Shown here one piece after another: positions 1-64,000 of a stretch of 64,000 nucleotides of DNA. The stretch comes from Chitinophagaceae bacterium (lineage in GTDB: Bacteria; Bacteroidota; Bacteroidia; Chitinophagales; Chitinophagaceae), in assembly GCA_022841365.1 (NCBI GenBank), contig JALHRP010000009.1, positions 35,598-99,597 of the forward strand, written 5' to 3'. Within the stretch, counting starts at the first letter, position 1. Each line of letters starts with the position of its first letter. The notes beneath the pieces are model-generated. The model did not search any database. It was not told the origin of the DNA and saw only the letters and a program-made list of their open reading frames with translations. The translations under genes and the position numbers were made by a program.

Positions 1-537
1 TTCTTTCTTTTCTCGTTTTCGAATCAGTTGAAACAAGATTACATTCACCAGCAATATCCATAAGCTTCCGCCACTTGTTCCTGTGTATTCATACCACTGC
101 ACCCAATCGGTTCTTGAAGCAAATACATTTCCTAATGTAAGCCAGGGCCAGCTCAATCCCCAATCCTGCAAATGCAGATATTCAAATGCCAGCCAGAAAA
201 TTATAAAAGAAGAATAGCCAATGAGTGAACCAAACCGTTTGTTCATGAAACGAAAACCCATCCAGGGAATACACATGAGCAAACTGTTCGCAAAGATGGC
301 GAGCCATGCGCCAACCATGGAAGCATTCCAGATCCACCAGGTGGTGCTGATGTTCCAGGTGAAGAGAGCAAGATAAATCAACCCGAAAAATTTCAACTTC
401 GAATAATTCTGCTGTTCAAGTATGAACAATGGAATAAATGCAAAGAATACAGCAACTGTAAAGTTTTGCATTGGCCATGCAAGAAAGAACAACAGACCGG
501 AAAGCAGTGAAAGCAGAATAGGTTGAAACTTTTTCAA
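1..537 (-). CDS. lnt: Apolipoprotein N-acyltransferase, N-terminal part, truncated by the left window edge
   Basis: Minus-strand reading frame open to the edge and absent from the ORF track: LKKFQPILLSLLSGLLFFLAWPMQNFTVAVFFAFIPLFILEQ...TWNISTTWWIWNASMVGAWLAIFANSLLMCIPWMGFRF...WLAFEYLHLQDWGLSWPWLTLGNVFA...WVQWYEYTGTSGGSLWILLVN. Start taken as TTG at 537; uncertain. Confidence 0.8.
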   Translation of the reverse strand, partial: MKKFQPILLSLLSGLLFFLAWPMQNFTVAVFFAFIPLFILEQQNYSKLKFFGLIYLALFTWNISTTWWIWNASMVGAWLAIFANSLLMCIPWMGFRFMNKRFGSLIGYSSFIIFWLAFEYLHLQDWGLSWPWLTLGNVFASRTDWVQWYEYTGTSGGSLWILLVNVILFQLIRKREKKE

Positions 538-567
538 GTAACTGGTTTTTGTAAAAATAAGCGAAAT

Positions 568-660
568 GGGGAAGCCTCCCCAAACCTCCCGTAAAAGCGG
601 GACTGGCTCTCCAAAGGAGGGGCTTTCCAGGCACAGCCCTCGCTTACCTGAGGGGCTGTT
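568..660. repeat. C-rich palindromic intergenic element, family A, longer variant
   Basis: GGGGAAGCCTCCCCAAACCTCCCGTAAAAGCGGGACTGGCTCTCCAAAGGAGGGGCTTTCCAGGCACAGCCCTCG; shares CCAAACCTCCC, GGAGGGGCTT and GGCACxGCC blocks with 53120..53179. Confidence 0.65.
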
Positions 661-740
661 TAAAATGCAACCAGATTGAAATATGGCCAGATGAATTCTT
701 AGGTCGATGTGGAAGCTTCATAGATTGTAAGCAGTATGAA

Positions 741-786
741 GAACCGCTCTTTCTCCTTCGGGGAAAGAGAAGGAGAAAGGGGCTTG
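741..786. repeat. CT-rich palindromic intergenic element, family B
   Basis: GAACCGCTCTTTCTCCTTCGGGGAAAGAGAAGGAGAAAGGGGC; same layout as 53268..53312. Confidence 0.65.
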
Positions 787-810
787 GTCTGTCGGCCATA
801 CCGACCAATA

Positions 811-2313
811 TTATCTTGAATAATTCGGGCTTTCTTTCGTAATAATCACATCATGTGCATGGCTTTCTTTCATACCTGCATTACTGATCTTGATGAATTG
901 TGCGCCTTGCAAATCTTTGATGGTTTGTGCACCGCAATAACCCATCCCTGCACGAAGTCCGCCGGTGAACTGATGCACAATCTCACTTACATTTCCTTTA
1001 AATGGAACACGACCTTCAATTCCTTCGGGTACCAATTTCTTGATGCCATCTTCCACATCCTGAAAATAACGGTCGCCACTTCCTTGCTGCATGGCACCAA
1101 TGGATCCCATACCACGGTATTGTTTGAATTTCCGTCCTTCATATATTATTGTTTCACCCGGACTTTCTTCAGTACCTGCAAACACACTGCCCATCATGAC
1201 AGTTGATGCGCCTGCTGCCAATGCTTTTACCATATCACCTGTATAACGGATGCCACCATCTGCAATTACAGGAATGCCTTTTGCTTTCACTGCATGGGCT
1301 GCTTCCATAATAGCAGTTAATTGCGGAACACCTGTACCTGCAACAATACGTGTGGTACAAATAGAACCGGGACCAATACCAATTTTTACCGCATCTGCAC
1401 CGGCATCGGCCAATGCTTTTGCACCGGCACCTGTACCGGCATTACCTGCAATGACCTGTAGTTTTTTGAAATTCTTTTTCAATGTTTTTAATGAATCAAT
1501 AACGCCTTTGCTGTGGCCATGTGCACTGTCGAGTGTAACAATATCAACACCTACCTGTTGCAAAGCAGCCGCTCTGTCGAGCATATCAGCAGTAATGCCA
1601 AGTGCAGCACCAACTAATAATCTTCCAAAAGAATCTTTCACTGCGCTTGGATGACTTTGTACCTGCAGCATATCACGGTAGGTGATGAGGCCGGCAAGAG
1701 TACCATCTTTTTTTACAACCGGGAGTTTTTCAATTTTATGATGACTGAGGATCGTTTGAGCTTTTTTGAGATCAGTTCCTTCAGGTGCTGTAATGAGGTT
1801 GGTCGAAGTCATGACTTCGCTCACTTTCTTTTTTACGTTTGTTTCAAACCGGAGATCTCTGTTGGTGAGAATGCCCACCAGTTTATTTTTTTGATCCACA
1901 ATGGGAATGCCGCCAATCTTGTTTTCTTTCATCAATTGCAATGCATCGGCCAATGTTGCTTCACTATGCAAAGTAATGGGGTCGAGGATAAGACCGCTTT
2001 CGCTACGTTTTACTTTCCGAACCTGAGCAGCTTGCTCTTCAATGCTCATGTTTTTATGCAGAATACCGATACCGCCTTCTCTTGCCAGTGCAATGGCCAA
2101 TCCTGCTTCGGTAACTGTATCCATTGCCGCAGAGAGCATGGGAATGTTAAGCCGTACTGATTTTGTGAGTTGTGTGCTGATGTTGGTTTCTCTGGGAAGT
2201 ACCTGTGAATAGGCTGGCATTAACAGTACATCGTCAAACGTGTAACCTTCGCCAAAAAATTTGTTGAGAACCGCTTTGCTGAGTGTGGAATTATTTCTTG
2301 ATGCCATGTGCAA
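811..2313 (-). CDS. guaB: Inosine-5'-monophosphate dehydrogenase
   Basis: [21 protein letters not shown] pair, [18 protein letters not shown] catalytic loop, [19 protein letters not shown]. Confidence 0.97.
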
Positions 2314-2532
2314 AGGTAAGGGGAGGACTGTATTGCTTCCAAATTGAGATAGCTGATGAGCGGAAGCCTACTACTTTTGGGTAGGTTCTGATCTTTTTTT
2401 TTGATCTTACTTGCATTTAGAAAAAACACTTTCTACATTTACCTCAGTACATCCTTTCTTCTGCTGAACAACCATGTTTGCCTCAAGCCGCTAACTTTTT
2501 ATTTGTCATTTTTATTAAACCTCAAAACAAAC

Positions 2533-3249
2533 ATGTGTATGAAAAGGCTATTTTTCTCACTTGCGATTATTACTGCGAGTACAATTTTATTAACTGCCTG
2601 TAAAGGCGATACAGGTCCTGCCGGCCCTGCTGGTCCTGCCGGTCCTGCAAGTACAGTAGCTGGTCCTGCCGGCCCCGCTGGTCCTGCCGGTCCCGCTGGC
2701 CCCGCTGGCCCTGCTGGCCCTGCCGGTCCTGCTGGAGCAACAGGAACAGCTAATGTTATTTATTCACCATGGAATCCTTTCCTTGCAGCAAGTTGGAGTG
2801 CAGGTACGGTTTCTATTTTTGGTAAAGTGGCAAGAAGATATACTGCTGCTGCTCCCGGTATTACAGCTACAGTTATATCTCAGGGTTTAGTGATGGTGTA
2901 TTTTCAGGGTGGTGGTTCTCCCGGAACCGTTCGTACGCTGCCTTATACAACGTTTAACTTTACACAGGCTGTTCATCAGCATATTGAGCCAAGTATGGTT
3001 ACCGGTTCGTTACAAATAAATTTTTACAATTTAGATGATAACAACGATCCCGGTACATTTACCGGTACTGCAGGAAACCCTCCAACAGGTAATCTTTACC
3101 GTTATGTAATTATTCCCGGTGGTGTTGCAGGTACACGTATCATCAGTGGCCCGGCTGCAGGTTATACTGTTAGCCAGATTAAGGCTATGAGTTACGAGCA
3201 GGTAAGAAATCTGTTTAACATTCCTGAAAACGGAACAAACATCAAATAA
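2533..3249 (+). CDS. Collagen-like (Gly-X-Y) repeat lipoprotein
   Basis: Signal peptide [21 protein letters not shown] (lipobox) followed by [16 protein letters not shown]...[25 protein letters not shown] track start (2401) is probably too far upstream; ATG at 2533 or 2539 preferred. Confidence 0.85.
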
Positions 3250-3270
3250 AGTGTTGTGATTTTTTATAAG

Positions 3271-3296
3271 CGCTCCTGAAAGGGAGCGTTTTTTTT
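3271..3296. terminator. Intrinsic terminator after collagen-like gene
   Basis: CGCTCC-TGAAA-GGGAGCG followed by T8. Confidence 0.8.
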
Positions 3297-4398
3297 ATAC
3301 GATACTGTACATTTTACCCGGTAAACTTTTCACTACATTCTGCAATTCGAGCGTTAACAGCACAGATGCAATGATACTGCTGTTGAGGTTGCAGGAAAGA
3401 TTTAATTCATCAATATGCACGGATTCTTTTTGCTCAAGCAATTGAACAATTATTTTCTCCTGTTCATTCAACTGTATAAACAGTTGTTTTTGTTTTGACT
3501 TGATTCGTTTTTCTTTTGGCTGCCAGCCCATTTGCTCTACAATATCTTCTGCGTTTCTGATAAGTACTGCTTTGTTACTTTGAATTAAATAATTGCAGCC
3601 CTCACTTTTTAGGTCAGTAGTTTTTCCGGGTAATGCAAAAACATCACGGTTATAATTATTTGCAAGATTGGCAGTAATCATACTGCCGCCTTTTATTCCG
3701 GTTTCTATTACAATGGTTGCATCGCACATGCCTGCAACAATTCTGTTACGGGTAGGGAAATTGTGTTTATCGGGTTTGGTCTCTTTCCTGAATTCAGTTA
3801 ACAACCCTCCGTTTGAAGCAATCATTTCTTTTGCAAGTGCTGTATGTTGTGCAGGATAAATTTTATCTAACCCATGCGCCAATACTGCAACAGTGGAGAG
3901 TTGATGCTTTATGCTGCATTTATGAGCAATTGCATCAATGCCGTAAGCAAGACCGCTTACTACCAATGGCTGATGCACATGCAAATCTTCCAGCATTTTT
4001 TCAGTCATCATTTTTCCGTAATCGGTATTGGCTCGTGTGCCGATAAATGAAATTACTTTCGATGCATTTAAATCGGCCGTGCCTCTGTAAAAAAGAAGAG
4101 TGGGTGGGTCGTAACAATGCAATAAACGTTTAGGGTAGGCGCTATCGTTTAGAAAAAGCGGTTGTATTTTATATTTTTCAATAAAACCAATTTCTGCTTC
4201 CTGTTCTTTAAATGCAGTAAACTGTTTTATACTTCTTGCTCTTACTTCGCCAATGCCGTCAATTTTTTCGAGGATGATTTTCCTGGCTTTAAAAATCTGT
4301 TCTGCAGAACCAAATTGTTCAGCCAGAATTTTTGCATGCACACAGCCAATATGCGGCACCTGTGTTAAGGCCAGCTGATATAACAGATCTGCATTCAT
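3295..4398 (-). CDS. dprA: DNA-processing protein DprA
   Basis: Rossmann-like DprA core: VISFIGTRANTDYGKMM, VSGLAYGIDAIAHKCSI, VLAHGLDKIYPAQH, GGLLTEF, FPTRNRIVAGMCDATIVIE. Confidence 0.95.
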   Translation of the reverse strand: MNADLLYQLALTQVPHIGCVHAKILAEQFGSAEQIFKARKIILEKIDGIGEVRARSIKQFTAFKEQEAEIGFIEKYKIQPLFLNDSAYPKRLLHCYDPPTLLFYRGTADLNASKVISFIGTRANTDYGKMMTEKMLEDLHVHQPLVVSGLAYGIDAIAHKCSIKHQLSTVAVLAHGLDKIYPAQHTALAKEMIASNGGLLTEFRKETKPDKHNFPTRNRIVAGMCDATIVIETGIKGGSMITANLANNYNRDVFALPGKTTDLKSEGCNYLIQSNKAVLIRNAEDIVEQMGWQPKEKRIKSKQKQLFIQLNEQEKIIVQLLEQKESVHIDELNLSCNLNSSIIASVLLTLELQNVVKSLPGKMYSIV

Positions 4399-4414
4399 GC
4401 AACCTGAAAATACA

Positions 4415-6325
4415 TTATTTGCTTAACACCTTCAATTCTGTGCGTCGGTTTTTTGCACGGCCCTGCTCTGTTTTATTATCTGCAATGGGTTTTGTTTCAC
4501 CAAAGCCTTTTGAAGTAAGCCGGTTGGCTGCAATGCCTTTATACAGAAAATAATTGATGACAGACTTTGCCCGGTTATTTGATAAAACCAGATTGTCTGC
4601 AGGCTTGCCCACATTATCGGTATAGCCGCCAATTTCAATTTTTACTGCAGGGTTATCTTTTAAAAGCTGAACTACTTTATCGAGTTCAATCATTGATTCG
4701 GGTTTTAATTCAGATTTTTTACTGTCGAAAAAAATATTCTGCAGTACAATGCTTGCATTAATTTCAATGGGAATTAACGGAATGTTTATGGTGTAAGTTG
4801 TATCAGTTGATTGTTGTTTCAATGAAAAACTACCCGAATAAAATAAATAGCCTTTCCGGTTCACGTTAAACACATAATCATTACCAACGGGTAATGTAAT
4901 AAGATAATTACCATCTTCATCTGTTTGCACTTTACTGATGGTTTGTGCAGTGGATAAATTAATAAGCTCTACGGCAGAAGGTAAGCCGAGGTTTGTTTTT
5001 TTATCAAACACATTTCCTTTTACCCATAATGTTTTGTTTGGCCTGTCCGGCACCGGTAGTTCAAAGCTGTAAATATCCAAACCACCTCTGCTGTCGGCTC
5101 CATCGCTTGCATAGTAAGCTGTTTTGCCATCGCTTGCAATTACAAGAGAGCCTTCGTCGTCAATGGTATTTACAGGATAACCAAGGTTTTGCGGTTTGCT
5201 CCATTTACCATCAGCTTGTTTTCGCATCAGATACAAATCTGTTCCCCCATAACCCGGGTGACCACTGCTGGTAAAATAAAAAGTCTGGTTATCTGCATGT
5301 ATAAACGGACAGCTTTCATCTGCAGCTGTATTTACTTCAGGCCCCATGTTTTCAGGTGTTCCCCAGTTTCCGTTAGGCTGCCGGTAGCTCACAAATAAAT
5401 CACTCCCGCCATAACCGGATGGATCTCTGGCTGCAAAGTATAAAGCTCTTTTGTCTGGTGATAAGCTGGGTTGACTTTCCCAGTATTCTGTATTTATAAT
5501 GCGTCCCAGATTCATGCGTTCGCCCCAGCCGTTTTTTGTGAGATAAGAAAAATAAAGATCACAACTGCCTTGTCCATCCTGCATATTACAGCCGGTAAAA
5601 ATGAGCATTCGTCCATCCTGCGAAATGGTTTGTGCGCCTTCGTTTTCTTCGGTATTCAGATTTCCCGGTAAAGGTTCGGCCTTGCTCCACACACCGTTCC
5701 TTTTTTCACTTACAAAAAAGTCTTCGTGACCAATCCTTCTTGTAAATACCAACGTATTCGCATCAATAGTAACTGATGGAAAATATTCAAGCAATTTTGT
5801 ATTAATGCTGTCGCCTAAATTTTTTGGTGAAAACACATAATCTCCTTGCGGATTTGTTTTCTGATAATCAACTGCAAACTGATAACATTTTTTTCTGTAC
5901 TCTGCAGATTTAATGGTACGCTCATTCAAATTCGGTCGTTGTAAAAAAGTTGTGATGGCATTTAGTGATTCTGTAAACTCTCCTTTGCCTGCTAATGCAA
6001 TGGAGTAGGGAAGCAGAAAGGTTCCGAAATAAACGGAGTCGAGACGAAATGCTGTGCGGTATGTTTCTACCGATTGATTGTATTTTTTTTGTTCGGAATA
6101 AACACCTGCTTTACTCAGCCAAGCATCTACAAAACGGTTATCAGTTGCAATGCATTCGTCCAGCAATTGCAATGCCTTTGCATAATTTCTGCTTCTTGCT
6201 TCGTTTATTGCTTCACTGTATTTGTAGCCCAGTTTAATATCTACTTTCGAAGGGTTGTACCATTGAGCATGTGTGAGGGTAAAAGTAAAAAGGCTAAAAA
6301 AGGTCAATAGTTTTTTCAATTGCAT
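4415..6325 (-). CDS. TPR / PD40 beta-propeller / carboxypeptidase-regulatory-like / OmpA C-terminal protein (PorE-like architecture)
   Basis: Signal peptide, TPR-like N-terminus, repeated PD40 blades (SPDKRALYFAARDPSGYGGSDLFVS...), CarboxypepD_reg-like DEDGNYLITLPVG, OmpA domain NIFFDSKKSELKPES...IEIGGYTDNVG...NNRAKSVINYFLYKGI...GFGETKPI. Confidence 0.88.
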   Translation of the reverse strand: MQLKKLLTFFSLFTFTLTHAQWYNPSKVDIKLGYKYSEAINEARSRNYAKALQLLDECIATDNRFVDAWLSKAGVYSEQKKYNQSVETYRTAFRLDSVYFGTFLLPYSIALAGKGEFTESLNAITTFLQRPNLNERTIKSAEYRKKCYQFAVDYQKTNPQGDYVFSPKNLGDSINTKLLEYFPSVTIDANTLVFTRRIGHEDFFVSEKRNGVWSKAEPLPGNLNTEENEGAQTISQDGRMLIFTGCNMQDGQGSCDLYFSYLTKNGWGERMNLGRIINTEYWESQPSLSPDKRALYFAARDPSGYGGSDLFVSYRQPNGNWGTPENMGPEVNTAADESCPFIHADNQTFYFTSSGHPGYGGTDLYLMRKQADGKWSKPQNLGYPVNTIDDEGSLVIASDGKTAYYASDGADSRGGLDIYSFELPVPDRPNKTLWVKGNVFDKKTNLGLPSAVELINLSTAQTISKVQTDEDGNYLITLPVGNDYVFNVNRKGYLFYSGSFSLKQQSTDTTYTINIPLIPIEINASIVLQNIFFDSKKSELKPESMIELDKVVQLLKDNPAVKIEIGGYTDNVGKPADNLVLSNNRAKSVINYFLYKGIAANRLTSKGFGETKPIADNKTEQGRAKNRRTELKVLSK

Positions 6326-6368
6326 TGAATTTGTGGTTCAATATAACGAAAAATAAAAGTGGATGTTG

Positions 6369-7046
6369 TTAAGGCACGTTAATGTATTTGTGCAATTGTA
6401 AACTTAACTCCCATTGCGGATTGGTTTTGATGTAATCAATAATAAGCGGTGTTACTTCAGCAGCTTTATCCCACTCAGGTTGTAAATAAAGTTTGCATTG
6501 CGGAGTTACTAATGCTGCATATTGCTCGGCCCATGCAAAATCGCTTTTATGAAAGATCACAACTTTTAATTCATGTGCATGCGGCACTACTTCGGGCAAA
6601 GGAGCTTTAAATTTTTTAGGAGATAAACAGATCCAGTCCCATTCACCACTTAACGGATGTGCTCCTGATGTTTCAATATTGGTTGTAAAACCTGCTGCAT
6701 GAATGGCATTGGTTAGTTGAGTAAGATCATGCATCAATGGTTCGCCACCGGTGATCACAACAATCGGTTGAATGTTATTCCCCAATTCCCGATTCCTGAT
6801 TCCGGTTTCAACATAAAGTTTGTTTACTATTGCATCAATACTAAGGCTTGGATGCTTACTTGCATCCCAACTGTCTTTTACATCACACCACACACAACCT
6901 ACATCACATCCGCCAAGGCGAATAAAATAAGCTGCACGGCCCTGATGGTATCCTTCACCTTGCAGTGTGTAAAAGGATTCCATTACAGGCAATACCTGTT
7001 CACTTGTTGCTGTAATTGTTTTATTCATGAAATGCAAAGATAACAA
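6369..7046 (-). CDS. queE: 7-carboxy-7-deazaguanine synthase (radical SAM)
   Basis: ESFYTLQGEGYHQGRAAYFIRLGGCDVGCVWCDVKDSW, VVITGGEPLMHDL, IETSGAHPLSGEWDWICLSPKK. A start at the MNKTIT methionine is likely. Confidence 0.93.
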   Translation of the reverse strand: MLSLHFMNKTITATSEQVLPVMESFYTLQGEGYHQGRAAYFIRLGGCDVGCVWCDVKDSWDASKHPSLSIDAIVNKLYVETGIRNRELGNNIQPIVVITGGEPLMHDLTQLTNAIHAAGFTTNIETSGAHPLSGEWDWICLSPKKFKAPLPEVVPHAHELKVVIFHKSDFAWAEQYAALVTPQCKLYLQPEWDKAAEVTPLIIDYIKTNPQWELSLQLHKYINVP

Positions 7047-7050
7047 AGGC

Positions 7051-7926
7051 TTACTGCTTATTCATGTAAGCATTATAAGTGTTCATGAGTAAACCTGCAA
7101 TGGTCATGGGTCCAACACCACCGGGTACGGGAGTTATATAACTGCTCTTAACAGATACTTCATCAAACTTTACATCGCCTTTTAAAGCAAAGCCGCTTTT
7201 CTTTGATGCATCTGCCACACGTGTAATACCAACATCAATAATTACTGCGCCATCTTTTACCATATCTGCAGTTAAAAATTCCGGTTGTCCCAATGCTGCC
7301 ACAATAATATCGCCCTGCAAACAGATTTCTTTTAAGTTGGTTGTTGCAGAATGACAAATGGTAACAGTACAATTGCCGGGGTTTGATTTGCGGCTCAGTA
7401 AAATACTCATGGGAGTGCCTACTATATGGCTACGCCCTATTACCACAGCATGCTTCCCTGATGTTTCTACATTGTATTGTTTCAGCAATAACAAAATGCC
7501 GTAAGGTGTTGCCGGAATAAATGTTGGTGTGCCGCTAACCATATTGCCAACACTTACCGGATGAAACCCGTCTACATCTTTTGCAGGATTTATTTTATTA
7601 ATCACTTTATCGTCGCTGATATGTTTTGGTAATGGCAGTTGAACAAGAATGCCATCAACTGCATCATTATTATTCAGTTCATCAATTTCCTGCAGCAATT
7701 CTTCTTCTGTGATAGTTGAAGGAAATCGTTTGAGGGTAGATTCAAAACCAATCTCTGCACAGGTTTTTACTTTGGATGCTACATAGGTTTCACTGGCACC
7801 ATCTGTACCTACCAGAATAGCTGCCAGGTGCGGTGCACGTTTGCCCTGTTGTAATAATGTGGATGTCTTTTGATGGAGGTCTTCTTTAATTGCCTGAGCT
7901 GCCAGTTTGCCGTCGAGTAATTGCAT
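7051..7926 (-). CDS. folD: Bifunctional methylenetetrahydrofolate dehydrogenase/cyclohydrolase
   Basis: [64 protein letters not shown]. Start trimmed to [11 protein letters not shown]. Confidence 0.96.
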
Positions 7927-8000
7927 GCTGCAAAAATAAAGCACAGAGCCATTGGTTCTGGTTGAAACATAAAATTTAATAAACCTGCTGGCAGGAGCCA

Positions 8001-8867
8001 ATGAAAACACTTATTTTACTCTTCAAAACAAACTGCTTGAAATATTTTATTACCTGCATTGCGGTATGTATAGGTTTTGTGTTACATGCACAAACAGTCA
8101 GGCAGCCATTGGTCAGTTCTTATACAGGTCTTGGCGCTTACAGTAAACAGGCAACCGATGTATTTTCATTTAGTATTAACCCGGCTTCACTTGCAAACCT
8201 GCAGCAAGCCGGAGCAGGTGTTTACAGCGAGCGACGATTTTTACTCAATGCCTTTCAACAATATACAGCTGTAGGAGGCTTTACTACTAAGTCGGGCAAC
8301 TTTGGCTTGCAGGCAGATTATTTTGGATTCAGCAGTTACCGTGAAACTCAGCTGGGTTTAGGTTATGCAAGACAGTTAGGCAATAAAGTTGATGTGGGTG
8401 TAAAATTTAATTCTTACAATGTACAGATACCGGTGTACGGAAATGCATCCACTGTTTATTTTGAAGCAGGGGCTCTTTTGCATTTAACCGACAAGCTTCA
8501 TGCAGGGCTCAGTGTGTACAATCCTGTGGGAGGCAGATTAAATAAAACGGCTAATGAAAAAATGGCTTCGGTTTACAGAGGAGGATTGGGTTACGAAGTG
8601 TCTGATCAGTTTTTTATCAGTGCAGAAATGATCAAAGAAGAAAACAAACCAGCCGGTCTAAACGCCTGTTTTCAATATGCTGTTGTAAAACAGTTACTGG
8701 TACGTGCCGGCATCAATACGGTAAATAAACAACCCTATGCAGGAGTGGGGGTAAGGTTTGGTTTTTTCCGGATTGATATGGCAACAGCTTATCATCCGCA
8801 ATTGGGTGTATCACCTGCAGTGATGATGTTGTTTGATTTTAAAACAAAATCAACAGCAGAAGAATGA
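8001..8867 (+). CDS. Outer-membrane beta-barrel-like protein (PorV/PorQ-like style), function unknown
   Basis: Secretion signal; [29 protein letters not shown]...; beta-rich, aromatic-alternating C-terminus. Stop overlaps next start (ATGA at 8864). Confidence 0.6.
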
Positions 8868-10912
8868 AACAGTTTTTTCTGATAAGCTTCATCTTGATCT
8901 GTTGTTCAAATTCTATTGCACAGGAAGCTCCTGCGGCTGAACAACAGATTGAAAACAGCACAGAAGTGAATGAAGAAGAAACAGAAGATGATTCCTACAT
9001 CCAGTCCTTACAACATTATTTAAAGTACAAGCTTAATCTCAACAGAGCTAGTGAAACAGAACTAAAAGAATTCCCATTTCTTTCGCCTTTACAAATCGTC
9101 AGCTTTTTCGACTACCGTAAACTTTTTGGAAAATTGATTGACTTATATGAGCTGCAGTCTGTTCCGTTATGGGATGTAACCACCATCCAAAAAATACTTC
9201 CTTATGTAACTGTTGCAGGAGCAGTTTCATTGCAGGAAGATATGTTTAACCGTTTCAGGAAAGGAGAACATTCCATTCTTTCAAGAATTGGTTTTGTTGT
9301 AGAAAAGGCCGAAGGCTTTCGAAGAAAAGGCGATAGTACTGCAGGAAGTTTTTATCCCGGCAGCAGAGAACGGTTACTTCTGCGGTACAAATATCAATAT
9401 GGTAATTTATTACAGTATGGGTTTACAGCAGAAAAAGATCCCGGTGAACAGTGGTTCAGAGGTGCACAAAAAAAAGGATTCGATTTTTATTCTGCACATT
9501 TGTTTATCCGGAATACAGGAATTATTAAAAGCCTTGCTGTTGGCGATTTTACTTTGAATATGGGTCAAGGACTAATTCAATGGCAATCGCTGGCATTTAA
9601 AAAAAATGTTGATATCAGCAATATTAAAAGACAAGCCCCTGTTCTCAGACCATTTAATTCAACGAGTGAATTTTTTTACAACCGTGGTGCAGGGATAACA
9701 CTAGAACGAAAGCAGTTTCAGTTTACTGCATTCGCATCGCTGCGAAAAGTAAGCGGCAATATTGTTACAGATACTTTGCAGCAGGAAGATTATTTTTCTT
9801 CATTGCTTACCTCAGGCCTGCATCGAACCGCAAATGAACAGGCCGATAAAAATGCAGTACAAATGTTTTCTTACGGCAGTAATATCAGCTATCAAAAAAA
9901 CAATTTGCGGGTTGGTTTTAATGCTGTTCATTTTCAATTTAACCGTTCATATAATAAAGACAATCAACCCTATAATTATTTTGCGTTTCGTGGTAACAAA
10001 CTTACAAATGTAAGTGTAGACTGGAGTTATACCTGGCGTAACCTGCATTGGTTTGGAGAACTTGCTAATCACAATGCTGTTGCGTATGCAATGGTAAGTG
10101 GTTTGTTGATGAGTGTTGATCCAAAAGTTGATCTTTCATTTGTTTACAGGAATATTGAACCTGCTTATCAATCCATTTTTGGAAATGCGTTTACAGAAAA
10201 CACATTGCCTTCAAATGAAAAAGGATTGTTTGCAGGTATTGCCATAAAACCTTCTGTTAAATGGAAAATTGATGCCTACAGTGATATGTATCGGTTTCCA
10301 TTTCTCCGTTTCAGAGTGAATGCGCCATCAAGCGGGAATGATTATCTGGTACAGATCACTCACAAGCCCATCAAATCGGTTGAGATTTATACCAGATTCA
10401 GAACTGAAACAAAAGCGCTCAACTTTGCAGGAACCGATCCAATAAATGTTGCAGAACCTGTGCCGGTAAAACGCTCCAATTGGAGAACGCAGATTCAGTT
10501 TAAGCTAAACCCTGTCATTACTTTACGTCAACGGCTTGACTGGATGTGGTATCAACAGCAGGGATTGCCTGCCAGCACAGGTTTTCTTGCTTTTTTTGAT
10601 GTGTTTTACAAGCCCATGCTGAGTGCCTTTTCTGCAAACATGCGGCTACAGTATTTTGAAACTGATGATTTTAACAGCCGTATCTATGCTTTTGAAAATG
10701 ATGTGTTGTACAGTTTTTCCATCCCCGCTTTTTCTGATAAAGGATACCGGTACTACATAAACCTCAGCTACGATCTCACAAAAAGACTTTCCCTATGGGC
10801 ACGCTGGGCCCGGTTGATTTACAGGAACCGCACAGAGATAGGTTCGGGACTGGATGAAATACCCGGTAACAGACGTTCGGAAGTGAAAGTGCAAATCCTG
10901 TGGAAACTTTAA
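8864..10912 (+). CDS. Helix-hairpin-helix domain protein with predicted outer-membrane barrel
   Basis: Signal peptide; HhH-like KLNLNRASETELKEFPFLSPLQIVSFFDYRKLFGKLIDLYELQSV near N-terminus; long beta-strand-rich remainder. Confidence 0.7.
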   Translation: MKQFFLISFILICCSNSIAQEAPAAEQQIENSTEVNEEETEDDSYIQSLQHYLKYKLNLNRASETELKEFPFLSPLQIVSFFDYRKLFGKLIDLYELQSVPLWDVTTIQKILPYVTVAGAVSLQEDMFNRFRKGEHSILSRIGFVVEKAEGFRRKGDSTAGSFYPGSRERLLLRYKYQYGNLLQYGFTAEKDPGEQWFRGAQKKGFDFYSAHLFIRNTGIIKSLAVGDFTLNMGQGLIQWQSLAFKKNVDISNIKRQAPVLRPFNSTSEFFYNRGAGITLERKQFQFTAFASLRKVSGNIVTDTLQQEDYFSSLLTSGLHRTANEQADKNAVQMFSYGSNISYQKNNLRVGFNAVHFQFNRSYNKDNQPYNYFAFRGNKLTNVSVDWSYTWRNLHWFGELANHNAVAYAMVSGLLMSVDPKVDLSFVYRNIEPAYQSIFGNAFTENTLPSNEKGLFAGIAIKPSVKWKIDAYSDMYRFPFLRFRVNAPSSGNDYLVQITHKPIKSVEIYTRFRTETKALNFAGTDPINVAEPVPVKRSNWRTQIQFKLNPVITLRQRLDWMWYQQQGLPASTGFLAFFDVFYKPMLSAFSANMRLQYFETDDFNSRIYAFENDVLYSFSIPAFSDKGYRYYINLSYDLTKRLSLWARWARLIYRNRTEIGSGLDEIPGNRRSEVKVQILWKL

Positions 10913-11000
10913 ACAGATTTCTTTCTCTTTTTGTGCAGCAATCGGTAAAAAACCTTTGTCATACGACTGGTCAGGGTCCATCTGTATAATTTAACATTTT

Positions 11001-11030
11001 TTTGCCGATAATACAGAAACCCTATATTTG
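11001..11030 (+). promoter_or_regulatory. Bacteroidota-type promoter for SusC/SusD operon
   Basis: TTTG (11001-11004) - 18 nt - TATATTTG (11023-11030), matching the TTTG/TAnnTTTG consensus, 30 nt upstream of the SusC ATG. Confidence 0.65.
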
Positions 11031-11059
11031 AAGCGAAATCTTAATCTAAATCAATCAAC

Positions 11060-14000
11060 ATGAGAAAAAAGCTATCCATCCTCACTGGAGTGCTGCTGCT
11101 GTGTTTTCAGCTGGCTATGGCACAAACAGTAGATGTGTCCGGTAAGGTTACGGACGACAAAGGAAATCCGGTTGCAAATGCTTCTGTTACTGAAAGAGGT
11201 ACAAACAATGGTACCACAACAGATGCAGGCGGTATTTTCAAATTAAGTGTAAAGAAAAATTCTACACTTGAAATTTCAAGCATCGGTTTTGAAACATTAA
11301 GACTTTCTGCCGGTAATGGCGGAACAGTTAATGTTCAACTCGTAAATGCCAACACAAGTCTTACAGAGGTGGTTGTTACCGCTTCGGGTATTAAGCGTGA
11401 AAAGAAAGCCCTTGGTTATTCAGTGGCTTCCGTTGGTAAAAAAGATCTTGAACTCCGTCCGGATGGTGACGTTGTTCGTGTATTAAATGGTAAAGCTCCC
11501 GGTGTTGATATCATGGGTGCCAGCGGTCTTTCAGGATCGGGTACACGTATCATCATTCGTGGTGTAAATACAATTACCGGTAATGCTACTCCTTTATTTG
11601 TTGTAGATGGTGTTCCTTTTGATGCCACTACCAACTCACAGGCGAGCTTTGTATACGGTAACCAAACATCCAGCCGTTTTCTTGATCTGGATCCAAACAA
11701 CATTGAAAGTATTGATGTATTAAAAGGTTTGAGTGCAACTACACGTTATGGTGAATTAGGCCGTAATGGTGTGGTATTGATTACCACTAAATCCGGTTCA
11801 GGTCGTAAGATCAATAAGAAACTGGAAGTAAGTGTAAGTCAGTCGTTCTTTACAAATCAGGTTGCCAACCTGCCTGAGTATACTCAGCAATACGGTAATG
11901 GTTTTGATATGGATCTCGGTTTGGCGTTCTTCAGTAACTGGGGAGCTAAATTTACCGATCCTCCGAGAAAAGTGCCTCATCCATACAGCCGTGCTGCTTT
12001 AAACGTGGCTTTGCCTCAGTACATCGGGGCACAATACGATTATAAATTTTATAACAGTGTACCACGTTTCTTCCGTACAGGCTTAATCAGCACTACATCT
12101 GTTAATGCTGCAGGAAGTTCTGCAAACAGCTCATTTAATATCAACTATTCTTATATGGATGATAAAGGCTTTACGCCCGGTAACAACCTGTTTAAGAATA
12201 ACCTCAGCGTTGGTGGTACAACTAAACTGAATAACAATATCAGCATTGGTTCTACTTTTAACTATTCAACTACTGATTTCCGCACTCCGCCGGTAGCTAC
12301 CAGCTTTGGTAGTAACCCAAGTGCTTCATCTGTATTTGGAAACCTTATTTATACGCCAACTGCAGTTGATTTGATGGGTCTTGAATATGAGAACCCCATT
12401 GATAAATCATCTATCTATTACAGAAACGGTAATGATATTCAAAACCCTAACTGGACAGTAAGAAATGGTTTCTCCGGTCAAAAAATCAATCGTATTTATG
12501 GCCAGGTGAATGCACAATACGACATCACCAAGAATTTCTTTGTCATGTACCGTTATGGTTTTGATCAATACTCAGACTATAACTTCCTTTCTCAAAATAA
12601 AGGTGGTGTTGTTGGTGGTAATGATTATCAGTTAGGTATTCACAGAACTGTAAACGGTTACAACAACATTACCAACCATGAAGTAATGGGTAACTGGAAA
12701 ACTGAGTTCGGTGAAAACTTCCGTTTAAATGTTGAAGGTGGTTTACAGTCTTACAAACGTGCATACGAGCAAACCGGTTTAAAGAGTACCCAGCAATTGG
12801 TGTATGGTCTTTTCAACCACAACAACTTTCTTATACAAGAGCGTTTAGGCGAAGGTGGTAATGCATTAGATTACAGAGAGTCTACACAGTCTATCGGTAT
12901 TTTTGGTTTTGCAAACCTTGCTTACAAAGAGTTTTTATATGTAACAGCAGGTGGACGTAACAGCTGGTCATCAAATCTCGAAAAAGCAAACCGCAGTATT
13001 TTTTATCCTAACGTAACCGCATCATTTATCCCAACAACTGCTTTCAAAGGTCTGGAGAACAGTAAAGTGGTGAATTATCTGAAGGTTCGTGCAGGATTCT
13101 CAACAAGTGCAAACTTTGGTGTTCCTTATGCTACACGCCCAACTCTTATACTCGGACCACGTGTATTTGAAGATCGTGGAGGTACACCAATCAGCACAAA
13201 TGCAATTTCAAACCGTTTGCCAAATCCGGATTTAAAGCCTGAGTTGCAAAAGGAATTTGAAATTGGTACTGAAGCAAGACTCTTCAATAACCGTTTAAAT
13301 CTTGATCTTACTTTTTATAACAGAATAGCAGATAACCAGATTCTTGATCGTGAATTGGATCCATCAGGAGGTTTTACTGTAACGTCTATTAACGCAGGTG
13401 CTGTAACAACAAAAGGTATTGAAGCAGGTGTTGGATATACAGTTGTACGTGGTAAAAACTGGAAGTGGCAGTTAGATGCGAACTTTACTTTATACCGCAG
13501 CCGTGTGTATGATTTACCTGCTGAAATTGAAAGAATTGCTGTTGCAGGATTTTCAAACCAAGGTGCTTTTGCCATCAATGGTAAACCCTTAGGTGCTCTT
13601 TACGGAACAGTTACTGCAAGAGAACCTAAAACAGGCGAGCGTCTTGTAAATGCACAGGGTGGCTATGTTTCTTCTCCTGATATTGATTATCTCGGCAGCC
13701 CTATTCCTGATTATAAATTAACAGGTATCAGTACTTTAAGCTGGAAGAGCTTCAGTTTCCGTATGCAGTGGGATTTCACCAAAGGTGGAAAGATTCTTGC
13801 ATATACTCCCGGTACTTTGTTAGGACGTGGTGTAACAAAAGATACCGATTTCGATCGTTTGTTGCCAATTATATTGCCAGGTGTTGATGCAAATGGTAAT
13901 CCTAACAATGTACAGGTCAGTTCTTCAACTGCTTACTTTAACAACTTGAGCGGTTTCTTTGGAATGGACGATCTGATTACTTATGATGCAACTGTTATCC

Positions 14001-14242
14001 GTTTGAGAGAAGCTTCATTGAGTTACAATCTTCCAGAAGGGATATTGAAAAAATCGCCTTTCGGCAGTGCTTCTATTGTTGTTTCGGGACAGAATTTATG
14101 GTATCTGGCACCAAATTTTCCGAAGTATACCAATTTTGATCCTGAAACATCAAGTTTGGGAGCAGGTAACTTTAATGGTTTAGAATACCTCTCAGGACCA
14201 ACCTCTCGCCGTATGGGAGTTAGTCTTCGTGTAACTTTCTAA
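11060..14242 (+). CDS. SusC/RagA family TonB-linked outer membrane protein
   Basis: CarboxypepD_reg-like N-terminus VSGKVTDDKGNPVANASVTERGTNNGTTTDAGG; plug SGIKREKKALGYSV, GLSGSGTRIIIRGVNTITGNATPLFVVDGVP, NNIESIDVLKGLSATTRYGELGRNGVVLITTK. Confidence 0.96.
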   Translation: MRKKLSILTGVLLLCFQLAMAQTVDVSGKVTDDKGNPVANASVTERGTNNGTTTDAGGIFKLSVKKNSTLEISSIGFETLRLSAGNGGTVNVQLVNANTSLTEVVVTASGIKREKKALGYSVASVGKKDLELRPDGDVVRVLNGKAPGVDIMGASGLSGSGTRIIIRGVNTITGNATPLFVVDGVPFDATTNSQASFVYGNQTSSRFLDLDPNNIESIDVLKGLSATTRYGELGRNGVVLITTKSGSGRKINKKLEVSVSQSFFTNQVANLPEYTQQYGNGFDMDLGLAFFSNWGAKFTDPPRKVPHPYSRAALNVALPQYIGAQYDYKFYNSVPRFFRTGLISTTSVNAAGSSANSSFNINYSYMDDKGFTPGNNLFKNNLSVGGTTKLNNNISIGSTFNYSTTDFRTPPVATSFGSNPSASSVFGNLIYTPTAVDLMGLEYENPIDKSSIYYRNGNDIQNPNWTVRNGFSGQKINRIYGQVNAQYDITKNFFVMYRYGFDQYSDYNFLSQNKGGVVGGNDYQLGIHRTVNGYNNITNHEVMGNWKTEFGENFRLNVEGGLQSYKRAYEQTGLKSTQQLVYGLFNHNNFLIQERLGEGGNALDYRESTQSIGIFGFANLAYKEFLYVTAGGRNSWSSNLEKANRSIFYPNVTASFIPTTAFKGLENSKVVNYLKVRAGFSTSANFGVPYATRPTLILGPRVFEDRGGTPISTNAISNRLPNPDLKPELQKEFEIGTEARLFNNRLNLDLTFYNRIADNQILDRELDPSGGFTVTSINAGAVTTKGIEAGVGYTVVRGKNWKWQLDANFTLYRSRVYDLPAEIERIAVAGFSNQGAFAINGKPLGALYGTVTAREPKTGERLVNAQGGYVSSPDIDYLGSPIPDYKLTGISTLSWKSFSFRMQWDFTKGGKILAYTPGTLLGRGVTKDTDFDRLLPIILPGVDANGNPNNVQVSSSTAYFNNLSGFFGMDDLITYDATVIRLREASLSYNLPEGILKKSPFGSASIVVSGQNLWYLAPNFPKYTNFDPETSSLGAGNFNGLEYLSGPTSRRMGVSLRVTF

Positions 14243-14254
14243 TGATAAGCTAAA

Positions 14255-15964
14255 TTGAAAAAAATGAAAAAATTATTAATTATAACAGGAATGCTTCTAT
14301 CGCTGGGGAGCTGCAAAAAACTGGATAATTTGTTGGTGAACCCCAACGCTCCGGATCCCAGTACGGCAAATACTGATCTTTATTTCACTCAGGTTCAGTT
14401 AAGTTTTGCCGGATTTTTTAACGGTGCCTCAAGCAATGGCATGGAGCTGACACGCATGATTATCATGTATGGGCCTAATTACCAGAATGCTTATGGACCA
14501 ACTTCTTATGATGGCTTGTGGAGCAATGCTTATACAGGTATTTTTAAACACGCCAATGAGATGATTTCAATCGGTACAAATCAAAAAAAGTATGTGCATG
14601 TAGGAATTACAAAAATTCTGAAAGCTTATACCATGATGACATTGGTTGATATGTTTGGTGATGTTCCTTACACCGAAGCTAATTTGGGAAGTTCTAATAC
14701 CAATCCTAAAGCAGATAAAGGTGTTGACATTTATGCTAAAGCAATTGTTTTGTTAGATGAAGCAATTGTTGATTTGGCCAGAACAGGACCATCAGGATAT
14801 CCAGGATCTTTAGATTTGTTCTATGCTACTGGTAGCGCAGCAGGTACTGCAAACTGGAGAAGAGTTGCAAAAACACTCAAACTTCGTGCATACATGAACA
14901 CTCGTCTGGTACAAAATAATGCAACTGCTATTCAGGCATTACTTACTGAAAATGATCTGATCAATACAAAAGCGCAGGATTTTGAATTTAAATACGGTTC
15001 AAAAGTATCAAATCCAAATACCCGTCACCCAAGGTATTCAGGTAACTATACTCCGGGAGGTAACGCAGGGGATTATATTGGTACACATTTCCTTTGGACA
15101 GTAAGTACAGAAAGAGGAGCTGGTGCAAATGCAGATCCAAGACTTCGTTATTATTTTTACCGTCAGGTAACAAATAATGCACAGGTAACGCCTAACTCAT
15201 CTTCTTGCTCTGTTGAAACACGCCCTGCACATTATACAACCGGTTCCACTAATCCTTATACAGGTACAACCTATGACATGCCTTTCTGTTTGGTTGCAAA
15301 TGGAACATCTGGTCTTTGGGGCCGTGATCATGGAGATAACTCCGGTATTCCGCCAGATGGTAACCTGCGTACAACTGTAGGGATTTATCCTTTCGGTGGT
15401 GAAATTGATGAAGCACAGGCTACACGTGTAAGTTTAGATCGTGGTGCCCGTGGTGCCGGTATCCAGCCCATCTGGCAAAGTGCATTTACAGATTTCTTAC
15501 GTGCAGAAGCTGCATTGGCAGGTATTGTTGCTGCTGATCCAAAAGTTGCACTTGAATCAGGTATGCGTAAATCAATTGATAAAGTAATTACTTACCCTGC
15601 AACTGTGAATGTACCTGTAGCTGCTGCTACCGTTCCAACTCAGGCAAGAATTGATGGCCTTGTATCAAGGGTGTTAAACGCTTACGATCTGGCTGCTAAT
15701 AACAGTGACAGGTATGACGTGATTATGAAAGAATACTATGTTGCTCTCTGGGGTAATGGTATTGATGCGTATAATATGTATCGCAGAACAGGTAAGCCTG
15801 GTAATTTCCAGTTTACAAAAATTGCAAACCCCGGTTCATTTATCCGTTCGTTCCTGTATCCAAGTGTTTACGTGAATCTGAACCTGAATGCAACACAAAA
15901 ACCAGGAACAGGTGTTGAAACACCGGTTTTCTGGGATAATAACCCTGCAACACTCTTCAGATAA
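14255..15964 (+). CDS. SusD/RagB family nutrient-binding outer membrane lipoprotein
   Basis: Lipobox LLSLGSC; ILKAYTMMTLVDMFGDVPYTEA; adjacent to SusC. Confidence 0.93.
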   Translation: MKKMKKLLIITGMLLSLGSCKKLDNLLVNPNAPDPSTANTDLYFTQVQLSFAGFFNGASSNGMELTRMIIMYGPNYQNAYGPTSYDGLWSNAYTGIFKHANEMISIGTNQKKYVHVGITKILKAYTMMTLVDMFGDVPYTEANLGSSNTNPKADKGVDIYAKAIVLLDEAIVDLARTGPSGYPGSLDLFYATGSAAGTANWRRVAKTLKLRAYMNTRLVQNNATAIQALLTENDLINTKAQDFEFKYGSKVSNPNTRHPRYSGNYTPGGNAGDYIGTHFLWTVSTERGAGANADPRLRYYFYRQVTNNAQVTPNSSSCSVETRPAHYTTGSTNPYTGTTYDMPFCLVANGTSGLWGRDHGDNSGIPPDGNLRTTVGIYPFGGEIDEAQATRVSLDRGARGAGIQPIWQSAFTDFLRAEAALAGIVAADPKVALESGMRKSIDKVITYPATVNVPVAAATVPTQARIDGLVSRVLNAYDLAANNSDRYDVIMKEYYVALWGNGIDAYNMYRRTGKPGNFQFTKIANPGSFIRSFLYPSVYVNLNLNATQKPGTGVETPVFWDNNPATLFR

Positions 15965-15977
15965 TTCAAAAAAATAA

Positions 15978-16865
15978 ATGAATATGAAAAAAATAAATTT
16001 TTTAATGCTTGCGACGGTTGCCTTGGCTCTGCTGCTTCAATCTTGTGAAAAGAAAGAAGTATTGGGCAACTTCGATTCGCTGGGTGTAGGCTCTTACCTT
16101 ACCCTTGAAAAAGCAAATAAGGTAACATTGGATTATTCCCAAATCAATAACGAATCTGTAAGCATTACTGTAAAAGAATTCGGTTCCGCTATAGATAAAG
16201 TGATTGTTTATGTTACCGCAGGAGGTGCAACACTGAACAAAGCAAACTGGAAAAAGATAAAGGAGTACACCTACACAAGTGGTGCACCTCTTGATCTGGT
16301 TGTAAGAGCTACTGAAATTGCTACTGCGTTAGGCACTACCCCTTCAGCTTTAAATCCCGGAACTGCTTATACTTTGTATAATCAGGTTATTACCAAAGAT
16401 GGTAAAACCTATGATGCGGTAAACACAGTAGGTGCATTGGCCAGCAATCCCAACTACAGAGCTTCTACAACATGGAGTGCAAACGTAGTTTGTCCTTTCG
16501 TTGCTACAGGTTTTCCCGGAAACTTCGTAGTACGGGAAGATGAGTGGGCCGATTGGGGACCCGGTGATGTTGTTACTGTAACTTCTGCTACAGCAAACTC
16601 CATAGCTTTAAGAGCTTACCCAAATCCGGCTTACGGATCATTTATAGCTGACATAACAGTGAATATTGCTGCTGCAACAGGTATTGCAACTGTAACAAAC
16701 CAAACTTATGGTAACTACGGTCCAAACGTAGCGGCAACAACAGTTGGTACATCTAACTTTGTGTTTGCCTGTACCGGTACAATTGATTTACGTTTAAATC
16801 ATCACGTACCAGGTGCTCCTACTTCCAGCTATGGTACATACTGGATCCGCTTAACCAAGCAATAA
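15978..16865 (+). CDS. Lipoprotein encoded third in the SusC/D operon
   Basis: LALLLQSCEKKE lipobox, 13 bp after SusD stop, same strand, followed by terminator. Confidence 0.65.
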   Translation: MNMKKINFLMLATVALALLLQSCEKKEVLGNFDSLGVGSYLTLEKANKVTLDYSQINNESVSITVKEFGSAIDKVIVYVTAGGATLNKANWKKIKEYTYTSGAPLDLVVRATEIATALGTTPSALNPGTAYTLYNQVITKDGKTYDAVNTVGALASNPNYRASTTWSANVVCPFVATGFPGNFVVREDEWADWGPGDVVTVTSATANSIALRAYPNPAYGSFIADITVNIAAATGIATVTNQTYGNYGPNVAATTVGTSNFVFACTGTIDLRLNHHVPGAPTSSYGTYWIRLTKQ

Positions 16866-16894
16866 TTTTCTGTGATCTGATCATTGAAAATAAA

Positions 16895-16932
16895 ATAGAA
16901 AAAAGGCTGTCTCAAAAGAGGCGGCCTTTTTT
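16895..16932 (+). terminator. Intrinsic terminator after SusC/D operon
   Basis: AAAAGGCTGTCTC-AAAA-GAGGCGGCCTTTTTT (G-U containing stem plus T-run). Confidence 0.75.
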
Positions 16933-16980
16933 CATTATTATTGCAGTTATCACTTAATTTTATCCCCTATAATTTACGTT

Positions 16981-17955
16981 ATGCCATCACTTGAAAATCG
17001 TCAGTTTATAGAAATTGAAAAGCCCATTAAAGAATTGGTTGATGAACTGAAAGAGATCAGACAACGGTCTGAAAAAAATTCGAAAGTTGATTATTCCTCT
17101 ACCATTCAGCAACTGGAGCAAAATATTCTTGAAAAAAGGAAAGAAATTACACTGCACCTGAACAGTTGGCAAAAGGTACAGATGAGCCGCCATCCGGATC
17201 GTCCGTATACGTTGAAATACATTGATAAAATGTGTACCAATTTTGTAGAAATTTATGGAGACAGAGGTGTGAAAGATGATAAAGCAATGGTGGGTGGATT
17301 TGCACAGCTCGATGGAGAAACTGTGATGATCATTGGTCAGCAAAAAGGCATCAACACAAAAATGCGGCAGCTGCGCAATTTTGGTATGGCCAATCCGGAA
17401 GGATACAGAAAAGCACTTCGCTTAATGAAACTTGCTGAGAAATTTAATAAGCCGGTTATTACATTAATTGATACGCCGGGTGCGTACCCCGGTCTGGAAG
17501 CAGAGGAAAGAGGACAAGGTGAAGCCATTGCAAGAAATATTTATGAAATGATTCGCTTAAAAGTTCCGGTGATTTGCGTTGTGATTGGCGAGGGAGCAAG
17601 CGGAGGCGCATTAGGTATTGGTGTTGGAGATAAAGTACTGATGCTGGAGAATACCTGGTATACAGTCATTTCTCCTGAGAGCTGCAGTTCTATCCTGTGG
17701 CGCAGCTGGGATAAGAAAGAAGTTGCGGCAGAACAATTAAAGCTTACACCCGATTATATGCACGGCTTTGGAATCGTTGATGGCATTGTACCCGAACCTG
17801 CAGGTGGCGCACATTGGGATTATGATGAAGCAGCACAATTACTGAAAAAAGAACTGATTCCTCTTTTGAAAGATTTGAAGAATAAAGATGTAAATGAACG
17901 GATCAATCAACGAATTGAGCGTTATAGCAAGATGGGATTTTGGGATGAATTGTAA
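16981..17955 (+). CDS. accA: Acetyl-CoA carboxylase carboxyltransferase subunit alpha
   Basis: [13 protein letters not shown]..., [73 protein letters not shown]. Confidence 0.97.
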
Positions 17956-17990
17956 TTCGGTAAACTAAAATATTTAAGAACGAAATAAAT

Positions 17991-18890
17991 ATGCAAGTAA
18001 GAGAACAGCTTCGTGGAACAGGTGTTGCATTGGTTACTCCATTTAAAAGTAATATGGAGATTGACTTTGTTGCCCTTGAACGTGTCATTAATTTTGTAAT
18101 TGAGAACGGTGCGGAATATGTTGTTACACTTGGTACAACAGGTGAAACTCCAACACTGAGTAAAGAAGAAAAAATAGAATTGATACAGGTTACATACCAG
18201 ATTGTTGCAGCCAGAGTACCTGTTGTTGTTGGTATTGGCGGTAATAACACGCTTACGTTAATTAAAGATCTGGAAAATTTCCCCCTGCAAAAAGCTGTAG
18301 CTGTTTTAAGCGCAAGCCCTTATTACAACAAACCTTCACAGGAGGGGATCTATCAGCATTACAAAGCATTGGCCGAAGTTTCGCCACTGCCAATCATTTT
18401 ATATAACGTTCCGGGCAGAACAGGGCGCAATATCAGCGCATCAACTACATTAAGACTGGCAAATGAATGTTCTAATATTGTTGGAATAAAAGAAGCCAGT
18501 GGTGATATGGTTCAATGTATGCAGTTGTTAAAGGATAAGCCCGCCGATTTTTTTGTTGTAAGTGGTGATGATAACCTGGCTTTACCCCAGATTGCATGTG
18601 GTATGGAAGGCGTGATTAGTGTTGCTGCCAACTGTTTTCCAAAAGAGTTCAGCGATATGGTGCGTGCTTCATTGAAGGGCGATTTTGCTGCAGCAAAAAA
18701 AATCAACGACCAGCTGCTCGAAGGATATGATTTATTGTTTGCAGAAAATAATCCGGCCGGAGTAAAAGCATTTTTATCCGAGTTGGGCATTATTGAAAAT
18801 AATCTGCGGTTACCGGTTGTACCTTTATCAGACAACCTGCATCAGTCTGTAAAAAAGTATTTGCAAAAAAACTTGCAACATACAGCCTGA
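17991..18890 (+). CDS. dapA: 4-hydroxy-tetrahydrodipicolinate synthase
   Basis: GTGVALVTPF, TLGTTGETPTLSKEE, PYYNKPSQEGIYQHYKALAE, LYNVPGRTGRNIS, GIKEASGD. Confidence 0.96.
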   Translation: MQVREQLRGTGVALVTPFKSNMEIDFVALERVINFVIENGAEYVVTLGTTGETPTLSKEEKIELIQVTYQIVAARVPVVVGIGGNNTLTLIKDLENFPLQKAVAVLSASPYYNKPSQEGIYQHYKALAEVSPLPIILYNVPGRTGRNISASTTLRLANECSNIVGIKEASGDMVQCMQLLKDKPADFFVVSGDDNLALPQIACGMEGVISVAANCFPKEFSDMVRASLKGDFAAAKKINDQLLEGYDLLFAENNPAGVKAFLSELGIIENNLRLPVVPLSDNLHQSVKKYLQKNLQHTA

Positions 18891-18900
18891 TTCATTTATC

Positions 18901-20055
18901 ATGCTGCAAAAAAACTTTCTTTCAAAAATAGTTCGGTTGCTTTCTGCAACTTTTTTGCTGTGCAGTTTCAGTTCTGCACAGCACCTTGTACGATTTGAAA
19001 TTGATCAGTATCCTGCAGGGCATTCAAATGACAGTTTCTTTTTTGCCGGAAATATTAATGGCTGGAATCCTGGTGTATCCAGTTATGCTTTTATCAGAAA
19101 TAAAGACGGAAAACTCGTTGCAGAACTAAAGGGAGTTGCGCCCGGCCTGCTTGAATTTAAAGTAACCCGTGGTTCATGGAAAACTGTTGAAGCTTCAAAA
19201 AACGGGGCATCTGTTTCGAACCGTATAGCCCGTATCAGTTCCGATACGATCATAAAAATTAATATCGCTGCCTGGGCTGATGATTTCCCCGGCAGGCCTC
19301 CGGTATCTACCAGAAGTAAAAATGTATTTGTAATTGATACATCTTTTTTTATTCCACAACTGAACAGAAAAAGACGCATATGGGTTTATCTGCCGGAAGA
19401 TTATGTGTTTACAAACAAACGGTATGCTGTAACGTACATGCACGACGGACAAAATTTGTTTGATGCAGTTACATCTTCTTTTGGTGAATGGGGTGTTGAT
19501 GAAATGATGGATTCAGTTAAACCTAGAAAACAAAACATCATTGTAGGTATTGATCATGGGGGAAATCAACGGTTAACCGAATACAACCCGTATAACTCAA
19601 AGTTTGGTAATGGAGAAGGTGACGGTTATGTTGATTTTTTGGTGCAAACATTAAAGCCATATATTGATCGTACGTACCGTACAAAAACGGGAAAAGAATC
19701 TACAGCAATTGCAGGCAGTTCCATGGGCGGCTTAATTTCCTTGTATGCCGTGTTGAAATATCCTGATGTATTTGGTGCAGCAGGAATTTTTTCTCCTGCT
19801 TTCTGGATAGCACCGGAATTAAAAAATAAAATTGACAGTGTAAAGCAGATAACTGCTGCATTGTATTTTGTTTGCGGAGAATTGGAAAGCGATAGTATGG
19901 TGCCGGATATGAAAGCCGTATACAACAGCATAAAACTAAAAGGAAATAAACGCATGTTTTACAGGCAGGTTCCTTTAGGTAAACATCAGGAAATCTTTTG
20001 GCGTAATGAATTGCCTGGTTTTTATCAATGGTTGCTCATTCATCAAACCAAATAA
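18901..20055 (+). CDS. Esterase-D-like alpha/beta hydrolase with N-terminal CBM48-like domain
   Basis: FFAGNINGWNPGVSSYAF; RRIWVYLPEDYVFTNKRYAVTYMHDGQNLFD; STAIAGSSMGGLISLYAVLKYPDVFGAAGIFSPAFW (nucleophile elbow). Confidence 0.85.
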   Translation: MLQKNFLSKIVRLLSATFLLCSFSSAQHLVRFEIDQYPAGHSNDSFFFAGNINGWNPGVSSYAFIRNKDGKLVAELKGVAPGLLEFKVTRGSWKTVEASKNGASVSNRIARISSDTIIKINIAAWADDFPGRPPVSTRSKNVFVIDTSFFIPQLNRKRRIWVYLPEDYVFTNKRYAVTYMHDGQNLFDAVTSSFGEWGVDEMMDSVKPRKQNIIVGIDHGGNQRLTEYNPYNSKFGNGEGDGYVDFLVQTLKPYIDRTYRTKTGKESTAIAGSSMGGLISLYAVLKYPDVFGAAGIFSPAFWIAPELKNKIDSVKQITAALYFVCGELESDSMVPDMKAVYNSIKLKGNKRMFYRQVPLGKHQEIFWRNELPGFYQWLLIHQTK

Positions 20056-20945
20056 GTTGTTCCTTCTCTTGCAAGTTCAGTATTGCTGAAGATTTCTCTT
20101 GCCTCCAGTTCAAACGACTCAAGATGTTCAAATTTAGCTGAGAAATGACCGATTAATAATTTTTGAACATTTGCTTTCAGTGCAATTGCAGCAGCCTGTT
20201 TAGTGGTAGAATGAAATCGTTCCGCTGCCTTCTCTGCAAACACAGCCGGGTAAGTACTTTCATGATAAATCAAATCTATCTGCTCTACAATTTTAGCCAG
20301 TTGCTCATCATAAATTGTATCTGCACAAAATGCATAGCTTTTAGGTTTGCTGTTTTCTGAGGTCAGCAGTTCATTTTTTATGCTGGTCCCGTCTGCACTT
20401 ATATAATCTTCTCCGTTTTGCAGTCTGTTATAAAAAGTAACAGGTACTTCATATGTTCTTACCTGATCAATATTCAGTTTCCGGAGATTTCTTTTTTCAC
20501 GTATAATAAAACCCCAGCAGGGTATGCGGTGTTTGGTTTCAAAACATTCAACGGTATAATGCTTTGCATCCAGCAATAAACCTTGTTCTTTTATTGGATG
20601 AAATGTAAACTCATACGGAAGTTTAGTGTCGGCAAGCTTTAATTGCAGAGCAATCAACTCTTGAAGCGGAGCCGGTCCGTAAAGATGAAGCGGTTGAATA
20701 CGCCCAAGCAAAGCAAAACTGCTCAACAACCCGATCAGCCCAAAATAATGATCACCGTGGAGGTGTGAAATAAAAATATGATTAATCCGGCTGCGTTTAA
20801 TCCTGTAGTTTAATATTTGTATTTGAGTGCCTTCACCACAGTCGAACATCAGCAACTCATCCGCTGTGGTGATAATTTGAGAAGTAGGGTGCCGGCCAAA
20901 TGCAGGAATAGCAGAGTTATTTCCAAGTATTGTTACTGCCAGCAT
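20043..20945 (-). CDS. rnz: Ribonuclease Z
   Basis: LGNNSAIPAFGRHPTSQ, FDCGEGTQIQ, IFISHLHGDHYFGLIGLLS, YHESTYPAVFAEKAAERFHSTTKQAA. Confidence 0.95.
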   Translation of the reverse strand: MLAVTILGNNSAIPAFGRHPTSQIITTADELLMFDCGEGTQIQILNYRIKRSRINHIFISHLHGDHYFGLIGLLSSFALLGRIQPLHLYGPAPLQELIALQLKLADTKLPYEFTFHPIKEQGLLLDAKHYTVECFETKHRIPCWGFIIREKRNLRKLNIDQVRTYEVPVTFYNRLQNGEDYISADGTSIKNELLTSENSKPKSYAFCADTIYDEQLAKIVEQIDLIYHESTYPAVFAEKAAERFHSTTKQAAAIALKANVQKLLIGHFSAKFEHLESFELEAREIFSNTELAREGTTYLV

Positions 20946-21017
20946 GCCTGATGTTAAATTTTAAGGGTTCTGTATAAGTAAATGTAAATGACTTTTTGTT
21001 GAGAAATAACGGCTGCT

Positions 21018-21395
21018 TTACGTTTCATCGTCAAACAATTCTCTTTCAATTTCTTCCATTTGAACAATATCCCATGCTTCGCTTTCAGTAGGTGTATAAT
21101 TCAGAAGTTCGAGAAGTTCAAATTGTTCAAAACAGCTTTCTACCTGAGAGTTCATTTCACACACCACAAAAGAATTTTCCTGTTCATAAAATTGTTGTTG
21201 ACCGGCAAGAATACATTCTGCTGATGCTTTGTCAAGTTCAGTAACCTCCTTCAGATTTAAAACAATGTTTTTTACATCCTTTTTAAGACAGGAAAGCAAC
21301 AATTGACTGAGTTCTCCTGTCATATTTTCAGTAACCGAGCTTTCAAGTGGGGTAATTACATGAAATTTTTCCTTGGTATCAATTTTGACATTCAT
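21018..21395 (-). CDS. STAS-domain (anti-sigma-factor-antagonist-like) protein
   Basis: LLSCLKKDVKNIVLNLKEVTELDKASAECILAGQQQFYEQENSFVVCEMNSQVESCFEQFELLELLNYTPTESEA; STAS-like layout. Confidence 0.7.
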   Translation of the reverse strand: MNVKIDTKEKFHVITPLESSVTENMTGELSQLLLSCLKKDVKNIVLNLKEVTELDKASAECILAGQQQFYEQENSFVVCEMNSQVESCFEQFELLELLNYTPTESEAWDIVQMEEIERELFDDET

Positions 21396-21479
21396 AGTTT
21401 TATTAACAGATAGTGTGTAACTTATAGCTAATTGCAGTCAAATTTATTCGTTATAATTGTAAAAACCGAATATCCCATT

Positions 21480-24017
21480 ATGGATCATAATTTTTCAACA
21501 CAAGTAAAGGAAATCATTTCATTCAGCAGGGAAGAAGCATTACGTCTTGGAAATGATTTTATCGGAACTGAGCACCTCGTTTTAGGGATGATCAGGGAAG
21601 GAGAAAACACCGCCATTAAAGTTTTAAAAAACCTCAATGTTGATTTATACGAGCTGCGAAAGGAAATTGAACTTGCAGTAAAAGATAAAACAGGAAAAAA
21701 TATTGCAAACATTAATAGTCTCCCTTTAACTAAGCAGGCAGAAAAAGTAATTCGTGTTACAGTGCTGGAAGCAAAAGCCTTGAAAAGTCCGCAGGTTGAA
21801 ACAGAACATCTGATGTTGTCAATTCTTAAAAACAAAGAAAATATTGCAACACAAATTTTAAATCAGTTTGAAATTGATTACGATATTTTCAGAAACGAAT
21901 TAGGTATGGTAAAATCGAATGAACCAAGAGCTGAGTATGACGATCCGGGCGAAGAAGATTTTGATGATGAAAAATCAAAATACTCTCAACCACGCTCCAA
22001 GCAACCCGCCGGTGCAAAAAGTAAAACACCGGTACTGGATAATTTTGGACGGGATATTACCCGCCTTGCAGAGAGTGGTTCACTCGATCCTATTGTAGGT
22101 CGTGAAGATGAAATAGAACGTGTATCACAAATTCTTTCAAGAAGAAAAAAGAATAACCCTATTTTAATTGGTGAACCCGGAGTTGGTAAAACAGCTATAG
22201 TAGAAGGATTGGCATTACGGATTGTACAACGAAAAGTTTCACGTGTGTTGTATGATAAGCGTGTTGTTTCACTTGATCTTGCTGCATTGGTTGCAGGTAC
22301 AAAATACCGTGGACAGTTTGAGGAGCGTATGAAAGCCATCATGAATGAGCTGGAAAAAAACAGAGATGTGATTTTGTTTATTGATGAAATACATACTATT
22401 GTTGGTGCTGGTGGTGCAAGCGGATCGTTGGATGCATCAAATATTTTTAAGCCTGCACTTTCAAGAGGAGAGTTGCAATGTATCGGCGCATCAACTTTAG
22501 ATGAGTATCGCATGTACATCGAAAAAGATGGTGCACTGGACCGTCGCTTTCAAAAAGTAATTATTGATCCGCCAAGTATTGATGAAACCATCCAGATACT
22601 TCATAACATCAAACAGAAGTATGAAGAGTTTCATAATGTAGCATATGATGATGAGGCCATTAATGCATGTGTTAAGCTGAGTGACCGCTATATGACTGAC
22701 AGGTTATTACCTGATAAAGCAATTGATGTGCTTGATGAAGTTGGAGCAAGAGTTCACTTGAAAAATATTAATGTTCCCCAGGAAATTCTTGATCTGGAAA
22801 AAAAGATTGAAGACATTAAGCAGGAGAAAAATAAAGTTGTAAAAAGTCAGCGCTTTGAAGAAGCTGCATCACTCAGAGATACAGAAAAAAGATTGGGCGA
22901 AGAACTGGAAAAAGCAAAAGCGAAGTGGGAAGAAGAAAGTAAACATAAGCGTTACCCGATTAATGAAGAAGCAATTGCTGAAGTGGTGAGCATGATGACA
23001 GGTATTCCTGTAAAACGTATGGTGCAGGCTGAAACAGATAAACTTCGCCGTATGGCCGATGATTTGCAGGGCGCAGTAATCGGACAAGATGAAGCGATCA
23101 GCAAAGTTGTAAAAGCCATACAGCGTAACAGAGTTGGTTTGAAAGATCCAAAAAAACCAATTGGTACGTTTATTTTTCTTGGACCTACAGGTGTAGGTAA
23201 AACAGAGCTTGCCCGTTCGCTGGCCCGTTACATGTTTGACAGCGACGATGCACTGATCCGTATAGATATGAGTGAATATATGGAGAAATTTACTGTGAGC
23301 CGTTTAATTGGAGCGCCTCCGGGTTATGTAGGTTACGAAGAAGGAGGACAGCTTACCGAACGTGTTCGCAGAAAACCTTATTCAGTTGTGTTGCTTGATG
23401 AAATTGAAAAAGCTCACCCGGATATTTATAATATACTGTTGCAGGTATTGGATGATGGACAACTGACAGATGGCCTTGGACGTAAAGTTGACTTCAAGAA
23501 TACACTCATTATCATGACCTCCAATATTGGTGTACGTCAATTAAAAGATTTTGGAGAGGGTGTAGGTTTTGCTACAGCAACCAGAATACAGAATGCCGAG
23601 GAAAACAACAAAGCCGTAATTGAAAAAGCTTTAAAGAAAACGTTTTCACCTGAATTCCTAAACAGAATTGATGATGTAATGATCTTTAATTCACTCAGTA
23701 AAGAGCACATCTTCAGGATTATTGATATTTTGATGAAGGGTGTTAGCGGACGATTAAAGAACCTGGGTTTCAGTATGGAGTTAACAGAAGAAGCCAAAGA
23801 ATTTATTACTGAAAAAGGGTATGATATACAATTTGGAGCAAGACCTCTTCATCGGGCAATCCAGAAATATCTAGAGGATCCTTTAGCCGAAGAAATCCTC
23901 AACATGAACATAAAAGAGGGCGATGTAGTAATTGCCGACTTAGATAAAGAAAAACAGCTCATCAAATTTTCTTTTAAAGAAAAAACCAAGAAATCGGTTA
24001 AATCTTCTGACAGCTAA
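21480..24017 (+). CDS. clpC: ATP-dependent Clp protease ATP-binding subunit ClpC
   Basis: Clp_N repeats, two Walker A motifs (GEPGVGKTAIVEG, GPTGVGKTELARSL), UVR-like linker, C-terminal ClpB-D2 region. Start placed at MDHNFSTQVKEIISFS. Confidence 0.95.
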   Translation: MDHNFSTQVKEIISFSREEALRLGNDFIGTEHLVLGMIREGENTAIKVLKNLNVDLYELRKEIELAVKDKTGKNIANINSLPLTKQAEKVIRVTVLEAKALKSPQVETEHLMLSILKNKENIATQILNQFEIDYDIFRNELGMVKSNEPRAEYDDPGEEDFDDEKSKYSQPRSKQPAGAKSKTPVLDNFGRDITRLAESGSLDPIVGREDEIERVSQILSRRKKNNPILIGEPGVGKTAIVEGLALRIVQRKVSRVLYDKRVVSLDLAALVAGTKYRGQFEERMKAIMNELEKNRDVILFIDEIHTIVGAGGASGSLDASNIFKPALSRGELQCIGASTLDEYRMYIEKDGALDRRFQKVIIDPPSIDETIQILHNIKQKYEEFHNVAYDDEAINACVKLSDRYMTDRLLPDKAIDVLDEVGARVHLKNINVPQEILDLEKKIEDIKQEKNKVVKSQRFEEAASLRDTEKRLGEELEKAKAKWEEESKHKRYPINEEAIAEVVSMMTGIPVKRMVQAETDKLRRMADDLQGAVIGQDEAISKVVKAIQRNRVGLKDPKKPIGTFIFLGPTGVGKTELARSLARYMFDSDDALIRIDMSEYMEKFTVSRLIGAPPGYVGYEEGGQLTERVRRKPYSVVLLDEIEKAHPDIYNILLQVLDDGQLTDGLGRKVDFKNTLIIMTSNIGVRQLKDFGEGVGFATATRIQNAEENNKAVIEKALKKTFSPEFLNRIDDVMIFNSLSKEHIFRIIDILMKGVSGRLKNLGFSMELTEEAKEFITEKGYDIQFGARPLHRAIQKYLEDPLAEEILNMNIKEGDVVIADLDKEKQLIKFSFKEKTKKSVKSSDS

Positions 24018-24041
24018 AGCTGTACATATTTCCTAAATTAT

Positions 24042-24081
24042 AATGGCTAAAGTGCGCACCGCACCTTAGCCATTTTTTTTT
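24042..24081 (+). terminator. Intrinsic terminator after clpC
   Basis: AATGGCTAAAGTGC...GCACCTTAGCCATTTTTTTTT. Confidence 0.8.
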
Positions 24082-24415
24082 AAAAATAAGTGTTTACACT
24101 TGTTTTTAATAAAATATTGCCCTTATTTTACACCCACTTTATAGTCCTGCCCTATCCTTCGAATGATCAATGTTCCCTATGCTCCTCCTATTGACTTTGA
24201 TATAAATCAAGCAGACCGTTGTTTTTTAAAACCAGTTTGATCATTATTTTCTGCTGAAGGAGAGAATAATTTCACAACTATATCTTCATTTTCCTCTGAA
24301 AAAATCAGTCCATCTCCGGACAAAGAATCCATCCCTGCAATGATCATGGCCATAGGCTGTTCAGCTGCATTCTCCTTTGAACTATCGCTAATAATTCACA
24401 AGTAAACTGAACAAA

Positions 24416-27400
24416 ATGATCCATTTTTTACCCATCTCTTTTAAACCAAAAAGTTTAAAGAAAAAGTTCGGTCAATTGATTTTATTGACAATACTTTTTT
24501 TATTTACAGGTTCAATAGGGTATACACAATGTACCTGTACAGGCAACATTGTTGTTAACCCAAGTTTTGAAAATGGCACCACAGGTTGGAACTGGTCTGG
24601 TGGCACTTTCAGTGCCGGAAGTGGTGCAGTTATCTGTGGCATTAAATCAGGCGATTTTCAAGTAACCAATACCGCTGCAAACTGGGTTTCACAAACAATC
24701 GGTACCGATCTGGCGCCGGGAACAGTCATTAATGCCAGTGTGTATGCAGGTACACATAATAATACTTTCAATCATTATGTTTCAGTAGATTTTTTTGATG
24801 CAAACTGGAACTGGCTTTCTAATGTAGCAGTTGAAGTAAATAAAGTATTGGCCAATGCTCCGGCAGGTCCGCAATTGTATACGTTAACAGCAACTGTTCC
24901 TGCAGGCGCTAAATACACAAATGTTGGATTTACAGGAAACGGTGATTGGATTAAAACTGATCTATGGTGTGTTACTTTAACTACACCATCAGGAGGTGGG
25001 TCAATTGGAGATCGTGTTTGGCTGGATGCTGACGGAGACGGTATTCAGGATGCATCTGAAACTTCCGGTATTACAGGTGTTACTGTTCAATTAAAAAATG
25101 CAGGAGGTACTGTGATTGCCACTACAACTACAAATGCAAGTGGGAATTATTTATTTACTGGATTGGCTGCAGGAAATTATACAGTTGTTTTTCCAACATC
25201 AATTAGCGGGGCCGTAGTAACTCCCCAAAATGTTGGCTCAGATGATAATGTGGATAGTGATCCAAGTCAATCAACCGGTGCTTCGGCTACAATCTCATTG
25301 GGAGTAAATCAGAATATTACAAATGTAGATGCAGGTTATTGCCCAACTACGCTTGAGCTTGGAAACAGAGTTTGGTATGATGCAAATAACGACGGTGTAA
25401 ATGCAGGAGAAAATGGAATTCCGGGCATAACAGTTTACTTATATAAAGATGATAACAACGATAATACAGCTGATGGTGTTTCAATCGCCAGCACTGTAAC
25501 AGATGCAAATGGTTATTATTCCTTTACCAATCTTGGACCCGGTCATTATATTGTTGGAGTTATAACTCCTTCAGGGTATATGAGCAGTGCAGTGAACGGA
25601 GGCGATCCGGATAATAATATTAACCTTGATGATAATGGCCAGGTAATAGTTGGTAACGAAATAAGAGGGTTGGCTATTACACTTGTTGCAGGTACAGAAC
25701 CGTTAGTTGACGGTAATACAAATAGCAACAGCAATATTACTTACGATTTTGGATTGCTGCCCGATTGTTCATGCACAAACAGCGCAGGAAATGAGTTGCT
25801 GAATGCAAGTTTTGAAAACGGTACAACCGGCTGGAACTGGTCAGGTGGTACATTATCTACGGGTACAGGCTATATCGCATGTGGAGCCGCTAATGGGTTT
25901 AATAACTGGACAACAGGCACAGCAAAAGTATGGCAGGATGTAACTGTAGCAGCGGGTTCAGGTATTGTGTTTAAAGGATTTGCCGGTGTGCATACTCCGG
26001 GTTTAACATGCAGCCCTAAGCTTAGTTTAATTTTCCTGAATGCATCAAATGTAGTTATTGCACAAAATGATGTTGCCGTTACAAGAGATGTAGATGTTTA
26101 CTTTGGACAGTTGGAACAATATTCAATTAGTGCAACAGCACCGGCTGGTACAGTAAAAGTAAGAGTACAAAGTGCTATCAATTGTAACACGATGAAATTG
26201 GATGCATTCTGCTTAACTGTAACTCCTCCAACCAATAGTTCAATAGGAGACAGAGTATGGAATGATATAGACGGTGATGGAGTTCAGGATGCGAATGAGG
26301 TTGGTTTAGCAGGTGTAACGTTAACGTTGTTAAATGCTGCTGGTCAGCCAATTGCTACTACCACCACCGATGCTTTTGGTAATTATAAGTTCAGTGGATT
26401 ACCAGCTGGTAATTATTCTGTAAGAGTAACAGCGCCGGCCAATTACAGCTTGTCAGCTAAAACACAGGGCGGTGATACTAATTTAGACAGCGATTTTGAT
26501 CCCATCACTTATACAACTGCAACAATTACATTAGCAGCTAATCAAAGCCGCACAGACATTGATGCAGGTCTTAAGTTTACACAACCTGTAACAACAAGTA
26601 TTGGCGATCGTGTTTGGTTAGATTCAAATGCTGATGGTGTGCAGGATGCCGGTGAGCCAGGCGTATCAAATGTACTGGTAACGTTATACAACAGCGTAGG
26701 CGCAGTGGTAAGCAATACCTTTACAGACGTAAACGGTAACTACCTGTTTACCTCAGTAACTCCCGGTACATATAGTGTTGGTGTTAGTTTGCCAACTGCA
26801 TTTGTATTCTCTCCCAATAATGGATTAATAAGCGGAGCAACTAATAGTGATATCATTCCGGCTACAGGTCGTACAACATCTTTCACCGTAAATGCAGGCG
26901 ATAATATTACTTATGTAGATGCTGGTTTAAAACCACAGCAACCTGCAAATGGTAGCATTGGTGATTATGTATGGAACGATATTAATAAAAATGGAATTCA
27001 GGAAGCAGGTGAGCCGGGTATTGCTGGCGTAATTGTTCGACTTGTAAACGCTACTACCAATGCCATTATAGCCACAACAACCACTGATGTAACCGGTAAA
27101 TATATTTTTAATGATGTAACTGCAGGAGATTATAAAGTAGACTTTGTTACACCTGCCGGATATACAATCACAACCAAACTCAACGGTAATGTTACAGCTT
27201 CAGGTACTGATAGTGATGTTGATCCTGTTACTTTAAGAACAGCAACATTTACACTAGCAGCCGGTCAGCGTATAACAACTGTTGATGCAGGTTATTGGTT
27301 AACCACACCTCCGGGTACTGGTAAAATTGGAGATCGTGTATGGCTTGATGCGAATCAGAATGCTGTTCAGGATGCCGGCGAAACCAATGTACAAGGTGTT

Positions 27401-29563
27401 ACTGTAATATTATACGATGCAGCGAACACAGCCATTAAAATGACTGTAACCAATGCCAATGGAAATTATCTGTTTACAGATTTAGCTGCAGGCAGCTACA
27501 GCGTTGGCTTCAGTAATATACCTGCAGGTTATTCCTTTACAACACAAGGTGGTGGAACCGCCGCTACCGGCAGCGATGCAAATCCTGCCACCGGCAGAAC
27601 TGCTACGATAGCTTTAGCCGCAGCACAAACCAATCTTGATGTAGATGCAGGTATCCGTTCAACAATGGCTGGTACCGCTTCAATCGGTAACCGTGTATGG
27701 AACGATTTAAATAATAATGGATTACAGGATGCAACTGAGCCTGGTTTACAGGGTGTGATTGTTGAATTACTGGATGGTAATGGTAATTCAATTGACAGTG
27801 ATCCATCAACAGCAGGCATACAACCTACTACAAGAGTAACCAACGCACTGGGTGAATATCAGTTTACAGGTTTACCTGCCGGTGATTACCGGATACGTTT
27901 CATCAACCTGCCAGCGGGCTTTAATGCAGCGCCAAAAGGAGCAGGAGCCGACAGAAATGTAGATAGTGATGGTAACCCGATAGCTGCAGGAACTTCAACC
28001 ACTGATGTGATCAGTGTTGCATCAGGAGAAGAGAGACTTGACATAGACTTTGGTTTAAACAACCCCGCAGCGCCAACCGGCCAGTTAGGTGACTATGTTT
28101 GGTTCGATACAAATAACAATGGTATTCAGGATGCAGGCGAGCAAGGCGTAGCAGGTGTAACCGTGTCGTTATTGAATGCTGCAAATACGGTGGTAGCAAC
28201 AACCGTAACGGATGCAAATGGTAATTACCGTTTTGTAAATATTGCCGATGGCAGTTACTCAATTAAGTTCAGCAATTTGCCGGCAGGCTTTGTGTTCTCA
28301 CCAAAAGATTTGGGTGGGAATGATAATACCGATAGTGATGCAGATGCAGTAACAGGTACAACTGGTACTTACACTATTTCTGCAGGTAACAGCAACCTCA
28401 CTGCAGATGCAGGTATTTATTCAACCCGTGCAGCATTGGGTGATTATGTATGGTTTGATGCCAACAGCAATGGTGCACAGGAAGCAACAGAAAAAGGTAT
28501 TGCAGGTATAACTGTAACCTTGTATGATGCAGCCAATGTAGCTGTAACATCTGCAATCACGGATCAAAATGGCAGATACTTCTTCAGCAATTTAAATCCC
28601 GGCACTTACACCGTTGGGTTTAGTACAATACCGGGCCAATTTGTATTTACTGCAAAAGATGCAGCAGGCGATGCATCCGATAGTGATGTTGATCCTTCAA
28701 CCGGTAAAACAACTGCATATACCTTGGTAGCGGGTCAGGTTATTACAACGGTTGATGCAGGGTTAAAACCAGTTATACCAGCAACCATTGGGGATTTTGT
28801 ATGGTACGATGATAATGGAAATGGTATTCAGGATCCGGGTGAAGCAGGTTTGCCGGGTGTAATTGTAACCTTATACAATGCCGCCAACCAGCCAATCGGT
28901 TCGGCAGTAACTGATGGTAACGGAGCTTATGTAATCAATAATGTACCTGCAGGTAACGGATACTATATTGTATTCAGCAACAAGCCGGATCCTTCAGCAG
29001 CATGGACATTACAGAATGTTGGCGGAGCAGCAGCAATCAATAACAGTAAGGCAGATGCCACAGGTAGAACAACACCATTCAACGTTGCAGCAGGACAACA
29101 GGTTAGCAACATTGACGCTGGATATATACAGCGCATTCCGATTGTTCTCAGCGGAAATGTATTTTACGACGACAATGGAATGACGGATGGTTTAGTAAAC
29201 GGAACAACCACAATTCCATCAGGTATAAATGCAGTGTTGTACGATCCGGTATTAAACCAGGTAATAGCTGTTCAACCGGTTCCGGGACATGGTCAGCCGG
29301 GTGCTGGAACTTTCAGCTTTAATATTTTCAATAACAGTAATTACCGTGTAATGATAACGACTGCTAATCCGGCAATCGGTGCAGTACCACCTGCAACGTC
29401 TGTTTTACCAGCATCATTCAGATCAACCGGTGAAATTATAGGAACAGTTGCAGGTAATGATGGTACTGTTGATGGTAAATCAATACCCATATTTACAACA
29501 AACCTTAATGTTACCAATGTCAACTTCGCAATTAAGCGTGTTATGTTAATTGTTGTTGACTAA
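24416..29563 (+). CDS. Giant secreted protein with ten SdrD_B-like repeats and two related N-terminal lectin-like modules
   Basis: Signal-like N-terminus ending IGYTQC; two (N/G)xxxNxSFENGTTGWNWSGGT modules; ten (S/L)IGD(R/Y)VWxDxNxxGxQDxxExGxxGV repeats with Ca-binding-like DxDxDG motifs. Confidence 0.9.
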   Translation: MIHFLPISFKPKSLKKKFGQLILLTILFLFTGSIGYTQCTCTGNIVVNPSFENGTTGWNWSGGTFSAGSGAVICGIKSGDFQVTNTAANWVSQTIGTDLAPGTVINASVYAGTHNNTFNHYVSVDFFDANWNWLSNVAVEVNKVLANAPAGPQLYTLTATVPAGAKYTNVGFTGNGDWIKTDLWCVTLTTPSGGGSIGDRVWLDADGDGIQDASETSGITGVTVQLKNAGGTVIATTTTNASGNYLFTGLAAGNYTVVFPTSISGAVVTPQNVGSDDNVDSDPSQSTGASATISLGVNQNITNVDAGYCPTTLELGNRVWYDANNDGVNAGENGIPGITVYLYKDDNNDNTADGVSIASTVTDANGYYSFTNLGPGHYIVGVITPSGYMSSAVNGGDPDNNINLDDNGQVIVGNEIRGLAITLVAGTEPLVDGNTNSNSNITYDFGLLPDCSCTNSAGNELLNASFENGTTGWNWSGGTLSTGTGYIACGAANGFNNWTTGTAKVWQDVTVAAGSGIVFKGFAGVHTPGLTCSPKLSLIFLNASNVVIAQNDVAVTRDVDVYFGQLEQYSISATAPAGTVKVRVQSAINCNTMKLDAFCLTVTPPTNSSIGDRVWNDIDGDGVQDANEVGLAGVTLTLLNAAGQPIATTTTDAFGNYKFSGLPAGNYSVRVTAPANYSLSAKTQGGDTNLDSDFDPITYTTATITLAANQSRTDIDAGLKFTQPVTTSIGDRVWLDSNADGVQDAGEPGVSNVLVTLYNSVGAVVSNTFTDVNGNYLFTSVTPGTYSVGVSLPTAFVFSPNNGLISGATNSDIIPATGRTTSFTVNAGDNITYVDAGLKPQQPANGSIGDYVWNDINKNGIQEAGEPGIAGVIVRLVNATTNAIIATTTTDVTGKYIFNDVTAGDYKVDFVTPAGYTITTKLNGNVTASGTDSDVDPVTLRTATFTLAAGQRITTVDAGYWLTTPPGTGKIGDRVWLDANQNAVQDAGETNVQGVTVILYDAANTAIKMTVTNANGNYLFTDLAAGSYSVGFSNIPAGYSFTTQGGGTAATGSDANPATGRTATIALAAAQTNLDVDAGIRSTMAGTASIGNRVWNDLNNNGLQDATEPGLQGVIVELLDGNGNSIDSDPSTAGIQPTTRVTNALGEYQFTGLPAGDYRIRFINLPAGFNAAPKGAGADRNVDSDGNPIAAGTSTTDVISVASGEERLDIDFGLNNPAAPTGQLGDYVWFDTNNNGIQDAGEQGVAGVTVSLLNAANTVVATTVTDANGNYRFVNIADGSYSIKFSNLPAGFVFSPKDLGGNDNTDSDADAVTGTTGTYTISAGNSNLTADAGIYSTRAALGDYVWFDANSNGAQEATEKGIAGITVTLYDAANVAVTSAITDQNGRYFFSNLNPGTYTVGFSTIPGQFVFTAKDAAGDASDSDVDPSTGKTTAYTLVAGQVITTVDAGLKPVIPATIGDFVWYDDNGNGIQDPGEAGLPGVIVTLYNAANQPIGSAVTDGNGAYVINNVPAGNGYYIVFSNKPDPSAAWTLQNVGGAAAINNSKADATGRTTPFNVAAGQQVSNIDAGYIQRIPIVLSGNVFYDDNGMTDGLVNGTTTIPSGINAVLYDPVLNQVIAVQPVPGHGQPGAGTFSFNIFNNSNYRVMITTANPAIGAVPPATSVLPASFRSTGEIIGTVAGNDGTVDGKSIPIFTTNLNVTNVNFAIKRVMLIVVD

Positions 29564-29614
29564 ACAAATACATCGTAAAACCTGAATCAACATATAATAA
29601 TTAAAACAAAACAA

Positions 29615-31096
29615 ATGAAACCAAAATTAAAACTGATCCTTTTTATACTTCTGCTTACAAGTATAGGATTTGCAAAAGCTCAGCAGTTTGTAGGGCTTTA
29701 CAATGTATCATTTCCATCAAACCCAACTGTACCGGCTTATACAGCTGGTCCGGCAGCAATAAAGAAAGCCGATGGCACTAATCCAAATTCCGGAGCATTA
29801 TCTGTATCTGCTTCTTATTCCGATCAGCAATACGGAGTATTACCAAACGGTTTAACCGGATATGGTGATCTTGGTCTTATGTTTGGTATCAGTAACAATA
29901 ATAGTGGCAAAGTTCCTACACCTGCATCAGTAGGCGTACCGTTGGCCAATGTTGGTTCACCGGTAAACAGTTACTACTCGGCTCTTTCTACCCAAATTGG
30001 CACAGGGATGAACACATTTAATAACTATGCGTTTAATATGTTTGCCAGTGCAGAAGGTTTATCCGGACAGCCAACTAATGGAAGATATTATTTTGGTAAA
30101 GTAACCTTTACATTTTCACGCCCCGTCATAAATCCAATTTTACATGTAACAGGTCTTGGTGGTTTTTTAAGCATCAATGAACCTCCTTTTCCTACATTGC
30201 CATTTGCAGTTGATTTAGAACTTGATGAAGCAGGATTTCAAATTTCAAAATTGTCAGGTACTGCACGTACTCAATTAAACACAACGACTAAAACAATTTT
30301 TAACAGCTTTGATTATGTGCAGGATTACATTGTTGGCGGTCAAACTCCAGAAGGTGGAAACAATGCAGGTACAGGTAGCTTCCTTATTCAGGGAATAAAT
30401 GTTACAACCGTAACGTTTAAAATATATTTGAGAGGAATGGCTCAAAATCAGGTGTGGACTTCAAACGCCAATTATGTAAATGAAGTTTATAATGGTGATC
30501 GTTTTAATATCAGCTGGACGTTGCCAACTCAGCCCGAGAGTACATTGCCTGCAACAGGTGTGTATTTAAAAGCTGTATTAAATGGTAATGATGTTTCTTT
30601 AAACTGGAAAACTGTAAGTGAAATCAATTCCAAAGAATTTGAAATTGAAAGAAGTACCGATGGGGTTAATTTTAGCCGAATTGCAAGTAAAGATGCAGCT
30701 GGCAACAGTTTTTCTGAGATTAATTATGCGTTTACAGATGCAGCAATAACTAAACGGGTTTATTTTTATCGTTTAAAACTGGTAGATGTTGACAGATCTT
30801 ACACGTATAGTAATGTTGCTGTTATAAGAACAGCAGGCAGCAGTAAGGAAATAAAAACATTCCCCAATCCATTTACATCACAGTTAAATATTGAGTTTAA
30901 CAAGGCTAAAGGTTCATATATCATCAGTATGTTTAATCAGGCTGGTCAGGAAGTAAAAACCTTACGTGCTTTTATTGAAAATGATGTTCAGTACGTAAGT
31001 ATTAATCGTGGAATTCTTACATCAGGTTCATACGCTGTGCGTATTACTAATATTCTAACCGGAGAAGTGAGTGCTCAGAAAGTAATGATTCAGTAA
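29615..31096 (+). CDS. Secreted protein with T9SS type A C-terminal sorting domain
   Basis: Signal peptide; VSLNWKTVSEINSKEFEIERSTDGVNFSRIA; FPNPFTSQLNIEFNKAKGSYIISMFNQAGQEVKTL...GSYAVRITNILTGEVSAQKVMIQ. Confidence 0.85.
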   Translation: MKPKLKLILFILLLTSIGFAKAQQFVGLYNVSFPSNPTVPAYTAGPAAIKKADGTNPNSGALSVSASYSDQQYGVLPNGLTGYGDLGLMFGISNNNSGKVPTPASVGVPLANVGSPVNSYYSALSTQIGTGMNTFNNYAFNMFASAEGLSGQPTNGRYYFGKVTFTFSRPVINPILHVTGLGGFLSINEPPFPTLPFAVDLELDEAGFQISKLSGTARTQLNTTTKTIFNSFDYVQDYIVGGQTPEGGNNAGTGSFLIQGINVTTVTFKIYLRGMAQNQVWTSNANYVNEVYNGDRFNISWTLPTQPESTLPATGVYLKAVLNGNDVSLNWKTVSEINSKEFEIERSTDGVNFSRIASKDAAGNSFSEINYAFTDAAITKRVYFYRLKLVDVDRSYTYSNVAVIRTAGSSKEIKTFPNPFTSQLNIEFNKAKGSYIISMFNQAGQEVKTLRAFIENDVQYVSINRGILTSGSYAVRITNILTGEVSAQKVMIQ

Positions 31097-31117
31097 TTCA
31101 ATTCAGTTTCAATATTA

Positions 31118-31153
31118 TAAGAAAGTCTTCCTTCCTAAAGGAAGACTTTCTTA
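31118..31153. terminator. Strong hairpin terminator
   Basis: TAAGAAAGTCTTCCTT-CCTA-AAGGAAGACTTTCTTA, perfect 16-bp stem. Confidence 0.8.
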
Positions 31154-31173
31154 TTTTGCAGCACTATTTGTGA

Positions 31174-31851
31174 ATGAAAAAAATTGTAATAGCAATTGAT
31201 GGTTGGTCGAGTTGTGGGAAAAGTACACTCGCTAAACAACTGGCAAAAGAGCTGGGGTATATTTATATTGACAGTGGGGCAATGTACAGAGCTGTTACGT
31301 TATACTTTTTAAGAAATCATGTTGATTGGACAAATACATCTGAAGTAACAGAAGCGTTAACAAATATAAACCTGCAGTTTAAACCAAACTCTGTAAATGG
31401 CGAATCGGAAATATATCTGAATGAAGAAAACGTGGAGTATGTTATCAGAGATATGGTTGTTGCAGAAAAGGTTAGCGAAGTGGCGGCCATAGAAGAAGTA
31501 AGATCTTTTGCTGTTGCTGAGCAACAAAAAATGGGTGCGGCTAAAGGAATTGTTATGGATGGAAGGGATATAGGTACTACTGTATTCCCAGATGCTGAAT
31601 TAAAAATATTTATGACCGCAGATATAGCTGTAAGAGTAGAAAGGCGGTTTAGAGAGATGTACAGTAAGAACCCCAACATCACAATCGAGGAAGTAAAAGA
31701 TAATCTGGAAATGAGGGATTACATAGACTCACACCGGAAAGTAAGTCCCCTGCAAAAAGCTGCAGATGCAATAGAAATCAACAATACCGGACTTTCTCCA
31801 GATGAGCAGTTACTATTGGCATTGAAATTCATAGATAAACTTATCTTTTAA
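31174..31851 (+). CDS. cmk: Cytidylate kinase
   Basis: IAIDGWSSCGKSTLAKQLAKELGYIYIDSGAMYRAVTLYFL; MDGRDIGTTVFPDAELKIFMTA. Confidence 0.96.
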   Translation: MKKIVIAIDGWSSCGKSTLAKQLAKELGYIYIDSGAMYRAVTLYFLRNHVDWTNTSEVTEALTNINLQFKPNSVNGESEIYLNEENVEYVIRDMVVAEKVSEVAAIEEVRSFAVAEQQKMGAAKGIVMDGRDIGTTVFPDAELKIFMTADIAVRVERRFREMYSKNPNITIEEVKDNLEMRDYIDSHRKVSPLQKAADAIEINNTGLSPDEQLLLALKFIDKLIF

Positions 31852-32146
31852 GGCTGTTTTTTCTATAATTCGTGAGGCAGACAATATTTTTTTTGAATAT
31901 CAATAAAGTCTTTTATATATTCGCATTACGATCCTCCATATCTGGAAAACACCCTCTAAATCCGCTCATCCGAACAATCCAATTTTTACTTAGGAACACT
32001 GTTTTTTTTTTCTGGCAAATACAGTCCATCTTCCTGTGATCTGCTTTTTCTGGCAACAGAAATAGTAAACACCATATCCTCAATGAATAGCTTTTTCAAA
32101 AGGTACCCCGTGAAAAGAAAGTTTATTTTACCTCTAAACCTTTTTT

Positions 32147-33277
32147 ATGAAAAAGTTTTTACTCAGTTTTGTTTTTTTAGCGACCGTATTATTGTCAAAG
32201 GCTCAGTTTGTTGAAAGTTTTAATGGCGGTGTATTGCCAGCCGGTTGGGATCTTGCTCAAGGTATGAAGGTGCAGGATTATAACAATCCGTCAAATAATT
32301 GTATTACAGATTTTGGTCTCCTTACACCCGGAGTAGGTGGCAACAATCCTGCAAAAGTTTTAACGGGATCCAGTACTTACAATTCTTCAGCTTCTTTTAT
32401 TAATGTAGGGTTTACCATTTACATTTTTGATGCAAATCTTGCTTGCAGTTCTGTAAAAGCTCTGCCCTGCCAAACCTTTGTACAGGTTTATCTTGTAAAA
32501 GCCAGCTGGACATCTGCTTCAGTTCCTCCGGCATCTGAAATCCTTGCTCAAAGCTTAGTACAAATCGTACAATCGAACACAGCAAATATTCTATATGTTC
32601 CTACACCGGGTTTAACAAACGGTACACAATATCGTGTACTGTATGATTTTAGTGTTCAGGGCAACTGTAACCAGAATGGTACAAAGTATATTTTAGATGA
32701 ATTTAAAGTAATTACTACTGTTGGCGGTCCTTTACCTGTTGTATTAGGAAACTTTAACGCACAAAATAAAAATGGCAAAGTTAGTCTTACATGGGAAACT
32801 TTCCAGGAAGTTGAGAATGATGGTTTTGAAATTCAGCGTCGTGCAGGAAATGGCCGTTACGAAACAGTTGCTTTTGTAGATTCAAAAGTTGCAGGTGGTA
32901 CAGGATCAGGCGCTACTTATAGTTTTGATGACAATACTACATTGGCAAGAGGTGTTACTTATTATCGTCTTCGTCAGGTTGACTTTAACGGCAGATCTGG
33001 ATTTAGTGAAGTGAAAGCATTACGTGGTGCAGGCAGCCAGATTGTTGTTTCTGTTTATCCAAATCCAAGTCGTGGAACAACTAATGTTGCTATCCCTGAA
33101 GGCACGGGTAAAATGGATGTAAGTGTAGATGATTTTACGGGGAAATCGGTACAACGCTGGAGTGGTTTAAATGTTCGTAATCTGCAGATTACTAATCTGA
33201 AGCCGGGCATGTATCTGTTACGCATCACCATTCAGGAAACCGGTGAACAAATAACAGAGCGTATTTCAGTACAATAA
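32147..33277 (+). CDS. T9SS cargo paralog 1 (type A sorting domain)
   Basis: MKKFLLSFVFLATVLLSKAQ signal; GFEIQRRAGNGRYETVAFVDSKVAGGTGSG...YPNPSRGTTNVAIPEGTGKMDVSVDDFTGKSVQRWSGLNVRNLQITNLKPGMYLLRITIQETGEQITERISVQ. Confidence 0.88.
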   Translation: MKKFLLSFVFLATVLLSKAQFVESFNGGVLPAGWDLAQGMKVQDYNNPSNNCITDFGLLTPGVGGNNPAKVLTGSSTYNSSASFINVGFTIYIFDANLACSSVKALPCQTFVQVYLVKASWTSASVPPASEILAQSLVQIVQSNTANILYVPTPGLTNGTQYRVLYDFSVQGNCNQNGTKYILDEFKVITTVGGPLPVVLGNFNAQNKNGKVSLTWETFQEVENDGFEIQRRAGNGRYETVAFVDSKVAGGTGSGATYSFDDNTTLARGVTYYRLRQVDFNGRSGFSEVKALRGAGSQIVVSVYPNPSRGTTNVAIPEGTGKMDVSVDDFTGKSVQRWSGLNVRNLQITNLKPGMYLLRITIQETGEQITERISVQ

Positions 33278-33281
33278 AGAG

Positions 33282-33305
33282 GGACAGGAAAAACCAGATA
33301 AAACC
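33282..33305 (+). repeat. 24-nt post-stop motif, copy 1
   Basis: GGACAGGAAAAACCAGATAAAACC, identical in three places. Confidence 0.9.
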
Positions 33306-33597
33306 AAAAAAGATGGGAGCTTTATATTTATAAAGCTTCCTCTTTCTTAACTTTTTTATATTCAAATTTTTCTGTTTTACACCATATTCAATCGTATACA
33401 AACTAATATCCTGTTGTAACTCCGATTTGCTAAATACAATCCTATCAATTTCCTTTCCAATCTTTCTATGATTTCATAAGTAAAAGGCGTTGTCTTTTCT
33501 TATCTCTAATAATATAACACCTCTATCCATAATGATAAGCTTTTTCAAACCCTGTCCTTTGATCTGCCTATTTTCTTAAACATCTAAATTAAAAGTT

Positions 33598-35520
33598 ATG
33601 AAAAAGTTTTTACTCAATCTCTTACTGTTATCAATGTGGGGCTTCAGTTTTTCACAGGATTTGCCTGCCCCGGCTGCCAATTTGCAAAATCTTCCCGCAG
33701 GCAGCTATATAATTGCAATGGATAATGCAAATCAAAATACGGGTACAGCTTTCAGCGTTTCGGCCAAAATAACCATCAGTAGCGGAAGTAACACGGGTAC
33801 TTTAGATAATGCTGGCAGTGTTGAGGTTGGAATGGTTCTTTCCGGTCAGTCTGCAATCCCTGTGGGTACAACAGTTACAGCTATTAATTATACTACAAAC
33901 GTTGTAACACTTAGTGCAGTTACAACTGCAGCTATCAGTAATAAATCTGTTACTTTTACCGGTAGTGGTTTGTTTAATATGAAAGCTTATGGCCTGATTG
34001 TATATCTGCTAAATAATAATGTTAAACTGAAATGGGTTATTAATGCAGGTAAAGCAAAGGATGCAGCAGATTTTTCTGTAGCTTCTACACGCATTAAACC
34101 AACAGTTGCCGCAACTCCATCATCAAATTTTAAAGCCGGTCCATTTGTAATTTCAGCTTCTGATATAGCTGGCGTTGATGCTTTAATTGATGCGTATAAT
34201 AATAATTTAAATTCCGGAACAGATGTAAATGTTTACGTTACAACAGCTCCAGTAATTGTGGATGTACGATATGATATGACAGGGTTTAAACCAAAAGCAG
34301 CCATCTTAAATGATGGTGGAAATGCATCAATTCATGTTGCATATATGACAGCAGCAGGCGTACCTTCAGTTAGTTATTTAACTGTATCAACTGGAGCAAC
34401 CCTTACAACAAGTTGCTTCACCTTTGCATCTGAGCCACATAATACTTCTGCTACTTCAAGTTTAATTGGTCAGATCAGAAGTTTTGTTCAAAAAGGCGGT
34501 AATTTTCTCGCCCAATGTGAGGCAGTAAGAACATATGAGAATGAAGCTGTTAATGGACGATTTCACAGTACTCGTGGAGATGCAAATGCAGTGTTTGAAA
34601 AAGGCGGAGGAGGTAACACGAATGCAACAATTGAAAATAATATCAACTTTCCCAATCCAAACTTAGCGTATTCACAATTTGAAGGACAGTTTAATGGGAA
34701 TATTACAGGAAGTCTGCAAAACTGGAAATTAACAAGCGGGAGTTCTTACATAAACAACGCACATAATCATGCAGAAGGTGCACTCTTACCTGCTGCAGTT
34801 TCTGCAAGTGTTTCTAAGTTAGTTGCATCAAATCTTAAAGGAGGGTTGGTTTTTTACCTGGGAAATCATACATACAGCTTAGCCGACCGTGCAAACGTTA
34901 ATGGCATGCGGATGTATTTAAATGCATTTCTTACTCCTGTTTCGATTAATTCAAACTGTCCTATTGGCGGACCTTTACCAGTAGTGCTGGCTAATTTTAA
35001 AGCCATTAATAAAAATGGTAAGGCCTCACTTTCATGGGAAACATTGCAGGAAGTAGAAAATGATGGTTTTGAAATTCAGCGTCGTACGGGCAATGGCCGT
35101 TATGAAACAGTGGCGTTTGTTGATTCAAAAGTAGCGGGTGGTACAGGATCGGGTACATCTTACAGTTTTGATGATAATGCAGTTTTAGGTAAAGCAGTAA
35201 CTTATTACCGCCTCCGTCAGATAGACTTAAATGGTAAATCTGAATTCAGTGAAGTAAAGGCATTACGTGGTGCAGGCGGCAAAATCATCGTGTCAGTTTA
35301 TCCAAACCCCAGCCTCGGAACAACAAATATTGTTATTCCTGAAGGAGCTGGAAAAATGGATGTAAGCCTGGACGATTTTACAGGTAAATCGGTGAAACGA
35401 TGGAGCGGGTTAAATGTGCGTAATCTTCAGATTACAAATCTGAAACCCGGCATGTATCTTTTACGCATAACCATTCAGGAAACAGGTGAACAAATATCTG
35501 AACGAATTACTGTACAATAA
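33598..35520 (+). CDS. T9SS cargo paralog 2 (type A sorting domain)
   Basis: MKKFLLNLLLLSMWGFSFSQ signal; C-terminal block near-identical to 32147..33277. Confidence 0.88.
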   Translation: MKKFLLNLLLLSMWGFSFSQDLPAPAANLQNLPAGSYIIAMDNANQNTGTAFSVSAKITISSGSNTGTLDNAGSVEVGMVLSGQSAIPVGTTVTAINYTTNVVTLSAVTTAAISNKSVTFTGSGLFNMKAYGLIVYLLNNNVKLKWVINAGKAKDAADFSVASTRIKPTVAATPSSNFKAGPFVISASDIAGVDALIDAYNNNLNSGTDVNVYVTTAPVIVDVRYDMTGFKPKAAILNDGGNASIHVAYMTAAGVPSVSYLTVSTGATLTTSCFTFASEPHNTSATSSLIGQIRSFVQKGGNFLAQCEAVRTYENEAVNGRFHSTRGDANAVFEKGGGGNTNATIENNINFPNPNLAYSQFEGQFNGNITGSLQNWKLTSGSSYINNAHNHAEGALLPAAVSASVSKLVASNLKGGLVFYLGNHTYSLADRANVNGMRMYLNAFLTPVSINSNCPIGGPLPVVLANFKAINKNGKASLSWETLQEVENDGFEIQRRTGNGRYETVAFVDSKVAGGTGSGTSYSFDDNAVLGKAVTYYRLRQIDLNGKSEFSEVKALRGAGGKIIVSVYPNPSLGTTNIVIPEGAGKMDVSLDDFTGKSVKRWSGLNVRNLQITNLKPGMYLLRITIQETGEQISERITVQ

Positions 35521-35525
35521 ATCAG

Positions 35526-35549
35526 GGACAGGAAAAACCAGATAAAACC
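35526..35549 (+). repeat. 24-nt post-stop motif, copy 2
   Basis: GGACAGGAAAAACCAGATAAAACC. Confidence 0.9.
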
Positions 35550-35557
35550 AAGAATGA

Positions 35558-35586
35558 CTGAAGCCTCACGAAAGTGGGGCTTCTTT
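35558..35586 (+). terminator. Intrinsic terminator after T9SS paralog 2
   Basis: GAAGCCTCAC-GAAA-GTGGGGCTTCTTT. Confidence 0.75.
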
Positions 35587-35862
35587 GTTTATCTTAAATC
35601 AATTATTTTTTTTGAATGCTTGCAAATGTCAAAACAGAAAAGTATTTTAGTCTCAGCAAACCCAAATATCCTTAAACACCGCTTAATCTTCAATTCCTTC
35701 CCATCCAATTCTTACTGGATTTTTTTATCTCTGTTACCTGTGATTAAAGTTTTTACTGTTGCATAAATAGTTTTAGCTATCACCTATATCCTCAATGATA
35801 AACTTTTTCAAAAGGTGTCCTTTGATCGACCTCTGATTTTTTTATAACCTCAAAACCTTTGT

Positions 35863-37389
35863 ATGAAAAAGTTTTTACAATTTTTTATCGGAATCGTATT
35901 TCTTGGCTTAGCCAATAAAGTTAACGCCCAATGCGCTGTTGGTGAACAGATCATTGTTGTAAAAAATATTGACGGAACAAACCCTGCTAATTGTAAGGTA
36001 ACTGTTGATATTGTCTTTGATCTTGAGAATAACGCAGGTAATAAGTATGTGTTTATTCATGCTTTCAGGGCTGCTGATTATCCGGGTTATTTTGAACTGG
36101 CTAAACCGGGCACCTGCCAAACACCTGCTAACCCTAACCCTAATCAACCCACTGCGCCTCCACCTGTAAGAGGAACAAATGCGCAGGGTAATCTGGATGC
36201 TGCCATTTTAAACATAGGATTCAATAATGATTTGGGCACAGGCGGATATTTATCTTATATTACCAGTGCTCAGTATACACCAGATGCTGGAACTGTGATG
36301 ACCATTGGCTCAGGCCTCGTTGAAAAAACAGCCAGCCCTGTTGCAGGTTTCTCCCGTTATACGATGCGTGATGTAGTGGTATTTACAGGAGCACCCTGTG
36401 GCAGTCCGCTAACTATTAAAGCAGATTTATGGTCTTCACAGGCATCTTCTTTATCAGTAGCACATTGCTGGAGATGTAATTTTACATACCTCTTCAATGA
36501 ACCGCAAATTACAGGTTTAGTGAATTGTACCAGTCCAAGAACAGTAAACTTCCAACTCTCAACAAACAGTACAACTGCACTTTCAGGAGTTTATCGCATT
36601 TATGTGGACAATACTCCTTTCGGAAGTTTTGGTACAGAAGATACTCAGTTAGCTCCCGATGCTTCAGGATCGTTCAGTGGGTTAACAAATTCAAGTACAC
36701 AATTCTTTAATAATATTCCCTACAACGGAAACAATGTTGGAAGTGAATCAACAAAAGCATTGTGGGTTGAAGCAGTTGTAACCAATCCGGTTGGCACACA
36801 GACCAACTCAACCGTGAAACTGATCACCAACGGATGTAATACTTTGCCGGTTTCATTACGTTCATTTAATGCGGTACAAAGAGGTGGTAAAGCTTCTCTT
36901 ACCTGGGAAACATCTCTGGAAACAGATAATGATGGTTTTGAAGTACAGCGTCGTTTAGGAAACGGACGTTATGAAACCATTGCATTTGTTGATTCAAAAG
37001 CACCAGGAGGAAATGGTGGTGCTTATAATTACAGTTTTGATGATCAGTTAAGTTTACCAAAAGGCGTTGCATACTACCGCATTCGTCAGGTAGATTTAAA
37101 CGGCAGATCAAGTTACAGTGAAGTAAGGGCATTGAGAAGTGGTAATGGTCAGATTGTGGTTGCTGTATATCCCAACCCGAGCAGAGGTGCAACCAATGTT
37201 GCTATTCCGGAAGGCGCAGGAATTATGGATGTTTCACTTGATGACTATTCCGGTAAATCAATACAACGCTGGAACGGCATCAATGTACGCAACCTGCAAT
37301 TAACAAATCTCAAACCCGGTATTTATATGCTGCGCATTAATTTCCGTGAAAGCGGTGAACAAATTACTGAACGGATTTTAGTACAATAG
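35863..37389 (+). CDS. T9SS cargo paralog 3 (type A sorting domain)
   Basis: MKKFLQFFIGIVFLGLANKVNAQ signal; GFEVQRRLGNGRYETIAFVDSKAPGG...YPNPSRGATNVAIPEGAGIMDVSLDDYSGKSIQRW...ERILVQ. Confidence 0.88.
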   Translation: MKKFLQFFIGIVFLGLANKVNAQCAVGEQIIVVKNIDGTNPANCKVTVDIVFDLENNAGNKYVFIHAFRAADYPGYFELAKPGTCQTPANPNPNQPTAPPPVRGTNAQGNLDAAILNIGFNNDLGTGGYLSYITSAQYTPDAGTVMTIGSGLVEKTASPVAGFSRYTMRDVVVFTGAPCGSPLTIKADLWSSQASSLSVAHCWRCNFTYLFNEPQITGLVNCTSPRTVNFQLSTNSTTALSGVYRIYVDNTPFGSFGTEDTQLAPDASGSFSGLTNSSTQFFNNIPYNGNNVGSESTKALWVEAVVTNPVGTQTNSTVKLITNGCNTLPVSLRSFNAVQRGGKASLTWETSLETDNDGFEVQRRLGNGRYETIAFVDSKAPGGNGGAYNYSFDDQLSLPKGVAYYRIRQVDLNGRSSYSEVRALRSGNGQIVVAVYPNPSRGATNVAIPEGAGIMDVSLDDYSGKSIQRWNGINVRNLQLTNLKPGIYMLRINFRESGEQITERILVQ

Positions 37390-37398
37390 AATTTCTTT

Positions 37399-37422
37399 GG
37401 ACAGGAAAAACCAGATAAAACC
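37399..37422 (+). repeat. 24-nt post-stop motif, copy 3
   Basis: GGACAGGAAAAACCAGATAAAACC. Confidence 0.9.
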
Positions 37423-37425
37423 GAA

Positions 37426-37457
37426 GAAGAAGAGGCCTCCGCAAGGAGGCTTCTTCG
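37426..37457 (+). terminator. Intrinsic terminator after T9SS paralog 3
   Basis: AAGAAGAGGCCTCC-GCAA-GGAGGCTTCTTCG. Confidence 0.75.
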
Positions 37458-37677
37458 TTTTTATACTTAACCGAATGATCAAGATCAGCTTATTACATTT
37501 TACAATCAATGAGAATCATTGTTTCAGTAAATGGCTAAGTATACCTTTAAAAAAATAATTACATGCAGCGCTTATTCTACACTGTTCCTTTCTGAACATC
37601 CGGCGTTAGATGGAAAAGAACAGCAGCTCAAAAAAACGTATAAACAGCCGGTAATCATCATTTCAAAACTGTTCTTT

Positions 37678-39255
37678 ATGAAAAAGAATGTACTCCTGTT
37701 ATTACTGTTTGCTGTAATGCCATGGTTTAATCAGGTGATTGCTCAATGCGATGTTTCAAATGTTGTTATCAGTGATGTTAGACCGGTACAAAATGGAACT
37801 GGTGTTGACTATACTATAGATATTTCATTTACCGCCGAAGAAAATAATGGTGCAAAATATACCTGGTTGCATTTATGGCTTGAAAAAGATTATCAGTACA
37901 GTCAATGGCACAATGGTTTTAATGCACCTTATCCCTGCCCACACTCAAACAACTCATCAAAAGCAGCTCCTTCAACAACCGCTGCGGGTTTTAATATGTT
38001 GGATCAATCCTTTCTTACTTTTGGATTTGAATTAGGTGCAGTTAGTACAACGGCAGCCACTGTCGGAATTATGACCAGCTACATTTATGATCCTGCTGTT
38101 ATCCCCGGATATACTGATGCAACAATCTATAAACAAAGTGCAGGGGGTAAATTGTACCGAATTACTATTCAGAACCTCACATTCTACAAAGCAAATTGTA
38201 CAATAACTGATTACCTTGAAGTAAGAGCGTTTAACTGGGCAACCAATGCCAACACTGCCGGAGGTACACCGGCACAATGTTACAGTTGCGAAAACAAGCC
38301 ATTTGTAATTGGCGATCCCCGTATTTCAGGCAATGTTAACTGCGTTTATCCCAGAACGTACAATCTGTTTATAGACAGCCGTTATATGAATTCTGCAACA
38401 CCGGGTGTTGATGTGATTTATGGTTCTTATACTTTGTATGCCGACGTTAACAGAAACGGTAAGTTAGAATTGACAGGTACCAGTCCTGATTTGCTTGTAA
38501 AAGCTGAAACAACTTTTACAACAGATACTGCACCTGTTGGTGGAGTTCCTGCCGGTTTTCAATCAAGGTTTATGCAATTGAATGGAACCTTTGATTATGT
38601 GTTCGGAATGGGAGATACCAATTCAAACAAGAACATCATTGCATTGGTCAACATTGAAACACCAGGTTATACAGGAGCAGATGTTGCAGGGCTGTTGGCA
38701 AATAACTGTACAGTATTACCGGTTACTCTGTCCGATTTTTCAGTAAGTCAGCTCCTTAACGGGGTACAGCTTAATTGGAAAACAGAGCAGGAATTAGACC
38801 TGAGTGGTTTTGAAATCCAACGGAACCAGAATCATACAGGATACAAAAGCATTTGGTTTGTAGCAGCCATGGCAAAAGATGGAAATGGCGCAGTGTATAA
38901 TTTTACAGATAAGGATATCGCTAAAGGTACTAGTGTTTTCTACAGATTAAGAATTATTGATCAAAACGGATTATACAGTTACAGTGATATCAGGGTTATT
39001 CGAAATAATGCAGTTAAAATGAATGTATCCGTTTATCCCAATCCCAGTAATGGTCTTTTTTCCATTGCAGTTCCGGCAGATGCAGGTTTGTATGATGTAA
39101 TGTTAACCGATGTTACAGGAAGAGTTCTGCTGTTGAAGAACAGTCAGCGCAATCAATCAATACAAATACAACGTTTTTATCCCGGATGTTATCTCTTAAA
39201 AATATGGTTCCGTGAAACTGGCGAAACCATTACAGAAAAAGTTGTAGTGCAATAA
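37678..39255 (+). CDS. T9SS cargo paralog 4 (type A sorting domain), N-terminus related to paralog 3
   Basis: MKKNVLLLLLFAVMPWFNQVIAQ signal (track start 37531 too far upstream); ENNGAKYTWLHLW resembles ENNAGNKYVFIHAF of paralog 3; YPNPSNGLFSIAV...TEKVVVQ. Confidence 0.85.
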   Translation: MKKNVLLLLLFAVMPWFNQVIAQCDVSNVVISDVRPVQNGTGVDYTIDISFTAEENNGAKYTWLHLWLEKDYQYSQWHNGFNAPYPCPHSNNSSKAAPSTTAAGFNMLDQSFLTFGFELGAVSTTAATVGIMTSYIYDPAVIPGYTDATIYKQSAGGKLYRITIQNLTFYKANCTITDYLEVRAFNWATNANTAGGTPAQCYSCENKPFVIGDPRISGNVNCVYPRTYNLFIDSRYMNSATPGVDVIYGSYTLYADVNRNGKLELTGTSPDLLVKAETTFTTDTAPVGGVPAGFQSRFMQLNGTFDYVFGMGDTNSNKNIIALVNIETPGYTGADVAGLLANNCTVLPVTLSDFSVSQLLNGVQLNWKTEQELDLSGFEIQRNQNHTGYKSIWFVAAMAKDGNGAVYNFTDKDIAKGTSVFYRLRIIDQNGLYSYSDIRVIRNNAVKMNVSVYPNPSNGLFSIAVPADAGLYDVMLTDVTGRVLLLKNSQRNQSIQIQRFYPGCYLLKIWFRETGETITEKVVVQ

Positions 39256-39280
39256 CCAATTTCAGATTGTACATAAAAAA

Positions 39281-39306
39281 CGGGGCTTTATGAGCCCCGC
39301 TTTTTA
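39281..39306. terminator. Bidirectional terminator between convergent genes
   Basis: CGGGGCT-TTATG-AGCCCCG with A-run and T-run flanks. Confidence 0.85.
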
Positions 39307-40551
39307 TGTGTAAGCATTTATCTGCTGTTGAAACGCTGTGCCGGCATTGCAGATGTCAGCTAGTTTGTGCATTACTGCTTCCACCAGCGAATCAGGACAG
39401 GAAGCGCCACTGCTGAGAAGAATCTTTACTGGCTCTTTCTGATGTAAATAATCTTTGGTTACATACTCTTTTTTATCATGAAAATTGAAGTGTATGATTT
39501 CAGTTGCTGAAAGAATTTTATCGGGACTGTTGATGAAATAGGTGGGTAATTTAGTTTCACACAACTCAACCAGATGTGTGGTGTTTGAACTGTTGTAACC
39601 ACCAACAATCAATGCCAGATCTGCTTCGGTTTCTAACATACCTGTTACAGCTGATTGGTTGTCGTTTGTTGCATAACACAACGTATCTCTTGTGTCAGCA
39701 AAACGAGTTTCAACCGTTGCATCAGTTAGTTGATAGTGTTCTGTAACAACCTGCTTCAGATAAGAAGCAATTGCCTGTGTGTCACTTGCAAGCTGGGTTG
39801 TTTGATTCACCACGCCAAATTGCTGTAGATCTTTTGTTATATCAAATCCTGCTGAATACATCCCTTCAAATTCTTTATAAAACTCTTCTGCAGGTTTTTT
39901 ACCTGTAATGTATTTACCCAGCTCAACAGCTTGCTTCAGATCGTTTACAATTACCGCAGGGGTGTGTACACTTGCATGTGAAAATGTGGCTCTGGTTTCT
40001 TCGTGCTTAGGTTTACCATGCAGCACAATAGAATATCCTTTTGCAGCAATCTGTTCACTTCTGTTCCATACTTTTTCTACAAACGGACAGGTTGTGTTAT
40101 ATTTCTCAGTACTGATCCCATTTTCCTGAAGCATTTTTTCAATGGTAAGTGTAGTACCAAATGCAGGGATAATGACCACATCATCACTTGTAATTTCTTC
40201 AAACGGAATTAATTGTTTCCCGTAAGTGTCTTGCAAAAATTGAACACCTTTTTCAATAAGTGTTGCATTCACCTGTGGGTTATGGATCATTTCACTTAAT
40301 AGAAAAATTCGTTTGCCGGGATTTTCTTCAATGGTTTTAAATGCAATTTCAATGGCATTTTCAACTCCGTAGCAAAACCCAAAATGCCGGGCAAGATAAA
40401 ATTGAACAGGTCCCAGATCGAGCAGGGTAGGAGAAAAGTCTTTCTTTAATTTGTCCTGTTCTTTTCGTTTATTCTTAATGGCCGTAATAAGCGGGCTGCG
40501 GTAAATATTCGGAACTTGAAATTTCTTCATAAATCTGTATAACAAATACAA
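39304..40551 (-). CDS. ispH: 4-hydroxy-3-methylbut-2-enyl diphosphate reductase
   Basis: ARHFGFCYGVENAIEIAF, SEMIHNPQVNATLIEKGVQF, TTCPFVEKVW, HGKPKHEETRATFSH, IVGGYNSSNTTHLVELC, LSSGASCPDSLVE. Confidence 0.94.
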   Translation of the reverse strand: MYLLYRFMKKFQVPNIYRSPLITAIKNKRKEQDKLKKDFSPTLLDLGPVQFYLARHFGFCYGVENAIEIAFKTIEENPGKRIFLLSEMIHNPQVNATLIEKGVQFLQDTYGKQLIPFEEITSDDVVIIPAFGTTLTIEKMLQENGISTEKYNTTCPFVEKVWNRSEQIAAKGYSIVLHGKPKHEETRATFSHASVHTPAVIVNDLKQAVELGKYITGKKPAEEFYKEFEGMYSAGFDITKDLQQFGVVNQTTQLASDTQAIASYLKQVVTEHYQLTDATVETRFADTRDTLCYATNDNQSAVTGMLETEADLALIVGGYNSSNTTHLVELCETKLPTYFINSPDKILSATEIIHFNFHDKKEYVTKDYLHQKEPVKILLSSGASCPDSLVEAVMHKLADICNAGTAFQQQINAYT

Positions 40552-40628
40552 AGGTACAAGGTTTCAAACTGCAAAAAAGAAACGGCATTTTGCAGTTTGG
40601 TTCGTATCATTGAAGACGAATTACGACT

Positions 40629-41912
40629 ATGATTTCAACAGATTTTAAGCCCGTTGATTGGGTACATTCTACCAATATCTATGAGGTGAATCTTCGCCAA
40701 TATACAGGCGAAGGAACTTTTGCTGCTTTTGCCCGGCATCTGCCAAGATTAAAAGATATGGGAGTGGAGGTGCTCTGGTTTATGCCCGTAACACCCATTT
40801 CAGTTAAAAACAGAAAAGGTACACTGGGCAGTTATTATGCCTGCTCCAGTTATGTAGATACAAATCCTGAGTTTGGAACAATAGATGAGTTTAAAGAACT
40901 GGTAAAGCAGATTCACGCACTGGGTATGAAAGTGATTATTGATTGGGTGGCCAATCATACAGGATGGGATCATGAATGGACCATCACCCATCCCGAATAT
41001 TATACTCAGGATGATAAGGGGAGTTTTAAACCACCTGTTGAAAATTGGGAAGATGTCATTCATCTCAACTTTCATAACACAGCTACCAGAAAAGCTATGA
41101 TTGATGCAATGAAATTCTGGGTTGCGGAATGTGGTATTGATGGCTTTCGTTGCGATATGGCTATGCTGGTACCTGTTGATTTTTGGAGAGAAGCAAGAGC
41201 AGCCCTTGATCAGCTTAAAAAATTATTCTGGCTGGGTGAATTTGATCAGTGGAATGATGAGCCCTATGCCCATGTATTTGATGTTAGCTACAGCTGGCAT
41301 TGGATGCATATGACCGAAGAATTTTATAAAAAAAAGCTGCCCATTTCTGCATTAGATAAGGTGTTAACCGGTTATCAGCAAAAGCATCCGTTTCATCATA
41401 TCCGATCTTATTTTACAAGCAATCACGATGAAAACAGCTGGAATGGAAGTGAGTATGAAAAATATGGCGAGATGGCGATTCCTTTAGCTGTATTCAGCTG
41501 TACATGGAACGGTATACCACTCATCTACAGCGGACAGGAACTACCCAACAAAAAACGTCTTCAGTTTTTTGATAAAGATGAAATTGAATGGAACGATCAT
41601 CCTGCTCTGCATTTGTTGTATAAAAAATTACTGTCGCTGCGTAACAATCATCCTGCTTTATTATGCGGCCATAAAAATGTGATCACCTGGCGTATTGCAA
41701 CTGATCATCCGGAACAGTTGTTTTGCTTTGTAAGAAAAAACAAAGACAAAGAAATGATTGTTGTATTGAATTTTTCTGACAGGAAAATTGTGTTTCATTT
41801 AAATGATCAACGTGTAAGAGGTGAATTTACAAATGTATTTACAGGAAAAACCAAGCAGGTAACTGATGGTTTTGCAATTGATCCGTGGGGGTACAAATTG
41901 TTGATGAAATAA
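40629..41912 (+). CDS. GH13 alpha-amylase family glycosidase
   Basis: VKVIIDWVANHTGWDHEW, CGIDGFRCDMAMLVP, FWLGEFDQW, FTSNHDENSWNGSE: GH13 motifs. Confidence 0.9.
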   Translation: MISTDFKPVDWVHSTNIYEVNLRQYTGEGTFAAFARHLPRLKDMGVEVLWFMPVTPISVKNRKGTLGSYYACSSYVDTNPEFGTIDEFKELVKQIHALGMKVIIDWVANHTGWDHEWTITHPEYYTQDDKGSFKPPVENWEDVIHLNFHNTATRKAMIDAMKFWVAECGIDGFRCDMAMLVPVDFWREARAALDQLKKLFWLGEFDQWNDEPYAHVFDVSYSWHWMHMTEEFYKKKLPISALDKVLTGYQQKHPFHHIRSYFTSNHDENSWNGSEYEKYGEMAIPLAVFSCTWNGIPLIYSGQELPNKKRLQFFDKDEIEWNDHPALHLLYKKLLSLRNNHPALLCGHKNVITWRIATDHPEQLFCFVRKNKDKEMIVVLNFSDRKIVFHLNDQRVRGEFTNVFTGKTKQVTDGFAIDPWGYKLLMK

Positions 41913-41915
41913 AAA

Positions 41916-41939
41916 AATCTCCCGGAAACGGGAGATTTT
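41916..41939. terminator. Bidirectional terminator
   Basis: AAAATCTCCC-GGAAA-CGGGAGATTTTC. Confidence 0.8.
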
Positions 41940-41963
41940 CATTTACTGTTATTTTAATGAACC

Positions 41964-43472
41964 TTATGGCTCGGGCTCGTTTTTAAGATCGTTGATGGCA
42001 TATTGATACACACCCTCATAACCGGGATAGATACCTTCAATAATAATGCTGTTACCTGCAGATTCAATTGCACGTTTCAAATCATCTACAGATTTTACAG
42101 ATTTACCACCTGCACGAACAATGATAAATCCTTTTTTAATCGTTGTTTGGTCGGCAATTAATCCATCACTTAAAGTTTTTACAACTACGCCACCTTCTAC
42201 ACCATATTCTTTTGCTTTTTTGGGATCTAATGCTTCCATCTCCACACCTAATTTGTCTGTAACGGAAGTTTTTACAATCTCTGTATTTCCGCTGCTGTTT
42301 TTTAATGTGAGGATGGCTGTATTTTCTTTGCCTCCACGTATAAATGTAACAGACAGTTTTTGTCCGGGACGATAACTGGCAACAGTACCTGTTAACTCAG
42401 CCCATGTTGTTACAGATTTATTTTCGAGCTTAATAATTTTATCACCTTTCTTTAAACCTGCTTCTTCAGCAGCACTGTTGTTCATTACTTCACCTATCAC
42501 AACACCATCTCCTTCTTTAATATTTGAATCGGTACCATCATCACCATTCGCTTCCGGACGAATACCAAGAAATGCACGTTGTACAGTACCGAATTTAATT
42601 AAATCATCAACTACTTTCTTTACAATATTCACAGGGATAGCATAAGAGTAGCCTGCATAAGAACCTGTTGGAGATGCAATAGCTGCATTAATACCAATTA
42701 ACTGACCGCTTGTATTCACCAATGCACCACCGCTGTTACCCTGATTAACTGCAGCATCTGTTTGTATAAAACTTTCAACCACATTTGCATTACGTCCGGC
42801 CTTGCGTTGATTAATTCCAAGGAAGCGAAACTTAGCACTTACTATACCTGCAGTAACAGTTGTTTCCAATGTAAGAGGATAACCAACTGCCAATACCCAC
42901 TGCCCGACTTTTACTTCATCTGAATTACCGTATAACAAGTAAGGGAAACCGGTTCCTTCTACTTTAATAACAGCCAGATCTGTATTTGCATCGGTAGAAA
43001 TGACTTTTGCTTTGTACTGTTTTTTATTGTGAAGTGTAACGGTTACTTCATCAGCACCATCAACCACATGATTGTTGGTAACAATGTATCCATCGGCTGT
43101 TACAAACACGCCGCTGCCACTTGCCATTTGCGGACGGTTTGAATTAGGCCCGCCAAAAAAATCATCAAAGAAATCATCACCAAACATATCCCCAAACGGG
43201 CTTCTTCTTCTTTGCTGATTGTTGGTTTGTGTAGGATTTGTTTTTGTTTTGATGTGAACAACAGCAGGAGTAGAGGTTGCTGCTGCTGCTTCAAAATCAA
43301 CAGGGCCCGGTGCACCGCCACCATCAAATAAGCCTGCATAATTTACAGGAAGCTGCGCCTGACTCTGCGATACCAGTTGATTGTTTTTTGTGAATTTTGT
43401 GTATAGAAAAACACTTGCAAGTGCTGTAACTATACTCACCATCACAGTTACCAGAATGTGTTTTGTTTTCAT
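41964..43472 (-). CDS. Do/HtrA family periplasmic serine protease
   Basis: GSGVFVTADGYIVTNNHVVDGADEV, DANTDLAVIKVEG, QTDAAVNQGNSGGALVN catalytic Ser, two PDZ-like domains. Confidence 0.95.
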   Translation of the reverse strand: MKTKHILVTVMVSIVTALASVFLYTKFTKNNQLVSQSQAQLPVNYAGLFDGGGAPGPVDFEAAAATSTPAVVHIKTKTNPTQTNNQQRRRSPFGDMFGDDFFDDFFGGPNSNRPQMASGSGVFVTADGYIVTNNHVVDGADEVTVTLHNKKQYKAKVISTDANTDLAVIKVEGTGFPYLLYGNSDEVKVGQWVLAVGYPLTLETTVTAGIVSAKFRFLGINQRKAGRNANVVESFIQTDAAVNQGNSGGALVNTSGQLIGINAAIASPTGSYAGYSYAIPVNIVKKVVDDLIKFGTVQRAFLGIRPEANGDDGTDSNIKEGDGVVIGEVMNNSAAEEAGLKKGDKIIKLENKSVTTWAELTGTVASYRPGQKLSVTFIRGGKENTAILTLKNSSGNTEIVKTSVTDKLGVEMEALDPKKAKEYGVEGGVVVKTLSDGLIADQTTIKKGFIIVRAGGKSVKSVDDLKRAIESAGNSIIIEGIYPGYEGVYQYAINDLKNEPEP

Positions 43473-43699
43473 ACTGTATTTTCCGTTTTATTTTGTTTTA
43501 AATGCTATCAAAGCCTGTGCCTTTCAACTTGTAAAATAACAAAGCTGCCATCATTTCAGATGTACCGTGAGCCCACATTTAACAAACAGTTATGAGCGTC
43601 TTCGTACCGTCTGCTAAAGTTACAGTTAATCTCAAACAGTCTTTCAGGAATGATTTGGCAATAACTTTCGGAACAACACTGGGCTATTGTTGCAAAAAA

Positions 43700-43725
43700 A
43701 AATCCCATCAAACAATGATGGGATT
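43700..43725. terminator. Intrinsic terminator
   Basis: AAATCCCATCA-AACAA-TGATGGGATTT. Confidence 0.8.
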
Positions 43726-43746
43726 TACAGTAAGCAATTGGTTTGT

Positions 43747-45165
43747 TTATGGGAAAATGCCCAGCTCTGCATAACTGTTGGCAACCTTGTTAATGGCTAC
43801 TACATATGCGGCTGTGCGCATGTCAGGGATAGATGGGTTTTGTTTCCAGCAATCCATTACTTCATTCACAGCAGTAATCATGGTTTCTTCCAGACCGCTG
43901 TACACCAGATCTACTTCATCCGGCCCGTGCATGATAGCTGAACGCATTTTATCACCCACTTTTTTACCGGTCAGTTCTTCAACCTGGCTCAGCATATTTG
44001 CATTTTGATTTTCAGTAAAACGTTTTTCCAAACGGCCGTAACGTACATGACTCAGATTCTTCAGCCATTCGAAGTACGATACGGTTACACCGCCGGCATT
44101 TAAAAACATATCAGGCACAACCAGAACACCACGTTTTGCAAATTCCTCATCTGCCTCCGGTGTTAAAGGTCCGTTTGCTGCTTCGCCAATAATCTTTGCT
44201 TTAATCTTTGGAGCGTTATCCCCGTTTATTACATTCTCAAGTGCTGCAGGAATTAAAATGTCACACTCAATCTCCAATGCATCATTTGTATTAACCAATG
44301 TGGTTGCACCCGGAAAATTAATGATGGAGCCGGTTTGTTTGCGGAATGCAATCAACTCATCTTCATGCAAACCTTCCGGATTATATAAAGCGCCATCATG
44401 CTCCGAAATAGCAATCACTTTCGCTCCGTTTTCTCTAAAGAACTTTGCACTATGATAACCTACGTTACCAATACCCTGAACAACTACAGTTTTACCTTGA
44501 ATGCCTGTTGTTAATCCCAGCTTACTCATTACATCGGGCATATTGCATACTTCACGAATGCCATAAAATACACCAAGACCTGTAGCTTCTCTGCGTCCAC
44601 GAACACCGCCCTGTGTAACGGGCTTTCCGGTAACACAACCTGCTGCATCAATTTCACCCGGCTTTAAAGAAGCGTATGTATCTACAATCCACGCCATTTC
44701 TCTTTCGCCTGTTCCGTAATCGGGAGCAGGTACATCAATGCCGGGGCCAATAAAATTTTTCTTTACCAGTTCAGAAGTATAACGACGGGTAATTTTTTCC
44801 AGTTCGTAAACACTGTAATTGCGTGGATTAATTTTAATACCACCTTTACCACCGCCAAACGGAACGTTTACAATGGCGCATTTGTATGTCATTAACGAAG
44901 CCAGTGCCATCACTTCATCCTGGTTTACTTCATCGCTGAAACGGATACCTCCTTTACAGGGAGATTTATGTTGCGAATGTTGCACACGGTAAGCTTCAAT
45001 TACTTCAATGCGGCCGTCGTCCATTTTTACAGGGAAACGCATTTGATATACACTGTTACACTGCTTAATCTGTTCAAGAATACCTTTATCCCATTTGGTA
45101 AAGGCGGCGGCTTTATCAAAGCTTTGTTCTACCGCTCCAAAAAAACTGTAATTTGTAGTTGACAT
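43747..45165 (-). CDS. Glu/Leu/Phe/Val dehydrogenase
   Basis: PCKGGIRFSDEVNQDEVMALASLMTYKCAIVNVPFGGGKGGI, IDVPAPDYGTGEREMAWI, VVQGIGNVGYHSAKFF. Confidence 0.95.
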   Translation of the reverse strand: MSTTNYSFFGAVEQSFDKAAAFTKWDKGILEQIKQCNSVYQMRFPVKMDDGRIEVIEAYRVQHSQHKSPCKGGIRFSDEVNQDEVMALASLMTYKCAIVNVPFGGGKGGIKINPRNYSVYELEKITRRYTSELVKKNFIGPGIDVPAPDYGTGEREMAWIVDTYASLKPGEIDAAGCVTGKPVTQGGVRGRREATGLGVFYGIREVCNMPDVMSKLGLTTGIQGKTVVVQGIGNVGYHSAKFFRENGAKVIAISEHDGALYNPEGLHEDELIAFRKQTGSIINFPGATTLVNTNDALEIECDILIPAALENVINGDNAPKIKAKIIGEAANGPLTPEADEEFAKRGVLVVPDMFLNAGGVTVSYFEWLKNLSHVRYGRLEKRFTENQNANMLSQVEELTGKKVGDKMRSAIMHGPDEVDLVYSGLEETMITAVNEVMDCWKQNPSIPDMRTAAYVVAINKVANSYAELGIFP

Positions 45166-45197
45166 ACAATCGTGTTTAAAATTTAATATAGCAAACG

Positions 45198-45404
45198 TTA
45201 ATCGTTTTGTTTTTCAAGTTTAGAGAGCTTACGGTCAATCCGTATCAGGTACGCCACTATGCCTGCAAAAATGGTAAGGCATACAGCTAGTACTACATAA
45301 ATTTTACCGTTACTTTCCATAGCAGATACTTCATCAGGTGTTTGTGCAAACAACTGCTGTACCGAAAAAATGAAAGCTATCAGGATGAAGAATAGTTTAC
45401 GCAT
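45198..45404 (-). CDS. CcmD family protein
   Basis: Short single-TM protein directly downstream of ccsA; IYVVLAVCLTIFAGIVAYLIRIDRKLSKLEK. Confidence 0.75.
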   Translation of the reverse strand: MRKLFFILIAFIFSVQQLFAQTPDEVSAMESNGKIYVVLAVCLTIFAGIVAYLIRIDRKLSKLEKQND

Positions 45405-46071
45405 GAATCCACTTTTTTTCTTTGAGTTTTGAAATACGGATAAGCAATGATGTCATCCACACACCTAAAAGCGTCCAGCCGATTACAGCAGGCCAAAAGA
45501 CCATTCGCATGGTTGGGTCCAGATCTCTGCCGTTCATGGCAGGGTTACCTTCAACCCCTTCTCCTCCCGGATGTAATGATTGCACCAGTCTGGGTAAAAT
45601 CATAATCAACGGGATATAAATAAAATATGCAAAGATGTTATAAACGCTGCTCACTCTTGCACGTTTGTCCATATCAGGCATGGAGTTACGTAAAACAAAG
45701 TAGGCAAGGTAAATGAGCAAAGCAATAGCCACCGCAATTTGTTTGGGATCATTACTCCATGGTTCGCCCCATGTATAAGTTGCCCAGATGGCTCCGGTAA
45801 CTAAACCCAGTACGCCAAAAATAATTCCCGTACGGGCAAATTCACGGGCCCTGATATCATCTGCAAGATTGCCGCTTCTTAAGTAACGGATTGAATAAAT
45901 CATACTCACCAGCAGCAGAATCATTTGACCAAACCACATGGGCACATGAAAAAATAAATTGCGGATGGTTTGATATAAGTTGCCAATGATGGGAACCTGA
46001 ATAAGGAAACCTGCGGTAAAGGTGTAGAGCAATAACAGCACTGCCAATATCTTCCACCAGGATTTTTGCAT
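45397..46071 (-). CDS. Cytochrome c biogenesis protein CcsA/CcmC
   Basis: Six-TM WWD-domain-like ATYTWGEPWSNDPKQIAVAIALLIYLAYFVLR; NLFFHVPMWFGQM. Confidence 0.88.
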   Translation of the reverse strand: MQKSWWKILAVLLLLYTFTAGFLIQVPIIGNLYQTIRNLFFHVPMWFGQMILLLVSMIYSIRYLRSGNLADDIRAREFARTGIIFGVLGLVTGAIWATYTWGEPWSNDPKQIAVAIALLIYLAYFVLRNSMPDMDKRARVSSVYNIFAYFIYIPLIMILPRLVQSLHPGGEGVEGNPAMNGRDLDPTMRMVFWPAVIGWTLLGVWMTSLLIRISKLKEKKWIHA

Positions 46072-46163
46072 ATGATTGATTGATCGTTTTCCGAGAAACC
46101 TTGTACAGTATTTACAAACTTACTATCCTTCGTTTTCGGTGCGGCAAAGTTAGGGTGTTGCCC

Positions 46164-46826
46164 CTAATCTTTCCATAAAAAAGGGAATAAAATAACACTT
46201 AACAGAATCACCATCACATCAAGGCCGCTCAATAGTAAAACCATCTGCAACAAAGCATCTTCACGAAAAATTTCGCCGAAGGCGCTCTTCGAAATTTTTA
46301 CCAGCAGTAATAATTGAGGAATGATTAATGGAAAACCAAGTATGGCCATCAATGCTGCATTTTGATTGGCTCTTGCAGCAATAGCCGCCAGTAATGTAAA
46401 CACCAGACTGATGCTGATGCCGCCCAAACAGGTGATGCCCAGAAATTGAAAGGTATTTGCAAACGGACTCCCCAGGAAAAAACTAAACAGGACAATGCTC
46501 AGTAAACTCATGATGAGCATGAGCAATACATTGTAAAACAGTTTGGCTAAAATGAAGTCGAGGGGTCCGGCAATGGAATAATAATAAATCATTCGTCCAC
46601 GGCTTTCCTGTAAAAAGCTTTTTGCCACTGCGTTGATGCAAATGAACAATAAATTCATCCAGAACAATCCGTTCCATGCGGTAGCTTCCGGTTGCCCCAT
46701 GGCGAGATACAATACAAAGATGGTACTGGCGATGTACAGTAAGATGCCGTAAAAAGTATATTGCTGTCTAATTTCGAGCAGCAGATCTTTTTTAAATAAC
46801 GCAGTTATTTTTTTTGTTGATGGCAA
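46164..46826 (-). CDS. ccmB: Heme exporter protein CcmB
   Basis: Multi-TM; SFLQESRGRMIYYYSIAGPLDFILAKLFYN; adjacent to ccsA. Confidence 0.85.
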   Translation of the reverse strand: MPSTKKITALFKKDLLLEIRQQYTFYGILLYIASTIFVLYLAMGQPEATAWNGLFWMNLLFICINAVAKSFLQESRGRMIYYYSIAGPLDFILAKLFYNVLLMLIMSLLSIVLFSFFLGSPFANTFQFLGITCLGGISISLVFTLLAAIAARANQNAALMAILGFPLIIPQLLLLVKISKSAFGEIFREDALLQMVLLLSGLDVMVILLSVILFPFLWKD

Positions 46827-46839
46827 GGTTGGTGATAAT

Positions 46840-47406
46840 TTATGAATGATGATAACAATGCCTGCATCTCGGTTCGTATTTATCTTTTTCGCCCAAAACT
46901 ACCTGTCCGCCCTCTGCAGATGTGCGGTAAGAATAGTTGGCAATATTTCCGCATACCACACAAATGGCGTGGAGCTTGGTAATATAATCAGCCACCGCCA
47001 GGAGATTGGGCATTTGCCCAAATGGTTGTTTTTTATAATCCATATCTAACCCTGCAACAATGACTCTTGCACCGCTTAATGCCAGTTGTTCGCATACATT
47101 GGTGATCTCCGGATCAAAAAACTGTGCCTCATCAATGCCAATCACTTCAACACCCTGCGCCAGTAATAAAATTTTTTGCGAATTATCAATGGGGGTGGAG
47201 AGGATGGCATTTTCATCATGCGAAACAATCTTCTCTTCATCATAACGGACATCAACAGCCGGTTTAAAGATCTCCACCTTTAAGTTAGCAATACGGGCAC
47301 GTTTTAAACGGCGGATTAATTCTTCGGTTTTGCCGCTGAACATGGAGCCACAGATCACTTCTATCCAGCCTCTGCGGTCGCCTCTTATATTTGGTTCAAT
47401 AAACAT
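46840..47406 (-). CDS. tdk: Thymidine kinase
   Basis: [52 protein letters not shown], zinc cysteines CVVCGN...CRHC. Start trimmed to MFIEPN. Confidence 0.95.
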
Positions 47407-47479
47407 TATCAATAATTTATGGCAAAGTGTTTGTACCTTACCTGCAAATTTCCAATACCGCCAAAAGTAAGGACTATTC

Positions 47480-48271
47480 ATGGAACGTATTGCTTCTCTG
47501 ATTGAACAATTACAACAGGCTTTCAAACGCAATGCTGATGCAGCCCAAATGCTGGTGCTCACCAATATGCTGCAAGCCGAATTGCAAAAATCAGCTCAAC
47601 AAAAAAATGAACACGCAGGATCTTCAAGGGTGGCTGTTGTACTGCCCGCCGCCAAATTTCATGTGCCCGAAACGGGGCAACAGGAAGGTCCACATGTTGA
47701 AATCACTCCCGATCAACATGCCGATGTTTCAGAAAAAATTCTGGAAGTATTGCAGGTAAATGAAGAAGATGTAGAAGCAGAGCTGGAGGAGATCCGTCAA
47801 AAAGCAGAATTCGCAAAAAAGATGCAGGCCCAGCAACAACAGCATAAACCGGTATTGTTGTTTGATGATGAACCTGAAGTACCAACACTTATTCATCAAC
47901 CCAATTATAAAGAAACAAGCAAGCCGGTAAGTTCAAAAGAGTTAAACGAAGCGGTTGCTGCTGAAAGTCGTTCCATTAATGATCATCTGCAGGAGCAGAA
48001 AACAGAAGTGGTACATAAGTTAACAGAATCATCTTCCATTAAAGATTTAAAAAAGGCAATTGGAATTAATGACCGTTTTGTTTTCATTAATGAATTGTTC
48101 CGTGGAGATGAAGCCATGTATGAACGCAGCATCAAAACCATCAATAACTTTTCTATTTATCCCGAAGCACAGTACTGGATGGAACGGGAATTAAAAATTA
48201 AACTGGGTTGGGATGATGGCCGGCCTGCAACACAGGAATTTTATTCGTTGGTGAAAAGACGTTTTTCCTGA
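47480..48271 (+). CDS. Hypothetical protein, coiled-coil/acidic N-terminus with conserved C-terminal block
   Basis: Intact [61 protein letters not shown]. Confidence 0.7.
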
Positions 48272-49503
48272 AGCCAGTTGATTATAGCGGCGGTTGCCCC
48301 TGCATGCTCCTTTACATAATTTTCTGCAATTGTTCCGGCTGTTGAAATATCCATCTGCTTCATCGCTTCATTTAACTCAGCAGCATTGTTAATGCTGAAA
48401 CTTGCGCCTAGTCTTTTTAAATCTGCACTTTCTTTAAATTTTTCAAAGTTTGGTCCTGTAATAACAGGCTTACCATAAACAGCAGATTCTAAAATATTAT
48501 GATGACCGCTTTTATTAAAACCTCCTCCAACATAACAAACCGATGCGTATTTGTACAAACGGGAGAGGTAGCCGATATTGTCTATTATAAGAACACGGTG
48601 AGTGCTGGTCCCGATAGCTATCGGGAGTGAGTGGTGAGTTGATAGTTCGGAGAATTTTATTGAGTTGGGAAATAATAATTTTAAACGATTGATATTTTCT
48701 GCTTTGATCTCATGTGGCGCAATAATGAGTTTGTACAAATTGTTTTCCTTTATCCATTGAGCAAGAATGTGTTCATCTTCGGCCCATGTACTTCCTGCTA
48801 CCATAACAGCATCCGTTCCGCAAAACGAATCAACTGGTTCAATGGGCTTCCAATGTTCTGCAGCAGATATTACTCGATCAAAACGTGTATCACCGGCAAC
48901 AGTTGTTTTATCACCCAGTCCAATTCCATCTAATAATTCTTTTGAAGTTGCATTTTGCACAAACAGATGTGAGAACTTGTGCAGCATGTTTCTGTGAAAA
49001 CTTCCCCACCATTGAAAAAACGGTTGCGTTGGGCGAAAAATCCCTGACACTAAAATGGTTTCAATTTTTCGTTCATGTAATCCGGTTAGATAATAATGCC
49101 AGAATTCATACTTCACAAAAATGGCCAGTGTTGGTTGAATGATTTCAAGAAAGTCGGCAGCATTTTCTGCAGAATCAAATGGCAGATACATCACATGATC
49201 TGCGCCTTGATAATTCTTTCTTATTTCATAACCCGAAGGGGAGAAGAAAGTCAGCAGCAATTTTAGATTTGGGAATTCAGATTTCAGATTTTCTAAAACA
49301 GGGCGACCCTGCTCAAATTCGCCGAGGGAAGCACAATGCATCCAGATCACCGGCTTTCCCGGCTCTGCATTCCATTTCGTCTTTAATTCCTGCTGCCAGT
49401 TTTTCCGGCCATCAACCCAATTTCTCGCCTTGGGATTCCAGTTGGCGGCCAAAGCGATAGCTGTTTTGTAAGCAACCCGAAATATGTTATAAAAGAAGAT
49501 CAT
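48241..49503 (-). CDS. waaA: 3-deoxy-D-manno-octulosonic acid transferase
   Basis: VIWMHCASLGEFEQGRPVLE, LLTFFSPSGYEIRKNY, FVKYEFWHYYL, VAGSTWAEDE, APHEI, CYVGGGFNKSGHHNILESAVYGKPVITGPNFEKF. Confidence 0.95.
   Translation of the reverse strand: MIFFYNIFRVAYKTAIALAANWNPKARNWVDGRKNWQQELKTKWNAEPGKPVIWMHCASLGEFEQGRPVLENLKSEFPNLKLLLTFFSPSGYEIRKNYQGADHVMYLPFDSAENAADFLEIIQPTLAIFVKYEFWHYYLTGLHERKIETILVSGIFRPTQPFFQWWGSFHRNMLHKFSHLFVQNATSKELLDGIGLGDKTTVAGDTRFDRVISAAEHWKPIEPVDSFCGTDAVMVAGSTWAEDEHILAQWIKENNLYKLIIAPHEIKAENINRLKLLFPNSIKFSELSTHHSLPIAIGTSTHRVLIIDNIGYLSRLYKYASVCYVGGGFNKSGHHNILESAVYGKPVITGPNFEKFKESADLKRLGASFSINNAAELNEAMKQMDISTAGTIAENYVKEHAGATAAIINWLQEKRLFTNE
48609..48626. repeat. Perfect 18-bp palindrome inside waaA coding sequence
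   Basis: TCCCGATAGCTATCGGGA, encodes SLPIAIGT on the minus strand. Confidence 0.9.
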
Positions 49504-49621
49504 GCGCTACAAATCTAAGAGGAAAGGATTTGGTGGGAAAAACTTAACTCTTTCAACCTGTGTTTCAGAGGCTAAACGCCATTTTTGCCGTACTTTCGCC
49601 ACCGTTTAAACAAGCTTATTT

Positions 49622-50773
49622 ATGCGGCCAATTCAAATGGTTGATCTGAAGCAGCAATACCTTGCAATTAAAGAGGAGGTAGATGCTGCAGTATTAGGTG
49701 TTCTCGACAGTTCGGCTTTTATTAATGGCAAACCTGTGCAGGAACTGGCTGCCGGTTTGAGCCAATACCTCGGCTCAAAACATACGATCCCCTGTGCAAA
49801 CGGAACTGATGCGTTGCAGATTGCCATGATGGCACTTAACCTGCAACCCGGCGATGAAGTGATCACTGCTTCTTTCACTTACATTGCAACAGTTGAAGTT
49901 GTGGCTTTGCTTCGTTTAAAGCCGGTGTTTGTGGAAGTGGATCCGAAAACATTTTGTATTGATCCGGAAGCGATTCGTAAAGCAATTACTCCAAAAACAA
50001 AAGCCATTGTTCCGGTTCATTTATATGGTCATGCGGCAAACATGGACGAGATCATGAAGATTGCTGCCGAACATCATCTCTATGTGATTGAAGATAATGC
50101 ACAGGCTATTGGAGCAGATTATATTTTTCCTGATGGAACAAAAAAGAAAACAGGCTCTATTGGCACCATTGGTTGCACCTCTTTCTTTCCTTCAAAGAAT
50201 TTAGGATGTTATGGCGATGGCGGAGCTATGTTTACCAACGATGATGCATTAGCTGATCAATTGAAGATGGTTGCCAACCACGGACAGAAAGTACGATACT
50301 ATCATGAAGTAGTGGGTTGTAACTCCCGTTTAGATACAGTGCAGGCCGCAGTATTAAAAATTAAATTGAAAAAACTGGATGCATATATTGCTGCCCGTCG
50401 CAAGGCAGCAGATTTTTATGATGCTGCATTTGCAAATCACAAAAACATCACAACACCTTATCGTGCAGCATACAGCAATCATGTGTTTCATCAATATACA
50501 TTAACACTGGATGGATTTGATAATGTAGCAGAAGTAAGAAATGGATTGAATACATTTTTGGCTGAGCAAAAAATTCCATCTATGATTTATTATCCGGTGC
50601 CGGCTCATCGTCAGCAAATGTTTGCATCATTTGGTGGTGCAGATTATCATTTACCCATCACCGATTGGTTAACTGATCGTGTCATCTCTTTGCCGATGCA
50701 TACAGAACTGGAAGAAGAACAATTGCAGTTTATTACTACAAACGTATTAGAGTACTTATCAAAACAAAAATAA
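49622..50773 (+). CDS. DegT/DnrJ/EryC1/StrS family sugar aminotransferase
   Basis: MVDLKQQYLAIKEEVDAAV, VIEDNAQAIGADY, GTIGCTSFFPSKNLGCYGDGGAMFTND, NSRLDTVQAAVLKIKL. Confidence 0.94.
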   Translation: MRPIQMVDLKQQYLAIKEEVDAAVLGVLDSSAFINGKPVQELAAGLSQYLGSKHTIPCANGTDALQIAMMALNLQPGDEVITASFTYIATVEVVALLRLKPVFVEVDPKTFCIDPEAIRKAITPKTKAIVPVHLYGHAANMDEIMKIAAEHHLYVIEDNAQAIGADYIFPDGTKKKTGSIGTIGCTSFFPSKNLGCYGDGGAMFTNDDALADQLKMVANHGQKVRYYHEVVGCNSRLDTVQAAVLKIKLKKLDAYIAARRKAADFYDAAFANHKNITTPYRAAYSNHVFHQYTLTLDGFDNVAEVRNGLNTFLAEQKIPSMIYYPVPAHRQQMFASFGGADYHLPITDWLTDRVISLPMHTELEEEQLQFITTNVLEYLSKQK

Positions 50774-50781
50774 ATTAAAAG

Positions 50782-50811
50782 GTTTCAACCCCCCTTTAGG
50801 GGTTGGGGGCA
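50782..50811. repeat. C-rich/G-rich intergenic palindrome
   Basis: TTTCAACCCCCCTTTAGGGGTTGGGGGCA between degT and ugd. Confidence 0.7.
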
Positions 50812-50815
50812 CTAT

Positions 50816-52132
50816 ATGAAAATCGCAGTCGTTGGAACAGGTTATGTTGGCCTTGTAACAGGAACATGTTTTGCTGAAACAGGCAATCAGGTTACCTGTG
50901 TTGATATTGATAAAACCAAAGTTGATAAATTGTCGAACGGACAGATCACCATCTATGAGCCGGGGTTAGAAAAAATATTTCTCCGCAACCTGAAAGAAGG
51001 GCGTTTGCATTTCACCACCAATCTGGCTGAAGGTGTGAAAGATGCAACCATTATATTTCTTGCATTACCCACACCACCGGGTGAAGATGGCAGTGCAGAT
51101 CTGAAATATATTTTAGGTGTAGCTGATGATCTTGGAAAAATTCTCACCGATTATAAAGTGATTGTTGATAAGAGCACGGTGCCGGTTGGAACGGCTGACA
51201 AAGTGCAGGCTGCAATTGCCAAAAACTTTAAAGGAGCCTTTGCAGTGGTTAGTAATCCTGAGTTTTTACGTGAAGGGGTAGCGGTTGATGATTTCATGAA
51301 ACCTGATCGTGTAGTGGTTGGTACAAGCGATGAGCGTGCAAAAAAAATTATGACGGAATTATATGCCCCATTTGTCCGCAGCGGAAACCCGGTGATTTTT
51401 ATGGATGAAAAAAGTGCTGAACTCACAAAGTATGCAGCCAACTCTTTTCTGGCAGTGAAGATTTCTTTCATGAATGAAATTGCACGTTTGTGCGAATTAC
51501 TCGGTGCTGATGTGGATATGGTGCGAAAAGGAATTGGAAGTGATGAACGTATCGGCAAGCGTTTTCTGTTTCCGGGAATTGGTTATGGCGGAAGTTGTTT
51601 CCCGAAAGATGTACAGGCATTAGTTAAATCGAGCAGTGAAGTAAATTATGATTTTGAAATATTGAATGCGGTAATGAAGGTGAATGAAGAACAGAAACTG
51701 TTCCTGATGCCAAAGATTAACGCATATTTCAACAATAATTTAAAGGGGAAGCGTTTTGCAATGTGGGGTCTTGCTTTTAAACCAAACACCGATGATATTC
51801 GTGAAGCACCGGCTTTGTATATGATAGATGCATTAACTGAGGCGGGTGCAACTGTACATGCATATGATCCGGAAGCCATGCCGAATGTAAAACAGGTAGT
51901 GGGAGATAAAATTGATTTTGCAGAAGGACAGTACGATGCATTGGTGAATGCAGATGCACTGATCATTGCAACAGAGTGGAGCGAATTCCGCACACCTGAG
52001 TTTGAAAAAATAATTTCTCTTTTAAAGAATAAAGTAATTTTTGACGGACGAAATGTGTATGATGCTGAACAAATGAAGCAGTTTGGATTTCATTACGAGA
52101 GTGTTGGCCGCTCAACTGTTACAAACAATTAA
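50816..52132 (+). CDS. UDP-glucose 6-dehydrogenase
   Basis: [93 protein letters not shown]. Confidence 0.95.
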
Positions 52133-52134
52133 TT

Positions 52135-53118
52135 ATGGAACGTAAACGAATTTTAATAACAGGTGCTGCCGGGTTCCTTGGTTCGCATTTGTGCGACCGT
52201 GCAATTAAAGAAGGCTATCATGTAATTGCAATGGATAACCTTATTACCGGTGATCTGAAAAATATTGAACACCTGTTTAAGCTGGAGCAATTTGAATTTC
52301 ATCATCACGATATTACCAAGTTCATCCACATATCAGGAAAGCTGGATTACATCCTGCACTTTGCATCACCTGCAAGTCCGATTGATTATTTAAAAATTCC
52401 GATTCAGACATTGAAGGTTGGTGCACATGGTACACACAACTGTTTGGGCTTGGCAAAAGCAAAAGGCGCAAGAATTTTAGTTGCTTCCACTTCAGAAGTA
52501 TATGGCGATCCGTTGGTGCATCCGCAAACAGAAGAGTATTGGGGTAATGTAAATCCGGTTGGTCCACGTGGTGTGTACGATGAAGCAAAGCGTTTCATGG
52601 AAAGTATTACGATGGCGTATAACCGCTTTCATGGAGTGGAGACGAGGATCATCCGCATCTTTAATACATATGGTCCACGTATGCGACTCAATGATGGTCG
52701 TGCACTACCTGCATTTATTGGTCAGGCGTTGCGTGGTGAAGATTTAACTGTGTTTGGTGATGGCAGCCAGACAAGAAGTTTTTGTTATGTTGATGATTTG
52801 GTGGAAGGTATTTATCGTTTGCTCATGAGTGATTACGACATGCCCGTGAACATTGGTAACCCCGTAGAAATTACATTGAAAGAATTTGCAGAAGAAGTAA
52901 TTAAGCTGACAGGCACATCGCAAAAAATTGTGTACAAAGATTTACCTGTTGACGATCCGAAGCAACGTAAGCCGGATATCACAAAAGCAAAAGCGATTTT
53001 AGGTTGGGAGCCAAAAGTGGCAAGAGCGGAAGGGTTGAAAATTACATATGAGTATTTCAAAAATCTTCCCAAGGAAGAGTGGAGTAAGTTGCCGAAAGAG
53101 TTTGTGAGTAGAATGTAA
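52135..53118 (+). CDS. UDP-glucuronate decarboxylase (UDP-xylose synthase) family SDR
   Basis: [95 protein letters not shown]. Confidence 0.92.
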
Positions 53119-53119
53119 G

Positions 53120-53179
53120 AAGCCCCTCCAAACCTCCCCCGAGGGGAGGCTTAGCAAGGCACGGGCCAACTTCTTTAAA
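53120..53179. repeat. C-rich palindromic intergenic element, family A
   Basis: AAGCCCCTCCAAACCTCCCCCGAGGGGAGGCTTAGCAAGGCACGGGCCAACTTCTTTAAA. Confidence 0.8.
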
Positions 53180-53267
53180 ATGAACAACTATATCAAAAAG
53201 GTTGAAATTTGCACAATAAAGAACAAATGCAGTAGTGGAAGAAACAAAGTTTAAATAAAAAAAAGAA

Positions 53268-53312
53268 GCACCGCTCCCTCTCTACGGGAGAGGGAGTAGG
53301 AGGGAGAGGCCT
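53268..53312. repeat. CT-rich palindromic intergenic element, family B
   Basis: GCACCGCTCCCTCTCTACGGGAGAGGGAGTAGGAGGGAGAGGCC; CTCCCTCTC/GAGAGGGAG stem at 53274-53296. Confidence 0.8.
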
Positions 53313-53314
53313 TT

Positions 53315-54604
53315 ATGTATCAATCATTAATCAATAAAGAAAAGAAAGTTGCAGTAGTTGGTCTAGGTTATGTGGGATTACCATTGGCATTAGAATTGGC
53401 TGTGCACATGCAGGTGATCGGTTTTGATATCAATCAAAAGCGCATTGAAATGATGCAGCGGAATGAAGACCCCAGCAAGGAAGTGGAAGCTGATCGTTTT
53501 GCAGGCAAAGACATTGTGTTTACAAATGATGTCAATGTATTGAAAGAAGCTTCTTTCTTTATTGTTACTGTTCCCACACCGGTTGATGATCATAAAGTAC
53601 CTGATTTAACGCCATTGGAAAAAGCAAGTGAAACAGTAGGGAAGCTGTTAAAGAAAGGCGATTATGTAATTTATGAAAGCACTACTTATCCGGGATGTAC
53701 AGAAGAAGATTGTATGCCGATACTGGAACAGTTCTCCGGTTTAAAAGGAAAAGTTGATTTTAAAATCGGGTATTCACCTGAGCGAATTAATCCCGGTGAT
53801 AAACAGCATACATTAAACAATACCATTAAGATCGTTTCAGGTTGCGACGCTGAATCGTTACAGGAAATTGCTGCGGTGTATGAAAGTGTAGTAACTGTTG
53901 GTGTACACCGTGCACCAAACATTAAAGTAGCAGAAGCAGGAAAGATCATTGAAAATGCGCAGCGTGATCTCAATATTTCATTGATGAATGAGCTCTCAAT
54001 CATCTTCGATCGCATTGGCATTAACACATTTGATGTGGTGGAAGCGGCAGGTACCAAATGGAACTTTCATAAATACACACCCGGTTTAGTTGGCGGACAT
54101 TGTATTGGTGTAGATCCATACTATCTTACTTACAAAGCACAGCAGTTGGGTTACAATTCAAAAGTAATTGCCAGCGGACGTTTTGTAAATGATGAAATGC
54201 CCCGTTATGTAGCAAAGAAAATTATTCAGCATATCATTAAGCATGCGCCAAACCCTGCTACTGCAAAAGTGTTGGTACTGGGAGCAACGTTTAAAGAAAA
54301 CGTATCTGACATCCGTAATTCGAAAGTAGCGGATATGGTCAGGGAATTACTGGAGTACAATGTAGCTGTTGACTTTGTTGATCCGCATGCAGATGCTGCA
54401 GAAGTAAAACATGAGTACGGATTAACACTTGCGGCAGAAATCGGTAAAGGATATGATGCAATTGTATTAGCAGTCGCTCATCAACCATACACAGCATTTA
54501 CCGAAGAATATCTGTTGTCCATAGCTAATGAGAAAGCCATGTTTGCTGATCTCAAAGGCATCTACCGAAATAAAATTTCAAAACTCAAATACTGGAGTTT
54601 ATAA
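53315..54604 (+). CDS. Nucleotide sugar dehydrogenase (WecC/TviB-like)
   Basis: KKVAVVGLGYVGLPLALELAVHMQVIGFDINQKRI, VPTPVDDHKVPDLTPL, ESTTYPGCTEEDCMPIL, GYSPERINPGDKQHTL, GLVGGHCIGVDPYYLTYKA. Confidence 0.94.
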   Translation: MYQSLINKEKKVAVVGLGYVGLPLALELAVHMQVIGFDINQKRIEMMQRNEDPSKEVEADRFAGKDIVFTNDVNVLKEASFFIVTVPTPVDDHKVPDLTPLEKASETVGKLLKKGDYVIYESTTYPGCTEEDCMPILEQFSGLKGKVDFKIGYSPERINPGDKQHTLNNTIKIVSGCDAESLQEIAAVYESVVTVGVHRAPNIKVAEAGKIIENAQRDLNISLMNELSIIFDRIGINTFDVVEAAGTKWNFHKYTPGLVGGHCIGVDPYYLTYKAQQLGYNSKVIASGRFVNDEMPRYVAKKIIQHIIKHAPNPATAKVLVLGATFKENVSDIRNSKVADMVRELLEYNVAVDFVDPHADAAEVKHEYGLTLAAEIGKGYDAIVLAVAHQPYTAFTEEYLLSIANEKAMFADLKGIYRNKISKLKYWSL

Positions 54605-55668
54605 TGAGCACATTCGACAAAACAATATTGGTAACAGGCGGTGCCGGTTTCATCGGCAGCCATGTGATTCGTCTGTTTGTAAATAAATATCCTCATTACA
54701 AAATTGTAAATGGTGATGCATTAACCTACGCCGGTAATCTGGAGAATCTGAAAGATGTAGAACATCAGCCAAACTATGCATTTGCAAAAGTCGACATCAC
54801 GGACGAAGTTGCAGTGAAAGCCTTATTCAATCATTATCATTTTGATGCAGTGATTCATCTGGCAGCAGAAAGTCATGTTGATCGCAGCATTCTGGATCCG
54901 TTGGCATTTGTAAAAACAAATGTGCTGGGTACGGCTATTTTACTCAATGCATGTCGTAAACATTGGGATGGTAATCATGAAGGCAAGTTATTTTATCATG
55001 TATCAACAGATGAAGTATATGGATCCTTAGGCGAAACAGGTTTCTTTACAGAAGAAACGCCGTACGATCCGCATTCTCCTTACTCTGCATCCAAAGCTGC
55101 GTCAGATCATTTTGTCATGGCTTATCATGATACCTACGGTTTGCCGGTGGTCATGAGTAACTGCAGCAACAACTACGGTTCGCATCATTTTCCGGAAAAA
55201 TTAATTCCGTTGATGATCAACAATATCAAAAACAATAAACCATTGCCCGTATATGGCAAAGGTGAAAATGTGCGTGACTGGTTATTTGTTGAAGATCATG
55301 CAAGAGCAATAGATGTGATTTTTCATAAAGGTAGATTGGGGCAGAGCTATAATGTAGGCGGTTTTAATGAATGGAAGAATATTGATCTGGTTCATTTGCT
55401 CTGCAACATCATGGATAAAAAGCTTGGTCGTGCAGCGGGTGAAAGTGCAAAGCTCATCACCTATGTAAAAGACCGGGCAGGACATGATTTGCGTTATGCC
55501 ATTGATGCAACCAAACTCAACAAAGAATTAGGCTGGAGTCCATCATTACAATTTGAAGAAGGGTTAGAGAAAACAGTAGAATGGTATTTGAATAATGAAG
55601 AATGGATCAATCATGTAACAAGTGGCGATTATCAGAATTACTATGATGTGCAATATGAGAAGAGGTGA
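54604..55668 (+). CDS. rfbB: dTDP-glucose 4,6-dehydratase
   Basis: ILVTGGAGFIGSHVIRLFVNKYPHYKIVNGDALTYAGNLENL, HLAAESHVDRSI, HVSTDEVYGSLGE, TPYDPHSPYSASKAASDHFV. Confidence 0.96.
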   Translation: MSTFDKTILVTGGAGFIGSHVIRLFVNKYPHYKIVNGDALTYAGNLENLKDVEHQPNYAFAKVDITDEVAVKALFNHYHFDAVIHLAAESHVDRSILDPLAFVKTNVLGTAILLNACRKHWDGNHEGKLFYHVSTDEVYGSLGETGFFTEETPYDPHSPYSASKAASDHFVMAYHDTYGLPVVMSNCSNNYGSHHFPEKLIPLMINNIKNNKPLPVYGKGENVRDWLFVEDHARAIDVIFHKGRLGQSYNVGGFNEWKNIDLVHLLCNIMDKKLGRAAGESAKLITYVKDRAGHDLRYAIDATKLNKELGWSPSLQFEEGLEKTVEWYLNNEEWINHVTSGDYQNYYDVQYEKR

Positions 55669-55669
55669 G

Positions 55670-55722
55670 GGCCCCCTCCCGACCTCCCCGGAAGGGGAGG
55701 TCATCAACGCACATGGCTAACT
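55670..55722. repeat. C-rich palindromic intergenic element, family A
   Basis: GGCCCCCTCCCGACCTCCCCGGAAGGGGAGGTCATCAACGCACATGGCTAAC; perfect GACCTCCCC-GGAA-GGGGAGGTC at 55681-55702. Confidence 0.8.
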
Positions 55723-55800
55723 TATTTGACTAGTAAAATTAATTAGTAACGGAATAGTTTTCATATCAGAAATCATACATCTTAAATCAGACATAGCGTA

Positions 55801-56355
55801 ATGGCTTTTTTACAAACAGGTTTCCCCGGCTTAGTGGTATTTGAACCAAATGTATTTGGCGATGAGCGGGGGTATTTCTTTGAATCATACAATCAACAGT
55901 CTTTTGAAAAAGAAGGACTGTTTTATAACTGGGTGCAGGATAATCAATCCAGTTCTGCTTTTGGAGTGATTCGTGGATTGCATTTTCAAAAGGGCGGGCA
56001 TGCACAGGCGAAACTGGTTCGTTGTTTAAGTGGAGTCATTTTAGATGTTGTTGTTGATCTGCGTAAAGATTCGCCCACCTTCAAACAGGTGTATGCGGTA
56101 GAATTAAACTCGAAGAAAAACAATGCATTGCTGGTGCCACGTGGTTTTGCACATGGTTTTTCTGTGTTAAGCGAAACAGCAGAAGTATTGTACAAGTGCG
56201 ATAATTTCTATAATAAACAAAGTGAAGGCGGGTTATTGTACAACGATGCAACGCTGAGCATTGATTGGAAGATTGAAGCAGGAAAAGAAATTGTATCCGG
56301 TAAAGATCAATTGAATGCTGCATTGGCTGATCTCAATGAGGACAGCTTCTTTTAA
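55801..56355 (+). CDS. rfbC: dTDP-4-dehydrorhamnose 3,5-epimerase
   Basis: GLVVFEPNVFGDERGYFFESYNQQSF, QDNQSSSAFGVIRGLHFQ, VPRGFAHGFSVLSE. Confidence 0.95.
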   Translation: MAFLQTGFPGLVVFEPNVFGDERGYFFESYNQQSFEKEGLFYNWVQDNQSSSAFGVIRGLHFQKGGHAQAKLVRCLSGVILDVVVDLRKDSPTFKQVYAVELNSKKNNALLVPRGFAHGFSVLSETAEVLYKCDNFYNKQSEGGLLYNDATLSIDWKIEAGKEIVSGKDQLNAALADLNEDSFF

Positions 56356-56363
56356 AAAATTAT

Positions 56364-57230
56364 ATGGAAAAGCCGGTTATACTTGTTACGGGCAGTAATG
56401 GTCAGCTTGGTAAAGAGCTGAAACAAATTGCTGATCAATTTGCATCCTTCAATTTTGTATTTGCTTCAAGAGAAGATTTAAAACTTCATCACTTTGGATT
56501 GGTTGAGAATTTCTTTGCTGCGTTAAAACCGCAATACTGCATCAACTGTGCCGCCTATACAGCTGTTGATAAAGCAGAAGCAGAAGAAGATATGGCCATG
56601 CTGGTAAATGCTGAAGCCGTTGGAAACCTTGCAGCGGTTTGCAAAAAGCATCAAACAAAATTTATTCATATTTCAACCGATTATGTGTTTGATGGTGAAA
56701 GTGAAACACCCTACAAAGAAGACGATGCAACCGGCCCAATCAATTTGTATGGTCAATCAAAATTGTTGGGTGAGCAATTGTGTATGAAAGAAGATGCTGA
56801 AGCAATCATCATCCGTACTTCATGGGTGTATTCTGAATTCGGCCACAATTTTGTGAAGACGATGATGCGGTTGATGCAGGAACGCAATGAGCTGAATGTA
56901 GTGAGTGATCAGATCGGCTCGCCAACATATGCTGCTGATTTGGCGAAGGCAATCATGGATATTGTTTCTTCCGGAAAATGGGAGAGTGGCGTTTATCATT
57001 ACAGTAACGAAGGCAAGATCAGCTGGTATCAATTTGCACAGGCTATTAAAGAGTTATCGGAAAGTAAAGCCGTTATTCATCCAATCTTAACTGCAGAGTA
57101 TCCCACACCAGCAAAGCGACCAAAATTTTCTCTGCTCAACAAGGATAAAATAAAAACTGTCTTTCAACTTCAGATACCTGATTGGAAAGACAGTTTACAA
57201 ATATGTATTAGACGGATAACGAATGCGTAA
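56364..57230 (+). CDS. rfbD: dTDP-4-dehydrorhamnose reductase
   Basis: ILVTGSNGQLGKELKQI, NCAAYTAVDKAEAEEDMAMLVNAEAVGNLA, HISTDYVFDGESETPYKEDD, NLYGQSKLLGEQ. Confidence 0.95.
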   Translation: MEKPVILVTGSNGQLGKELKQIADQFASFNFVFASREDLKLHHFGLVENFFAALKPQYCINCAAYTAVDKAEAEEDMAMLVNAEAVGNLAAVCKKHQTKFIHISTDYVFDGESETPYKEDDATGPINLYGQSKLLGEQLCMKEDAEAIIIRTSWVYSEFGHNFVKTMMRLMQERNELNVVSDQIGSPTYAADLAKAIMDIVSSGKWESGVYHYSNEGKISWYQFAQAIKELSESKAVIHPILTAEYPTPAKRPKFSLLNKDKIKTVFQLQIPDWKDSLQICIRRITNA

Positions 57231-57242
57231 ATCCTTCGGTCA

Positions 57243-57893
57243 TTATTTTTTCTTTCCTACCGGAAAGATATAGCCGATTGAAAACCCAAAGCTGCTGTTG
57301 TAATAATCTGCACTATTGTTACTGAGATTGCTGAAGCCGTAGTTGTAATCTGCTTTAAGAAGTAATCCGAAATCAAACGCATATAACAGATTTATTCTGC
57401 CGCCGATATCGAGACGTTTGTACTGATCAGCTCCGCTGCCAAAACCAAGATCAGTTATACGTTCATCTCTTGTTGAATTAATGACAGTTGTTCTGGTCTG
57501 CTTTCCTTTTAATGCAACTCCAAATGTGGGCCCTGCAGCAATCATCAACTCACCGCTGCCGAGTTGAAAAGGATATACTACCTCAACCGGAAACTCGATG
57601 TAATTGATTTCCTGTTTAAATTCTTTTGAAAAATTTGCATTCCCTGCATTTTCCTGAACAATTTTATAACCCCGTTTACCCAGTTGTACTTCGGGTTTAA
57701 TGAATAGTTTTTTACCTGCAGGAATTAAAACGGCAATACCTGCTGTTGAAGAAAGGATACTTTGGTTGCTGTCAATAGATGCTGAACGTACATTGGCTGA
57801 ATTCACACCACCGAGCAATGCTATTTTAACCTGTGCGTTTGCAAAAGCAACAATAAGAGGGACTGTGAAAACCGTAAGAATTAGTTTTTTCAT
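57243..57893 (-). CDS. Outer-membrane beta-barrel (porin-family) protein
   Basis: Signal peptide; KIALLGGVNSANVRSASID...; terminal NSSFGFSIGYIFPVGKKK barrel signature. Confidence 0.75.
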   Translation of the reverse strand: MKKLILTVFTVPLIVAFANAQVKIALLGGVNSANVRSASIDSNQSILSSTAGIAVLIPAGKKLFIKPEVQLGKRGYKIVQENAGNANFSKEFKQEINYIEFPVEVVYPFQLGSGELMIAAGPTFGVALKGKQTRTTVINSTRDERITDLGFGSGADQYKRLDIGGRINLLYAFDFGLLLKADYNYGFSNLSNNSADYYNSSFGFSIGYIFPVGKKK

Positions 57894-57940
57894 TGTTGAA
57901 TTTTTACTGGTTTTTGAGAAAGAGTTGATTCTGTTAAAAG

Positions 57941-57968
57941 CAAAAACCGCTTGTGAAAGCGGTTTTTG
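57941..57968. terminator. Perfect 12-bp hairpin, terminator-like on either strand
   Basis: CAAAAACCGCTT-GTGA-AAGCGGTTTTTG. Confidence 0.75.
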
Positions 57969-58105
57969 TTGACCTGCACGGACATTTCTCGAACCATTTT
58001 ATACCAGATTTGACAAGACTTGCGAATCTTTTAACCGCATGAAGATTCAGCAGGTCTTTTTTATTTATTGATTAAGAGGCATGTAAAGCCTGTAAAATTC
58101 AACAA

Positions 58106-59197
58106 ATGAAGCCCGATAAAAATTACCTTGAATTTATCCAGTCTCTAAAGCTGGAGATTATTAACAGCCGCTACCAGGCCGCCAGGCTGGCAAACAGGGA
58201 GCAGTTGCTCTTGTATTATAAAGCAGGCAAAATGCTTTCCGAAAAGGTTAAAGCCCAAAAATGGGGTAATAAGGTACTTGAGCAGATAGCCGTGGATTTA
58301 CAAAGTAACCTGCCAGGTCTCAAAGGTTTTTCCTTTACAAACCTGAAGAAAATGAGGCAATTTTATCAGGCTTACCCGAATTTGAAAATAAGACCGTCAG
58401 CGACGGTCCAAATTGGGGAGGCTTGTTTATCAACCCACGGAAACGCACTTAAGGTAATTGGGCCGTTGCCAACGACCCAATTAGAGTCATTTTACAGCAT
58501 CAGTTTCACCCACCATATACTGTTGTTAAATCGCTGTAAAGGGGCTGAGGAGAGGTTCTTTTACCTTGAAAATGCTGCAATGCAGTATTGGTCGGTTACT
58601 GTTATGGAGCACCAGATTGATTCGGACTTGTTTAAAAAGCAGGGAAAATTGCCGAACAATTTCCAGACTACATTGGCGGAGCCACTGAAACCCTCTGCAC
58701 TTAATGTATTTAAAGACGAGTACCTGCTTGATTTTATTGCCGGTCATGAACTGGATGATGAAAGGCATATTGAGCAGCAAGTGGTGTTAAATATCCGCAA
58801 CTTTATACTGCAAATGGGCAAGGGTTTTTGCTTTATTGGCAACCAATACCGGTTGGAAGTGGACGGGGATGAATTTTTTATTGATCTGTTATTTTTTAAC
58901 CGCCTTTTGCAATGCTTGGTAGCTTTTGAACTAAAGAAAGGAAAATTTAAACCTGCAGATGCGGGACAACTTAATTTTTACCTGAATGTGCTGGACAAAA
59001 AAGTAAAGTTGCCACTGGAAAACTCAAGTATTGGAATTGTACTATGTAAAGAGAAAAATAACACGGTGGTTGAATTTGCCATTAAAAGCTTTGATAAAGC
59101 TATGGGTGTGGCTACTTATAAAACCTCTAAACAAACTCCAGTGCAAATGAAAGGGATATTACCTGATACGGATGAGTTGGGGAAGTTGTTGGAATAA
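58106..59197 (+). CDS. YhcG/DUF1016-type PDDEXK nuclease family protein
   Basis: N-terminal winged-helix-like DUF1016_N; C-terminal FCFIGNQYRLEVDGDEFFIDLLFFNRLLQCLVAFELKKGKFKPADAGQLNFYLNVLD (D...ExK core). Confidence 0.92.
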   Translation: MKPDKNYLEFIQSLKLEIINSRYQAARLANREQLLLYYKAGKMLSEKVKAQKWGNKVLEQIAVDLQSNLPGLKGFSFTNLKKMRQFYQAYPNLKIRPSATVQIGEACLSTHGNALKVIGPLPTTQLESFYSISFTHHILLLNRCKGAEERFFYLENAAMQYWSVTVMEHQIDSDLFKKQGKLPNNFQTTLAEPLKPSALNVFKDEYLLDFIAGHELDDERHIEQQVVLNIRNFILQMGKGFCFIGNQYRLEVDGDEFFIDLLFFNRLLQCLVAFELKKGKFKPADAGQLNFYLNVLDKKVKLPLENSSIGIVLCKEKNNTVVEFAIKSFDKAMGVATYKTSKQTPVQMKGILPDTDELGKLLE

Positions 59198-59299
59198 TTT
59201 TTTGATACCAGTTTAAGTATTTCATAGCATCTTCGATGCATCGCAATCCTTCATCTGTTGGTTAGAATGGAGCAAATAACTTACTTTAAAATATTGCTA

Positions 59300-62200
59300 T
59301 TAGGAACCAATAACTGTAAGCGTAATATTTGCTTTCCCTTTAAGGTAAGAATCCACTACTCCCAAAAGGCTCAACTGTTCCTTTGTTGGATTGCTACCAG
59401 ATAATCCAGGTTGAACAATGAAAAGCTCAAACTCCACCGGATAACCCTTTCTTGCTACTTCTTTAAAAAAACTGATTTTTTCTTTTGAGCCAACTTCTAT
59501 TCTGGAACAGGATTTGCCTTTTCGTTTTTTAGTTTCCCTTCTTAATAAATGTCCGAAAAATTCTTTAGCGTCTTTAAATTTCCAATTAGCCGATTTTATA
59601 GCCTGACCACATACTTCATATAAATCGTCAACCCGCTGGCTAACCTTTCCGGATTTTGCAAACTTTAAATGGTATAGCTGAATATTGATAATCTCCTCAT
59701 GCTGCTTTATTGTAATTATATCTGCTATCTCACCACTATAGTCATCATCGTATATTATATCATAGTCAGCTTCTTTTAAATCACTTATTACTTTGTATTG
59801 AATAGAATCAGTTATTTTTGGTTCAATGCCCTGCGCTTCTTTGCTTAAATCTATGTCTGACCAGTCCTGTTGAATTATATTTTCTTTAGGATAACTTGGA
59901 ATAACATGTTTTAATTCTACATAGTCATTACCAGTTAAAGAAGAGCCATCAACAAACCACCAGGTTATCGGATTTTGATATAAGAAATCCTCCAACACAT
60001 ATTGCTTCTTTCCAATTCTTACAAAGTATTTTTCATTAACTCCTGCAATTCTTTCAATCTTAAAATCATCATACCTGCCATTATTAAAAAGAACCTGCTT
60101 AAACTTTATATTTATTTCCGGCGTTACTAACTCAAAAAGTAGTTCCCCGTTTTCTGAAGGTTCTATCAATTGTAACTCTGCATTGAAGAATTCAGTCTCT
60201 GCCCCATTAATATCAAAAACGATTCTAACTTCAGGCTCTGCCAAAACTTCTTCGCCCCAATCCACCGCAAAAGGTAGAATTATTGGTCTTAGAGATACAG
60301 AGTTGGGAATTAATGTTTCTTTTAAAATAGTATTGGGATCAATATCATCTCTTATAAGTTTAGCACCCACAGAATGGCACCATTCAATAAGCTCCTGAAT
60401 ATCTCCTGTACGTCTTGACCAGATGCGTCCTTTGTAAGAACAACCAATAGATGTCTTTTCCCCTTTTTCATATCCGGAGCCAAATACAAAAGCTTTTTCA
60501 GCACTTTGTTTATCCGCCAATTCTAATGCCTTTTCGATATCGTATCCTGTCCGCATACTGAAAGTCATATTTCTACCCAAAAACTCTTTTAGACCCACAT
60601 TCTGCAAGCGAACTCTTTCGATGCCATGAAAGGCTTTAAATATATTTATCTTATTAATTATCTCTGCCTGCTCTCCAATTATAGCTTTTGCAAGTTCAGG
60701 ATATAACCCTGCATTATCACTCGCATTAATGAACAGTAAATTATTCTTTGTATCCCAGTGAATCACATAAAGATTCCAGATGATGTCGTAAATTTCTTTT
60801 GAATATCCCCAATCAATTTTATTTTTCTTTCCTGTAATTATTATTAAGGTTTTGTTTTCTCTATTTATGTCAGAAAATAAATAATCCAATTCATCAACTC
60901 CCTGAATCCCTTCTTCGAAATTAGACGGGAACCAGTCATTAGTATGGTTCTTATAGACAACCGTGCTAAGTGCCGGTGACAAACTTTGAAATGGAATTTT
61001 ACTTTCGTCCAATCCCACAAAACCTTTAAGGAAGTCAGCAAAATCAATCTCCCTTTTTATCCTTGTTGTACTAACTCTCGGTAACAATGAATTCCAGTCA
61101 GCACCGAGTGCATAAAATTCTTCCAGTTCTGCCTTGACATCAGCATCTTTTAGATTTACAATAATGCTTGCATCTCCTAAGTTTTCATCAAATTTTGTTC
61201 TTGTAAACCTGCCTGCCAACTGGATAGTTATGGGTAAACTTTTTCGGATGTTATGAAATGCTGCTATTTTTAAATTAGGTAAATCAAACCCTTCGCCGAG
61301 CATGTCAACGCAAACAATAATCTTTGCTTGCTTACTCAGAATTTTTCCCTTTGCTTCTTCCCTCTGCACTTTAGTCAAACCTGTATGAATTACAACAGGA
61401 TTAAATTCAGGATATTTTTCATAAATTTTGAAAACCGCATTTGCTTTAGCTTGTGTATTACATCTTGCCATCAAGATATGATCATAACTCACTAAGTCCT
61501 TTCTTAGTCTTTCTATAGCAGCCTGTGCTATTACTTCATCTGCTTTGGCATTATCCCACTCATTAACTTGGATTAATTCAATCTTTTTAAAGTACCCATC
61601 CTCCTGAGCTTTTTTTAAGGAATAATTGAAAATAAATTTCCCATCTAAGTTCTGTCCGTCATTGCGGAAAGGAGTTGCTGTAAATTGAATTACCTTTTCT
61701 TTCTTACAAAGGTTTCTAAAATGAAGCCAGGTAGGTGCTTTTATATGATGTGCTTCATCAATAAAAATATTGGAAACACACTGGCTTAAAGCTGCTTGCA
61801 ATTCAGCAGTTCCTGCACTTATCAAGTCCATTGTTGTAACAATAACATTACAATTTTCGGCAAAAGATAGTAGCTCTTCTTTTGTTTTGAAATTTTCGTA
61901 AAGAATTCCGACTATTGGTTTCTTGGCAGTTGACGAAACTATACCAAACTCTGGTTTTTGGAGATGGCCAAGTGAAATAAATTTTTGGGAAAGTTGCTCC
62001 CTCAAAGGGTCTGAAGGAACAATTACTAATAGTTTTTGGCACTGTTGTGCTATTAACAAAGAAAGCATAGTTTCTGTTTTACCTGTACCAGTAGGCATAA
62101 CAACGGTGGCCATATCATCATCTACTCTCCAATGTGAAAGCACACTAAATATTCCAGCTATCTGAGGTTTGCGTAAGCCAAGAATATCATTCGTTATATC

Positions 62201-62551
62201 TTCTTCTTTAAAAGAAAAGGTATTCTTCCAGCTATTGCGAATTTCCTCTGAATCAAAAGGTTCTTGAAAACCAGGGCATTTTAGCCAAGTGGGAATTACC
62301 GAAGCATCAAAGATATTTTCTGGTGTCGGCTTTTTGTCAATCTGTAAAACTTTAGAAATACCTATAGGATAGGCTTTGTTTTTTTGTACTATGCAGATTA
62401 CGTCGTTATTCTCATTCTTAATTAACAAATGAAAATTTCCAACTTCGATTGAAGAGGACTTAAATTCTCTGACATCAAAAATCTTTTGCTTAATTAAATT
62501 TTTTCCGAATCTATCAATACGGATTAAATCAGGTAGTAAAATTCGCTTCAT
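59300..62551 (-). CDS. SF2 DEAD/DEAH-box (type III Res-like) helicase, possible C-terminal nuclease-like region
   Basis: VVMPTGTGKTETMLSLL (Walker A), IFIDEAHHI (DEAH), FTATPFRND, VCVDMLGEGFDLPNLKIAAFH, ITIQLAGRFTRT (motif VI); C-terminal EIADIITIKQHEEIINIQLYHLKFAKSGKVSQRVDDLYEVCGQA. Confidence 0.88.
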   Translation of the reverse strand: MKRILLPDLIRIDRFGKNLIKQKIFDVREFKSSSIEVGNFHLLIKNENNDVICIVQKNKAYPIGISKVLQIDKKPTPENIFDASVIPTWLKCPGFQEPFDSEEIRNSWKNTFSFKEEDITNDILGLRKPQIAGIFSVLSHWRVDDDMATVVMPTGTGKTETMLSLLIAQQCQKLLVIVPSDPLREQLSQKFISLGHLQKPEFGIVSSTAKKPIVGILYENFKTKEELLSFAENCNVIVTTMDLISAGTAELQAALSQCVSNIFIDEAHHIKAPTWLHFRNLCKKEKVIQFTATPFRNDGQNLDGKFIFNYSLKKAQEDGYFKKIELIQVNEWDNAKADEVIAQAAIERLRKDLVSYDHILMARCNTQAKANAVFKIYEKYPEFNPVVIHTGLTKVQREEAKGKILSKQAKIIVCVDMLGEGFDLPNLKIAAFHNIRKSLPITIQLAGRFTRTKFDENLGDASIIVNLKDADVKAELEEFYALGADWNSLLPRVSTTRIKREIDFADFLKGFVGLDESKIPFQSLSPALSTVVYKNHTNDWFPSNFEEGIQGVDELDYLFSDINRENKTLIIITGKKNKIDWGYSKEIYDIIWNLYVIHWDTKNNLLFINASDNAGLYPELAKAIIGEQAEIINKINIFKAFHGIERVRLQNVGLKEFLGRNMTFSMRTGYDIEKALELADKQSAEKAFVFGSGYEKGEKTSIGCSYKGRIWSRRTGDIQELIEWCHSVGAKLIRDDIDPNTILKETLIPNSVSLRPIILPFAVDWGEEVLAEPEVRIVFDINGAETEFFNAELQLIEPSENGELLFELVTPEINIKFKQVLFNNGRYDDFKIERIAGVNEKYFVRIGKKQYVLEDFLYQNPITWWFVDGSSLTGNDYVELKHVIPSYPKENIIQQDWSDIDLSKEAQGIEPKITDSIQYKVISDLKEADYDIIYDDDYSGEIADIITIKQHEEIINIQLYHLKFAKSGKVSQRVDDLYEVCGQAIKSANWKFKDAKEFFGHLLRRETKKRKGKSCSRIEVGSKEKISFFKEVARKGYPVEFELFIVQPGLSGSNPTKEQLSLLGVVDSYLKGKANITLTVIGS

Positions 62552-62646
62552 TCATTCATCTTAGGTAAAATATATTTTTAACCTCCTAAAAATAGAATTT
62601 AGAAAGCCTTTTATTATATACTAATTTAGAAATAAGAATACAGAAA

Positions 62647-62889
62647 TTAATGCTTTGTATCCTTACTAGAACTTGGGTCATTGCCAGGAGCCACGGTATC
62701 ACTATCTCTTATTTTTCCATCCAGTCCATGAATCCTTACTTCACCACCTCCTGAATTTGCAGCATAGCCTTTTGCTATTTTTTCTGCCTCCTTTTGTGTT
62801 TCACCTGAGCCGCTTGATTTAGCCCCGCCTTCTTTTTGGATATTCCATTTTCCCGATTCCTTGTCTTTTGATACATGATAATTTGCCAT
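62647..62889 (-). CDS. DUF2188 domain protein
   Basis: YHVSKDKESGKWNIQKEGGAKSSGSGETQKEAEKIAKGYAANSGGGEVRIHGLDGKIRDSDT. Confidence 0.85.
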   Translation of the reverse strand: MANYHVSKDKESGKWNIQKEGGAKSSGSGETQKEAEKIAKGYAANSGGGEVRIHGLDGKIRDSDTVAPGNDPSSSKDTKH

Positions 62890-62900
62890 AGTATTAAAAT

Positions 62901-63527
62901 TTAAAAATTTATGTTAGAAATTGATGTTATTATTATTCCCTGGATTTGAAATTCGCTTTCCAGTATTATTGGTTTATGCTTAGGATTAGATGATCTTGGA
63001 ATTAAAGCCACTACATTTCCTTTATGCTGATACTCCTTTAATGTAGCATTATCATCAATTAATGCAACAACCTTTTGCCCGTTCTCCGCTACGTTTTGTT
63101 GTCTTACCAGGACTAAATCTCCGGGTTGAATGCCGGCCTCGTTCATTGAATCACCAACAGCCCGGAGGAGAAAATACTTATATCCTGTTTTAACCAGCGA
63201 AGTTGATACTGGAATGTAGGCTTCCACATTTTCTTCTGCCAGCAAAGCACCACCACAGGATATGCTGCCAACCAGCGGAATAGCCACGGTTCTGGCGGAC
63301 TCATTGGTAGACAGGTCTTTTACCATTTTGTAGCTGCCGTCTGTTTTCCTTTCTAAAAATCCATTTACTTCAAGTTCTGCCATCAGCAGCATCGCTGACC
63401 TGGGGGACTTATATTCCATTTCCTCCATTAACTCCCTTACAGAAGGCATCAGGCTGTATTTCATTATCCAGTTGCGGATGTGCTTTAAAGCCTCTTTTGC
63501 CTTAGCTGATAATCGCTCTTCGCTCAT
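62901..63527 (-). CDS. LexA/UmuD-like S24 autoproteolytic transcriptional repressor
   Basis: N-terminal wHTH (KYSLMPSVRELMEEMEYKSPRSAMLLMAELEVNGFL); cleavage-like SCGGALLAEENVEAYIPV; Ser RAVGDSMNEAGIQPGDLVLV; Lys KVVALIDDNATLKEY. Confidence 0.9.
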   Translation of the reverse strand: MSEERLSAKAKEALKHIRNWIMKYSLMPSVRELMEEMEYKSPRSAMLLMAELEVNGFLERKTDGSYKMVKDLSTNESARTVAIPLVGSISCGGALLAEENVEAYIPVSTSLVKTGYKYFLLRAVGDSMNEAGIQPGDLVLVRQQNVAENGQKVVALIDDNATLKEYQHKGNVVALIPRSSNPKHKPIILESEFQIQGIIITSISNINF

Positions 63528-63534
63528 AATACAA

Positions 63535-63552
63535 AGTGTATAATAGTGTATA
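63535..63552. promoter_or_regulatory. Direct-repeat candidate operator upstream of the LexA-like gene
   Basis: AGTGTATA-at-AGTGTATA, repeat period 10 bp, 8 bp upstream of the minus-strand start codon. Confidence 0.45.
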
Positions 63553-63642
63553 AAATTAGAACAAAAAAATGAAATAATTATAAATTGAGAGCTGACTGTT
63601 AAGAAATTGTGGATTTGGTGGAAAAATCAAAATATTGAAGAA

Positions 63643-64000
63643 TCAGGCTTTCTCGGCCTTCAATCGCACCACTTCGTCTCCAATCAACCGCTTCACCTCC
63701 ATCTTGACCTGGTAAAAATTATCCATCACCTGTTGCTGGGTTACGTTGGATACAATGGGGATGTTTTTGTAAGCGGCTACTTCAGCATTTAGCTTATCGG
63801 CATCATTGATAATCTCTGCATGAAACATTTTAAGTTTTATTTTTTCGTGGGGATCATCGGCAACCATACCTACAAATTCACCGGAGGAAAGAGCAGCAAT
63901 TTTACTGGCAGGTATAGCACTGTCCAATTGCTTGGAATGGCTTATTGATGTATCGGTACGGTTTACGGAAACACTCTGCCGGTTCTGCATAATTTTTCCG
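63643..64000 (-). CDS. C-terminus of a TraG/MobC-like conjugative coupling protein, truncated by right edge
   Basis: Frame open to the edge: GKIMQNRQSVSVNRTDTSISHSKQLDSAIPASKIAALSSGEFVGMVADDPHEKIKLKMFHAEIINDADKLNAEVAAYKNIPIV; resembles the C-terminus of Bacteroidota VirD4/TraG-type proteins. Confidence 0.7.
   Translation of the reverse strand, partial: GKIMQNRQSVSVNRTDTSISHSKQLDSAIPASKIAALSSGEFVGMVADDPHEKIKLKMFHAEIINDADKLNAEVAAYKNIPIVSNVTQQQVMDNFYQVKMEVKRLIGDEVVRLKAEKA

What the first reader, a model, noticed from the sequence alone, without database searches (positions are those of the whole stretch)
58106..64000. LexA-like repressor + DUF2188 + SF2 helicase module at the edge of a conjugative/mobilizable element
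From 63527 leftward, three minus-strand genes (S24 repressor, DUF2188 protein, 1083-aa SF2 helicase) lie in order directly downstream of what reads as the C-terminus of a TraG/MobC-type coupling protein. The YhcG-type PDDEXK nuclease at 58106..59197 faces the helicase gene convergently. Repressor-controlled cargo next to conjugation genes is a common setting for defence or anti-competitor modules. I do not recognise this exact gene set as a named system. The DUF2188 protein may be a regulator or co-factor. Whether the three genes are co-transcribed is inferred from order and strand only; there is about 95 bp between the helicase and DUF2188 genes.
Basis: partly seen in the sequence, partly recalled or inferred. 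Interest (0 to 1): 0.75.

Follow-up and report, generated by a model that had tools for sequence, protein, structure and literature searches.

The report
DNA-damage switch with swappable phage defences
On a mobile element of a Bacteroidota bacterium, a self-cleaving LexA-type repressor and a tiny partner gene (DUF2188) sit in front of a predicted DNA-cutting helicase, and close relatives of the same pair sit in front of other anti-phage systems (Thoeris, CBASS), so this looks like a portable DNA-damage switch for interchangeable immune systems.

Summary
LexA+DUF2188+helicase is not one fixed system. The 208-aa protein is a canonical-type, self-cleavage-competent LexA, rare in Bacteroidota. About 1,100 sampled genomes plus one viral contig gave 14 such loci. 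Three adjoin recA. All ten others besides the window adjoin defence genes: Thoeris or ThsB (3), CBASS (5), Avs4 (1), a KAP NTPase (1, weak, contig end). In five of the six closest loci the same DUF2188 (86-94% identical) lies between LexA and the cargo; in this genome's second copy the cargo is Thoeris. An operator-like repeat (TTATACA-N3-TTATACA) occurs exactly only at the two lexA promoters in the genome. The window's cargo is an unnamed SF2 helicase with a predicted C-terminal PD-(D/E)XK nuclease. Its family is patchy, common on plasmids, and lies beside Gabija, retron/DRT and restriction genes elsewhere. It is not Hna, and no PADLOC-2023 model covers it. Best reading: a portable SOS-type switch driving interchangeable defence operons, here a helicase-nuclease. 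[quoted passage not shown] Regulation and defence are inferred, not shown. YhcG is element backbone rather than part of the operon.

The parts
63643..64000 (-). C-terminus of MobC (T4SS coupling protein), cut by the contig end; element backbone
   Evidence: NF041326 2.7e-46; frame continues into contig C84, L008; full-length relative L078:1860-3815 matches T4SS-DNA_transf
63537..63553 (-). candidate LexA operator 1: TTATACA-CTA-TTATACA tandem half-sites, 10 bp apart
   Evidence: exact pattern found only at the two lexA promoters in the 4.56-Mb genome and, among 141 loci, only at lexA promoters of four elements
63529..63541 (.). candidate LexA operator 2: palindrome ATACA-N3-TGTAT overlapping the promoter, ending 1 bp before the ATG
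   Evidence: only match in the 64-kb window, 0.14 expected; same palindrome at lexA promoters of C19 and G693, of Avs4-linked LexA (L120) and of a recA-linked LexA (L119)
62901..63527 (-). LexA-type S24 repressor, 208 aa; cleavage site C91-G92, catalytic S127 and K164
62647..62889 (-). DUF2188 protein, 80 aa (PADLOC candidate PDC-S16), part of the LexA cassette
   Evidence: 86-94% identical behind LexA in four other loci; purifying selection
59300..62551 (-). SF2 helicase-nuclease, 1083 aa: predicted defence cargo
61154..62179 (-). SF2 helicase core, residues 125-466 (Walker A GTGKT at 155-159, DEAH at 265-268)
   Evidence: Pfam ResIII/Helicase_C; XPB/RadD-like by profile and fold
59414..59839 (-). 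C-terminal PD-(D/E)XK-like nuclease, residues 905-1046 (E905, Q918, D936/D937, E941, D944, H961-x-K963, Q983)
   Evidence: invariant residues; alpha-beta3-alpha-beta topology, pLDDT 85; weak matches to FokI and related nucleases
58106..59197 (+). YhcG/DUF1016 PDDEXK protein, convergent with the cargo; element backbone, probably not part of the operon
   Evidence: 71% relative in the same position next to Thoeris (L078) and a 33% relative in C19

Best explanation
This is a portable, DNA-damage-inducible defence operon on a Bacteroidota mobilisable element. A canonical-type LexA represses its own promoter through TATACA/TGTATA sites. DNA damage or phage replication yields ssDNA-RecA filaments, LexA cleaves itself at C91-G92, and the operon lexA-DUF2188-cargo is switched on. 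The cargo slot is interchangeable; here it holds an SF2 helicase fused to a PD-(D/E)XK-type nuclease that most likely translocates on and degrades invading DNA. Shown here: gene order, domains, intact catalytic residues of LexA and helicase, conserved nuclease-like residues and fold, operator-like sites unique to lexA promoters, cargo exchange between near-identical cassettes, and defence-island context of both LexA and the helicase. Inferred: repression, RecA-triggered release, co-transcription, nuclease activity and anti-phage effect. The role of DUF2188 is open; an accessory or modulator of the controlled operon is my guess.
For: Ten of ten non-recA LexA loci other than the window abut defence genes. 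Within the order (398 genomes, 5 positive): Thoeris in C19 and G693 (ThsA 1e-211, several ThsB); CBASS in G001, G474 and G767 (cyclases 7e-172, 5e-158, 2e-172; E2 and 4TM effector checked in G001). Farther away: Avs4 in G952 (1.7e-160, overlapping the lexA stop by 4 bp); type III CBASS in G1143 (cyclase, HORMA, TRIP13, NucC); KAP NTPase in G1170; ThsB-type TIR in G1086 (8.9e-119); CBASS on a viral contig, L139 (cyclase 1.7e-180). Window, C19 and G693 LexA form one supported clade (100/99) with different cargo, so cargo was swapped recently. DUF2188 is kept between LexA and cargo in 5 of the 6 closest loci. LexA keeps the cleavage dipeptide, Ser and Lys in all copies. Operator-like repeat unique to lexA promoters. 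No terminator-like site was found between lexA and the helicase. Helicase family: full-length on 52 plasmid records at E<=1e-60, only 7 of 396 phylum genomes, beside GajA/GajB, RT_UG5, AriA-like and PDC genes and, by inspection, type I or III RM genes in viral contigs.
Against: No expression, binding or phage data exist. The 95-bp gap before the helicase is longer than the 24-37 bp before Thoeris or CBASS cargo (gaps from coordinates), so a separate helicase promoter is possible. The nuclease has H-x-K where E-x-K is usual, and fold matches are weak (best E 0.17, FokI). Only one locus pairs this LexA with this helicase. Loci within families are not independent. No background rate for defence neighbours was computed.
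Confidence: 0.7

Rival explanations
1. LexA-DUF2188 is the regulator of the mobile element itself (SOS-controlled transfer), and the helicase is an unregulated passenger.
For: MobC and relaxase genes lie directly upstream of LexA in the window, C19 and G693. S24 or CI-like repressors that control mobile elements are known (own knowledge: SetR of SXT; see also TnSmu1, PMC10233336, abstract seen).
Against: The operator-like sites lie between mobC and lexA and face away from the mob genes. Three of the six closest loci (G767, G474, G001) and the more distant ones show no MobC match in the fetched stretch but keep defence cargo. Cargo starts 24-37 bp after DUF2188 in the Thoeris and CBASS loci.
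Confidence: 0.13
2. The helicase is a DNA-repair or replication-fork helicase in a mini-SOS regulon, not a defence protein.
For: Nearest helicase cores by profile and fold are RadD and XPB; a LexA-type regulator would fit a repair gene.
Against: Patchy distribution (7 of 396 genomes), plasmid and defence-island context, added nuclease-like domain, and every other non-recA locus of this LexA carries defence genes in the same slot.
Confidence: 0.12
3. YhcG and the helicase form one two-gene system (convergent nuclease plus helicase).
For: Adjacent; YhcG is itself a PADLOC candidate (PDC-S02).
Against: A YhcG/DUF1016 gene holds the same position beside Thoeris in G693 (71% identical) and C19 (33%). 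No YhcG was seen by inspection beside other copies of the helicase. The helicase has its own nuclease-like domain.
Confidence: 0.05

Closest known systems
CapK+CapS, CapH+CapP, CapW/BrxR (DNA-damage-responsive controllers of adjacent immune operons; PMC13373217, PMC9122601)
   Same: Small regulator genes at the promoter end of interchangeable immune operons (CBASS, Thoeris and others), predicted to derepress on DNA damage; CapK+CapS is followed by a small YegP-like gene in 57 cases
   Different: Here the regulator is a LexA/S24 self-cleaving repressor, with no WYL, M78 peptidase, kinase or STAS domain; the small gene is DUF2188, which shows no sequence link to YegP
Canonical LexA (TIGR00498)
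   Same: wHTH plus S24 domain, cleavage dipeptide, Ser/Lys, operator at its own promoter
   Different: Borne on a mobile element, coupled to defence cargo; no other canonical LexA passes the cut-off in the genome except the second element's copy
Bacteroidetes non-canonical LexA (PMC8565304)
   Same: S24 repressor of a damage response in the same phylum
   Different: The published study reports no canonical LexA in its Bacteroidetes and motifs CTAA-N5-TTAG and GGA-N5-TCC; this protein has the canonical LexA DNA-binding domain and TATACA/TGTATA sites
Hna (S. meliloti helicase-nuclease; PMC13381803)
   Same: One protein with SF2 helicase plus C-terminal PD-(D/E)XK domain, mobile, patchy
   Different: Hna is 845 aa and DinG-like; no similarity beyond Walker A (BLAST E 2.1)
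Hachiman (HamA nuclease + HamB helicase; PMC12278908)
   Same: Helicase-nuclease logic
   Different: Two genes there; no HamA or HamB model matched; HamA-like fold only a weak hit

Membership tests
LexA (TIGR00498 / S24) | LexA wHTH domain plus S24 peptidase domain | tested here: met
   PF01726 9.1e-8, PF00717 6.7e-27, TIGR00498 160 bits over cut-off 111
LexA (TIGR00498 / S24) | self-cleavage site and Ser/Lys dyad | tested here: met
   C91-G92, S127, K164; conserved in all 13 aligned LexA
LexA (TIGR00498 / S24) | RecA-dependent cleavage and repression of an SOS-type operon | not testable with these tools
   needs biochemistry; a relative clade lies next to recA
Bacteroidetes non-canonical LexA | operator CTAA-N5-TTAG or GGA-N5-TCC | tested here: not met
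   neither motif seen by inspection in the 115 bp upstream of lexA; TATACA/TGTATA sites instead
CapW/BrxR, CapH+CapP, CapK+CapS | WYL protein, or HTH + M78 peptidase, or HTH-STAS-GHKL kinase + STAS-wHTH | tested here: not met
   window regulator is S24/LexA only
CapW/BrxR, CapH+CapP, CapK+CapS | located at the promoter end of diverse immune operons | tested here: met
   Thoeris, CBASS, Avs4 and other cargo behind LexA
CapW/BrxR, CapH+CapP, CapK+CapS | derepression by DNA damage | not testable with these tools
   inferred from LexA chemistry only
Hna | DinG-like 845-aa SF2 helicase with PD-(D/E)XK; homologous sequence | tested here: not met
   BLAST against the 845-aa Hna ORF of pSymA (L059): E 2.1 over 64 residues
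Hachiman | HamA + HamB gene pair | tested here: not met
   no HamA or HamB model among PADLOC hits; best helicase hits PbeA 6e-12 and Cas3 2e-8, core only
[quoted passage not shown]
   topology and invariant E941, D944, K963 fit, but H961-x-K963 replaces E-x-K and fold matches are weak

The most novel reading that the evidence does not exclude
LexA-type self-cleaving repressors are a further class of DNA-damage-responsive controllers of interchangeable immune operons (Thoeris, CBASS, Avs4, a new helicase-nuclease). DUF2188 would be a conserved accessory of such operons, also found behind a CapH/CapP-like pair in CBASS, and the 1083-aa helicase-nuclease family an uncatalogued single-gene defence system.
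Probability: 0.55. Interest if true: 0.82.

Novelty: new variant of a known kind. Interest (0 to 1): 0.7.

Why it matters
How bacteria keep suicidal immune operons silent until needed is an open question; three regulator families are named in the 2026 CapK/CapS paper. If LexA itself is a fourth, the classical SOS switch is wired directly to CBASS, Thoeris and Avs, and damage-inducing drugs or phages would switch immunity on through RecA. It also gives a slot rule: whatever lies behind LexA-DUF2188 is a defence candidate. That rule nominates this helicase-nuclease family, which is widespread on plasmids including Klebsiella and Acinetobacter ones. It also gives DUF2188, a domain with no described role in the papers found, a testable context.

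Tried and rejected
Helicase = Hna: rejected by sequence. Helicase = a PADLOC-2023 family: only core matches. LexA + DUF2188 + helicase as a fixed system: rejected by cargo exchange. DUF2188 related to YegP: no profile similarity. LexA on plasmids: no match at E 1e-25. Nothing for DUF2188 in the PDB. Nuclease domain by Pfam or PDB sequence profile: nothing meaningful. The split ThsA in C19 looked like a frameshift but is an assembly gap of Ns. No tRNA or Rfam family was found in the window, so no tRNA att site. Literature searches for LexA-controlled CBASS, Thoeris or other defence operons and for such a helicase found no prior description in the held library; subscription papers and preprints are not covered. 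One search used a placeholder sequence of no origin and is void.
Full report
OBSERVATION. The four ORFs and the partial MobC frame are real and correctly placed. The window's right end is a contig end (contig C9, 99,597 bases). The mobC frame continues in contig C84 (L008), which overlaps by 102 bp with two mismatches; a relaxase gene follows there. The left boundary of the element lies near 57982, where similarity to the related element in G693 (L078) begins. No tRNA or Rfam family is present.

THE REGULATOR. The 208-aa protein passes the TIGR00498 lexA cut-off (160 vs 111 bits), has the canonical LexA DNA-binding domain and S24 domain, and keeps C91-G92, S127 and K164. A published study of Bacteroidetes (PMC8565304) reports that the phylum lacks canonical LexA and uses a different S24 family with CTAA-N5-TTAG or GGA-N5-TCC sites. 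Our searches agree that the canonical type is rare: 5 of 398 genomes of the order at E<=1e-50, 8 of 388 of the class and 2 of 396 of the phylum at E<=1e-40 (the samples overlap). In the host genome only two proteins pass the LexA cut-off, the window's and the copy on a second element in contig C19.

WHAT FOLLOWS LEXA. Including one viral contig there are 14 LexA loci. Three, from one genus, lie next to recA (Pfam RecA 1e-135 or better). Of the other eleven, one is the window; the remaining ten all have defence genes directly downstream. C19 and G693: Thoeris (ThsA 1.4e-211 and several ThsB in G693; C19 genes 83-92% identical to them). G767, G474, G001: CBASS cyclase; in G001 the neighbours were also scanned: E2, 4TM effector and a second cyclase, with an Avs4 gene further downstream. 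G952: Avs4 overlapping the lexA stop. G1143: type III CBASS with HORMA, TRIP13 and NucC. G1170: KAP NTPase resembling PifA/QatA, cut by the contig end, the weakest case. G1086: ThsB-type TIR protein. L139: CBASS effector and cyclase. Within the clade window/C19/G693 (LexA 86-91% identical, support 100/99) the cargo differs, so it has been exchanged recently. MobC is upstream only in these three.

DUF2188. In five of the six closest loci an 80-aa DUF2188 protein sits between LexA and the cargo, 86-94% identical, even where LexA has fallen to 61-68%, and with far fewer non-synonymous than synonymous changes. Elsewhere in the family (16 of 148 genomes) DUF2188 is found behind an HTH + M78-peptidase pair (CapH/CapP-like) and before Cap15, a DncV-like cyclase and E2 (L126); before a Pycsar effector, cyclase and E2 (L127); inside a type I RM locus by inspection (L130); and near a copy of this very helicase (L046). 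Other copies have no visible defence link. The position recalls the YegP-like gene behind CapK+CapS in 57 cases, but the two proteins are not alike in sequence.

OPERATOR. Upstream of lexA the window has TTATACA-CTA-TTATACA (63537-63553) and the palindrome ATACA-CTT-TGTAT (63529-63541). The tandem pattern matches exactly only at the two lexA promoters of the genome and, among 141 loci, only at the lexA promoters of window, C19, G693 and G001. The palindrome occurs once in 64 kb (0.14 expected) and recurs at lexA of C19, G693, G952 (Avs4) and a recA-linked locus, G870. No terminator-like site was found between lexA and the end of DUF2188 or before the helicase, so co-transcription is plausible but unproven.

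THE HELICASE. Residues 125-466 are an SF2 core of the ResIII/XPB/RadD type. Alignment of 14 homologs shows an invariant C-terminal set E905, Q918, D936, D937, E941, D944, H961, K963, Q983. [quoted passage not shown] the best PDB neighbours are FokI, a nicking endonuclease and Shedu, all weak. I call it a predicted PD-(D/E)XK-type nuclease with H in place of the usual E of E-x-K. The full-length model is of moderate quality (pLDDT 71, pTM 0.42). The family is on 54 plasmid records at E<=1e-60 (52 with at least 80% cover) and in 7 of 396 phylum genomes. Neighbours elsewhere: GajA 3.7e-236 and GajB 1.6e-169 (L050), RT_UG5 8e-114 (L047), AriA-like ATPase (L046), PDC-S06 (L060), PDC-S25 (L058); by inspection, type I or III restriction genes in viral contigs. 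No LexA was seen next to any of these. It is not Hna (845 aa; BLAST E 2.1) and matches no PADLOC-2023 family along its length.

YHCG. The convergent YhcG/DUF1016 gene has a 71% identical counterpart in the same position beside Thoeris in G693 and a 33% one in C19, where a tyrosine integrase follows. It is best read as element backbone.

MECHANISM. LexA represses lexA-DUF2188-cargo; ssDNA-RecA triggers self-cleavage; the helicase-nuclease is made when DNA is damaged or phage replicates, and attacks DNA. Every regulatory and catalytic step is inferred from family knowledge; gene order, motifs, cargo exchange and operator uniqueness are shown. It works like the Cap controllers but uses a different protein. 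No earlier description of LexA-type controllers of immune operons was found in the held papers, which exclude most subscription journals and preprints.

LIMITS. Loci within genera are not independent; no background rate was computed; the helicase is paired with this LexA in one locus only; the genome is a 326-contig draft with 4% estimated contamination.

Noticed in passing
L006:8322-16706 (contig C19 of the same genome): A second element of the same genome carries MobC-LexA-DUF2188 with a Thoeris cluster as cargo; its ThsA is interrupted by an assembly gap of Ns, not a mutation.
   Followed up: yes
L126:6055-12609: HTH + M78 peptidase (CapH/CapP-like), then a small ORF, DUF2188, a C92/LRAT-type peptidase, Cap15, DncV-like cyclase and E2: DUF2188 behind a different damage-type regulator.
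   Followed up: partly
L080:4387-4680 (G474): The LexA-to-CBASS gap lacks DUF2188 and holds an insert bounded by an inverted repeat (AACGTGTTGTGCTATTA...TAATAGCACAACACGTT).
   Followed up: no
L055:1733-11135 and L056:1538-10937: On Mesorhizobium and Sulfitobacter plasmids the helicase follows a PD-(D/E)XK protein and a UvrD-type helicase in one operon-like row, near DUF1819 and WYL genes in Mesorhizobium; possibly a multi-gene version.
   Followed up: partly
L128, L129, L135, L136: DUF2188 follows a small 151-157-aa HEPN-like protein in four loci, two of them (L135, L136) in the same chromosomal setting; function unknown.
   Followed up: no
L118, L119, L122: Canonical-type LexA next to recA in three genomes of one Bacteroidota genus, although the phylum is described as lacking canonical LexA.
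   Followed up: partly
window 59202-59251 and L052:11871-11920: A 50-bp stretch after the YhcG gene is 80% identical to a site in contig C40; perhaps a shared repeat or terminator.
   Followed up: no
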